Source: Prevotella sp.
Lineage (GTDB): Bacteria > Bacteroidota > Bacteroidia > Bacteroidales > Bacteroidaceae
Length of the DNA stretch: 36,956 nucleotides
Direction: 5' to 3'
NCBI GenBank assembly: GCA_017412705.1
Contig: JAFPWS010000001.1
Coordinates: 1 to 36,956, forward strand
Part shown: positions 1 through 36,956 of the stretch, piece after piece
Layout: each line of letters begins with the position of its first letter
Numbering within the stretch: position 1 is the first letter of the stretch
Program-made: the position numbers and the translations under genes
Notes under the pieces: model-generated
Databases searched by the model: none
Told to the model about the DNA's origin: nothing
Seen by the model: only the letters and a program-made list of their open reading frames with translations

Positions 1-12
1 ACACAAAACTAC

Positions 13-46
13 AAAAAAGCCCCTGAATAGCAATCGCATTCAGGGG
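13..46 (-). terminator. Rho-independent terminator, minus strand
   Basis: A perfect 9-bp stem, CCCCTGAAT / ATTCAGGGG with a 9-nt loop, is followed on the minus strand by a run of T (CTTTTTTG). It lies downstream of the minus-strand helix-turn-helix gene. It is also next to the GGGTCA repeats, so it may belong to an inserted element rather than to that gene. Confidence 0.7.
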
Positions 47-124
47 TCAATTTTATTTTGCCGCAGAGGGTCATTCATATTTTGCCCGTGAGGGTCAACA
101 TCGCTTGCCCTCGGGGGTCAAACA
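42..124. repeat. GGGTCA direct-repeat array, possible insertion-sequence end
   Basis: Four imperfect direct repeats ending in GGGTCA lie about 23-24 bp apart (ends near 49, 73, 97 and 120). Read on the minus strand they are TTGACCC-type repeats, three of them followed by a CGGGCAA or GGGCAA-like tract. The outermost minus-strand end reads TGTTTGACCC. Arrays of short direct repeats at a tip starting with TGT are known for IS21-family ends, where they bind transposase. The assignment is inference, because no transposase gene lies inside the window. Confidence 0.4.
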
Positions 125-409
125 CGCTCGGCTTTTCCAACTGATTCTCGATGCCACCAGCTTCCCCTCATTTACCAACTTATAGACATACTGCCGTGAG
201 CATCCCATCAGTATTGCAGCCTTGGCAAACGTCAGGTACTCCTGACATTGTAGGTCAATCACTGGCTCCACAGCATTCATAAAATCCTGCTGCCTCTTCT
301 TCCTGGCCTCCTTCGCCTTCGTCTGACACTCCTCGCAGCAATACCTCTGCATTCCGCTCCGTGGAACGAACTCTTTCCCGCAGTACTTGCACTTTCTGAC
401 TTCCTTCAT
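95..409 (-). CDS. Zinc-ribbon plus helix-turn-helix (excisionase-like) protein, C-terminus probably truncated
   Basis: The 104-residue product starts with a cysteine cluster (CKYC near residue 9 and CCEEC near residue 26), probably zinc-binding. A basic stretch follows, then a MerR/excisionase-type helix-turn-helix around residues 58-85 (EYLTFAKAAILMGCSRQYVY, then KLVNEGKL). Such small proteins are DNA-binding accessory factors of mobile elements. The excisionase domain normally continues after the SRIS segment, but here the last ~14 residues (WKSR... to EGKRC) are encoded by the GGGTCA repeat array, so the end is probably chimeric. I chose the ATG at 409; a TTG in the same frame at 436 would add nine residues. 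The promoter candidate is about 230 nt upstream. The native partner genes are not visible. Confidence 0.6.
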   Translation of the reverse strand: MKEVRKCKYCGKEFVPRSGMQRYCCEECQTKAKEARKKRQQDFMNAVEPVIDLQCQEYLTFAKAAILMGCSRQYVYKLVNEGKLVASRISWKSRACLTPEGKRC

Positions 410-636
410 TTTCAACACTTTTTGATGGTTCAACAATCATTCTCTTTTTCCCTTTCGTTAAGTCAACCATGCTTCACATACGTCGCCCGTTGTCAACTCC
501 GTCCGCATCGTTGCTTTCTCAGAATCCGTCCGCTCCGTTTTGTCACTCCTTGCACATCATCGTAACCCTTTGTCAACCCAGTCCGCAGAGTGACGATTTC
601 GAAGCCTCGTAAATTCCTCGCGGTAGAAATACGTTG
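410..636 (-). other. Leader / intergenic region of the helix-turn-helix gene
   Basis: No credible gene is seen here. The region lies between the HTH start codon and its candidate promoter and would form a ~220-nt leader. It contains two copies of TTGTCAAC-C--GTCCGC exactly 80 nt apart (490-506 and 570-586), with partial copies between them (GTCCGC at 528, TTGTCA near 540). This spacing suggests a protein-binding or transposase-binding array. A short overlapping minus-strand reading frame (255-470) looks like a shadow of the HTH gene. Confidence 0.4.
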
Positions 637-670
637 CAAAAATATACTGAAATTCGGTAACTACCAAATT
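637..670 (-). promoter_or_regulatory. Candidate promoter and operator for the helix-turn-helix gene
   Basis: On the minus strand TATTTTTG (637-644) matches the Bacteroidetes -7 box TAnnTTTG, and a TTTG (665-668) lies 20 bp upstream as a -33 box. A near-perfect palindrome, AATTCGGTA-AC-TACCAAATT (651-670, 8 of 9 pairs), covers the -33 box. That is where a repressor such as an autoregulating HTH protein would bind. The region from here to 760 holds no other recognised feature. Confidence 0.45.
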
Positions 671-760
671 CCAACCACTAAGTGTTAAAAATTTAAAGTG
701 CCTGAAAATGAGCGTTTTACAAATAGTTGGTATTAGATATTCCTGGTTGTTCGTACCCTT

Positions 761-1111
761 TTAGATACAGTTTGCGAATCCAGAGGAACTGATACTGGTT
801 ATACTACTTGGGATACTTATGCTTTTTAAATTGGTGCAACCACCGAAGGCCATTAGGGCAATGCTTGTAACAGAATAGCTGTTCCCTTCCGAATCATTAA
901 CCGATGATGGAATGTTAACGGCGCCCTGTGTGTTTTTGTCAATAGCAGGTTGAGCATTATAACCAACTTGAACCTCATTAGGGTTGACGCTTGTCACTTG
1001 AAAATTCATACCGTCTACTGTAAATCTGTCACCTACGGACAATGCTGCCCATGCACCAATTGGCATCATCAGGGCGATAATCACTAATAGTAATGAATAA
1101 AGTTTTCTCAT
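761..1111 (-). pseudogene. BspA-type leucine-rich-repeat secreted protein, 5' fragment
   Basis: The 116 residues begin with a clear signal peptide (basic MRKLY, hydrophobic core, cleavage after PIGAWA). They continue into one and a half LRR_5/BspA-type repeats (ALMAFGGCTNLKSISIPSS, then ITSISSSGFANCI) and stop. Family members usually carry many such repeats and a C-terminal domain and run to several hundred residues. The frame after the stop shows no more LRR-like residues, so the rest has been lost rather than frameshifted nearby. The signal peptide resembles that of the BspA-type gene at the right edge of the window, and both genes share the same ~310-nt upstream element S. Confidence 0.7.
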
Positions 1112-1150
1112 AATTCTCTTGTTTTAAGTTTGTTATCAATAAGTGTTTTG

Positions 1151-1462
1151 CTTCAGTCCAAGGGTCGGGGGTAGACAGAAAAAGAAAACGTGGACTGATT
1201 ACTTCGTCTACGTTTACCGAGGTATCGCCAAACACCATTGCACCATATCCGAGTAAAAGCCCACGCCGGTCGGCGTGAGCATCCATGCTTTTACTCTTGG
1301 TGCTTACTTTAATTTGGCGAATTTACGGTAAACAAGATTCAAGCGGACGCTTCTATTTTCTTTAAGGAGAACACCGTCGCGACTCGGCATAACTCAAGCA
1401 AGCTTGGTTCTGCTCTCGCTGCTCCGGCATTTCCTATATGTCTTTTGTCTTTGCTATGTCAT
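1151..1462 (-). repeat. Structured repeat S, left copy, upstream of the BspA-type fragment
   Basis: This ~310-bp sequence is repeated in inverted orientation near the right edge and ends about 40 nt before the BspA-type start codon. In gene sense it has a ~100-nt nearly invariant 5' part (1363-1462). After that comes a long interrupted hairpin with stems at 1212-1219/1326-1333 (GTTTACCG/CGGTAAAC), 1226-1232/1313-1319 (CGCCAAA/TTTGGCG), 1240-1245/1298-1303 (GCACCA/TGGTGC), 1251-1260/1287-1296 (GAGTAAAAGC/GCTTTTACTC) and 1262-1267/1272-1277 (CACGCC/GGCGTG). A last stem, CAGTCCA/TGGACTG, lies at 1154-1160/1191-1197. Stems that differ from the right copy still pair. It is probably a transcribed 5' leader; a DNA-level mobile or recombination element is the alternative. 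Confidence 0.75.
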
Positions 1463-1501
1463 GGGCATACCTGTTTTATGGGTTAGACATTATGTCTTAT
1501 A

Positions 1502-1738
1502 TCATGCTGCTGTACCTATCTCATAGAGATATTCTGGCGCAAAGTCTGCTCCGTTCTCCCATTCAACGGTATTGAACTTAATGGAGAAACGCTTGAAATA
1601 GTCGATGTCCTTTAGAGGGGTGAAAACACTTCCCTTTAGGGAATTGCTTAAATCGACAATCCTCCTCTCCCCGTTGTTGAACATTAACAGCAATTTGTAG
1701 CCTTCAATATAATCTGCTTTTACTACTTCAATAAACAT
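1502..1738 (-). CDS. DUF2442-family protein
   Basis: The 78-residue protein has the look of the DUF2442 family: a short N-terminal strand pair (KADYIEGYKLLLMFNNGERR), an IVDLSNSL segment, and a C-terminal NTVEWENGADFAPEYLYE motif. It starts 7 nt after the stop of the DUF4160-type gene, so the two are almost certainly co-transcribed from the promoter in repeat R. Such pairs are widespread in accessory DNA of Bacteroidetes and other bacteria, and are often suspected of being toxin-antitoxin-like. The molecular role is not established. Length is normal for the family. Confidence 0.7.
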   Translation of the reverse strand: MFIEVVKADYIEGYKLLLMFNNGERRIVDLSNSLKGSVFTPLKDIDYFKRFSIKFNTVEWENGADFAPEYLYEIGTAA

Positions 1739-1745
1739 AGCTTTT

Positions 1746-2003
1746 TTACTTTAAAGGTTCTATCTTGTCAAGCGGCTCGCCCCTTTGTGCCTTTTCCCAA
1801 TTGCTCATCAGTTCAGCACGATGGTCTTCAAGCCACTCCAGTATCATGCGTAGTGCTCTTCCAGGCATCTCGCCTTTTACGATTCCGTCATTTATATTAA
1901 TAATGACCTTATACTCACCGTACCATGCATGGAAGTGCGGTGGCTGATGATCGGAAAAGTTCATCCAGATATAAATTCCATAGAAGAAACTAATTTGCGG
2001 CAT
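1746..2003 (-). CDS. DUF4160-family protein
   Basis: The 85-residue protein matches DUF4160: MPQISFFYGIYIWMNF near the start, then the characteristic HQPPHFHAWYGEYKV segment (residues 18-32), and a C-terminal LEWLEDHRAELMSNWEKA helix. The His/Pro-rich segment suggests a metal or nucleotide site, but no activity is known to me. It is the first gene of a two-gene unit with the DUF2442 protein. Its promoter (TATCTTTG, minus strand) is about 60 nt upstream, at the edge of repeat R. Its small size, pairing and location between repeats make a toxin-antitoxin-like role plausible, as inference only. Confidence 0.7.
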   Translation of the reverse strand: MPQISFFYGIYIWMNFSDHQPPHFHAWYGEYKVIININDGIVKGEMPGRALRMILEWLEDHRAELMSNWEKAQRGEPLDKIEPLK

Positions 2004-2056
2004 ACTCTATAACATTATTCATGTTCTTTGATTACCCTATAATATAATCTCGACGG

Positions 2057-2087
2057 CAAAGATAAGAATTATTTTTGGAACTGCAAA
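2057..2087 (-). promoter_or_regulatory. Promoter at the edge of repeat R, driving DUF4160-DUF2442
   Basis: On the minus strand a -33 TTTG (2084-2087) and a -7 TATCTTTG (2057-2064) are separated by 19 bp, an excellent match to the Bacteroidetes consensus. Both boxes are inside the R repeat, and the same spacing is kept in the right copy. Confidence 0.7.
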
Positions 2088-2243
2088 GGATTTCCGTGAA
2101 AAAGTTTCACTCGGTCAGGAGGCGGAGTGGAGGATTGGACGGGGCGGTGACTGGCAGCAAGCCGGGCGCTGCCAGATTGCGGACGGTTCGCGACAGGTCA
2201 CCGCCCGGCTCAAGAATGCCTTCATCGGGCTCAAATTTGTCAA
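2057..2243 (-). repeat. Repeat R, left copy (palindromic, promoter-bearing)
   Basis: About 185 bp that recur in inverted orientation at 33463-33645. The middle is a strong cruciform: GGCGGTGAC (2143-2151) pairs with GTCACCGCC (2197-2205), enclosing TGGCAGC/GCTGCCA (2152-2158/2168-2174). The inner sequence differs completely from the right copy, yet both form a stem there. The flanks (CTCAAGAATGCCTTCATCGG on one side, TGCAAAGGATTTCC plus the promoter on the other) are conserved. Short reading frames across it in both copies translate to similar peptides only because the DNA is repeated. Confidence 0.8.
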
Positions 2244-2275
2244 ACTGCTCAACGAAAATCTTCTCGCAAAATCAT

Positions 2276-2628
2276 GAAATCGTCCTTCATCCTTCACTTT
2301 TTTAGGTTAAAATATTGTATTACAATGATTTAAACCATCTTTTATCCTTCATTTATCCTTCACTTTTCTTTCACTTTTCCTTCACTTATCCTTCACTTTT
2401 ATGCCGAGAAAGCATGATTTACATGCCGACAAAGCACCAGTTATATGCCGAGTAAAGGGTGGTTAGTCGTAATGTAACTACCCTTCAGGTGCCATCAAAG
2501 CAAAAAGTGAAGGATAAGTGAAGGAAAAGTGAAAGAAAAGTGAAGGATAGATGATATTTTTAAAGTTACTTAACACTTTATGGCACAATAAGTTACCTCT
2601 CCAAGAGTGAAGGATGAAGGACGATTTC
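2276..2628. repeat. 353-bp inverted-repeat element (MITE-like)
   Basis: The element has perfect 23-bp terminal inverted repeats (2276-2298 and 2606-2628, beginning GAAATCGTCC). Nested inside is a second pair of 52-bp arms (2349-2400 and 2503-2554) matching at 51 of 52 positions. The arms are built from repeats of the type CCTTCACTT. The ~100-nt centre has direct repeats of ATGCCGA at 2401, 2423 and 2445, a 22-bp period, and a degenerate fourth unit at 2489. There is no plausible gene inside. It could be a non-autonomous mobile element or a very long transcribed hairpin. The remaining ~140 bp up to the tsaB promoter show nothing. Confidence 0.75.
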
Positions 2629-2768
2629 GAGTTTTTCAGCATGCAAATGATTATGAGAAGCCAGAAGAGTGACGGCAGAAGACATTCCCTTGACCTTTGA
2701 GGAAGGTTCGCAGTAGCTTGAAAATCAAAATAAATACTAATTTCCTTCGCTAAGTCGAAATTTTGCAT

Positions 2769-2776
2769 TACCTTTG
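2769..2776 (+). promoter_or_regulatory. -7 promoter box of the tsaB operon
   Basis: TACCTTTG fits the Bacteroidetes -7 box, with TTCG about 20 bp upstream as a weak -33. The box overlaps an in-frame alternative start at 2774, which rules that start out and supports the ATG at 2807. Confidence 0.65.
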
Positions 2777-2806
2777 TGCCCTAAATTAATAAGGTACAAG
2801 AGTATT

Positions 2807-3502
2807 ATGGCTTGCATACTACATATAGAAACCAGCACGAACGTGTGCTCTGTGGCTGTGTCGGAGGACGGGCAATGCATCTTCGAGCAGGAGGAGCGGG
2901 GCGAGCAGGGTGCTGGTGCCGAGCGACTGGGGACGATGGTTGACGAGGCCCTGTCGTTCACTGACAACCATGCCATACCGTTCGATGCGGTAGCAGTGAG
3001 CTGCGGCCCAGGCTCGTACACAGGGCTGCGCATCGGGGTGTCGATGGCGAAGGGCATCTGCTACGGTCGCGACTTGAAGCTGATAGCCGTTCCCACACTG
3101 GAGCTGCTATGCGTGCCTGTTCTGCTGCGCAACCCTGAGATGGAGGAGAACGCCTTGCTCTGTCCCATGCTCGACGCAAGACGGATGGAGGTTTATGCAG
3201 CGCTCTACGACCGTTCGCTGAAGGCGGTGCGCCCTGTCAGCGCAGACATTGTGGAGGCTGAGACCTACAAGGAGTGGCTGGACGAGCGTCCCATCTACTT
3301 CCTTGGCAACGGTGCGCTGAAGTGCAAAGAGGTCATCAACCATCCCAATGCCCACTTCATTGAGGGCATTGAGCCGCTGGCCAAGTGGATGCAGCCTTTG
3401 GCTGAGAAGCGTTTCCTGAACGAGCAATATGAAGACGTGGCCTACTTTGTGCCCTTCTACCTGAAGGACTTCGTGGCCATCAAACCCAAGAAATTACTAT
3501 AA
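2807..3502 (+). CDS. tsaB: tRNA threonylcarbamoyladenosine biosynthesis protein TsaB
   Basis: TsaB is the non-catalytic partner of TsaD in the complex that makes N6-threonylcarbamoyladenosine at position 37 of ANN-decoding tRNAs. The 231-residue product has the ASKHA-fold start LHIETSTNVCSVAVSEDGQ (residues 4-22) and the family motif AVSCGPGSYTGLRIGVSMAK around residues 64-83. The C-terminal half is more divergent, as usual for TsaB. The ATG at 2807 was chosen because the longer reading frame begins inside the promoter box. It is the first gene of a tight plus-strand block; the DUF4290 gene follows after 4 nt. Confidence 0.92.
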   Translation: MACILHIETSTNVCSVAVSEDGQCIFEQEERGEQGAGAERLGTMVDEALSFTDNHAIPFDAVAVSCGPGSYTGLRIGVSMAKGICYGRDLKLIAVPTLELLCVPVLLRNPEMEENALLCPMLDARRMEVYAALYDRSLKAVRPVSADIVEAETYKEWLDERPIYFLGNGALKCKEVINHPNAHFIEGIEPLAKWMQPLAEKRFLNEQYEDVAYFVPFYLKDFVAIKPKKLL

Positions 3503-3506
3503 AGAT

Positions 3507-4115
3507 ATGGATATCAAAGGATTAGACTATAACACCCAGCGCGAGAAGCTGGTCATGCCGGAATACGGGCGAGAGATTCAGAAGATGGTGGACCTGGCCG
3601 TGGGTCTTCCGACGAAGGAGGAGCGCAACCGCTGTGCCCAAACCATCATTCTGCAGATGGAGAACAAGAACCCCCTGTTGCGCAATACTCCCAACTACGA
3701 GCAGACCTTGTGGGACCACCTTTTCCTGATGAGCCACAAGCAGCTGGACATCGACTGGCCCTACGACGTCAACGATGCCGAGAAGATACTCTCGAAGCCC
3801 CAGCCCATGGCGCACCCCGTTCATAACGAGCAGGCCCAGCTGCGCCACTACGGCCAACTGCTGGTGCAGGTCTTCGAGAAGCTGAAGACCATGCCTGAGG
3901 GTGCAGAGCGCGACGAGCTGGTACGTCGTACAGCCAACCAGATGAAGCGCAGCCTCATGGCTTGGGGTCATGGCTCCGTGGAAGACGAGAAGGTGGCAGA
4001 CGACCTGGCCCGCTATACGGACGGCAAAATACAGCTTGACCTCCAGGCCTTCCGTTTCGACCGTATGGACTACGCTGTCATGAACGAGTCCAAGAAGGTC
4101 AAGCGCAAGAAATAA
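3507..4115 (+). CDS. DUF4290-family protein
   Basis: The 202-residue soluble protein belongs to the Bacteroidetes-restricted DUF4290 family, recognised by its start DYNTQREKLVMPEYGREIQK and the central NTPNYEQTLWDHLFLMS segment. It has no signal peptide or membrane segment, and its C-terminus is very basic (KKVKRKK). The function is unknown. Its place between tsaB and murA, with short spacers, suggests an informational or envelope housekeeping role. The basic tail would fit RNA or membrane contact, which is inference. Confidence 0.85.
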   Translation: MDIKGLDYNTQREKLVMPEYGREIQKMVDLAVGLPTKEERNRCAQTIILQMENKNPLLRNTPNYEQTLWDHLFLMSHKQLDIDWPYDVNDAEKILSKPQPMAHPVHNEQAQLRHYGQLLVQVFEKLKTMPEGAERDELVRRTANQMKRSLMAWGHGSVEDEKVADDLARYTDGKIQLDLQAFRFDRMDYAVMNESKKVKRKK

Positions 4116-4127
4116 GCAAGAACATAT

Positions 4128-5447
4128 ATGGCAACATTCAAGATTGAGGGCGGACATCTGCTGAGCGGCACCATTACTCCCCAGGGGGCCAAGAACGAGG
4201 CGCTGGAGGTCATCTGTGCCACGCTGCTGACCAGCGAGAAGGTCATCATCCGCAACATTCCCGACATCAGAGATGTGAACAATCTCATCCAGCTGCTGCG
4301 CGACATTGGCGTCAAGGTGGAGAATCCGTCGAAGGGCGAGTACTCGTTCCAGGCCGATTCGCTGAACCTGCAGTATCTGGAGAGCGACGAGTTCGTACAC
4401 AAGTGCGCTGAGTTGCGAGGATCGGTCCTGATGATTGGTCCGCTGCTGGGACGCATGGGCAAAGCCATCATCACCAAGCCCGGTGGCGACAAGATAGGGC
4501 GTCGCAGGCTGGACACCCACTTCCTGGGCTTCAAAAGCCTGGGTGCCAAGTTCCGCCAGGTGCCTGAGCGTAATGTCTACGAAATCTACGCCCCCAAAGC
4601 CAAAAGCCAGAAGCTGAAAGGCACCTATATGCTGTTGGACGAAGCCTCTGTGACAGGTACTGCCAACATCATCATGGCAGCAGTGCTGGCAGAGGGCACG
4701 ACCACCATCTATAACGCTGCCTGCGAACCCTACATCCAACAGCTCTGCCACCTGCTGAACCGCATGGGTGCCAACATTAGCGGCATCAGCTCGAACCTCA
4801 TCACCGTGGTAGGTGTCAAGAGTCTGCACGGCGCGGAGCACAAGCTGCTGCCCGACATGATTGAGGTAGGCTCGTTCATCGGCATGGCAGCAATGTGCGG
4901 CAACGGTGTCCGCATCAAGAACGTATCGTTGAAGGACCTGGGCATCATTCCCGATGCCTTCCGCAGGCTGGGTGTCAAGGTGGAGACCGAGGGCGACGAC
5001 CTGTATATACCCCACCAGAAGCACTATGTGGTGGATTCGTTCATCGACGGTACCATCATGACGCTGGCCGATGCCCCTTGGCCCGGCCTGACGCCGGACC
5101 TGCTCAGCGTACTCATCGTGGTGGCCACACAAGCCCGAGGCACCGTACTCTTCCACCAGAAGATGTTCGAAAGCCGTCTGTTCTTCGTTGACCGTCTCAT
5201 CGACATGGGCGCACAGATTATCCTCTGCGACCCCCACCGTGCTGTGGTGGTAGGCCACGACCGCAGCAGACAGCTGCGAGCCAGCCGCATGTCGAGCCCT
5301 GACATCCGAGCAGGTATCGCCCTGCTGATAGCAGCCATGAGTGCCCAAGGCACCAGCCTCATCAGCAACATTGAGCAGATAGACCGAGGCTACGAGGACA
5401 TTGAAGCACGCCTGAACGCCCTTGGAGCGCATATTGAGAGGATATAG
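4128..5447 (+). CDS. murA: UDP-N-acetylglucosamine 1-carboxyvinyltransferase MurA (Asp at the fosfomycin-target position)
   Basis: MurA catalyses the first committed step of peptidoglycan synthesis, transferring enolpyruvate from PEP to UDP-GlcNAc in the cytoplasm. The 439 residues cover the whole inside-out alpha/beta barrel. The substrate-binding KNEAL (Lys22) is present, as is the mobile catalytic loop KPGGDKIGRRRLDTHF. In that loop Asp121 stands where E. coli MurA has Cys115, the residue alkylated by fosfomycin. Cys-to-Asp at this site is known to preserve activity and give intrinsic fosfomycin resistance. The gene lies between DUF4290 and rimM. The short spacer to rimM carries a TTAGCTTTTAACAATTAGC-like sequence related to one between mreC and mreB. 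Confidence 0.95.
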   Translation: MATFKIEGGHLLSGTITPQGAKNEALEVICATLLTSEKVIIRNIPDIRDVNNLIQLLRDIGVKVENPSKGEYSFQADSLNLQYLESDEFVHKCAELRGSVLMIGPLLGRMGKAIITKPGGDKIGRRRLDTHFLGFKSLGAKFRQVPERNVYEIYAPKAKSQKLKGTYMLLDEASVTGTANIIMAAVLAEGTTTIYNAACEPYIQQLCHLLNRMGANISGISSNLITVVGVKSLHGAEHKLLPDMIEVGSFIGMAAMCGNGVRIKNVSLKDLGIIPDAFRRLGVKVETEGDDLYIPHQKHYVVDSFIDGTIMTLADAPWPGLTPDLLSVLIVVATQARGTVLFHQKMFESRLFFVDRLIDMGAQIILCDPHRAVVVGHDRSRQLRASRMSSPDIRAGIALLIAAMSAQGTSLISNIEQIDRGYEDIEARLNALGAHIERI

Positions 5448-5477
5448 CAGTTAGCTTTTAACAATTAGCAGCCAGCA

Positions 5478-5987
5478 ATGATCAAGCAAGAAGAGGTATA
5501 CAAGATAGGACGTCTGGGAAAGGCGCACGGCGTGAAGGGCGAGGTGTCGTTCCTGTTCGACGACGACGTCTTCGACCGTGTGGAGGCAGACTATCTGGTG
5601 TTGGAGATTGACGGCATCCTGGTGCCCTTCTTCATGGAGGAGTACCGCTTCCGCAACGACGCCGTCTGTCTGGTCAAGTTCTGCGAGGTCGACACCCAGC
5701 AGCGAGCCTCTGAGCTGACAGGCTGCGATGTCTACTTCCCCCGTGCCTTGGCTGATGAGGCTGACGAGACACCCTCGCTGGCCAGCCTTGTAGGTTTCCG
5801 TATCACAGATGCAGCGACAGGCAAGGCGGTAGGTACCATTGCCGACATCGACGACCAGACGCAGAACATCCTCTTCGAGCTGGAAGGAGGACAACTCATC
5901 CCTGCCAACGACGACCTCATAGAGGACATCGACATGGGCAGCCAACAGATAACCATGAATATCCCAGAGGGATTATTAGATATATGA
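5478..5987 (+). CDS. rimM: Ribosome maturation factor RimM
   Basis: RimM binds r-protein S19 and assists maturation of the 30S head. The 169-residue protein has the RimM N-terminal beta-barrel start YKIGRLGKAHGVKGEVSF (residues 8-25). Its PRC-barrel-like C-terminal half has the marker LVGFRITDAATGKAVGTIAD and ends in a segment with QLIPANDDLIEDID. Length is normal. The stop overlaps the dxr start in an ATGA, so the two are translationally coupled. Unlike many bacteria, the neighbours are murA and dxr rather than rpsP and trmD. Confidence 0.93.
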   Translation: MIKQEEVYKIGRLGKAHGVKGEVSFLFDDDVFDRVEADYLVLEIDGILVPFFMEEYRFRNDAVCLVKFCEVDTQQRASELTGCDVYFPRALADEADETPSLASLVGFRITDAATGKAVGTIADIDDQTQNILFELEGGQLIPANDDLIEDIDMGSQQITMNIPEGLLDI

Positions 5988-7147
5988 AGAAACGACAAAT
6001 TGCCATTCTCGGCTCTACGGGGTCGATAGGCACCCAGGCACTACAGGTCATCGAGGAACATAGCGACCTCTATGAAGTCTACTGCCTGACGGCAAACAAT
6101 AAGGTAGAGCTGCTGGCCGAGCAGGCCCATCGGTTCAAGCCCGCCGCCATCGTCATTGCCAACGAGCAGCGCTACGACGAGCTGAAACGCCTCATGGACG
6201 ACCTGCCTGACGTCAAGGTCTATGCAGGACGCCAGGCGCTGGACGAGATAGTGGAGGCCAACCCCATCGACATGGTGCTGACGGCCATGGTGGGCTTTGC
6301 AGGCCTGTCGCCAACCATCCATGCCATCAAGGCCCGCAAGACCATCTGCCTGGCCAACAAGGAGACGCTCGTGGTGGCTGGCGAGCTGATACGCGACCTG
6401 GCTTCTGAGTACCACACCCCTATCCTACCCGTCGACAGCGAGCACTCGGCCATCTTCCAGAGCCTGGTGGGTGAGGACCAGAACCCCATCGAGAAGATTC
6501 TGCTGACAGCCTCGGGAGGCCCCTTCCGCAACTTCACGATGGAACAGTTGGAGCGCGTCACCAAGGCCGATGCCCTGCGCCATCCGACATGGGACATGGG
6601 GGCCAAGATTACCATCGACTCTGCGACGATGATGAACAAAGGCTTTGAGGTCATTGAGGCCAAGTGGCTCTTTGGCGTCAACGCCTCGCAGATACAGGTG
6701 TTGGTACACCCGCAGTCCATTGTCCACTCTGCCGTACAGTTCCAGGACGGAGCCGTCAAGGCCCAGCTGGGCGTGCCCGACATGCGACTGCCCATCCAGT
6801 ATGCCTTCTCGTTCCCCAAGCGTCTGCACCTGAGCAGCGACCGTCTGGACTTCTTCGCCCAGAAGCTGGAGTTCTTCGAGCCCGACCTGAAGAAGTTCCG
6901 CTGTCTGGCACTGGCCTTCGAGGCCATCCGGCGTGGAGGCAACATGCCCTGCATAGTCAATGCGGCCAACGAGATTGTGAACCGCGGCTTCCTGGAAGAC
7001 CGCTGCTCATTCCTCAAGATGAGCGACATCATAGAGCAGACCATGCAGAAGTGTACGTTCTCGGCAACCCCTGACTACGACACCTATGTAGCCACCGACG
7101 CCGAGGCCCGTCGCATAGCCACAGAGCTGATGGGCAACCCGAAATGA
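5984..7147 (+). CDS. dxr: 1-deoxy-D-xylulose 5-phosphate reductoisomerase
   Basis: Dxr converts 1-deoxy-D-xylulose 5-phosphate to methylerythritol 4-phosphate with NADPH, the committed step of the MEP isoprenoid pathway. The 387 residues start with the nucleotide-binding GSTGSIGTQALQVI (residues 10-23). Typical motifs follow: LANKETLVVAG, the metal-binding PVDSEHSAIFQ, LTASGGPFRN, the region HPTWDMGAKITIDSATMMNK and VHPQSIVHS. Length is standard. It starts inside the rimM stop codon. A short tandem-repeat spacer separates it from rseP. A product for undecaprenyl phosphate synthesis fits the neighbouring murA. Confidence 0.95.
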   Translation: MKKRQIAILGSTGSIGTQALQVIEEHSDLYEVYCLTANNKVELLAEQAHRFKPAAIVIANEQRYDELKRLMDDLPDVKVYAGRQALDEIVEANPIDMVLTAMVGFAGLSPTIHAIKARKTICLANKETLVVAGELIRDLASEYHTPILPVDSEHSAIFQSLVGEDQNPIEKILLTASGGPFRNFTMEQLERVTKADALRHPTWDMGAKITIDSATMMNKGFEVIEAKWLFGVNASQIQVLVHPQSIVHSAVQFQDGAVKAQLGVPDMRLPIQYAFSFPKRLHLSSDRLDFFAQKLEFFEPDLKKFRCLALAFEAIRRGGNMPCIVNAANEIVNRGFLEDRCSFLKMSDIIEQTMQKCTFSATPDYDTYVATDAEARRIATELMGNPK

Positions 7148-7226
7148 CAAAACATCGGAACAACGGAATAACGAAACATCGGAATAACGGAATAACGAAA
7201 TAACGGAACAACGAAATAACGAAAAA
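7148..7226 (+). repeat. Short tandem-repeat array between dxr and rseP
   Basis: About eight imperfect units of the type CGGAATAACGAAAYAA (core GRAAYAACG, 8-9 bp, with interspersed ACATCGGAA) fill the dxr-rseP spacer up to the likely ribosome-binding region. The array is nearly free of structure and A-rich. Copy number could vary by slippage and change the distance between the two genes. Confidence 0.7.
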
Positions 7227-7236
7227 AGAGAAATAA

Positions 7237-8607
7237 ATGGAAGTATTTTTAATCAGAGTATTACAATTCATGCTGGCCATCTCGCTGCTTGTATTGCTGC
7301 ACGAGGGTGGCCACTTCTTCTTCGCCAAGCTCTTCGGAGTGCGCGTCGACAAATTCTATATCTTCTTCGACTGGAAGTTCAGCCTGTTCAAGTTCAAGCC
7401 CAAGAACAGCGATACGGAGTACGGCATTGGGTGGCTTCCCCTGGGTGGCTACTGCAAGATAGCCGGTATGATTGACGAGAGTTTCGACACGGAGCAGATG
7501 AAACAGCCCGTGCAGGAGTATGAGTTCCGTGCCAAACCAGCCTGGCAGCGCCTGCTCATCATGATTGGCGGTGTGCTGGTCAACTTCCTGCTGGCATTGT
7601 TCATCTACTCGCAGATTCTGTTCTGGTGGGGCGACACCTATATCCCCATCAAGGACATGACCATGGGTATGAAGTTCAACCAGGAGGCTAAGTCGTATGG
7701 CTTCAAGGATGGTGATATATTAATAGGTACGGAGAAAAAAGCCTTCAAGGACTTCTCTGCCGACCTCTACCGTGAGATATCAGAGGCCAAGCGTGTCGAC
7801 ATTCTGCGCGACGGCAAGCAGATGAGCATCTCGCTGCCTGGCAACCTGAACCTGCTGAACATGATTAAGGCCGACCCTTCCTTCGTCCGTCCCCTGCTGC
7901 CTGCCCGCATGGACAGTATCATGGCCGGCTCGCCTGCCGAGAAGGCCGGCATGAAGGCTGGCGACCACATCATAGCCATGAATGGCGCGCCGGTAGACTC
8001 CTATAACGAGTTCGTCGACCAGTTAGGACGCCGTGAGGACCTGTTGCTGACGGCCAAGACGCAGGCCGACTCACTGAAGGCCCGCACCGTCAGCATTGTC
8101 TTCGGCAATGACAGTCGTACCGACACGGCAACGGTAGTCCTGACACCAGAGCTGAAGCTGGGCTTCTTCGCTCCCAATCTGGCTGCCATCTACAAGCCCG
8201 TCACCACCGAGTACGGCTTCTTTGAGAGCATCCCCGCCGGCATCAAGTACGGCTGGCACGTGCTGGCATCGTATGTCGACGACATGAAGTACGTCTTCTC
8301 TGCCGAGGGTGCCAAGTCGTTAGGAGGCTTCGGAGCTATCGGAAGTCTCTTCCCGCCCATGTGGGACTGGTACATGTTCTGGAAGATGACGGCATTCCTC
8401 TCCATCATCCTCGCCTTCATGAACATCCTGCCCATCCCTGCCTTGGACGGTGGTCACGTGCTGTTCCTGCTCTATGAGATGATTACCCGCCGCAAGCCGT
8501 CTGAGAACTTTATGATTAAGGCTGAGTACGTAGGCTTCGGCATCCTGATACTCCTCATGGTCGTGGCCAACCTCAACGACATTCTGCGCTGGCTGGGCTA
8601 TCTATAG
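7237..8607 (+). CDS. rseP: RseP-type site-2 zinc metalloprotease
   Basis: This inner-membrane intramembrane protease cuts transmembrane anchors, classically the anti-sigma factor RseA in the envelope-stress cascade. The 456 residues have the zinc site HEGGH (His22, Glu23, His26) in the first membrane helix, and the third ligand in NILPIPALDGGH (Asp404). A PDZ domain lies around residues 200-270 (SPAEKAGMKAGDHIIAMNG). There are about four membrane segments. No anti-sigma/sigma pair lies nearby, so the substrate cannot be inferred. It ends the block begun by tsaB and is followed by a strong terminator. Confidence 0.93.
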   Translation: MEVFLIRVLQFMLAISLLVLLHEGGHFFFAKLFGVRVDKFYIFFDWKFSLFKFKPKNSDTEYGIGWLPLGGYCKIAGMIDESFDTEQMKQPVQEYEFRAKPAWQRLLIMIGGVLVNFLLALFIYSQILFWWGDTYIPIKDMTMGMKFNQEAKSYGFKDGDILIGTEKKAFKDFSADLYREISEAKRVDILRDGKQMSISLPGNLNLLNMIKADPSFVRPLLPARMDSIMAGSPAEKAGMKAGDHIIAMNGAPVDSYNEFVDQLGRREDLLLTAKTQADSLKARTVSIVFGNDSRTDTATVVLTPELKLGFFAPNLAAIYKPVTTEYGFFESIPAGIKYGWHVLASYVDDMKYVFSAEGAKSLGGFGAIGSLFPPMWDWYMFWKMTAFLSIILAFMNILPIPALDGGHVLFLLYEMITRRKPSENFMIKAEYVGFGILILLMVVANLNDILRWLGYL

Positions 8608-8626
8608 CATCCGCCAAGGATAAAGG

Positions 8627-8663
8627 AAACAGGCAGGAGTGTCAGTTCCTGCCTGTTTTTTAT
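8627..8663. terminator. Bidirectional Rho-independent terminator
   Basis: An 11-bp stem, AACAGGCAGGA / TCCTGCCTGTT with an 8-nt loop, is followed by a T run on the plus strand and preceded by an A-rich tract serving the minus strand. It separates the convergent rseP and response-regulator genes. Confidence 0.85.
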
Positions 8664-8680
8664 TGGCCAAACCCTTATTG

Positions 8681-9037
8681 TCAAGCTTCCAATAACTCCT
8701 GCATGGCCTTGATGCACTTATCCGCATTGACAGGCTTTGACAGAAAATCGTTACATCCTGCATCCATAGCCATCTGACGGTCGCTGTCGAAAGCGTTGGC
8801 CGTCAGGGCAATGATGGGGATATCAGGCTTCCGCGACTTAATCTGTCGGGTAGCCTCCAGACCGTCCATCAGGGGCATCTTGATGTCCATCAGTATCAGG
8901 TCAGGGTTCTCTGACAGGGCTTTCTCTACGGCCTCAACGCCATTCTTGGCACGGAAGATCTCGAAACGGTTCTTCAGGATGTACTGCATCAGCATATAGT
9001 TGCTGTCATTGTCTTCTGCTACAAGTATACGTTTCAT
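8681..9037 (-). CDS. Single-domain (CheY-like) response regulator
   Basis: The 118 residues form only a receiver domain: acidic pocket AEDND (residues 7-11), phosphoacceptor Asp51 in LILMDIKMP, Thr79 in ALTA and Lys101 in FLSKPV. There is no output domain. The sequence resembles the receiver modules at the end of hybrid sensor kinases. It starts 11 nt after the stop of the XylE-type transporter gene on the same strand, so the two likely share a transcript. No histidine kinase is in the window. It may act as a phosphate relay or sink for a kinase encoded elsewhere. Confidence 0.9.
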   Translation of the reverse strand: MKRILVAEDNDSNYMLMQYILKNRFEIFRAKNGVEAVEKALSENPDLILMDIKMPLMDGLEATRQIKSRKPDIPIIALTANAFDSDRQMAMDAGCNDFLSKPVNADKCIKAMQELLEA

Positions 9038-9048
9038 AGTGATATGGT

Positions 9049-10557
9049 TTAATAAGTTTTACCATCGTGAACACCCTCACCAGGCACATAGCCTTTCCAG
9101 CGCCATAACTTGGTCATATCCTCCAGGCTCTTGCCTTTGGTCTCAGGAACGAGACGCCAGACGAAGAGGGCGGCAATCACACAAATCAGGCCATACAGTC
9201 CGTAGGTAAACCAATGTCCGAAGTTGTCACCCTCCGTCAGGTGCATGTTGAACATGGGTACAAATGTAGAGCTGACGATAAAGTTGAATATCCACTGGAA
9301 AGCCACAGCTATGGCTACGGCAGCACCACGGATGGTGTTGGGGAATATCTCGGCTATCAGCACCCAGCAGATGGGTCCCCATGAGAACATGAACGAAGCA
9401 GAGTAAACCATGATGCTGGCAGCTGTGACCAGCTCAAGACCTGCCTGGCCAAAGGTTGCTGCTACGCCGAAGGCACCCAATGCCATGCCCAGCGAGCCCC
9501 AAATAAGCAATGGCTTACGGCCGAGTCGCTCGACAGTGAAGATGGCCACCAGCGTAAAGGCGATATTGACAATTCCCATGAACACCGTGACAACCATCGG
9601 GTTCTCCATACCCATGTCGCCAAAGATACGGGGAGCGTAATAGAGAACGGCATTAATACCTACTGCCTGCTGGAATACGGAGAGCATGATGCCAATGAAG
9701 ATACACATAAAACCATAAGACATCAGCTTCTCGGTCTTCTGCACCAAAGTCTCCTTGATGGCATTAAGGATAAACAGGGCACGGTCCGTACCGTTAATCT
9801 TCGTCAGTACCTCCAGTGCACGCTGGTCTTTGCCTACTGATACGAGATAACGAGGTGACTCAGGAACCAGACATATCAAGAGTGCAAACAGTCCTGCCGG
9901 AACGGCCTCGCTACCAAACATATAGCGCCAGCCCGTTGTCACCGTCCACTGGGCATTCGGATCGATAGCTGCCAAGCCCTTACCCATATCCTCCACCAAC
10001 GGCTGAATATGGTCGCCCAGGATGAAGAAATTAACGAAGTAGACCACCAGCTGTCCGAAAATGATGGCGAACTGGTTGCAGCTCACCAGCATGCCGCGGA
10101 TGTTGGAGGGGGCTATCTCACTGATATACATCGGGCAGATGGCAGAGGCCAAGCCTACGCCGATACCTCCTATCACACGATAGAAGTTAAACATAATCAA
10201 CAGCGAATAGGTAGGCTCACCATAGGTAAAAAACAGGAACTCTGGATACATGGAGCCCAAGGCTGAGATAAAGAACAGCACTCCCGCAATGACCAATGAA
10301 CGCTTACGGCCCAGGTTAGTGGCCAAAAAGCCCGAGATGGCCGAACCAATGATACAGCCAATCAGTGCCGAAGCTGACGTGAAGCCGTGCCAACCGTTGG
10401 TGTAAGTGAAATCACCGGCTTCGGAGAAGAATGCCTGAAGTCCTTTCTCGGCTCCAGAGATGACTGCGGTGTCATAACCGAACAGCAGACCGCCCAGGAC
10501 GGCGACCAGCACGATAGAAAAAAGATAGGACGAACTGCCCCTTTTTTGATATTCCAT
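9049..10557 (-). CDS. xylE: XylE-type D-xylose/proton symporter (MFS sugar porter)
   Basis: The 502-residue inner-membrane protein has twelve predicted helices and the sugar-porter signatures: GGLLFGYDTAVISGAE (residues ~19-34), GRKRS after helix 2, VPESPRYL before the central loop, GRKPL, and VPETKGKSLEDM at the C-terminus. It follows E. coli XylE closely, including the sugar-contact QQ-x3-IN segment (QQAVGINAVLYYAP) and the SWGPICWVL region. Import of xylose or glucose with a proton is therefore likely. No xylA/xylB genes are adjacent; a receiver-domain protein is co-transcribed downstream. A TAnnTTTG promoter lies about 40 nt upstream. Confidence 0.88.
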   Translation of the reverse strand: MEYQKRGSSSYLFSIVLVAVLGGLLFGYDTAVISGAEKGLQAFFSEAGDFTYTNGWHGFTSASALIGCIIGSAISGFLATNLGRKRSLVIAGVLFFISALGSMYPEFLFFTYGEPTYSLLIMFNFYRVIGGIGVGLASAICPMYISEIAPSNIRGMLVSCNQFAIIFGQLVVYFVNFFILGDHIQPLVEDMGKGLAAIDPNAQWTVTTGWRYMFGSEAVPAGLFALLICLVPESPRYLVSVGKDQRALEVLTKINGTDRALFILNAIKETLVQKTEKLMSYGFMCIFIGIMLSVFQQAVGINAVLYYAPRIFGDMGMENPMVVTVFMGIVNIAFTLVAIFTVERLGRKPLLIWGSLGMALGAFGVAATFGQAGLELVTAASIMVYSASFMFSWGPICWVLIAEIFPNTIRGAAVAIAVAFQWIFNFIVSSTFVPMFNMHLTEGDNFGHWFTYGLYGLICVIAALFVWRLVPETKGKSLEDMTKLWRWKGYVPGEGVHDGKTY

Positions 10558-10595
10558 AATGTATATTTATATTAGGTTCTTTTCTTAACAAAAGA

Positions 10596-10603
10596 CAAAA
10601 GTA
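10596..10603 (-). promoter_or_regulatory. -7 promoter box for xylE and the response regulator
   Basis: TACTTTTG on the minus strand lies 38 nt upstream of the xylE start. No clear -33 TTTG was seen. This region and the metF promoter share a ~150-bp divergent spacer. Confidence 0.55.
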
Positions 10604-10698
10604 GTGCTTTTATTTGAAAAAAGCTGCAGTTATGTAACTTTTTAACTAATTTTGTACCTAAAATGCGGCAATTCTTCGGGATTGACGTATTTTTTTTG

Positions 10699-10706
10699 TA
10701 CCTTTG
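10699..10706 (+). promoter_or_regulatory. -7 promoter box for metF, very close to the start codon
   Basis: TACCTTTG after a T-rich tract ends only 9 nt before the metF ATG. Transcription would begin a few nucleotides before or at the start codon, giving a nearly leaderless mRNA. Confidence 0.6.
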
Positions 10707-10715
10707 CCCGGAATT

Positions 10716-11675
10716 ATGACTGTAGCAGACTATATCAAGAAGCAAGATACTGACGAGCGCCGCTTCTCGTTTGAGGTACTACCGCCGCTGAAGGGCAACG
10801 GCACCGAGGCGCTCTTTGCCACCATCGACAAACTGGTGGACTTTAATCCTGCATTCATCAATATCACGACGCACCATTCTGAGTACGTCTATCGTGAACT
10901 CGAGAACGGGCAGTTTGAGAGACAGCGCATTCGTCGCCGTCCCGGCACTATTGCCATTGCAGCCGCCATCCAACAGCGTTACCACATCCCCGTTGAGCCT
11001 CATGTCATCTGCAGTGGCACAACTATTGAGCAGATAGAGTATGAGTTGCTGGACTTGCAGTTTCTGGGCATCCGCAACCTCATGCTGTTGCGTGGTGACA
11101 AGGCCAAGGAAGACGCCCGTTTCACACCCACCAAAGGCGGACATGCCCATACTACAGACCTCATTCGACAGGTGGTACGCTTCAACGAAGGCTTCTTTGC
11201 CGACGGCACACCCATCAAGCATCCCGGTCCGAAGTTCGACTTTGGTGTGGCTTGCTATCCAGAGAAGCACGAGGAAGCCCCCAACCTGGAGCGCGATATG
11301 GAGTTCCTGAAACAGAAGCAGGACTTGGGAGCCCAATATGCTGTAACCCAGCTGTTCTACGACAACGAGAAATACTTCCAGTTTGTGGAGAAGGCCCGCC
11401 AGATGGGTATCACCATTCCCATCGTTCCCGGCATCAAGCCTTTTGCCAAGCTGAGCCAGCTGACAGTAGTGCCCAAGACTTTCCATTGCGATATCCCTGA
11501 GGCCCTGGCCAAGGAGATTGTCAAGTGCAAGACTGACGAGCAAGCCCGGCAGTTAGGCATTGAGTGGACCACCCAGCAGTGCCGCGAGCTGTATGAGCAT
11601 GGCATTAAGAATATTCATTTCTATACGGTATCAGCTGTTGACTCCGTTGTGGAGGTCACCAAGAGACTGCTATAA
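10716..11675 (+). CDS. metF: 5,10-methylenetetrahydrofolate reductase
   Basis: MetF reduces 5,10-methylene-THF to 5-methyl-THF, the methyl donor for methionine synthesis, using FAD. The 319 residues cover the standard TIM barrel. Visible features are the FSFEVLPP segment (residues ~18-25), INITTHHSEY, VEPHVICSGTT, LMLLRGDK and the region FDFGVACYPEKHEEAPN. QLFYDNEKYFQF and PGIKPFAKLSQL follow. The ATG at 10716 is preferred because the longer frame starts inside the -7 box. It is the first gene of the metF - holB - ricT - gldH block, with holB 12 nt downstream. Confidence 0.95.
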   Translation: MTVADYIKKQDTDERRFSFEVLPPLKGNGTEALFATIDKLVDFNPAFINITTHHSEYVYRELENGQFERQRIRRRPGTIAIAAAIQQRYHIPVEPHVICSGTTIEQIEYELLDLQFLGIRNLMLLRGDKAKEDARFTPTKGGHAHTTDLIRQVVRFNEGFFADGTPIKHPGPKFDFGVACYPEKHEEAPNLERDMEFLKQKQDLGAQYAVTQLFYDNEKYFQFVEKARQMGITIPIVPGIKPFAKLSQLTVVPKTFHCDIPEALAKEIVKCKTDEQARQLGIEWTTQQCRELYEHGIKNIHFYTVSAVDSVVEVTKRLL

Positions 11676-11687
11676 ATTAAGGAAACG

Positions 11688-12797
11688 ATGAACTTCAGCG
11701 AAGTGATAGGACAACAGGAAGCGCAGCAGCGCTTGATGCAGATGGTCAGCGAGGGCCGCCTGCCTCATGCCGTCATGCTGTGCGGTCCTAAGGGCAGTGG
11801 CAAGCTGGCCCTGGCCGTAGGCTTCGCCAAGACTTTGCTGTCGAAAACGTCAAACGACGAACTGATGCTTCGCAAGCTGGAGCATCCCGACCTGCATTTC
11901 ACCTACCCTACCATCAAGCTGCCTTCCATGAGTAGTGACCATAAGCCTGTCAGCGACGACTTTGCCCAGGAGTGGCACGAGCTCATCATGGCAGGGCCCT
12001 ACTTTACCATGAATGAGTGGCTGGAACAGATGGGTGGCGAGAACCAACAGGCCATCATCACCGCTGGTGAGAGCGACGACCTCATCCGCAAGCTGTCACT
12101 CAAGTCGAGCCAAGGAGGCTATAAGGTCAGCTTGATATGGTTGCCTGAGCGCATGAACATCGAATGCGCCAACAAGATACTGAAACTCCTCGAGGAGCCA
12201 CCTTCACAGACCATCTTCATCATGGTATGCGAGGAGCCTGACCACCTGCTGGAGACCATTCGTAGCCGTGTGCAGCGTATCGACATCAAGAAGATTGCTG
12301 ACGAGGACATCCGCCAGGCTCTTGTAGAGCGTCGAGGTCTCACGGAGGACATGGCACAGCGCATGGCCCGCATGGCCAACGGCAACTGGATCAAGGCACT
12401 GGAGATGCTCAGCACAGACTCAGAGAACGAGCTGTTCCTTGATATGTTCCAGACCCTCATGCGTCTGGCCTACCAGCGTAAGGTAAAGGACCTGAAAGCA
12501 TGGTCTGAGCGTATGGCCTCTATGGGCCGTGAGCGCCAGAAGCGCTTCCTGGAGTACTTCCTACGCCTTATCCGCGAGAACTTCATGTATAACTTCCAAC
12601 AAGCGGAGTTATGCTACATGACTGAGCGCGAGGAGAACTTCGCCCGCAACTTCGCCCGTTTCATCAACGAGGCCAATATTCTGCCTATCACCGACATGGC
12701 TAATCTGGCCATCCGCGACATAGGACAGAACGCCAATGCCAAGATTGTCTTCTTCGACTTCGCCCTGCAAATGATTGTATTACTGATTCAAAAATAA
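11688..12797 (+). CDS. holB: DNA polymerase III delta-prime subunit (clamp loader), zinc cysteines absent
   Basis: The 369-residue AAA+ family protein is the delta-prime clamp-loader subunit. It begins with FSEVIGQQEAQQRL and has a degenerate P-loop GPKGSGKL, in which the usual Thr/Ser after Lys is Leu, as expected of a subunit that does not hydrolyse ATP. The sensor region KLLEEPPSQTIFI and the SRVQRI segment are present. Between the P-loop and the HPDLHF motif the four zinc-binding cysteines of classical delta-prime and gamma/tau proteins are missing and the loop is short. It sits between metF and ricT. Confidence 0.9.
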   Translation: MNFSEVIGQQEAQQRLMQMVSEGRLPHAVMLCGPKGSGKLALAVGFAKTLLSKTSNDELMLRKLEHPDLHFTYPTIKLPSMSSDHKPVSDDFAQEWHELIMAGPYFTMNEWLEQMGGENQQAIITAGESDDLIRKLSLKSSQGGYKVSLIWLPERMNIECANKILKLLEEPPSQTIFIMVCEEPDHLLETIRSRVQRIDIKKIADEDIRQALVERRGLTEDMAQRMARMANGNWIKALEMLSTDSENELFLDMFQTLMRLAYQRKVKDLKAWSERMASMGRERQKRFLEYFLRLIRENFMYNFQQAELCYMTEREENFARNFARFINEANILPITDMANLAIRDIGQNANAKIVFFDFALQMIVLLIQK

Positions 12798-12812
12798 AAA
12801 CAAGAACCCTAT

Positions 12813-13970
12813 ATGGAAAATAAAGACTATCCTATAAAGATCGGATGTGATCGCGGACTCTGCCATCAGGCAGTAGGCCGACAGGACCGTCAGCTAAACA
12901 CCTATGACTGGCTGGCTGATGTGCCAGGAAACACCGATGACACTGACCTGGTGGAAGTGCAGTTCAAGCACACCCGCAAGGGCTACTACCACAACGTGAA
13001 CCACCTGGAACTGAAAAAGGGCGACATCGTGGCTGTCGAAGCGAATCCCGGCCATGATATTGGCGTGGTAACGCTGACAGGACGCTTGGTAAAACTGCAG
13101 CTGAAGAAGGCTAACCTGAAGAGCCCTGACGAGATTCGCCGCATCTATCGTATTGCCCGTCCAGTAGACATGGAGAAGTTCCGCGAGGCTAAGTCTCGCG
13201 AGCATGCTACCATGATAGAGAGCCGTCAGATAGCCAAGAACCTTGGTCTGGAGATGAAAATTGGCGACGTAGAGTACCAAGGCGACTGCAACAAGGCCAT
13301 CTTCTACTATATTGCCGATGGTCGTGTAGACTTCCGCCAACTCATCAAGGACCTGGCTGCCACCTTCCACGTCCGCATTGAGATGAAGCAGATTGGTGCC
13401 CGTCAGGAGGCAGGCCGTATTGGTGGCACAGGCCCCTGTGGACGTGAGCTATGCTGTGCTACCTGGATGAAGAACTTCGTTTCTGTAGGCACCTCAGCAG
13501 CCCGCTATCAGGACATTTCCCTCAACCCCCAGAAGCTGGCAGGCATGTGCGCCAAGCTGAAATGCTGCCTGAACTACGAGGCTGACAACTATGTGGAGGC
13601 CAGCCGCAAGCTGCCTGCCAAGGACATCCTGCTGCAGACACAGGATGCTGACTATCATTACTTTAAGGCTGATATCCTGGCAGGACTCATCACCTACTCT
13701 ACCGATAAGAACATAGCTGCCAACCTCGAGACGATTAGCACAGAGCGTGCCAAGCAGATTATCGAGATGAACCGCAAGGGCGAGAAACCCGAGTCGCTTC
13801 AGGAGAACGGGCGCCAGAAGGCTCACCAAGCCCCTGTCGACCTGGCTACGCAGGAGAACATCAACCGCTTCGACCACGCCAAGAAGAAAAAGAAGAAGAA
13901 AAAGCCTGCCCAGCAAGGCGCCAATGCCCGCTCTGGCAAACACCAACCTCCTAAGGATGCCAAAGCGTAA
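12813..13970 (+). CDS. ricT: RicT/YaaT-type PSP1-domain protein
   Basis: The 385-residue protein carries the PSP1 domain of RicT (YaaT), which in Bacillus forms an iron-sulfur complex affecting RNA processing and development. Conserved cysteines occur as GPCGRELCC (Cys209, 214, 215) and CAKLKCC (Cys246, 251, 252). The N-terminal GCDRGLCH adds two more. The core EAGRIGGTGPCG and RYQDISLNPQKLAGMC segments are typical. The C-terminal ~50 residues are a basic low-complexity tail (a KKKKKKK run), not part of the fold. It follows holB by 15 nt and overlaps the gldH start. No RicA/RicF partners are seen here. Confidence 0.9.
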   Translation: MENKDYPIKIGCDRGLCHQAVGRQDRQLNTYDWLADVPGNTDDTDLVEVQFKHTRKGYYHNVNHLELKKGDIVAVEANPGHDIGVVTLTGRLVKLQLKKANLKSPDEIRRIYRIARPVDMEKFREAKSREHATMIESRQIAKNLGLEMKIGDVEYQGDCNKAIFYYIADGRVDFRQLIKDLAATFHVRIEMKQIGARQEAGRIGGTGPCGRELCCATWMKNFVSVGTSAARYQDISLNPQKLAGMCAKLKCCLNYEADNYVEASRKLPAKDILLQTQDADYHYFKADILAGLITYSTDKNIAANLETISTERAKQIIEMNRKGEKPESLQENGRQKAHQAPVDLATQENINRFDHAKKKKKKKKPAQQGANARSGKHQPPKDAKA

Positions 13971-14445
13971 GTATACCTTATTATATTATATAGGAGCTCC
14001 GCTGCTATGGCTCCTGCTGCTGACAGCCTGCAACAAGCAGACCGTCTACAACCACTATGTGCATACGCCCTTGTCAGGCTGGGAGAAAAACGACACCATC
14101 ACCTTTCATATCGATACGCTGGCACAAGGAGGAAGCTATGTCGAAGAACTGGGACTGCGCATCAACAGGGAATATCCCTTTGTCAGTCTTCAGGTCATTG
14201 TCAGACAGGAGATTCTACCCTCACACAAGACACGCAACGACACCATCAACTGCAGCCTGACAGACCAGCGAGGCAACCCCAAGGGACCGGGCATCAGCCA
14301 TTACCAATACAGCTACCGCCTGCAACCGCTTATGCTTAACAAGGGGGAAAGCCTGCATGTAACCGTCCGTCACGACATGAAGCGCGAGATTATCCCTGGC
14401 GTGACAGACATAGGGTTCCGCCTCACCAGGAGCGACAAGCCTTAA
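13957..14445 (+). CDS. gldH: GldH-family gliding-motility-type lipoprotein
   Basis: The 162-residue lipoprotein has a basic N-terminus and a hydrophobic segment ending in the lipobox LLTAC, so it should be acylated at that Cys. The body matches GldH: NHYVHTPLSGWEKNDTITFHID near the start and ISHYQYSYRL in the second half. GldH is needed for gliding in Flavobacterium, but homologues are common in non-gliding Bacteroidales. The ATG at 13957, 14 nt inside ricT, places the lipoprotein signal correctly; a start at 13924 would put eleven extra residues before it. Only 18 nt separate it from the convergent rodA, with no obvious terminator. Confidence 0.85.
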   Translation: MPKRKYTLLYYIGAPLLWLLLLTACNKQTVYNHYVHTPLSGWEKNDTITFHIDTLAQGGSYVEELGLRINREYPFVSLQVIVRQEILPSHKTRNDTINCSLTDQRGNPKGPGISHYQYSYRLQPLMLNKGESLHVTVRHDMKREIIPGVTDIGFRLTRSDKP

Positions 14446-14463
14446 AGCCTTTTCTCTGTGGAG

Positions 14464-15930
14464 TCAGCTGCGAATCAAGTTTCGGCTGGCGTCAATGCGA
14501 AGGAAGATGAACAAAAGGAAGGTAAATCCCCACAATGACGAGCCACCATAGGAGAAGAAAGGTAGCGGAATACCAATCACAGGGGTCAGCCCCAGCACCA
14601 TGCCTACATTAATGAAGACATGGAACAGGAAGATGCTAAGCACACAATAGCCATAGACCCTTCCAAAGCGGAAAGGCTGACGCTCAGCAAGATGTATCAG
14701 TCGCAATATCAGGGCCAGGAACAGCAGTAATACACTGGCAGAGCCTACAAAGCCCTCCTCCTCACCTACCGTACAGAAGATGAAGTCAGTATCCTGCTCA
14801 GGCACAAACTTGAGTTTCGTCTGCGTACCGTTCAGGAAACCTTTACCCTCCAGGCCACCAGAGCCGATGGCAATCTCTGACTGGTGCACGTTATAGCCTG
14901 CACCACGCAGGTCCTCATCCAGTCCCAGCAGCACGTTGATACGTGAGCGCTGGTGGGGCTCCATCACATTCTGCATGATGAAGTCGGCACCATAGAAGAA
15001 CGCCATGGAACCTATAGAGAACAACGCTATGAAGAAGTATGCTCTTATGCGCGAGCCCAAGCCCTCCCATACCAGATAGCATACCATGGCTATGATGACG
15101 ACAAGCTGGACATACACCAGGTCATAAGGGAAAAACAATGACACGAGGTAAGCCACCAAGGTGATTCCTGTGCTGCAAAGCAGCATCCGCCAAGCTATGC
15201 GCTGGTGGCAATAGACCCATACCATGCCTATCGTAAACAGCTGTATGAGTAGCATGACGCTGAACTTACCTATCGACGTAGGGGAGTCATCTATATACAC
15301 CTCGGCAAAACGTATTCCCACGACAAAGTACACCACCATGGCGACACCCGTAAACAGGATGCTGCCAGGCATACCCTCACGATAGAACATCAGGAAGAAC
15401 GACAGGTAGACCAGAGCCGAGCCCGTCTCACGCTGCAGCACAATGAACACCATAGGCAGCAGGATGACCAGCAAGGCAGCACCAAAGTGCTTGTTTTCGT
15501 TGATGTTATAGCCGTAGGTAGACATCAACTTGGCCAAGGCCAGCGCCGTGGCAAACTTGGCAAACTCAGCGGGTTGCAGTCGCAGAGGCCCTAACACCAG
15601 CCACGACCTGGAGCCCTTGATGCTATGCGGGTTGAAGATGGTGGCAAAGAGCAACAGCAGCAACAGCCCGTAGATGATATATGCAAAGGTGTCGTAGAAA
15701 CGGTCGTCCAGCATCAGGATGATGAATCCCAACATGATGGAAGTGCCTATCCATACTATCTGCATACCCGAGCGTGTAGCCAGCGAGAAGATGTCGGTCT
15801 CGCCATACGAATAGCTGGCTCCGCATACGCTGACCCATCCAAAGGAGAGCAGGGCCACGTAGATAATGATGGTCCACCAGTCAATAGAGCGCCATACGCT
15901 TGTCTGCCGTTTACCTGCTTGTTGTGCCAT
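14464..15930 (-). CDS. rodA: Rod-shape determining SEDS glycosyltransferase RodA
   Basis: RodA polymerises lipid II glycan strands in the elongasome together with its PBP2 partner. The 488-residue protein has about ten membrane helices and the SEDS marks: LGPLRLQPAEFAKFATALAL, a large periplasmic loop with RINVLLGLDEDLRGAGYNVHQSEIAIGSGG, and near the C-terminus FFSYGGSSLWGF. It is somewhat longer than E. coli RodA, as in other Bacteroidetes. Its start overlaps the mrdA end by 20 nt. It is the last gene of the cell-shape operon. Confidence 0.95.
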   Translation of the reverse strand: MAQQAGKRQTSVWRSIDWWTIIIYVALLSFGWVSVCGASYSYGETDIFSLATRSGMQIVWIGTSIMLGFIILMLDDRFYDTFAYIIYGLLLLLLFATIFNPHSIKGSRSWLVLGPLRLQPAEFAKFATALALAKLMSTYGYNINENKHFGAALLVILLPMVFIVLQRETGSALVYLSFFLMFYREGMPGSILFTGVAMVVYFVVGIRFAEVYIDDSPTSIGKFSVMLLIQLFTIGMVWVYCHQRIAWRMLLCSTGITLVAYLVSLFFPYDLVYVQLVVIIAMVCYLVWEGLGSRIRAYFFIALFSIGSMAFFYGADFIMQNVMEPHQRSRINVLLGLDEDLRGAGYNVHQSEIAIGSGGLEGKGFLNGTQTKLKFVPEQDTDFIFCTVGEEEGFVGSASVLLLFLALILRLIHLAERQPFRFGRVYGYCVLSIFLFHVFINVGMVLGLTPVIGIPLPFFSYGGSSLWGFTFLLFIFLRIDASRNLIRS

Positions 15931-17767
15931 ACGCTATATGTCTGTGCTGGAACTCTTCAGCCTTCTTCTGCGAGGCCTCAGAGAGTTTTCCGTGAATAAA
16001 CTGTTCCATGATGAGTCCTCCTATGGGAACACCATAGGTGGCACCCCAGCCGCCATTCTCTACGTAGACGGCTACTGCTATCTTGGGATTCTCCATAGGT
16101 GCGAAGCCCATGAAGACAGAGTGGTCGTGACCACGGTTCTGTGCCGTACCCGTCTTACCACAGGCCATGAAGTCATACCTGGCCAACTCATGGCAGGTAC
16201 CTCCTGTGGCTGACGCCCTCATGCCTTGCACCACATAGTCATAGGCATCGCGCTTGGCCATGGAGTAGCGGCGCCTGGTATAAGCGGTATCCAACGGTTC
16301 TCCCTGCACCTTCTTCACCACATGAGGGGTGATGAACCATCCGCGGTTGGCAATAGTGGCTCCCAGGTTGGCAATCTGCAGCGGTGTGGCGTTGACCTCA
16401 CCCTGACCAATGGCGATGGAGATGATGGTGAGTCCGTTCCACGAGCCCTTGTAGGCCTTGTCGTAGAATGCGGCATTGGGTATCAGCCCTCGTTTCTCAC
16501 CAGGCAGGTCAATGCCCAGCTTATAGCCAAAACCCATCGACACCATGTAGTCACGCCACTTGTTCATTGCATTCTGCACCGAGCCGTACTTCCCCTTGGC
16601 ACCTATCATATAGTAGAGTCCCCAGCAGAAATAACCGTTACACGATGTCGACAGTGCAGGCACCAAAGGCAACGGTGAAGCATGTCCGTGACAGCCTACA
16701 TGCAGGCCCTTGTAGTTGAAGCCATGCCCGCAGGGATAGGCTGTATGCGTGGGATGGATGATGCCTTCTGTCATGAAGGTCAAGCCTTGAGTGGTCTTAA
16801 AGGTAGAGCCTGGCGGATACTGACCCATAATGCTTCTGTTAAGCAGGGGTTTCCACACATTCTGACTCAGCAGGTGATGACTCTTGGAACGCTGGCGACC
16901 CACCATCATACGGGGGTCATACGAGGGTGAGCTGACCATGCACAGCACCTCACCTGTCGAGGGTTCAATAGCCACTATAGAACCTATCTTTCCCTCCATC
17001 AGGCGTTCTCCCAGCTTCTGTAGCTCTACATCTATACCCAGCGTCAGGTTCTTGCCTGCCTGTGCCCTACGGTCAAACTTTCCGTTCTGGTAGCGACCCT
17101 GTATGCGTCCATGGGCATCACGCAACAGTATCTGCATGCCCTTGACGCCACGCAATTGCCGCTCGTAGCTGCGTTCCACACCCAGCTTACCGATGTAGTC
17201 GCCAGGCTGGTAATAGTCGTCCTCATCAATATCTGCAGGCGACACCTCTCCGACATCACCCAACACATGTGCTGCCAGCGGATACTCATACTGACGGATG
17301 GTACGACGCTGGATATAGAAACCCGGGAAACGGAACATCTTCTCCTGAAACACGGAGAAGTCTGCCTCCGAGAGTTGATTCATGAATATCTGCTGCGTAA
17401 AACGCGAGTAACCGGGGTTCTTGCCACGGTCCTTGATATTCTCCATACGACGGTCAAACTCCTCACGGCTGATGTTCAGTGCCTCGCAGAAGTCAAGGGT
17501 GTCCAAGTGGTCCTTGGCCTCATTCATCACCACCATGATGTCGTAGGCAGGCTGGTTATACACCATCAGCTTGCCATTACGGTCGTAGATGCCGCCACGG
17601 GCTGGATACTCAATCTTTTTCAGGAAGGCATTCGAGTCGGCACTCTTCTTGTAGTCGTCACTGGTAATCTGGAGTTGGAATAGGCGCAGGATGTAGACCA
17701 CCACAATCAGTATGGCCACACCAGCAATCACATAGCGTCGTTTGTCCTGTGTCAGGTCCTTCTCCAT
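15911..17767 (-). CDS. mrdA: Penicillin-binding protein 2 (elongasome transpeptidase)
   Basis: The 618-residue class B PBP crosslinks peptidoglycan during elongation. One N-terminal membrane helix (residues ~13-30) is followed by the pedestal domain starting YPARGGIYDRNG. The transpeptidase domain holds the active-site STFK (Ser321, Lys324), SCN (375-377) and KTGT (538-541). Length is normal. It lies between mreD and rodA with an overlap to rodA, and PBP2-RodA act as a complex. It is the target of mecillinam-type beta-lactams. Confidence 0.95.
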   Translation of the reverse strand: MEKDLTQDKRRYVIAGVAILIVVVYILRLFQLQITSDDYKKSADSNAFLKKIEYPARGGIYDRNGKLMVYNQPAYDIMVVMNEAKDHLDTLDFCEALNISREEFDRRMENIKDRGKNPGYSRFTQQIFMNQLSEADFSVFQEKMFRFPGFYIQRRTIRQYEYPLAAHVLGDVGEVSPADIDEDDYYQPGDYIGKLGVERSYERQLRGVKGMQILLRDAHGRIQGRYQNGKFDRRAQAGKNLTLGIDVELQKLGERLMEGKIGSIVAIEPSTGEVLCMVSSPSYDPRMMVGRQRSKSHHLLSQNVWKPLLNRSIMGQYPPGSTFKTTQGLTFMTEGIIHPTHTAYPCGHGFNYKGLHVGCHGHASPLPLVPALSTSCNGYFCWGLYYMIGAKGKYGSVQNAMNKWRDYMVSMGFGYKLGIDLPGEKRGLIPNAAFYDKAYKGSWNGLTIISIAIGQGEVNATPLQIANLGATIANRGWFITPHVVKKVQGEPLDTAYTRRRYSMAKRDAYDYVVQGMRASATGGTCHELARYDFMACGKTGTAQNRGHDHSVFMGFAPMENPKIAVAVYVENGGWGATYGVPIGGLIMEQFIHGKLSEASQKKAEEFQHRHIAYGTTSR

Positions 17768-17784
17768 CCTTCCTCGACTCCCCT

Positions 17785-18285
17785 TTATCTTTGCTTCACC
17801 ACCTCACACGTGAAGATCAACACTAACGTGATGGCAGCACTTCCTACGACACACAGACCCCAGTATTCCAGGTCGAAGAAGGTGAATAGCTCCAGCGCGT
17901 AGAACACCAGGCAGTACATGAGCACCAGAAATACCAGATAGTACGAATAACGGGCAGGTCCCAAGGTCGACAGGGCAGGCTTCAGGTCTTCTGCAGCGTC
18001 GCGTGGTACGAAAACCTCCAAGCAGTATGGCTGTATGGCAGCTATCAGCGTCAGTGAGGCGGCAGCCAATCCTGGTGTGTTCGAGAAGACGTCGATGAAC
18101 AGCCCCAGAAAGAAACTCCATAGCAGGCTGGCCCATTTAGGATAGCTGCGGGGGAACTGGATGACAAAGTATACGTAGAACAGCGGCGTAGCCACTCCAA
18201 ACAGGTGAATACGCCCCAGCACGATGGCTTGTGCCAGCACAAAGACCATAAACCACATAAACCGTTTCAGCAAATCTATCGTCAT
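17785..18285 (-). CDS. mreD: Rod-shape determining protein MreD
   Basis: The 166-residue integral membrane protein has about five hydrophobic helices. The typical MreD segment is FPRSYPKWASLLWSFFLGLF followed by IDVFSNTPGLAAASL. MreD links MreC to RodA/PBP2 in the elongasome. Sequence conservation in this family is low, so the call leans on the topology and on its place between mreC and mrdA. Confidence 0.9.
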   Translation of the reverse strand: MTIDLLKRFMWFMVFVLAQAIVLGRIHLFGVATPLFYVYFVIQFPRSYPKWASLLWSFFLGLFIDVFSNTPGLAAASLTLIAAIQPYCLEVFVPRDAAEDLKPALSTLGPARYSYYLVFLVLMYCLVFYALELFTFFDLEYWGLCVVGSAAITLVLIFTCEVVKQR

Positions 18286-18312
18286 CGCTTATCACTCATC
18301 ACTAAATATTCC

Positions 18313-19182
18313 TCACTCCTTGACGTTTAGCTTCAGCGAGTCGCGTGCAGCCTGCATCAGTCGCATACGATCGGTAATGGTCTTGTCACTGATGACCATC
18401 ACGTCGCGCAGATTACCGAAGTCCGTCGACAGGCGCACCTGCAGTCTATACGACAGTCCGTCACGAGAGTTATACACCTCCTTGATTTGTCCCACCAGCA
18501 CACCGGCAGGGAAGATGCTCGAGTAGCCGTTGGTCTCCACCCATTCGCCACGCTTGAAACGGGCATGACGGGGAATATCTTCTACAAAGGCCATGCCTGC
18601 ATCCTTACCGTCCCAATGCAACACGCCAAAGTAGCCACGATTGCGGATAGCACAGCTGATGCGTGACGATTTCATGTTCAGCACCGGAATGACCACGCTA
18701 TAATGGCTTGACACCAAGTATACCACACCTACAACACCCTGTCCGCAGGCCACACCCATACCTTCCTCGACTCCGTCAGCGCTACCCTTGTCGATGGTCA
18801 GCAGGTTATTGGCGTGATGCAGCTCGTTGGTCACTACCTTGGCAGGTATCAGTTCGTATTGCTGCAGTTTCTCCAAGTGCTGGCGCTCCTCTTTGCTCAT
18901 CTCCTTGTGGTCTTCGTTATAGAGGCGACGCAGCTGAGTAAGCTGACGCTCCAAGTAGAAGTTACGGAGCGTCAAGTCCTCATTCACCTTTTTCAACGAG
19001 AAGAAAGACTCCACAGCCGAACTCCACGCGTAGACCTTTCCCACCATGACATTGGCTGATGAGAACCAAACGCTGTTCTGATAGTTGTTATACTGAAACA
19101 GCAACACCAGACTCAGCACCTCGAGTATCACGAAGAGCATCCAGTGAAAGTGTTGACGTAGAAACTCCAGCAGGTTCTTCAT
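18313..19182 (-). CDS. mreC: Rod-shape determining protein MreC
   Basis: The 289-residue bitopic protein has an N-terminal membrane helix (residues ~11-30), a coiled coil (~55-110, from SAVESFFSLKKVNEDLTLRN onward) and the two periplasmic beta-barrel lobes (KVVTNELHHANNLLTIDKGS, GVVGVVYLVSSHYSVVIPVL). MreC activates PBP2 in the elongasome. It lies 27 nt upstream of mreD; an ~80-nt spacer with a hairpin separates it from mreB. Confidence 0.93.
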   Translation of the reverse strand: MKNLLEFLRQHFHWMLFVILEVLSLVLLFQYNNYQNSVWFSSANVMVGKVYAWSSAVESFFSLKKVNEDLTLRNFYLERQLTQLRRLYNEDHKEMSKEERQHLEKLQQYELIPAKVVTNELHHANNLLTIDKGSADGVEEGMGVACGQGVVGVVYLVSSHYSVVIPVLNMKSSRISCAIRNRGYFGVLHWDGKDAGMAFVEDIPRHARFKRGEWVETNGYSSIFPAGVLVGQIKEVYNSRDGLSYRLQVRLSTDFGNLRDVMVISDKTITDRMRLMQAARDSLKLNVKE

Positions 19183-19210
19183 CTCCAGCGCTTAGCTATT
19201 AGCTGTTAAT

Positions 19211-19254
19211 GTTGGCTTTTAACAGTTAGCAAGGGCATGCTGCCAAAAGCCAAC
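19211..19254 (-). repeat. Intra-operon hairpin between mreB and mreC
   Basis: GTTGGCTTTT (19211-19220) pairs perfectly with AAAAGCCAAC (19245-19254). The spacer also has copies of TTAGC/GTTAGC words (19192-19230) similar to those between murA and rimM. Without a following T run it is more likely a processing or attenuation hairpin than a terminator. Confidence 0.55.
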
Positions 19255-19262
19255 AGCCATCT

Positions 19263-20285
19263 TTATCTCATCAGGAACTGGAAGCGGCCAATGTTCTTCA
19301 GGGCAATGCCTGCACCCTTGGCTACTGAGTGTAACGGATCCTCTGCAATATGGAAGGGGATACCAATCTTCGCCTCCAGACGGCGATCCAGACCACGCAG
19401 CAGTGCACCGCCACCTGACAGCCAGATACCATTCTTCACAATATCAGCATACAGCTCAGGAGGTGTATTTTCCAGGGCGGAGAGCACCGCATTCTCTATT
19501 TTAGCCACCGTCTTATCCAGACAGTGAGCAATCTCCTGATAACATACGGGAACCTCAATAGGTAGAGCCGTAATACGGTTCGGGCCGTGTACCACGTAGT
19601 CCTCGGGAGCCTCGTCGCCCAAGTCGGTCAGTGCCGAGCCTACGGCTATCTTGATGCGCTCAGCCATACGCTCAGAAACCTTCACATTGTGCTGACGCGA
19701 CATATACTCCTGGATATCGAAGGTCAGGTCGTCACCGGCAGTACGGATACTGTTGTTCGACACGATACCACCCAACGAGATGACAGCAATCTCCGTAGAG
19801 CCACCACCGATGTCCACAATCATGTTGCCCTCAGGGGCCTCTACATCGATACCAATACCAATGGCTGCTGCCATAGGCTCGAAAATCAGGTATACATCAC
19901 GTCCGTCGGCATGCTCGGCAGAGTCGCGCACAGCTCGCAGCTCCACCTCGGTAGAGCCCGAGGGTACGCCAATCACCATACGCAGCGAAGGCGAGAACAG
20001 GCGGTGTCCCGTATGTACCATTTTTATCAGACCGCGCATCATCTGCTCACAAGCAGAGAAGTCGGCTATCACACCATCACGCAGAGGACGCACGGTGCGG
20101 ATATCTTGATGTTCCTTCTCATACATCATCTTAGCCTTCTCACCCACAGCTATCATCTTATCGGTGTGGCGATTCAGCGCAACTACTGACGGCTCGTCAA
20201 CTACAATCTTATCATCACTGATAATAATCGTATTGGCCGTTCCAAGATCCATGGCTATCTCCTGGACAAAACTAAAAAATCCCAT
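19263..20285 (-). CDS. mreB: Actin-like rod-shape protein MreB
   Basis: MreB polymerises into membrane-bound filaments that position the elongasome. The 340 residues include the phosphate-1 loop DLGTANTIII (residues ~13-22), the regions around VIGVPSGSTEVELRAVRDSA and FEPMAAAIGIGID, phosphate-2 VDIGGGSTEIAVISLGG, and the adenosine motif WLSGGGALLRGL. Length is standard. It follows the purH-domain gene by ~50 nt and precedes mreC. Confidence 0.96.
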   Translation of the reverse strand: MGFFSFVQEIAMDLGTANTIIISDDKIVVDEPSVVALNRHTDKMIAVGEKAKMMYEKEHQDIRTVRPLRDGVIADFSACEQMMRGLIKMVHTGHRLFSPSLRMVIGVPSGSTEVELRAVRDSAEHADGRDVYLIFEPMAAAIGIGIDVEAPEGNMIVDIGGGSTEIAVISLGGIVSNNSIRTAGDDLTFDIQEYMSRQHNVKVSERMAERIKIAVGSALTDLGDEAPEDYVVHGPNRITALPIEVPVCYQEIAHCLDKTVAKIENAVLSALENTPPELYADIVKNGIWLSGGGALLRGLDRRLEAKIGIPFHIAEDPLHSVAKGAGIALKNIGRFQFLMR

Positions 20286-20337
20286 ATTTATCTTTATGCT
20301 TAAAACTTATCTCTTAATACTAATCACCTAACAATTA

Positions 20338-20931
20338 TTACTTCTCAAACCAGCTGTGAATAGCAGTATCATAATGGCTGCTCACGCCAAAGGCACGGGT
20401 GGCAAACATGCGGCGCTGAGCCTTCGTAGTCTCAGCACCCTGAGCATTCAGGATGTCCAGCAGTACGCTGTACTCTGCCTTCGATGGAACGATCACAACA
20501 TCGTTAAAGTTCTTCGCACCGGCACGAATCAGCGAGATGCCGCCAATGTCAATCTTCTCAATAATATCCTCCTCCGAGGCACCGCTGGCTACGGTCTGTT
20601 CAAAGGGATAAAGGTCTACGATGACCAGGTCAATTTCAGGAATCTCATACTGAGCCATCTGCTGGCGGTCACCCTCCAGTTCACGACGCCCCAGAATGCC
20701 TCCGAACACCTTCGGATGCAGGGTCTTCACACGGCCACCCAGGATAGAAGGGTACGTCGTCACGTTCTCCACCTTCTCACACTCGTAGCCCAGCGACTCA
20801 ATAAAAGTCTGAGTACCACCAGTCGACAGGAACTTCACGCCCTCGTCGTTCAGCTTCTTGAGCAAATCCTCCAGCCCATCCTTGTGGAAAACGGAGATGA
20901 GCGCTGTCTTAATTCTTTTCTTGTCTGCCAT
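20338..20931 (-). CDS. purH: Stand-alone IMP cyclohydrolase (PurH N-terminal domain only)
   Basis: The 197-residue protein matches the MGS-like IMP cyclohydrolase half of PurH, which closes FAICAR to IMP: ALISVFHKDGLEDLL at the start, FLSTGGTQTFI (~34-44), ILGGRVKTLHPKVFGGIL (~63-80), VDLYPFEQTV and EKIDIGGISLIRAGAKNF. Usual PurH is about 500 residues with a C-terminal AICAR transformylase domain. Here the frame stops right after the domain boundary (SSHYDTAIHSWFEK), and no transformylase follows before mreB. This looks like a genuine split rather than decay, with the transformylase presumably encoded elsewhere. It heads the cell-shape operon. Confidence 0.88.
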   Translation of the reverse strand: MADKKRIKTALISVFHKDGLEDLLKKLNDEGVKFLSTGGTQTFIESLGYECEKVENVTTYPSILGGRVKTLHPKVFGGILGRRELEGDRQQMAQYEIPEIDLVIVDLYPFEQTVASGASEEDIIEKIDIGGISLIRAGAKNFNDVVIVPSKAEYSVLLDILNAQGAETTKAQRRMFATRAFGVSSHYDTAIHSWFEK

Positions 20932-20975
20932 AAAATCTATATAACGTTATATGAAAATTGTCTCGAATGAGGGTG

Positions 20976-20983
20976 CAAAATTA
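20976..20983 (-). promoter_or_regulatory. -7 promoter box of the purH-mreBCD-mrdA-rodA operon
   Basis: TAATTTTG on the minus strand lies 44 nt upstream of the purH-domain start, a good Bacteroidetes -7 box. It would drive all six minus-strand genes down to rodA. Confidence 0.55.
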
Positions 20984-21131
20984 CAAAAAAGACAGCATAC
21001 CACCACATGTTTCAGCAAAAAAATTTTCTCTTCTTAAAAATTAATAATGTATATCAAGGTCTACGCAAGACGATTTTGTTCATTTTTAGAAAATAATTCT
21101 CCATTTATTCGTCTACATTCATTTTTTTTCG

Positions 21132-21139
21132 TACCTTTG
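21132..21139 (+). promoter_or_regulatory. -7 promoter box for the FadL-like gene
   Basis: TACCTTTG follows an AT-rich tract and lies 28 nt upstream of the start codon. Confidence 0.6.
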
Positions 21140-21167
21140 CACTCAGATATCAACCAATATATTATAT

Positions 21168-22505
21168 ATGAAAAGAACTTTGCTTTTGATGGCACTCGCG
21201 TGGAGTGCCATCATTGCCACCCAAGCTGGTGGCCTGATGACGAACACCAACTATCACATCGCCTTCGACCGCATGATGGCCCGAGGCGCTACCTTTGACA
21301 TCGACGCGGCCTACTCCAACCCCGCCGGACTGGCATGGGGGCACGAGGGCTGGCAGCTGTCACTCAATTTTCAGAAGCCTTGGCAGTACCGCGACATCAC
21401 AGCCCATACCACCGCTGGCGAACAGTTCTTCGAAGGCAAGGCCTCCGCACCCATCGTACCTGCCTTATTCGCCTCCTACAAGAAAGGCCGTTGGGCTCTC
21501 TCCACCATGATAGGCATCGTTGGCAGCGGTGGCTTCGTAGAGTATAAAAGCGGAGTACCCAGCTTCAACATGCTGCTGGCAGGCTTGCTGGGACAAAACG
21601 GCATTACCCCCGACCAATATCAGATAGACTCAGAGATGAAGGGTAAGCAGTATATCTATGGCGGCCAGGTAAACTTCACCTATAAATTCCTCGACTGCCT
21701 CTCTGCGGCCGTGGGCTTCCGCGCCAACTACTACGACGGCTACTATCGCGGTCATGTACGTGCCGACAATCATCCGCAATTTGGCGAGCTGGCAGGCTTG
21801 GCACTCGATGTCGACCAAAAGGGCTGGGGTTTCACTCCACTCATCAGCGTCAACTACCACCAGGGGCCCCTCACCCTTACGGCACGCTATGAGTTCCGCA
21901 CCAAGATCAGCACCACCAACGAGACCAACTCACTCGAAGCAGGACTCGGCAGCAACCTCATAGCCTATATGATGACTGTAGATCCCGTCGGCACACCAGC
22001 AAAGCTGAAGGCACTCAGCCAGCAGATGGACACCTATACCGCCCCCTATCAGGATGAGGTTAAAACACGTTACGACATGCCGGCCTTGCTATCCTTAGCT
22101 GTAGGCTATGCCTTTACTGACAAGCTGCGCGCCACCCTCGAGTATCACTTCTTCGACGACAAGAACGCCAAGATGGCTGGCAACCGTCAGGAAGAACTCA
22201 AGCATGGCACCCACGAGTTCCTCGCTGGTGTCGAGTACGATATCAATCAGAAATTCACGGTCAGTTGCGGCGCCCAGCGCACCGACTACGGTCTCACCGA
22301 CAACTACCAGCAAGATACCTCTTTCGCCTGCGACAGCTATAGCATCGGCTTTGGAGGAGCCTGGAACATCAACGACAAGCTGCGACTTAATGCAGGCTAC
22401 TTCATCACCCTCTACTCCGACTACACCAAGCCAACCAGCTATGGCTCCGAGACCTTCTCACGCACCAACAACGTTGTCGGCCTGGGTATCGACTACAAAT
22501 TCTAA
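21168..22505 (+). CDS. OmpP1/FadL-family outer-membrane transport protein
   Basis: The 445-residue precursor starts with a signal peptide (KRTLLLMALAWSAIIATQAGG). It continues with the FadL hatch-like segment, including ARGATFDIDAAYSNPAGLAW around residues 38-57. The remainder is rich in alternating amphipathic strands (GFRANYYDGYYRG, LTLTARYEFRTKI, ATLEYHFFDD). It ends in an aromatic residue (GLGIDYKF), as outer-membrane beta-barrels do. FadL proteins carry hydrophobic compounds across the outer membrane; the substrate here is unknown. It is a single gene with its own promoter and a terminator 30 nt downstream. Confidence 0.85.
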   Translation: MKRTLLLMALAWSAIIATQAGGLMTNTNYHIAFDRMMARGATFDIDAAYSNPAGLAWGHEGWQLSLNFQKPWQYRDITAHTTAGEQFFEGKASAPIVPALFASYKKGRWALSTMIGIVGSGGFVEYKSGVPSFNMLLAGLLGQNGITPDQYQIDSEMKGKQYIYGGQVNFTYKFLDCLSAAVGFRANYYDGYYRGHVRADNHPQFGELAGLALDVDQKGWGFTPLISVNYHQGPLTLTARYEFRTKISTTNETNSLEAGLGSNLIAYMMTVDPVGTPAKLKALSQQMDTYTAPYQDEVKTRYDMPALLSLAVGYAFTDKLRATLEYHFFDDKNAKMAGNRQEELKHGTHEFLAGVEYDINQKFTVSCGAQRTDYGLTDNYQQDTSFACDSYSIGFGGAWNINDKLRLNAGYFITLYSDYTKPTSYGSETFSRTNNVVGLGIDYKF

Positions 22506-22532
22506 GAAGCAAATACAAAAACCGAGAAAAAG

Positions 22533-22568
22533 AAAAGCCCCTGTAAATGAGATATTTACAGGGGCTTT
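22533..22568. terminator. Bidirectional Rho-independent terminator
   Basis: A 14-bp perfect stem, AAAGCCCCTGTAAA / TTTACAGGGGCTTT with a 6-nt loop, lies between the FadL-like gene (plus) and the tRNA (minus). On the minus strand it is followed by CTTTTTCTC, a good T tract. Confidence 0.85.
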
Positions 22569-22573
22569 CCTAG

Positions 22574-22647
22574 TAGCGGGAGGGGGACCCGAACCCTCGA
22601 CCTCCGGATTATGAATCCGACGCTCTAACCAGCTGAGCTACCCCGCC
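22574..22647 (-). tRNA. tRNA-Met (CAT), elongator type
   Basis: The minus strand reads GGCGGGGTAGCTCAGCTGGT at the 5' end, with a standard D-arm. The anticodon arm has loop TTCATAA and CAT in the anticodon position, and the T-loop is TTCGGGT. The acceptor stem has G-T wobble pairs at both ends and one T-stem pair looks mismatched (A-C). CCA is not encoded. The first base G, paired to T, argues against an initiator tRNA. A CAT-anticodon tRNA-Ile with modified C34 cannot be fully excluded by eye. Confidence 0.85.
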
Positions 22648-22761
22648 ATCATTTAGTGCGAAAACAGGGATGAACCCCTGAAATCGGGTGCAAAGGTAAT
22701 ATAAAGTTTTAAAATACCCAAACTTTTTCTTAAAAAACTTTTCCATTCGGATAATTTTTTG

Positions 22762-22769
22762 TATTTTTG
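22762..22769 (+). promoter_or_regulatory. -7 promoter box for the START-like / LptFG operon
   Basis: TATTTTTG lies 43 nt upstream of the START-like gene, after an AT-rich tract. Confidence 0.55.
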
Positions 22770-22812
22770 CAAGGTCAATAGAAGAAATAACGCCTGCAAA
22801 CACGAATAGACT

Positions 22813-23211
22813 ATGCAGAAACTAACGATTGAATACCCGCTGTCGACACAGTCTCCAAAGATTGTATGGGAACTCATCAGCAATGCCCACGGACTCCAGA
22901 AATGGCTTGCGGACACGGTGACGGAAGAGGACGACACGCTGACATTCACTTGGGGACAGCCTTGGACAGAGCGCGACACAAAGCAGTCGCGTGTGATAGA
23001 CATAGAAAAGTATGACCATATCCGCCTGCTGTGGGACTATCATGAGGAGACTCCTGAGGCATACTGGGAGATGCGCATCGAGAAGAGCGAGCTGACAGGT
23101 CACTTGAACCTGCTCATCACGGACTATGCCGCCGATGACGACGAGGCTGCCGACCTGCGCGGCCTATGGGATGCCAACCTGGAGCGCCTGCACCGTGTAA
23201 GCGGACTATAG
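22813..23211 (+). CDS. START-like (SRPBCC / AHSA1-type) domain protein
   Basis: The 132-residue soluble protein looks like the Bacteroidetes START-like family: IEYPLSTQSPKIVWELISNAHGLQKWLADTV at the start, a strand with FTWGQPWTERDTKQSRV, and a C-terminal helix DLRGLWDANLERLHRV. The helix-grip fold generally binds a hydrophobic ligand or a partner protein. No catalytic residue can be named. It is 6 nt upstream of the LptF/G permease gene, so a role linked to envelope lipids is possible, as inference. Confidence 0.75.
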   Translation: MQKLTIEYPLSTQSPKIVWELISNAHGLQKWLADTVTEEDDTLTFTWGQPWTERDTKQSRVIDIEKYDHIRLLWDYHEETPEAYWEMRIEKSELTGHLNLLITDYAADDDEAADLRGLWDANLERLHRVSGL

Positions 23212-23217
23212 GACACT

Positions 23218-25146
23218 ATGTTTCGAATCAAGAAATTAGACATATTCATCGCCAAGCAGTTTGGCTTGCTGTTCATAGCGACATTCTTCATCTGCCAGTT
23301 TGTGCTGATGATGCAGTTTCTGTGGCGATATGTGGACGAACTGATTGGCAAAGGACTGTCGTTGGAAGTGATGGCGCAGTTCTTTTGGTATATGGGACTG
23401 ATGCTGATGCCTCAGGCTTTCCCGCTGGCCATTCTGCTGTCGTCGCTGATAACGTTTGGTAACCTTGGCGAAAGCTCGGAGCTGACGGCCATTAAGGCAG
23501 CAGGCATCTCCCTGATGCAGGCCATGCGCTCGTTAATCGTCATTGTGGTAGCCATTTCGTGCATCTCGTTCTTCTTCCAGGAGGTCATTGGCCCGAAGGC
23601 CTTCGTTTCGTTCCGCCAGCTGTTGGTGTCGATGAAACAGAAGAACCCCGAGGTGGAGATTCCTGAGGGAATCTTCTACGACGGAATTCCAGGCTCGAAC
23701 CTATACGTACAGAAGAAGGACCTGGAGACGGGAACGCTATATGGGATCATGATATACCGTATGAACGGCAGCTACGAGGATGCGGCCATCATTCTGGCAG
23801 ACTCGGGACGCATTCAAGCTACAGCTGAAAAGAAGCACCTCCTGCTGACGCTGTATAGCGGCGAGTGGTTTGAGAACATGCGCCAGTCGGGAATGGGCGT
23901 GGCAGCGAATGTGCCTTACCGCCGAGAGACCTTCTCGACAAAACAGATCGTGCTGGACTTTGACAGCGGCCTGGACATGGTGGAGGCAGGATGGATATCT
24001 GCTGACGCCAGAGCGAAGAGCATGGGGCGCATTCTGCACGATTTGGACAGCATACATGAGTTCAACGACTCGGTGGGACGCCAGTTCTACAGTGATGCCC
24101 AACGCTCGACGATGGGCAGGCCGAAGCTATCCACAAAAGACTCGGTAAAGGTAAGCAGGATGGTAGCGAAGGAAACGGCTGACATTGACACGCTGTTTGC
24201 CAAGATGACAGGCGAGCGTAAGCAGCAGGTGATGAGTATCGCCTCGAATGACGCCCAGGCGACGCTGAACGAGATGGACTATAAGGTGGAATACTCTAAC
24301 GCTCTCAACCAGGACGACCGTGAGCACCAGATGGAGGCCATCAACAAGGTGACGCTGTCGCTGTCGTGTCTGATATTCTTCTTCATCGGTGCCCCATTGG
24401 GTGCCATCATCCGCAAGGGCGGACTGGGTGTACCGGTCATCATCTCAGTACTGGTATTCATCGTGTTCTACATCCTTGACAATACGGGCATGAAGATGGC
24501 TCGCGACGACAACTGGACGGTATGGTTCGGCAAACTGCTGGGTACGGCGGTGCTGACACCTATCGCATGTTTCTTTACCTATAAGGCCAACAACGACTCG
24601 GTGGTGTTCAACGTAGACCTGTACAAGAACATTATTATCAGCATGCTGGGCATCCGCACCAAGCGCTACATCACCCGCAAGGAAGTTATCATAGAAGACC
24701 CAAAGTATCTGGCCGACTCCGAGATTCTGAAGAACGTAAGTCTGGAGGTATCGAAATATATGGAGCGCCACAAGCTGTTGCGCTGGCCCAACCCCATCAA
24801 GGTATTCTTCCGTCCTGGCGACGACCACGACATAGAACAAATCAACAGTGCCCTGGAGGTGGCCATCGAGGACTTGGCATACACTAAGAACAACTACGTG
24901 CTGATGAAGCTGAACCAGTTCCCCGTCATTGCCACACACGCCCACACACGCCCCTTCCAGCGCAAATGGCTGAACGCTGTGACAGGACTGTTCCTGCCTA
25001 CGGGCATCTTCTTCTATTTCCGTATGATACGCTTCCGTGTACGTCTGTACAGAGACTTGCAGAACATCCTGCGCATCAACGAGAAGCTCATTCCCAGAGT
25101 CATCGACCTGGCTGACTTGCAGGCTGAGGGCAGCATCACCATCTAA
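23218..25146 (+). CDS. LptF/LptG (YjgP/YjgQ) family LPS-export permease, long Bacteroidetes form
   Basis: This is the inner-membrane permease subunit of the Lpt machine that extracts lipopolysaccharide for transport to the outer membrane. Three N-terminal helices (residues ~12-125) contain FPLAILLSSLITFGNLGESS. A periplasmic beta-jellyroll region follows (PGSNLYVQKKDLETG onward), and a second helix set (~375-470) includes LSCLIFFFIGAPLGAIIRKG. E. coli LptF/G are about 360 residues. This 642-residue protein has a ~100-residue insertion after the jellyroll and a ~170-residue C-terminal tail with one more hydrophobic stretch. LptF versus LptG cannot be decided from sequence here. Confidence 0.88.
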   Translation: MFRIKKLDIFIAKQFGLLFIATFFICQFVLMMQFLWRYVDELIGKGLSLEVMAQFFWYMGLMLMPQAFPLAILLSSLITFGNLGESSELTAIKAAGISLMQAMRSLIVIVVAISCISFFFQEVIGPKAFVSFRQLLVSMKQKNPEVEIPEGIFYDGIPGSNLYVQKKDLETGTLYGIMIYRMNGSYEDAAIILADSGRIQATAEKKHLLLTLYSGEWFENMRQSGMGVAANVPYRRETFSTKQIVLDFDSGLDMVEAGWISADARAKSMGRILHDLDSIHEFNDSVGRQFYSDAQRSTMGRPKLSTKDSVKVSRMVAKETADIDTLFAKMTGERKQQVMSIASNDAQATLNEMDYKVEYSNALNQDDREHQMEAINKVTLSLSCLIFFFIGAPLGAIIRKGGLGVPVIISVLVFIVFYILDNTGMKMARDDNWTVWFGKLLGTAVLTPIACFFTYKANNDSVVFNVDLYKNIIISMLGIRTKRYITRKEVIIEDPKYLADSEILKNVSLEVSKYMERHKLLRWPNPIKVFFRPGDDHDIEQINSALEVAIEDLAYTKNNYVLMKLNQFPVIATHAHTRPFQRKWLNAVTGLFLPTGIFFYFRMIRFRVRLYRDLQNILRINEKLIPRVIDLADLQAEGSITI

Positions 25147-25213
25147 TATATATAAAATAGGTATTTAGGCGGTTAAGGGTTAAAAGAAAAACAATAAAAA
25201 GACAATAATAAAC

Positions 25214-26425
25214 ATGGAACAACTGAAACTGAATACGATTGAAGAGGCGTTGGTGGACTTCAAGGCGGGCAAGTTCGTCATTGTGGTTGACGACGAAGAC
25301 CGCGAGAACGAAGGCGACCTAATATGTGCCGCAGAGAAGATTACACCCGAGATGGTGAACTTCATGCTGAAGAACGCCCGTGGCGTACTCTGCGCCCCAG
25401 TAACCATCAGCCGTGCAGCAGAGTTGGACCTGCCCCACCAGGTGCAGGACAACACATCGCTGTTGGGAACACCCTTCACCGTTACGGTAGACAAGATAGA
25501 GGGATGCTCAACAGGCGTCTCTGCCCATGACCGCGCCGCTACCATCAGGGCGTTGGGAGACCCTACATCGACCCCGAAAACATTCGGACGCCCAGGCCAT
25601 ATCAGTCCGCTGTATGCCCAGGACAATGGCGTGCTGCGCCGCTCAGGCCATACAGAAGCAGCCATTGACCTGTGTAAACTGACGGGGCTCTACCCTGCCG
25701 GTGCCCTCATAGAGATTATGAACGACGACGGCACGATGGCCCGCATGCCGCAGCTGATGGCGTTTGCCCAGAAGCACGGCCTGAAGATTATCACCATCAA
25801 GGATATGATAGCCTACCGCCTGCAGAAGGAGAGCATTGTGGAGAAGGGCGATGAGGTGGACATGCCCACCGAGTGGGGCCACTTCCGTCTGATACCCTTC
25901 CGTCAGAAGTCGAACGGGCTGGAGCACATGGCACTCATCAAGGGGGAGTGGCGCGAGGACGAGCCGGTGCTGGTGCGCGTACACTCAAGCTGCATGACGG
26001 GCGACATCCTGGGTTCGAAACGCTGCGACTGTGGCGAGCAACTGCATAAAGCGATGCAGATGATAGAACAAGAAGGCCGTGGCGTTATTGTCTACATGCA
26101 ACAGGAGGGACGCGGCATCGGTCTGATGAACAAGATTGCCGCCTACAAGTTGCAGGAGGAAGGTCTGGATACTGTTGATGCCAACGTGCACCTGGGCTTC
26201 AAGCCCGACGAACGCGACTACGGCTGTGGTGCCCAGATACTGCGCCAGTTGGGTGTGCAGAAGATGCGCCTGATGACTAACAACCCCGTGAAGCGCGTAG
26301 GCCTGGAGGGCTACGGACTGGAAATCGTGGAGAACATACCCATCGAGACGACACCCAACGAGTACAACCTGCGCTACCTGCAGACCAAGAAGGAGCGTAT
26401 GGGACACTTGCTGCACCTGAAGTGA
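25214..26425 (+). CDS. ribBA: Bifunctional riboflavin enzyme RibBA
   Basis: The 403 residues join two riboflavin-pathway enzymes. The N-terminal 3,4-dihydroxy-2-butanone 4-phosphate synthase (residues ~1-200) has [18 protein letters not shown], the substrate loop around [13 protein letters not shown], and [15 protein letters not shown]. The C-terminal GTP cyclohydrolase II (~205-400) has the zinc cysteines in [17 protein letters not shown] and [15 protein letters not shown]. Both active sites look complete, so it should supply both precursors from ribulose 5-phosphate and GTP. It is a single gene after a short AT-rich spacer, where no FMN riboswitch-like structure was recognised. Confidence 0.95.
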
Positions 26426-26489
26426 TGAGTGATAAGAGAAAAAAAGTAAAAAAGTGGTACGTATATTCGTTTTTTGAGAATAAATTGCT

Positions 26490-26497
26490 TACTTTTG
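26490..26497 (+). promoter_or_regulatory. -7 promoter box for the aminotransferase gene
   Basis: TACTTTTG lies 29 nt upstream of the start codon in the spacer after ribBA. Confidence 0.55.
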
Positions 26498-26526
26498 CAG
26501 CCAAAACAAAACAATAAGTATTCATT

Positions 26527-27723
26527 ATGGCACAATTATCTGACCGTTTGCAACGACTGGCCCCCTCAGCAACACTGGCTATGTCGCAAAAAAGTTCCGA
26601 AATGAAAGCACAGGGTATCGACGTCATCAACATGAGTGTCGGTGAGCCTGACTTCAATACCCCCGACCATATCAAGCAGGCTGCCAAGCTGGCCATCGAC
26701 GAGAACTACTCGCGCTACTCACCCGTTCCTGGCTATCCCGACCTACGACAGGCCATTGCCCGCAAGCTGGAGCGTGAGAACCATCTGCACTACCAGCCCG
26801 CAGAAATCCTGGTGTCAAACGGTGCCAAGCAGAGCGTGTGCAACACCGTGATGGCACTGGTCAATCCCGGCGACGAGGTCATTATCCCCGCCCCCTATTG
26901 GGTCAGCTATCCGCAGATGGTGCTGCTGGCAGGCGGCAACCCTGTTATCGTGGAGGCAGGCTTCGAGCAGAACTTCAAGATGACCGCCGAACAGCTGGAG
27001 GCTGCCATCACCCCCAAGACACGACTCATCATCCTCTGCTCGCCCAGCAATCCTACGGGCAGCGTCTATAACAAGCAGGAGCTGGAGGCGCTGGCAAAGG
27101 TCATCTTGAGCCACGACAACCTGTTCGTGTTGGCTGATGAGATATACGAACACATCAACTACGTGGGTCGCCACGAGTCTATAGCCCAGTTTGAGGGCAT
27201 GAAGGAGCGCAGCATCATTGTCAACGGCGTCAGCAAGGCCTACGCCATGACAGGCTGGCGCATCGGATACATTGCCGCCCCAGAGTGGATTGTCAAAGGC
27301 TGCAACAAACTGCAGGGACAGTACACAAGCGGACCGTGCTCCGTCAGCCAAAAGGCTGCCGAGTTCGCCTATACGTCAAGTCAGGAGTGTGTAGAGGAGA
27401 TGCGCAAGGCCTTTGAGCGCCGCCGCGACCTCATCGTGAAGCTGGCCAAGGACATTCCCGGATTGGAAGTCAACGTACCAGAGGGCGCTTTCTACCTCTT
27501 CCCCAAATGCTCCAGCTTCTATGGCAAGAAAACTGCTGACGGCTCCGTCATCCAGAACAGCACCGACCTGGCCATGTACCTGCTCGAAAAAGGACATGTG
27601 GCTACTGTCGGAGGCGATGCCTTTGGAGACCCCGCATGCTTCCGTATGAGCTATGCTACAAGTGACGAAAATATCGTCGAAGCAATGCGTAGAATCAAGG
27701 AAGTTCTGGCCGCACTGAAGTAA
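26527..27723 (+). CDS. Class I PLP-dependent aminotransferase, probable aspartate aminotransferase
   Basis: The 398-residue fold-type I enzyme has the marks of the aspartate aminotransferase Ib group: MSVGEPDFNTPDHI near residue 36, SNGAKQSV (~98), PAPYWVSYPQ (~121), CSPSNPTGSV with Asn175, ADEIYEHI with Asp204, and the PLP-binding Lys237 in NGVSKAYAMTGWRIGY. An Arg for the distal carboxylate lies in ACFRMSYA near the C-terminus. It most likely interconverts aspartate/oxaloacetate and glutamate/2-oxoglutarate. Other amino acids are possible in this family. It has its own promoter. Confidence 0.9.
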   Translation: MAQLSDRLQRLAPSATLAMSQKSSEMKAQGIDVINMSVGEPDFNTPDHIKQAAKLAIDENYSRYSPVPGYPDLRQAIARKLERENHLHYQPAEILVSNGAKQSVCNTVMALVNPGDEVIIPAPYWVSYPQMVLLAGGNPVIVEAGFEQNFKMTAEQLEAAITPKTRLIILCSPSNPTGSVYNKQELEALAKVILSHDNLFVLADEIYEHINYVGRHESIAQFEGMKERSIIVNGVSKAYAMTGWRIGYIAAPEWIVKGCNKLQGQYTSGPCSVSQKAAEFAYTSSQECVEEMRKAFERRRDLIVKLAKDIPGLEVNVPEGAFYLFPKCSSFYGKKTADGSVIQNSTDLAMYLLEKGHVATVGGDAFGDPACFRMSYATSDENIVEAMRRIKEVLAALK

Positions 27724-27782
27724 AATTTGATAAATATCAAGTTAAAAGTTCTTAAATAGGCTTTTAGTACACTTGAATTTGC

Positions 27783-27790
27783 TATCTTTG
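27783..27790 (+). promoter_or_regulatory. -7 promoter box of the exbB-exbD-tonB operon
   Basis: TATCTTTG lies 64 nt upstream of the exbB start. The leader after it is very AT-rich. Confidence 0.6.
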
Positions 27791-27854
27791 CGGAACGTAA
27801 GCGAAATTTTACAAACTCAATTTATTTAATAACTAAAAAACAAATTTTTTATTT

Positions 27855-28682
27855 ATGGCAACAACAACAAAGGCTGCAGCCCCAGCCAAGAAATCGGGCT
27901 TCCAAGGTGTTAAAGCTGCATGGATTATCCTCGCAATTTGCTGCGTCGCAGGTTACAGTGTATGGTATTTCGTTATGGGTAACCCCGACAACTTCGTTGG
28001 TGGCGACCGCAGCGGTCATCCCGCAAACCTTCTGGGTACCGTTTATAAGGGAGGTTTCGTAGTAGGTCTTATCCTTACCCTTCTCTTCACCGTTATCTGC
28101 CTTGGTATCGAGCGCTTCTTCGCTATCAAGACTGCTTCTGGTAAGATGAATCTGGCTAAGTTCACCGCTGAGGTGAAGGCTGCCATCAAGGCTCAGGACT
28201 TCACAAAGGCTAAGGATTTGTGCAACAAGATGCAGGGTTCTGTAGCTAACGTAGTGCTGGCTTCTATCAACATGTATCAGACAGTTGAGAGTGACGACCA
28301 CCTGAAGAAGGCTGCTAAGATTGCCAAGATTCAGCAGGCTCACGAGGAGGCTACCCAGCTGGAGATGCCTACCCTTCAGATGAACATGCCTATGGTTGCT
28401 ACCATCGTATCTCTGGGTACCCTGACCGCTCTGTTCGGTACTGTGCTCGGTATGATCGGTTCGTTCCAGGCTCTGTCTGCTGGTGGTGGTGCCGACTCTA
28501 TGGCTCTGTCAGCCGGTATTTCTGAGGCCCTTGTGAACACAGCATCTGGTATTTTGACCTCTTGGGTTGCTACCGTTGTTTACAACTTCTTCTCTAACAA
28601 GATCGATAAGCTGACTTACGCTCTCGACGAGATTGGTTTCACCATCGCTGCAACTTACGATTCAACCCACAACGAGGCTTAA
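27855..28682 (+). CDS. exbB: ExbB/TolQ/MotA-family proton channel subunit
   Basis: The 275-residue inner-membrane protein forms the pentameric stator that, with ExbD, uses the proton gradient to energise TonB. It has an N-terminal helix (~25-45), a second long helix around residues 68-90, a cytoplasmic domain, and the conserved pair of helices at the end. These include MPMVATIVSLGTLTALFGTV and GLGMIGSFQAL-like residues, then SAGISEALVNTASGILTSW. It begins the six-gene energy-transduction operon. Codon use favours GCT/GGT/TCT more than its neighbours, which suggests high expression. Confidence 0.9.
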   Translation: MATTTKAAAPAKKSGFQGVKAAWIILAICCVAGYSVWYFVMGNPDNFVGGDRSGHPANLLGTVYKGGFVVGLILTLLFTVICLGIERFFAIKTASGKMNLAKFTAEVKAAIKAQDFTKAKDLCNKMQGSVANVVLASINMYQTVESDDHLKKAAKIAKIQQAHEEATQLEMPTLQMNMPMVATIVSLGTLTALFGTVLGMIGSFQALSAGGGADSMALSAGISEALVNTASGILTSWVATVVYNFFSNKIDKLTYALDEIGFTIAATYDSTHNEA

Positions 28683-28724
28683 TCTTTAGTCCATTCATTT
28701 AAAACCCTCTAAAACTGTTTTAGA

Positions 28725-29342
28725 ATGGCTAAAATTAAGATACAGAAAAAGGACATCTGGATTGACATGACGCCTATGTCAGACGTGATGACGCTGCTTC
28801 TGTGCTTCTTCATGTTGACTTCAACATTCCTGACGCCAGAACCAGTATCCGTCAACGCGCCTAACTCAGTGTCTGAGGTCAAGATTCCCGAGCAGGACGT
28901 GCTCAACATTCTGGTAACTCCAGAGGGACACGTCTATTTGGGAACCGAGAACAAGAACAACATGCAGGCTATGTTGGACGTGATGACCGACAAGTTCGGT
29001 GTATCGCTCAACGCCACCCAGATCAAGCACTTCCGCGAGGATGCCATGGTCGGTGCCAGCATGTCGCAGCTTGCGCAGTACCTCAACCTCGACCAAGAGA
29101 AGATGGCCGAGGCAATCCAGAAGCTCGGTCTTCCGCTTGACAGTATCAACGGAGGCAAGAGCGAATTTCAGGAGTGGGTCTCAGCGGCCCGCGATGCGAA
29201 TCCTGACATCAAGCTCGCCATTAAGTGCGACTCGAAGACTCCTTATACCGCTATTAAGAAGTTGATGTCAGAGCTTCAGGACATGAACGAGAACCGTTTC
29301 CAGCTCATCACGAACCTCGATGTTAAACGTTTAAACGATTAG
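28725..29342 (+). CDS. exbD: ExbD/TolR-family protein, first copy
   Basis: The 205-residue protein has a short cytoplasmic start and a single membrane helix (residues ~17-37) with the conserved proton-carrying Asp in WIDMTPMSDVMTLLLCFFML, then a periplasmic domain. The periplasmic part is longer than in E. coli ExbD (141 residues) and has an insert (~95-150) of uncertain fold. It sits between exbB and a second, different exbD, a common Bacteroidetes arrangement. Confidence 0.9.
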   Translation: MAKIKIQKKDIWIDMTPMSDVMTLLLCFFMLTSTFLTPEPVSVNAPNSVSEVKIPEQDVLNILVTPEGHVYLGTENKNNMQAMLDVMTDKFGVSLNATQIKHFREDAMVGASMSQLAQYLNLDQEKMAEAIQKLGLPLDSINGGKSEFQEWVSAARDANPDIKLAIKCDSKTPYTAIKKLMSELQDMNENRFQLITNLDVKRLND

Positions 29343-29346
29343 TACT

Positions 29347-30012
29347 ATGGCAAAAAAGAATCTATCCAAGCAGAAGAAGATGGATACCCGCGTGAACTTC
29401 ACGCCAATGGTAGACATGATGATGCTTCTGATTACCTTCTTCATGCTGTGTACTACGCTGGCCAAGCCGCAGGCTATGCAGCTGACCATGCCGTCAAACG
29501 AAGACACAAAGCAGCTGAATGAAGAGCAGAAGCAGGTAACGAAGGCTTCTCACACCATCACCCTCTATCTGGGTGCCGACGACCAGGTTTGGTATATTGC
29601 CGGTCTTCCCAACTATGATGATCCATCATGTGTCAAGAAGACAACTTATGGCAAGGATGGTATCGAGAAGGTTCTCAACGAGCATACCACAGAGGAAGGT
29701 GTCAACCCCGTAGCCAAGATCAAGCTGGCTAAGAAGGAGCTCGACGCCAAGAAGAACGAGTACAACTCAAAGATGACCGACGAGCAGTACCAGGAGCAGC
29801 TGAAAAAGCTGAAGAAGGGTGAGCTGCCCAACGGCGAGAAGGTGCCCGCACTGACCGTCATTATCCGTCCTCTGAACACTGCAACTTATGCAAACATGGT
29901 TGCCGCCCTTGACGAGATGCTGATTAGCAATATTGATAAGTACGTCATTGACAATGTCGACAAGATGAACGAAGACGACAAGGCGCTCATCGAGAAGGCT
30001 GGTGTCAAGTGA
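29347..30012 (+). CDS. exbD: ExbD/TolR-family protein, second copy
   Basis: The 221-residue protein has the motif NFTPMVDMMMLLITFFMLCT with the conserved Asp at the start of the membrane helix (residues ~16-35). A large periplasmic domain follows with a Lys/Glu-rich helical segment (~115-155) and the ExbD-like ALTVIIRPLNTATYANMVAA strand-helix. It begins 4 nt after the first exbD. The two copies are only distantly alike in the periplasmic part, so they may form a heterodimer in one ExbB channel. Confidence 0.9.
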   Translation: MAKKNLSKQKKMDTRVNFTPMVDMMMLLITFFMLCTTLAKPQAMQLTMPSNEDTKQLNEEQKQVTKASHTITLYLGADDQVWYIAGLPNYDDPSCVKKTTYGKDGIEKVLNEHTTEEGVNPVAKIKLAKKELDAKKNEYNSKMTDEQYQEQLKKLKKGELPNGEKVPALTVIIRPLNTATYANMVAALDEMLISNIDKYVIDNVDKMNEDDKALIEKAGVK

Positions 30013-30037
30013 TTAACCACTAAAGTAGATTAGAACT

Positions 30038-30868
30038 ATGGCAAAAATAGATCTTATAGACAATGGTTGGGTTGACCTCGTGTTTGAGGGCAAAAACCAA
30101 GCTTATGGTGCTTATCAACTGCGCAAGAACACTGGTGTACGTAACCTCAAGGCACTCATCACCATGTTCATCGGCTTTGCTATCATTGCCGCCATTGTTG
30201 TGGCAAAAGTATCTTTCGACAACTACATGGCATCGCGTAATGCCGCCATCGAGACCGATGTGGAGTTGCAGAACCTGGCCGAGAAGAAGGAAGTCAAGCA
30301 AGAGAAGAAGGACGAACCTGAGGTTGAGAAGATTGAGGTTGAGCGTGTGAAGAGCTCTGTGGCTTTCACAGTTCCTGAAATCAAGAAGGACAACGAGGTG
30401 AAGGAAGACCAGGAGATGAAGTCTCAGGACGAACTCCAGGAGACCAACACCGCCATCGGTGCCTTCACTGTTGAAGGTAACGACGAGACCGCTGAGGTAA
30501 AGCACGTAGAAGAGAAGATTGCTGAACCCGAGCCTGTGAAGGAAGAGGAGACGAAGGTGTTCGACGTTGTTGAGCAGATGCCTTCATTCCCCGGAGGTCC
30601 CAGCGCTCTGATGCAGTATCTGGCCAGCAACATCAAGTACCCGGTAGTAGCCGAGGAGAACGGTGTTCAAGGTCGTGTCATCGTAACCTTCGTCGTTGAG
30701 AAGGACGGTTCTATCACCGACGTCCGCGTCGTGAAGAGCGTTGACCCCTCACTCGACAAGGAGGCTCAGCGTGTGGTCAAGAGCATGCCGAAGTGGATTC
30801 CCGGTAAGCAGAATGGTTCTGCCGTACGTGTGAAGTACACCGTGCCTGTGACCTTCCGTCTTCAGTAA
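30038..30868 (+). CDS. tonB: TonB-family energy transducer
   Basis: The 276-residue protein has the Bacteroidetes N-terminus DLVFEGKNQAYGAYQLRKNT ahead of a single membrane helix (residues ~43-62). A Lys/Glu/Pro/Val-rich periplasmic spacer runs from ~70 to 180. The C-terminal TonB domain (~185-276) contains NGVQGRVIVTFVVEKDGSIT and ends in YTVPVTFRLQ. It couples the ExbB/ExbD motor to TonB-dependent outer-membrane receptors. It follows the second exbD by 25 nt and is followed 10 nt later by the PstS-like gene. Confidence 0.92.
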   Translation: MAKIDLIDNGWVDLVFEGKNQAYGAYQLRKNTGVRNLKALITMFIGFAIIAAIVVAKVSFDNYMASRNAAIETDVELQNLAEKKEVKQEKKDEPEVEKIEVERVKSSVAFTVPEIKKDNEVKEDQEMKSQDELQETNTAIGAFTVEGNDETAEVKHVEEKIAEPEPVKEEETKVFDVVEQMPSFPGGPSALMQYLASNIKYPVVAEENGVQGRVIVTFVVEKDGSITDVRVVKSVDPSLDKEAQRVVKSMPKWIPGKQNGSAVRVKYTVPVTFRLQ

Positions 30869-30878
30869 TTGATAAGAC

Positions 30879-31835
30879 ATGAATAGAAACGCATCCATTA
30901 TTATTGGATTAACACTTAGCTTAGGCTTGCTCCTCTCATGTGGGAGCAAGCCTAATCCTGAATTGGAGGAGGCGTACCAGAAAGCCGCAACCAAGTTTGT
31001 GGCCGACGAGAGCTTCTATCCCATCCTCGACGAAGAGCTCTTCTACTTCAACAGCCAGCGTCTCGACACCATTGGTGTGGAGTACATCAACGAGCAGGAT
31101 GCCGTGAAGCGACTGATGAAGCTGGAGACGTGGCTCGCCTTTACCACCCGCCAGTTTACAGCCAAGGAGAAGAAGAGTCTGGAGGACCGCCAATACCTGC
31201 CCCGTGCAATAGCCATTGCCTACGACGGTCTGGCCATCATCGTCAACAATGCCAATGTCGATACGTGCATCACCGTCCATGACTTTGCACGCATCCTCAA
31301 AGGCGAAGCCACCAAATGGGGCGACATCTATCCCAAGTCAAAGCTGGGAACTATTGACGTAGTATTCGACAATCCCCTGTCCAGCACCGTACGCTGGTGC
31401 GTAGACTCCATCCTCGACGGAAAAGAGTTCACCAACACCAACATCGGTGCAGTGAAGACCAGCGCTGCCGTCATCGACTATGTGGAGCGCCACGAGAATG
31501 CCCTTGGCATCATCGGCTCCAACTGGCTCAACGACAAGCGCGACACTACTAATGTCACCTTCAAGAAGAACATTACCGTGATGGGCGTCAGCAAGATGAA
31601 GACTGCTGAGACTTACAACAGCTGGAAGCCCTATCAATATTATTTATATAATGGCAACTACCCCCTCATACGAACCATCTATGCCCTGCTGAACGACCCC
31701 CGACCCAGCGGCATTCCTACTGCCTTTGCGCACTTCTGCCAACTGCCCAGAGGCCAGAAAGTCATCCTGCGCTCAGGACTGCTGCCACGTACGGCAAACA
31801 TGAATGTCCGCGAGGTCATCGTCAACAGGGAATAA
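30879..31835 (+). CDS. PstS-like substrate-binding lipoprotein
   Basis: The 318-residue lipoprotein has signal and lipobox in SLGLLLSCGSKP (Cys near residue 21). The body resembles the PstS phosphate-binding family: AIAYDGLAIIVNNAN, then LKGEATKWGDIYP and VVFDNPLSSTVRWCVDSIL. Length is close to PstS, but no PstC/PstA/PstB genes follow, and it is embedded in a TonB operon. It may therefore bind phosphate or another anion for a separate transporter, or serve TonB-linked sensing. A strong inverted repeat lies within its first 80 nt. Confidence 0.8.
   Translation: MNRNASIIIGLTLSLGLLLSCGSKPNPELEEAYQKAATKFVADESFYPILDEELFYFNSQRLDTIGVEYINEQDAVKRLMKLETWLAFTTRQFTAKEKKSLEDRQYLPRAIAIAYDGLAIIVNNANVDTCITVHDFARILKGEATKWGDIYPKSKLGTIDVVFDNPLSSTVRWCVDSILDGKEFTNTNIGAVKTSAAVIDYVERHENALGIIGSNWLNDKRDTTNVTFKKNITVMGVSKMKTAETYNSWKPYQYYLYNGNYPLIRTIYALLNDPRPSGIPTAFAHFCQLPRGQKVILRSGLLPRTANMNVREVIVNRE
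30921..30955 (+). promoter_or_regulatory. Perfect hairpin inside the lipoprotein signal of the PstS-like gene
   Basis: TTAGGCTTGCTCC pairs perfectly with GGAGCAAGCCTAA over a 9-nt loop, 42 nt after the start codon. There is no T run after it. It could limit translation or slow transcription at the boundary between tonB and the downstream genes. Confidence 0.6.
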
Positions 31836-31916
31836 ACCTTTGGAGGGCCAAATCGTCATAACAACAGAGTGAGTATTAATAGCAATAAGTATAACCCGTT
31901 TAAAACAACAGGAATT

Positions 31917-33347
31917 ATGAAAGCAATTAAATATTTAGTAATGGGAGTGCTGACCTTAGGTTTCAGCGCTTCAGTGATGGCACAGGACGGCACAAAGGCC
32001 GACATCGATGCCGTAAAGAGAATCATTAGTAGCAAACCCGCCGATCTGGACAAGCAGATGAAGCCCTTCTACAAGGAGAACAAGAAGAATGCCGAGAACC
32101 TGGTAGCCTTCGCACGTGCCTTCTTCGAGGTTAAGGACACTGCCAATGCCAAGAAGTATGCCCAGTATGCCCTGACGGCCAGCAAGAACAAGTGCGCCCC
32201 TGCCTATATCCTGCTGGGCGACATCGAGGCCCTCTTCGACAATGGTGGTGCAGCAGCAGCACAGTACGACCAGGCTGTCTATGCAGACCCCAAGAACTAC
32301 GAGGCTTACTACAAGTACGCCCTGGTTTATCGTAAGATTGACCCACGCGGTGCTGCCCGCAAGCTTGACGAGCTCAAGGCCAACCGTCCTGACGTCAGCG
32401 TAGAGGCTATCAAGGGCCACATCTTCATGATTGCCGGCGACCGCAAGGCTGCTTACGAGGAGTTCAAGAAGGTACCCGTCAGTCAGCTTGACAAGGGCTA
32501 TCTCAACGAGTTTGCACGTGCCAGCTACTTCGGTGGACACTTCGAGGATGCCCTCGCAGCTTGTGAGGAAGGTCTGAAGGCTCGTCCCAACAACCCCACC
32601 TTCACACGTCTGGCTATGTTCAGCAACTATGAGCTGAAGAACTACGACGGTGCCAAGAAGTATCTTGACAAGTATTTCAACGAGATTGACAAGGACAGCG
32701 TGACCTATTCAGAGTACGACCACTACTATGCAGCCCTCATCCACGAGGCTCTCGAGGACAAGGCCAATGCCAAGGCCTCTTACCATAAGGCACTCGAGCT
32801 GGTCAGCGACTCTTCCATGATCAAGCGCTGGGACATTCTGAAGACCCTGTCCACCTCTCACAAGAAGGACGGCGACCTGGAGAATGCCATCAAGTACTAT
32901 CAGGAGTTCCTGGCTTGCAAGCCTGAGGTGAAGGTCGACGACTACGAGACCCTGGCCGACATCTATACCTCTTTTGCAAACGAGGCCGACGATGCTACCA
33001 AGAAGAGCCTCTACAACAAGGCTGCCGACGTGTACAAAACCATCGCCGACAAGTACCCCGTACAGAAGGCCTATGCTGCCTACAAGCGCGCCGAGATTAT
33101 CAACAAGACTGACAAGGACATGGCTGGCCGTCTGGCTAAGGCCGACTATCAGCAGGTTGTTGACCTGCTGGGCGACAAGGCAGACCGCTCAAAGAGCGAG
33201 AACACCATGCTGAAGTACAGCCTGCACTACCTCATGTTCGGTGCATACCTCGACAAGGACATCCCCGGAGCCAAAGCATTTGCTGAGAAGATTCTGACCA
33301 TCGACCCGGAATACAAGCCCGCACTCGAAATCCAGAACCTCAAGTAG
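31917..33347 (+). CDS. Periplasmic tetratricopeptide-repeat protein
   Basis: The 476-residue precursor has a signal peptide (MKAIKYLVMGVLTLGFSASVMAQDG). TPR-like helical pairs fill most of the chain, for example FFEVKDTANAKKYAQYALTA, LLGDIEALFDNGGAAAAQYD and LENAIKYYQEFLACKP. Five or more repeats are visible. TPR proteins are scaffolds, and no enzyme motif is seen. The ATG at 31917 was chosen because the 16 residues of the longer frame precede a complete signal peptide. It is the last gene of the exbB operon, 81 nt after the PstS-like gene, and ends at a strong terminator. A role as adaptor for TonB-linked machinery is inference. Confidence 0.88.
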   Translation: MKAIKYLVMGVLTLGFSASVMAQDGTKADIDAVKRIISSKPADLDKQMKPFYKENKKNAENLVAFARAFFEVKDTANAKKYAQYALTASKNKCAPAYILLGDIEALFDNGGAAAAQYDQAVYADPKNYEAYYKYALVYRKIDPRGAARKLDELKANRPDVSVEAIKGHIFMIAGDRKAAYEEFKKVPVSQLDKGYLNEFARASYFGGHFEDALAACEEGLKARPNNPTFTRLAMFSNYELKNYDGAKKYLDKYFNEIDKDSVTYSEYDHYYAALIHEALEDKANAKASYHKALELVSDSSMIKRWDILKTLSTSHKKDGDLENAIKYYQEFLACKPEVKVDDYETLADIYTSFANEADDATKKSLYNKAADVYKTIADKYPVQKAYAAYKRAEIINKTDKDMAGRLAKADYQQVVDLLGDKADRSKSENTMLKYSLHYLMFGAYLDKDIPGAKAFAEKILTIDPEYKPALEIQNLK

Positions 33348-33385
33348 GCAGTACCCTTGGTACGTCTACTAAATATACTCAAGAA

Positions 33386-33420
33386 AGCCCTTTAGTTCTT
33401 TAGCTAAAGGGTTTTTCTTT
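33386..33420 (+). terminator. Rho-independent terminator of the exbB-tonB operon
   Basis: CCCTTTAG / CTAAAGGG with an 8-nt loop is followed by TTTTTCTTTTCT on the plus strand. It marks the end of the conserved core on this side. Confidence 0.85.
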
Positions 33421-33462
33421 TCTGCCCAAACCAGTCATTTTCGCTCCAAGTATTCCCCACAC

Positions 33463-33645
33463 TTGACAAATTTGACCCGATGAAGGCATTCTTGAGCCGG
33501 GCAGTGTCCTGTCGCGAACCGTCTGCAGACGGTCACCGCCCCGTCCTCTGACGGTCACCGCCCCGTCCAAACCTCCCTTCCACCCCGCCCAAAAGGACTT
33601 TTTCATGGAAATCCTTTGCAGTTTCGGAAATAATTCTTATCTTAG
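33463..33645 (+). repeat. Repeat R, right copy (palindromic, promoter-bearing)
   Basis: This is the inverted counterpart of the repeat at 2057-2243. GGGCAGTG (33499-33506) pairs with CACCGCCC (33534-33541), one pair being G-T. Inside is the 16-bp palindrome ACCGTCTGCAGACGGT (33518-33533). A 19-bp unit, GACGGTCACCGCCCCGTCC, occurs twice (33528-33546 and 33550-33568), so one arm is duplicated relative to the left copy. The edge carries a promoter pointing at the nucleotidyltransferase gene. Confidence 0.8.
33615..33645 (+). promoter_or_regulatory. Promoter at the edge of repeat R, driving the nucleotidyltransferase gene
   Basis: A -33 TTTG (33615-33618) and a -7 TATCTTAG (33638-33645) are separated by 19 bp. 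The -7 box differs from the left copy (TATCTTTG) at one consensus position, so this copy is probably weaker. Confidence 0.55.
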
Positions 33646-33666
33646 CCGAACATTAGGTTATTTGCT

Positions 33667-33993
33667 ATGGAGCGCGACATGATGATAAACCATATCAAGC
33701 AGACCGCTGCCCGTTTATTGCCTAAAGGCAGTACACTTTACCTTTATGGTTCACGCGCTCGTGGTGACTATCATAGCGACTCGGACTGGGACTTGCTCTT
33801 GCTTCTGGATAAGCCCAAGCTGACTTTCAAGGACTACGACTACGGCTATCCGTTCAGTGAACTGGGGTGGGAGAGCAATGAAGAGATCAATACGCAAGTC
33901 TATTCCAAAAAGGAATGGGCTGATTACCATTTTACTCCGTTCTACAAGAATGTTGAACACGATAAAGAGAGAGCCTCCACCTGCTTGGCATAG
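33667..33993 (+). CDS. MNT-type minimal nucleotidyltransferase, 3' end altered
   Basis: The 108-residue protein has the nucleotidyltransferase signature GSRARGDYHSDSDWDLLLLL (Gly28-Ser29, Asp40 and Asp42 as metal ligands). MNT proteins usually pair with a HEPN-domain protein as a toxin-antitoxin module, where MNT adenylylates the HEPN toxin. No HEPN gene follows. The frame runs into foreign DNA after NVEHDK, where a phosphatase pseudogene begins in antisense, so the last ~8 residues (RASTCLA) are probably not native. The fold itself looks complete. Its promoter lies in repeat R about 20 nt upstream. Confidence 0.75.
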   Translation: MERDMMINHIKQTAARLLPKGSTLYLYGSRARGDYHSDSDWDLLLLLDKPKLTFKDYDYGYPFSELGWESNEEINTQVYSKKEWADYHFTPFYKNVEHDKERASTCLA

Positions 33994-34489
33994 CTCTGGT
34001 TAGACATGTCGAAGTCCTCGACGATGACCTGCCTGCTGGCACCGAAGGCAGCCAGGAGCAGTGCCGAACCCCATCCGCAGCGGTCCTTACCCTCAGAGCA
34101 GTGCCACAGCACGCCGCCTTATGCGGCCAGCACGCCATGCAGGAACTCGCCGTAGTTGGCCTGCGACTGCGGGTCGGTCACGATGGCCGGATAGAGCTGC
34201 TTGACCATTTCCTGCGCCCGGGAGTCGAAGGCATACTTCATGAGCACGTCCACAACGCCGGCTGTGGACAGCTGTCCTGAGCCCGCACCGAATTCAGCCT
34301 GGGCTTCTATGAACTTCTGGGGCATCGTGGAGACCTGGGTGTAGGCCACGCCGCTGATGACGCGGTCGGGGGCTTCGCTCATTTCCAGGTTGAAGTGGAA
34401 GTCGAAGACGTCGCTGAGGTGATACTGGTCCTGGCGCACGGCCACGTCGGCATCGGTGGCTTTCGCCAGCTTGCCGCTCCGCACGAGGC
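33972..34489 (-). pseudogene. Tyrosine-phosphatase-family pseudogene fragment
   Basis: On the minus strand the frame starts abruptly at GLVRSGKLAKATDADVAV, runs through YHLSDVFDFHFNLEMS and PAIVTDPQSQANYGEFLHGV, and then meets an in-frame TAA (34119-34121). After the stop the same frame continues with GGVLWHCSEGKDRCGWGSAL, which contains the CX5R phosphatase loop, then LLAAFGASRQVIVEDFDMSN. It ends at the junction with the nucleotidyltransferase gene. The N-terminus with signal peptide and the C-terminal helices are missing. The stop fits a single C-to-T change of a Gln codon just before the active-site loop. It is inactive on three counts. Confidence 0.8.
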
Positions 34490-34528
34490 CTCAACATCAT
34501 CGGAGGTCGCAAGGTCGTTGTGCACTAA
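34487..34528 (+). pseudogene. 3' tail of a lost secreted-protein gene
   Basis: The plus strand encodes GLNIIGGRKVVVH followed by TAA. GLNI(I/V)-GG-(R/K)-KV tails ending in basic residues are, as I know them, common at the C-terminus of Prevotella secreted and BspA-like proteins. Nothing upstream in this frame belongs to such a gene, because the phosphatase fragment abuts it. It is only 13 codons, so the call is tentative. Confidence 0.4.
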
Positions 34529-34550
34529 ACGTTCTCACTTCTATACTATC

Positions 34551-34587
34551 AATAGTGCCAAGTTTCACTTCGAGACTTGGCACTATT
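34551..34587. repeat. Perfect 13-bp inverted repeat
   Basis: AATAGTGCCAAGT pairs with ACTTGGCACTATT over an 11-nt loop. There is no T run on either strand, so a classical terminator is not supported. It lies in the debris region just upstream of the RelB/RelE promoter. Confidence 0.6.
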
Positions 34588-34654
34588 ATGACAACCGAAC
34601 TGCCTTTAACGAATTCCTTTTCGCCCAATAATATCATATTTTCTTCTCTTTTCA

Positions 34655-34684
34655 TTGCGATTTAGAAGAAAATGTGTATATTTG
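34655..34684 (+). promoter_or_regulatory. Promoter of the RelB/RelE-type pair
   Basis: TATATTTG (34677-34684) is a good -7 box and a TTG at 34655 lies 19 bp upstream. The antitoxin start codon is 43 nt downstream. Confidence 0.6.
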
Positions 34685-34727
34685 CAGCGAGTTTATCAAT
34701 AAAGAAATTATTAAAAGTAATATAAAA

Positions 34728-34976
34728 ATGGCAAGACAGAATACAATCACCTCCCCAACAGCAACTGCAGAGATTTCACCAGTCGATGCACTTTGGGTGC
34801 TTATTCAGAGCCAGACAAAGGCTGTGCGTAAAGCTTTGACCAAACGCCTGATAGAAGATGAACAGAGTGCAAAGGCCAAGCAGGAGGCGATGGTGAAGGA
34901 TACATTAACTAAAGCCTTTGAACAACTTCATGCCGGAGAAGTATATGATGACGCACGCTCTTTGTTTGATGATTAA
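34728..34976 (+). CDS. Probable antitoxin of a RelE/ParE-type system
   Basis: The 82-residue protein has a disordered N-terminus (ARQNTITSPTATAEISPVDA), then a long helical segment (ALWVLIQSQTKAVRKALTKR) and an acidic end (YDDARSLFDD). It has no recognised DNA-binding domain, and I cannot name its family. The antitoxin call rests on its small size and on the RelE-like toxin gene that starts 11 nt downstream. The ATG at 34728 is preferred over an in-frame start at 34674, which lies upstream of the promoter's -7 box. Confidence 0.7.
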   Translation: MARQNTITSPTATAEISPVDALWVLIQSQTKAVRKALTKRLIEDEQSAKAKQEAMVKDTLTKAFEQLHAGEVYDDARSLFDD

Positions 34977-34987
34977 GTCAAAGAAAC

Positions 34988-35329
34988 ATGAAAGTAAAGT
35001 TCAAATACCTCCCAGAGTTTCAGCGTCTTGCTAAAGACTTGAAGAAGAAATACAAGTCTTTCAAGGAAGACTATAATACATTCCTTGATGAACTTGAACG
35101 TTCCCCCTTCAGCGGAGAACCTCTTGGACACCATACCTATAAAAACCGAATGGCTATCACATCCAAGGGAAAAGGGAAGAGTGGTGGGGCGCGTGTCATT
35201 ACCTACAATGTCAAGCAGATTGCAGACGATGAAGTCGTGATAACGCTAATGACCATCTATGACAAAAGTGAAATCAGCAACGTCTCGGATGCATACATTT
35301 GCAGCCTGATTAGAATGATAGAGAAATAA
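34988..35329 (+). CDS. RelE/ParE-type toxin
   Basis: The 113-residue basic protein fits the RelE/ParE superfamily: KYLPEFQRLAKDLKKKYKSF at the start, then the loop SPFSGEPLGHHTYKNRMAI, the strand GKGKSGGARVITYNV with a conserved Arg, and VVITLMTIYDKSE. RelE toxins cut mRNA at the ribosomal A site, and ParE toxins poison gyrase; which applies cannot be told here. Together with the upstream antitoxin it makes a complete type II module. Structured repeat S begins 36 nt downstream. Confidence 0.85.
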   Translation: MKVKFKYLPEFQRLAKDLKKKYKSFKEDYNTFLDELERSPFSGEPLGHHTYKNRMAITSKGKGKSGGARVITYNVKQIADDEVVITLMTIYDKSEISNVSDAYICSLIRMIEK

Positions 35330-35364
35330 ACAATAGTAGTAACAAACTAAAACCGCATGGCGTA

Positions 35365-35673
35365 TGACATAGCAAAGACAAAAGACATATAGGAAATGCC
35401 GGAGCAGCGAGAGCAGAACCAAGCTTGCTTGAGTTATGCCGAGTCGCGACGGTGTTCTCCTTAAGGAAAATTGAAGCGTCCGCTTGAATCTTGTTCTTCG
35501 AAATTTCGCCAAAATTTGAACAATCCAAGAGTAAAAGCAAGGATGCTCACGCCGATGGCGTGGGCTTTTACTCGTTAAGGATTGTAAGGTGTTTGGCGAT
35601 ACCTCGAAGAACGTAGACGAAGTAATCAGTCCACGTTTCTTTTTCTGTCTTCTCACAAGCATTTGGACTGAAG
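35365..35673 (+). repeat. Structured repeat S, right copy, upstream of a BspA-type gene
   Basis: This ~310-bp element is the inverted counterpart of 1151-1462. In gene sense the first ~100 nt are nearly identical to the left copy. The hairpin follows: GTTCTTCGA/TCGAAGAAC (35493-35501/35604-35612), CGCCAAA/TTTGGCG (35507-35513/35592-35598), ACAATCC/GGATTGT (35520-35526/35579-35585), GAGTAAAAGC/GCTTTTACTC (35529-35538/35564-35573) and CACGCC/GGCGTG (35548-35553/35557-35562). A 9-nt bulge, AAGGATGCT, is conserved before the tip. CAGTCCA/TGGACTG (35627-35633/35664-35670) closes a 30-nt loop. It ends 44 nt before the BspA-type start. A candidate promoter box, TACATTTG, lies at 35294-35301 inside the toxin gene. 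Confidence 0.75.
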
Positions 35674-35717
35674 AGACTATTCACATTCAATCAAACAATT
35701 CAAATAACAAGATAATT

Positions 35718-36956
35718 ATGATGAGACGATTTTACGCATTGCTTCCACTGCTTGCAATTCTTCTGATACCAACAGGAGCATGGGCAGACGTATGGCAAGA
35801 CCCAGAGACAAAAGTTAATTATGAGTATACACCTGGACAGAGTGAGGCCGGTGTGAAAAAGGGGACAGGTTGGGATAGTAATGATCAAGCCGGATGCCCA
35901 GAGGCATCAGGTGACATCGCTATATTATCCTCTTTTACTATAGGCGGAGAAACCTATACTGTTACCGAGATTAGAAATTACGCCTTTGCACATTGTAACA
36001 ATTTGACTTCCGTTAAAATCCCCAATACTATCAACTTTATCGGAATAGGTGCTTTTGCAGAATGCTGGTCTCTGCATTCAATAAACATTCCAGAATCTGT
36101 TAAATATTTATGTCCCTGTGCTTTCATGAGGTGTGCTCTCACATCAATAGACATTCCTGGCAGCGTAGAAAGTATTGGTTACCAAGCATTTCTTCAGTGC
36201 TCAAGACTTGAAACCGTTACCATTGGTGAAGGTGTCACTACTATTCGTGGAACTAATGTGTCAGATCATTTAGATGGTGGCGCATTCTCGTGGTGTTTCA
36301 ATTTGAAAAAGGTAACATTGCCCGAATCTCTAAAAGAAATTGGCACGGAGACTTTTGGAGGGTGCAATAAATTGTCTGCAATAGAGCTTCCCAAGAATCT
36401 GGAGAAGATTGGGAAGAAGGCATTTTATGGCACAGGGAATGAATGTGAAAGGTTTGATGTGTACTCCCATATCGAAGAGCCGTTTGCCCTTAATGAGGTG
36501 TTTGATGGAAATGGAAAGAATCCAGATGAAAACACCCTCTACGTCCCAGCTGGCACAAAAGCAAAGTACGAGGCCACCGATGGTTGGAAGGAGTTCAAGA
36601 ACATTGTGGAGATGGCTATGCTTGATCTGATAACTGGAGAAACGACAGTTAATACGGAAGGTCTCGGTAACGAGAACTTATCTGACAATGTAGTGAACTA
36701 CATTTACTACAATGTTGGCTCAGAGGGCTATGATGCAAGCGACAAGAGCGTGGTCATCAGCCAGACAACCAACATGGGGCAGATTACGGACGCCACACCA
36801 GGGTCAAGTGAGGTGAAGAACAACTTCAACGGTCTGATTCTGAAGGTGGCTGCTGGCAAGGGTACCATAACCGTGAATGTGAAGACCACGGGTAATGCGC
36901 AGTTAGTAGTTCAGGTTGGTAACGGCACACCTATGATTGCCTCAAAGACTGAGCAG
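35718..36956 (+). CDS. BspA-type leucine-rich-repeat secreted protein (5' part, runs off the window)
   Basis: The open frame encodes at least 413 residues. A signal peptide ends at PTGAWA. About six BspA/LRR_5-type repeats follow (~residues 75-240), for example NYAFAHCNNLTSVKIPNTIN, AFAECWSLHSINIPESVKYL and TFGGCNKLSAIELPKNLEKI. The repeat block closes with the typical LYVPAGTKAKYEATDGWKEF cap, then starts a second region (VNYIYYNVGSEGYDASDKSV onward) of beta-rich type. BspA proteins are surface or secreted adhesins. The C-terminus and any sorting tail lie outside the window. Start at 35718 or 35721 (two adjacent ATGs). It lies directly behind repeat S. Confidence 0.88.
   Translation, partial: MMRRFYALLPLLAILLIPTGAWADVWQDPETKVNYEYTPGQSEAGVKKGTGWDSNDQAGCPEASGDIAILSSFTIGGETYTVTEIRNYAFAHCNNLTSVKIPNTINFIGIGAFAECWSLHSINIPESVKYLCPCAFMRCALTSIDIPGSVESIGYQAFLQCSRLETVTIGEGVTTIRGTNVSDHLDGGAFSWCFNLKKVTLPESLKEIGTETFGGCNKLSAIELPKNLEKIGKKAFYGTGNECERFDVYSHIEEPFALNEVFDGNGKNPDENTLYVPAGTKAKYEATDGWKEFKNIVEMAMLDLITGETTVNTEGLGNENLSDNVVNYIYYNVGSEGYDASDKSVVISQTTNMGQITDATPGSSEVKNNFNGLILKVAAGKGTITVNVKTTGNAQLVVQVGNGTPMIASKTEQ

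Follow-up and report, generated by a model that had tools for sequence, protein, structure and literature searches.

Two BspA-type genes near opposite ends of this contig are preceded by the same structured repeat, which raises the question of what the repeat is, whether it acts as RNA or as DNA, and what it might do for the genes behind it. The window, by which we mean the whole 36,956-nucleotide stretch analysed here, is contig 53 of a Prevotella sp. genome (3.42 Mb, 96 contigs) that was searched alongside it. The preliminary description had pointed to a right copy and an inverted left copy sharing about 310 nt, and both are real: a blastn search with 35350-35700 matched 1151-1462 on the reverse strand at 89% identity (query 15-324). 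The differences reported between them were also present as claimed, the outermost stem reading GTTCTTCGA/TCGAAGAAC in one copy and GTTTACCG/CGGTAAAC in the other, and the middle stem ACAATCC/GGATTGT in one and a shifted GCACC/GGTGC in the other. The proposed hairpin folding was upheld, both copies (with a segment termed module A included) surpassing their shuffles with z-scores of -4.3 and -3.3 and none of 100 shuffles being as low for either. A BspA-type protein (LRR_5, Pfam) starts about 40 nt beyond the end of the repeat in both copies. The right gene (35718-36956, forward strand; LRR_5 E 6.2e-43) encodes a secreted protein and runs off the contig end, and the left ORF (761-1111, reverse strand; LRR_5 E 3.7e-8, taken from the ORF list) is short, with a stop after 116 aa; both contig ends lie close to the repeats. 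In line with the preliminary description, no named RNA family in Rfam 15 matched either copy at gathering score. The sole match in the window at that score was a tRNA gene (22574-22647, reverse strand).

Two parts of the initial picture had to be revised, namely that the element has two copies and that it is a single unit. A covariance model (R1, 178 positions) was derived from 34 copies aligned with MAFFT, and with it cmsearch placed 12 copies in the host genome at E < 1e-5; the 13th (E 0.11) was an antisense match over the right copy. Module A (35389-35462) and a conserved family core are combined in the 310-nt repeat; the core spans 35472-35649 on the forward strand in the right copy (178 positions; 168.6 bits, E 1.2e-28 in its own genome) and 1175-1354 on the reverse strand in the left copy (175.6 bits, E 5.3e-30). 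Both window cores end 63-68 nt before the BspA-type start codon. Module A is a dispersed hairpin repeat at the 5' end of the leader, placed at 1364-1437 (reverse strand) in the left copy by sequence comparison, and is identical at 74/74 positions in three copies of its own genome. Of 182 unique cores, 3, all in the host genome, have module A no more than 300 nt away, and for the other 179 no blastn match (E<=1e-3) lay within that distance. Loci L004 and L013 carry module B, the long hairpin that constitutes the core, without module A, and many genomes of the genus, with some of the order, have module A on its own; as a separate query (52-101) it also matches a single Phocaeicola plasmid (OY726012.1) and a single phage contig (MT836274.1). 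Because module A is rare beside cores and dispersed alone elsewhere, we regard the 310-nt unit as a family element with a local insertion. A further common 5' segment, GCCTATGACATA...GACATATAG (window positions ~35353-35388), was seen directly upstream of many Prevotella-like cores.

The core is widespread beyond the host. At E <= 0.001 with R1 it was found in 144/200 genomes of the genus, in 147/393 genomes of the order Bacteroidales (89/206 genera) and in 47/395 genomes of the phylum (22/170 genera), all of which are lower bounds because just 6 to 13 candidates were scored per genome. At least 119 named loci carry it, mainly metagenome-assembled genomes (MAGs) of Prevotella, Prevotellaceae, Bacteroidaceae and Bacteroidales, many from the rumen; those listed include Muribaculaceae, Salinivirgaceae, Alistipes and the isolate Prevotella sp. 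tc2-28. One core record labelled Lachnospiraceae is taken to be a binning error. Counts were made on 182 unique elements, with two duplicates and six matches that were weak or antisense set aside. Against Rfam 15, the core of the right copy gave only a chance snoRNA match (E 2.3) in a scan up to E 10, and 34 further loci gave only a sub-threshold overlap with Acido-Lenti-1 (E 1.9, L060). The element was not recognised in the literature searched, including the parts of PMC9723704, PMC8040213 and PMC2864571 that were consulted; an earlier description may stand in a 2017 list of 224 motifs (NAR). We are highly confident that the core is a structured leader-RNA family of Bacteroidota, and we judge it to be new, although of a known general kind, with no match in Rfam 15.

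To ask whether the fold is under selection, as the compensatory changes had suggested, covariation was scored in 132 elements of <85% identity, aligned without reference to structure. This set leaves out nine divergent elements (L091, L182-L185, L012, L053, L011, L054). All 14,878 column pairs received a G-test score with average-product correction, and the null distribution came from 300 simulations that re-placed the column substitutions on a FastTree tree. Six pairs reached E<0.05 and eight E<1, and all eight fell within the helices P2, P3 or P4; in an earlier run with 141 sequences four pairs had passed E<0.05, each within P3 or P4. Helix covariation is thus significant family-wide against a tree-based null, in agreement with selection on structure. 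The first whole structure (P1 and T included) had shown double changes in 28/49 pairs, amounting to 190 cells, compared with 59 +/- 7 for shuffled and 34-81 for slid controls.

Sequence comparison shows a rod of P2, P3, P4 and P5 capped by the apical hairpin P6. The 5' strand of P2 (35493-35501, partner 35604-35612) contributed one pair at E<0.05 and two more at 0.07 and 0.98, and that of P4 (35520-35526, partner 35579-35585) four pairs at E<0.05. The stems that had been called invariant, such as P3 (5' strand UCGCCAAA, 35506-35513, partner 35592-35599), are unchanged between the window copies but covary across the family: one P3 pair is CG in 89, GC in 41 and UA in 1 of 131 elements, and the helix has been swapped wholesale among lineages (CGCC/GGCG, CGGC/GCCG, GGGG/CCCC). 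Independent double changes on the tree numbered up to 36 for a P4 pair, up to 34 for a P2 pair and, with none broken, 15 for a P3 pair. P5 (5' strand GAGUAAAA, 35529-35536, partner 35566-35573) was paired in 842/1012 cells and P6 (GCUCACGCC-GAU-GGCGUGGGC, 35545-35565; -15.0 kcal/mol) in 1157/1184. Since GGUG pairs with UACC across the 3' strand of P3, the pattern makes an H-type pseudoknot around P3 (P7, 35588-35603), paired in 519/527 cells, with one pair UA in 112 and CG in 16 of 132 elements over six double-change events. No pair of P7, nor of P8, T or P10 (described below), reached E<1 under the tree-based null in the 132-element set. A wider set of 87 copies (58 order-level, 29 class/phylum-level) was paired in 662/684 cells of P2, 575/577 of P3 and 494/510 of P4, where column composition predicts 425, 383 and 230, figures that are biased towards the model because the alignment was fitted to R1.

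The placement of the core relative to the downstream genes is consistent. For the 160 of 182 unique elements with at least 700 nt downstream (ORFs of at least 60 aa counted), a same-strand ORF began within 600 nt in 159, within 150 nt in 152 and at 20-75 nt in 127, with a median of 47 nt; one of the 152 near ORFs begins 4 nt inside the model end. The mirror control, divergent ORFs on the upstream side, gave 34/162 within 150 nt and 9 at 20-75 nt. Order-level copies had a start codon within 150 nt in 34/37 cases, and class/phylum-level copies had an ORF within 150 nt in 7/29, at 151-500 nt in 19/29 and none within 500 nt in 3/29. Upstream, the motif TAnnTTTG, which we take to be the Bacteroidetes -7 box, was present 130-20 nt before 88/177 elements, most often at 50-80 nt, where shuffled sequence gave 8.8 +/- 2.8, the reverse strand 11 and the downstream side 14/160; it also occurred in 49/65 order- and phylum-level copies, counted without a shuffle control. 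In the window copies the box was absent from this usual interval: the left copy had none within 260 nt upstream; for the right copy a box was seen within a RelE-like ORF, 178 nt before the core, a distance to which module A adds about 79 nt. The promoter-like boxes of the family partly support transcription of the leader. ORFs upstream of the element (34674-35329 in the window, and at other copies) were often of toxin-antitoxin type among the 100 scanned of 157, a count made without a control; their domains, which may overlap, included NTP_transf_2 (8), HepT-like (7), HEPN (6), PIN_3 (4), and RelE, ParE, YoeB and DUF4160 (2 each).

The proteins encoded downstream share a destination. By our own heuristic, 121/152 have signal-peptide-like N-termini, compared with 141/599 control ORFs of at least 150 aa. 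Among 148 of the 155 eligible downstream proteins scanned with Pfam we observed LRR_5 (BspA) in 50, LRR_8 in 34, FNIP in 12, Dockerin_1 in 6 and OMP_b-brl in 5, with 55 families in total; no common pathway was found among the 148, secretion being shared instead. Seven of the 29 class/phylum-level copies lie 192-237 nt before a protein starting MNxFSF, and the two of these that were scanned contain TonB-receptor Plug and CarboxypepD_reg-like domains.

Near its 3' end the core also carries a U-run (35636-35647; at least five T in 10 nt counted in 131/132 copies), so that in Bacteroidales a conserved run of U appears shortly ahead of the start codon. A promoter-like box at one end and a U-run at the other would yield an RNA of an estimated 240 nt, several copies occur per genome, and the class/phylum-level gene is often >190 nt away, all of which would suit an independent, trans-acting small RNA with its own promoter and terminator, whose location before genes is secondary. 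We consider this quite unlikely, as the narrow spacing to the start codon and the enrichment in signal-peptide-like proteins point to action in cis, and the most variable parts of the element are paired stems and not target-seeking loops or tails.

The preliminary description had left open a 5'-leader RNA or a structured DNA element. The near same-strand genes, the upstream -7 boxes and the helix covariation support the leader-RNA reading, control of the genes being a proposal. The conserved wobbles agree with RNA: G-U pairs outnumber A-C mismatches 227:5 in P6, 125:3 in P7 and 125:1 in P11, largely from few conserved positions, and P2 (42:35), P4 (16:19) and P5 (85:82) have no clear excess. 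One observation that would suit mobile DNA is a rapid exchange of stems. The right window gene has a near-twin in a Prevotella MAG (locus L103) whose protein is 99% identical (299 aa of the first 300) and whose gene-region DNA matches at 1008/1191 aligned positions, with long gaps. The counted leader blocks outside P2, P4 and P5-P6, followed from 24 nt ahead of module A through the end of T, are free of mismatches, while P2 and P4 together differ at 15/36 aligned bases, P5-P6 at 4/46 and the stretch from the U-run to the start codon at 5/81. The two P2 strands of L103 do not match one another, as if recombined. Across the family, at least seven consecutive P2 pairs are kept in 157 of the 163 readable elements (of 182). 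We read this exchange as gene conversion among copies, with selection probably purging mismatched chimeras. Recombinant-looking leaders with mismatched P2 strands were seen at L103:5414-5594, L151:1971-2151 and L062:4670-4847, and L041 resembles a P3 chimera.

A recombination or transposition site that folds when single-stranded, like attC or a MITE, would also account for stems that differ beside a nearly identical protein and for the insertion of module A in three copies. Orientation and gene spacing are fixed, and promoter boxes, the U-run and conserved G-U pairs all speak for RNA, so we hold a DNA element to be very improbable. The gene-independent orientation and mobile core relatives of such hairpins were not found in the position counts or in the plasmid and phage collections, where a blastn search with the window query at E<=1e-5, too insensitive to pick up distant copies, returned no record of the core; ordinary gene conversion suits the exchange among copies.

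How such a leader might act is suggested by two strands that are complementary to the two sides of P6. The first lies at the 5' end, where AGCGUCC (P8, 35475-35481, partner 35541-35547) complements GGAUGCU, which overlaps the 5' side of P6. In the 132 elements, pair 5-76 is GC in 80, AU in 28 and GU in 23, standard in 131/132 where 113.8 are expected, and pair 10-71 is CG in 66 and AU in 28 but is paired in only 27/84 of the wide set. In that wide set, whose alignment was made with model R1, which does not contain P8, pair 7-74 is GC in 36, GU in 26, AU in 17 and UA in 5 (84/87 vs 67.5 expected). Over eight positions 521/693 wide-set cells are paired where 505 are expected, just one pair varying informatively and the others barely varying or, at the ends, failing to pair. 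Two further helices were tried. P1, a simple 5' hairpin of AAGC/GCUU, was rejected in Bacteroidales in favour of P8 (pair 5-12 paired in 101/132, 101.7 expected); it may still form in the wide set, since its pairs are almost all complementary in the fitted alignment (250/261, 247 expected). P9 (GAGU/GCUC) was promising in Bacteroidales and was rejected when it failed in the wide set (203/343 vs 200.5 expected).

The second strand is the tail GUCCACG (35629-35635) directly before the U-run, complementary to the P6 3' strand CGUGGGC at 35559-35565 (P11). This pairing, in a register chosen by sliding, holds in 904/918 cells of the 132-element set and in 632/755 cells of the wide set (617 expected; 319-509 in slid controls). 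At least five consecutive pairs can form in 228/250 copies, compared with 34.9% for shuffled tails and 13/250 for the P6 5' strand; L091 was left out for this test, as were three additional matches in antisense, and 250 of the 255 unique elements were examined. Most P11 positions are nearly invariant; the covariation here rests on 11 variant copies and on a permutation that ignores relatedness. In the 158/255 elements where both motifs fit the search pattern, P6 strands ending GGAC go with tails in GUCC (7/7) and those ending GAGC with GCUC (4/4; Fisher p 0.003, uncorrected for relatedness), and those ending GGGC occur with both (128 and 19). Among 74 P11 variants the copies' own tails score 1111, compared with 1009 +/- 16 when permuted, a value reached in 0/500 permutations (relatedness ignored); 48 of the 74 are the consensus shifted by the stem finder, and in the other 26, whose P6 3' strand really departs from the consensus, this strand fits the copy's own tail better than the consensus strand would in 12, equally well in 3 and worse in 11, for which the 7-nt cut is partly responsible.

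The tail also forms the 3' arm of a local terminator-like hairpin, T (CGUAGAC/GUCCACG, 35612-35635), in which pairs 148-163 and 149-162 covary. T was considered as a universal terminator and rejected, the hairpin being mostly limited to Prevotella-like copies and weak (-4.3 kcal/mol). A predicted hairpin abuts the U-run in 110/131 Bacteroidales, 9/58 order-level and 9/25 class/phylum-level copies and in 52/124 reversed controls; with dG <= -5 the numbers are 50, 4, 4 and 1. A simple terminator scan of 35300-35760 picks the P6 hairpin instead of T (1 found; shuffles 0.4). A conserved A-C mismatch in T, present in 122/130 Prevotella-like copies, makes sense if its 3' arm also pairs with P6. Finally, a strand at 35572-35578 may pair with 35614-35620, overlapping the T 5' arm, as an antiterminator (P10). 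Its pairs, counted in Bacteroidales only, include 104-151 (CG 114, UA 10), 105-150 (GC 113, AU 7) and 109-146 (AU 118, GC 7), with double changes in three pairs; the middle pair 107-148 mostly fails (78/129 paired). For the exclusive pairings as a whole, P6 against P8 plus P11 and P10 against T, the complementarity is clear and the covariation partial.

Since P8 and P11 can both compete for P6, and the tail lies before a U-run, the arrangement suggests a strand-exchange transcription attenuator. With P6 closed, the tail would be unpaired and polymerase would read through. Were the 5' end to take the 5' side of P6 (P8), the freed 3' strand could pair with the tail (P11), and this GC-rich helix directly before the U-run would stop transcription. 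The exchange is energetically allowed, with predicted energies of -15.0 for the P6 hairpin against -9.4 for P8 plus -9.9 for P11. In Prevotella-like copies, the weak local T and the competing P10 may add a second layer; P2 and P4, highly variable with pairing kept, would serve as scaffold. The direction of the switch is presumed, and its signal could be a metabolite, a protein or an RNA. Our preferred reading, held with little more than even confidence, is that the leader is a transcription attenuator, riboswitch-like or protein-responsive with ligand binding conjectural, for genes of mostly secreted or envelope proteins. Against it, P11 would have to form over a long range, past a paired rod, and may fold too slowly for termination, the window copies have no near -7 box, local T is weak, and the downstream genes have no common pathway.

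Some of these points would suit a stable, non-switching leader that protects or insulates the 5' end of the mRNA, the U-run having another role: the fold is very stable (z -4.3, module A included), and a general role accounts more readily than one ligand for downstream genes so diverse. A protector, however, needs neither P8 and P11, which are incompatible with full P6, nor a U-run after the tail, and we regard this alternative as somewhat unlikely. Extending the attenuator reading, the leader may represent a phylum-wide, pseudoknotted, riboswitch-like class in which both RNA ends invade P6, the terminator is built from the sensor core, and a large fraction of the surface and secreted proteins (BspA, TonB-dependent SusC-type receptors) is gated by a single signal; we offer this bolder version only tentatively.

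The choice of surface proteins is poorly understood in Bacteroidota, which dominate the communities of gut and rumen. If the proposal is true, the leader would be a missing layer of this control; it provides a testable switch design and a covariance model with which Bacteroidota genomes could be reannotated. Among known RNAs, 6S RNA is a long interrupted hairpin of ~180 nt, and the new leader resembles 6S-flavo RNA (RF01685) and bacterial 6S RNA in having this shape and length in Bacteroidetes. Unlike 6S, it is multi-copy per genome, stands before genes, and carries a pseudoknot and a U-run; no 6S match was found in the Rfam scans of the window and 34 loci. Flavo-1, Bacteroidales-1, Bacteroides-1 and Bacteroid-trp are structured RNA candidates of Bacteroidetes that have Rfam accessions (Weinberg 2010, the portion of PMC2864571 consulted), and none of them matched in the Rfam scans of the new leader. 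This separation applies to the motifs with an accession, and GUCCY-hairpin and Bacteroides-2 carry none in that portion. In Flavobacterium psychrophilum, 64 structured 5' regions are described, some with no Rfam match, and those named in the consulted part of PMC9723704 precede pheA, hisG, ftsY, acsA, alaS and rimP, genes other than those behind the new leader. The nearest idea among transcription-attenuating riboswitches, judging from the excerpt of PMC6478431 consulted, is the HMP-PP 'thiS' riboswitch, whose aptamer is embedded in a terminator. The new leader differs from such riboswitches in having no known ligand, no common downstream pathway and no Rfam riboswitch match, and has been found only in Bacteroidota, the sole phylum searched by model at whole-genome scale. 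It is like them, within what that excerpt describes, in being a structured leader, in having a U-run close to the start codon, and in a terminator strand that possibly pairs inside the conserved fold.
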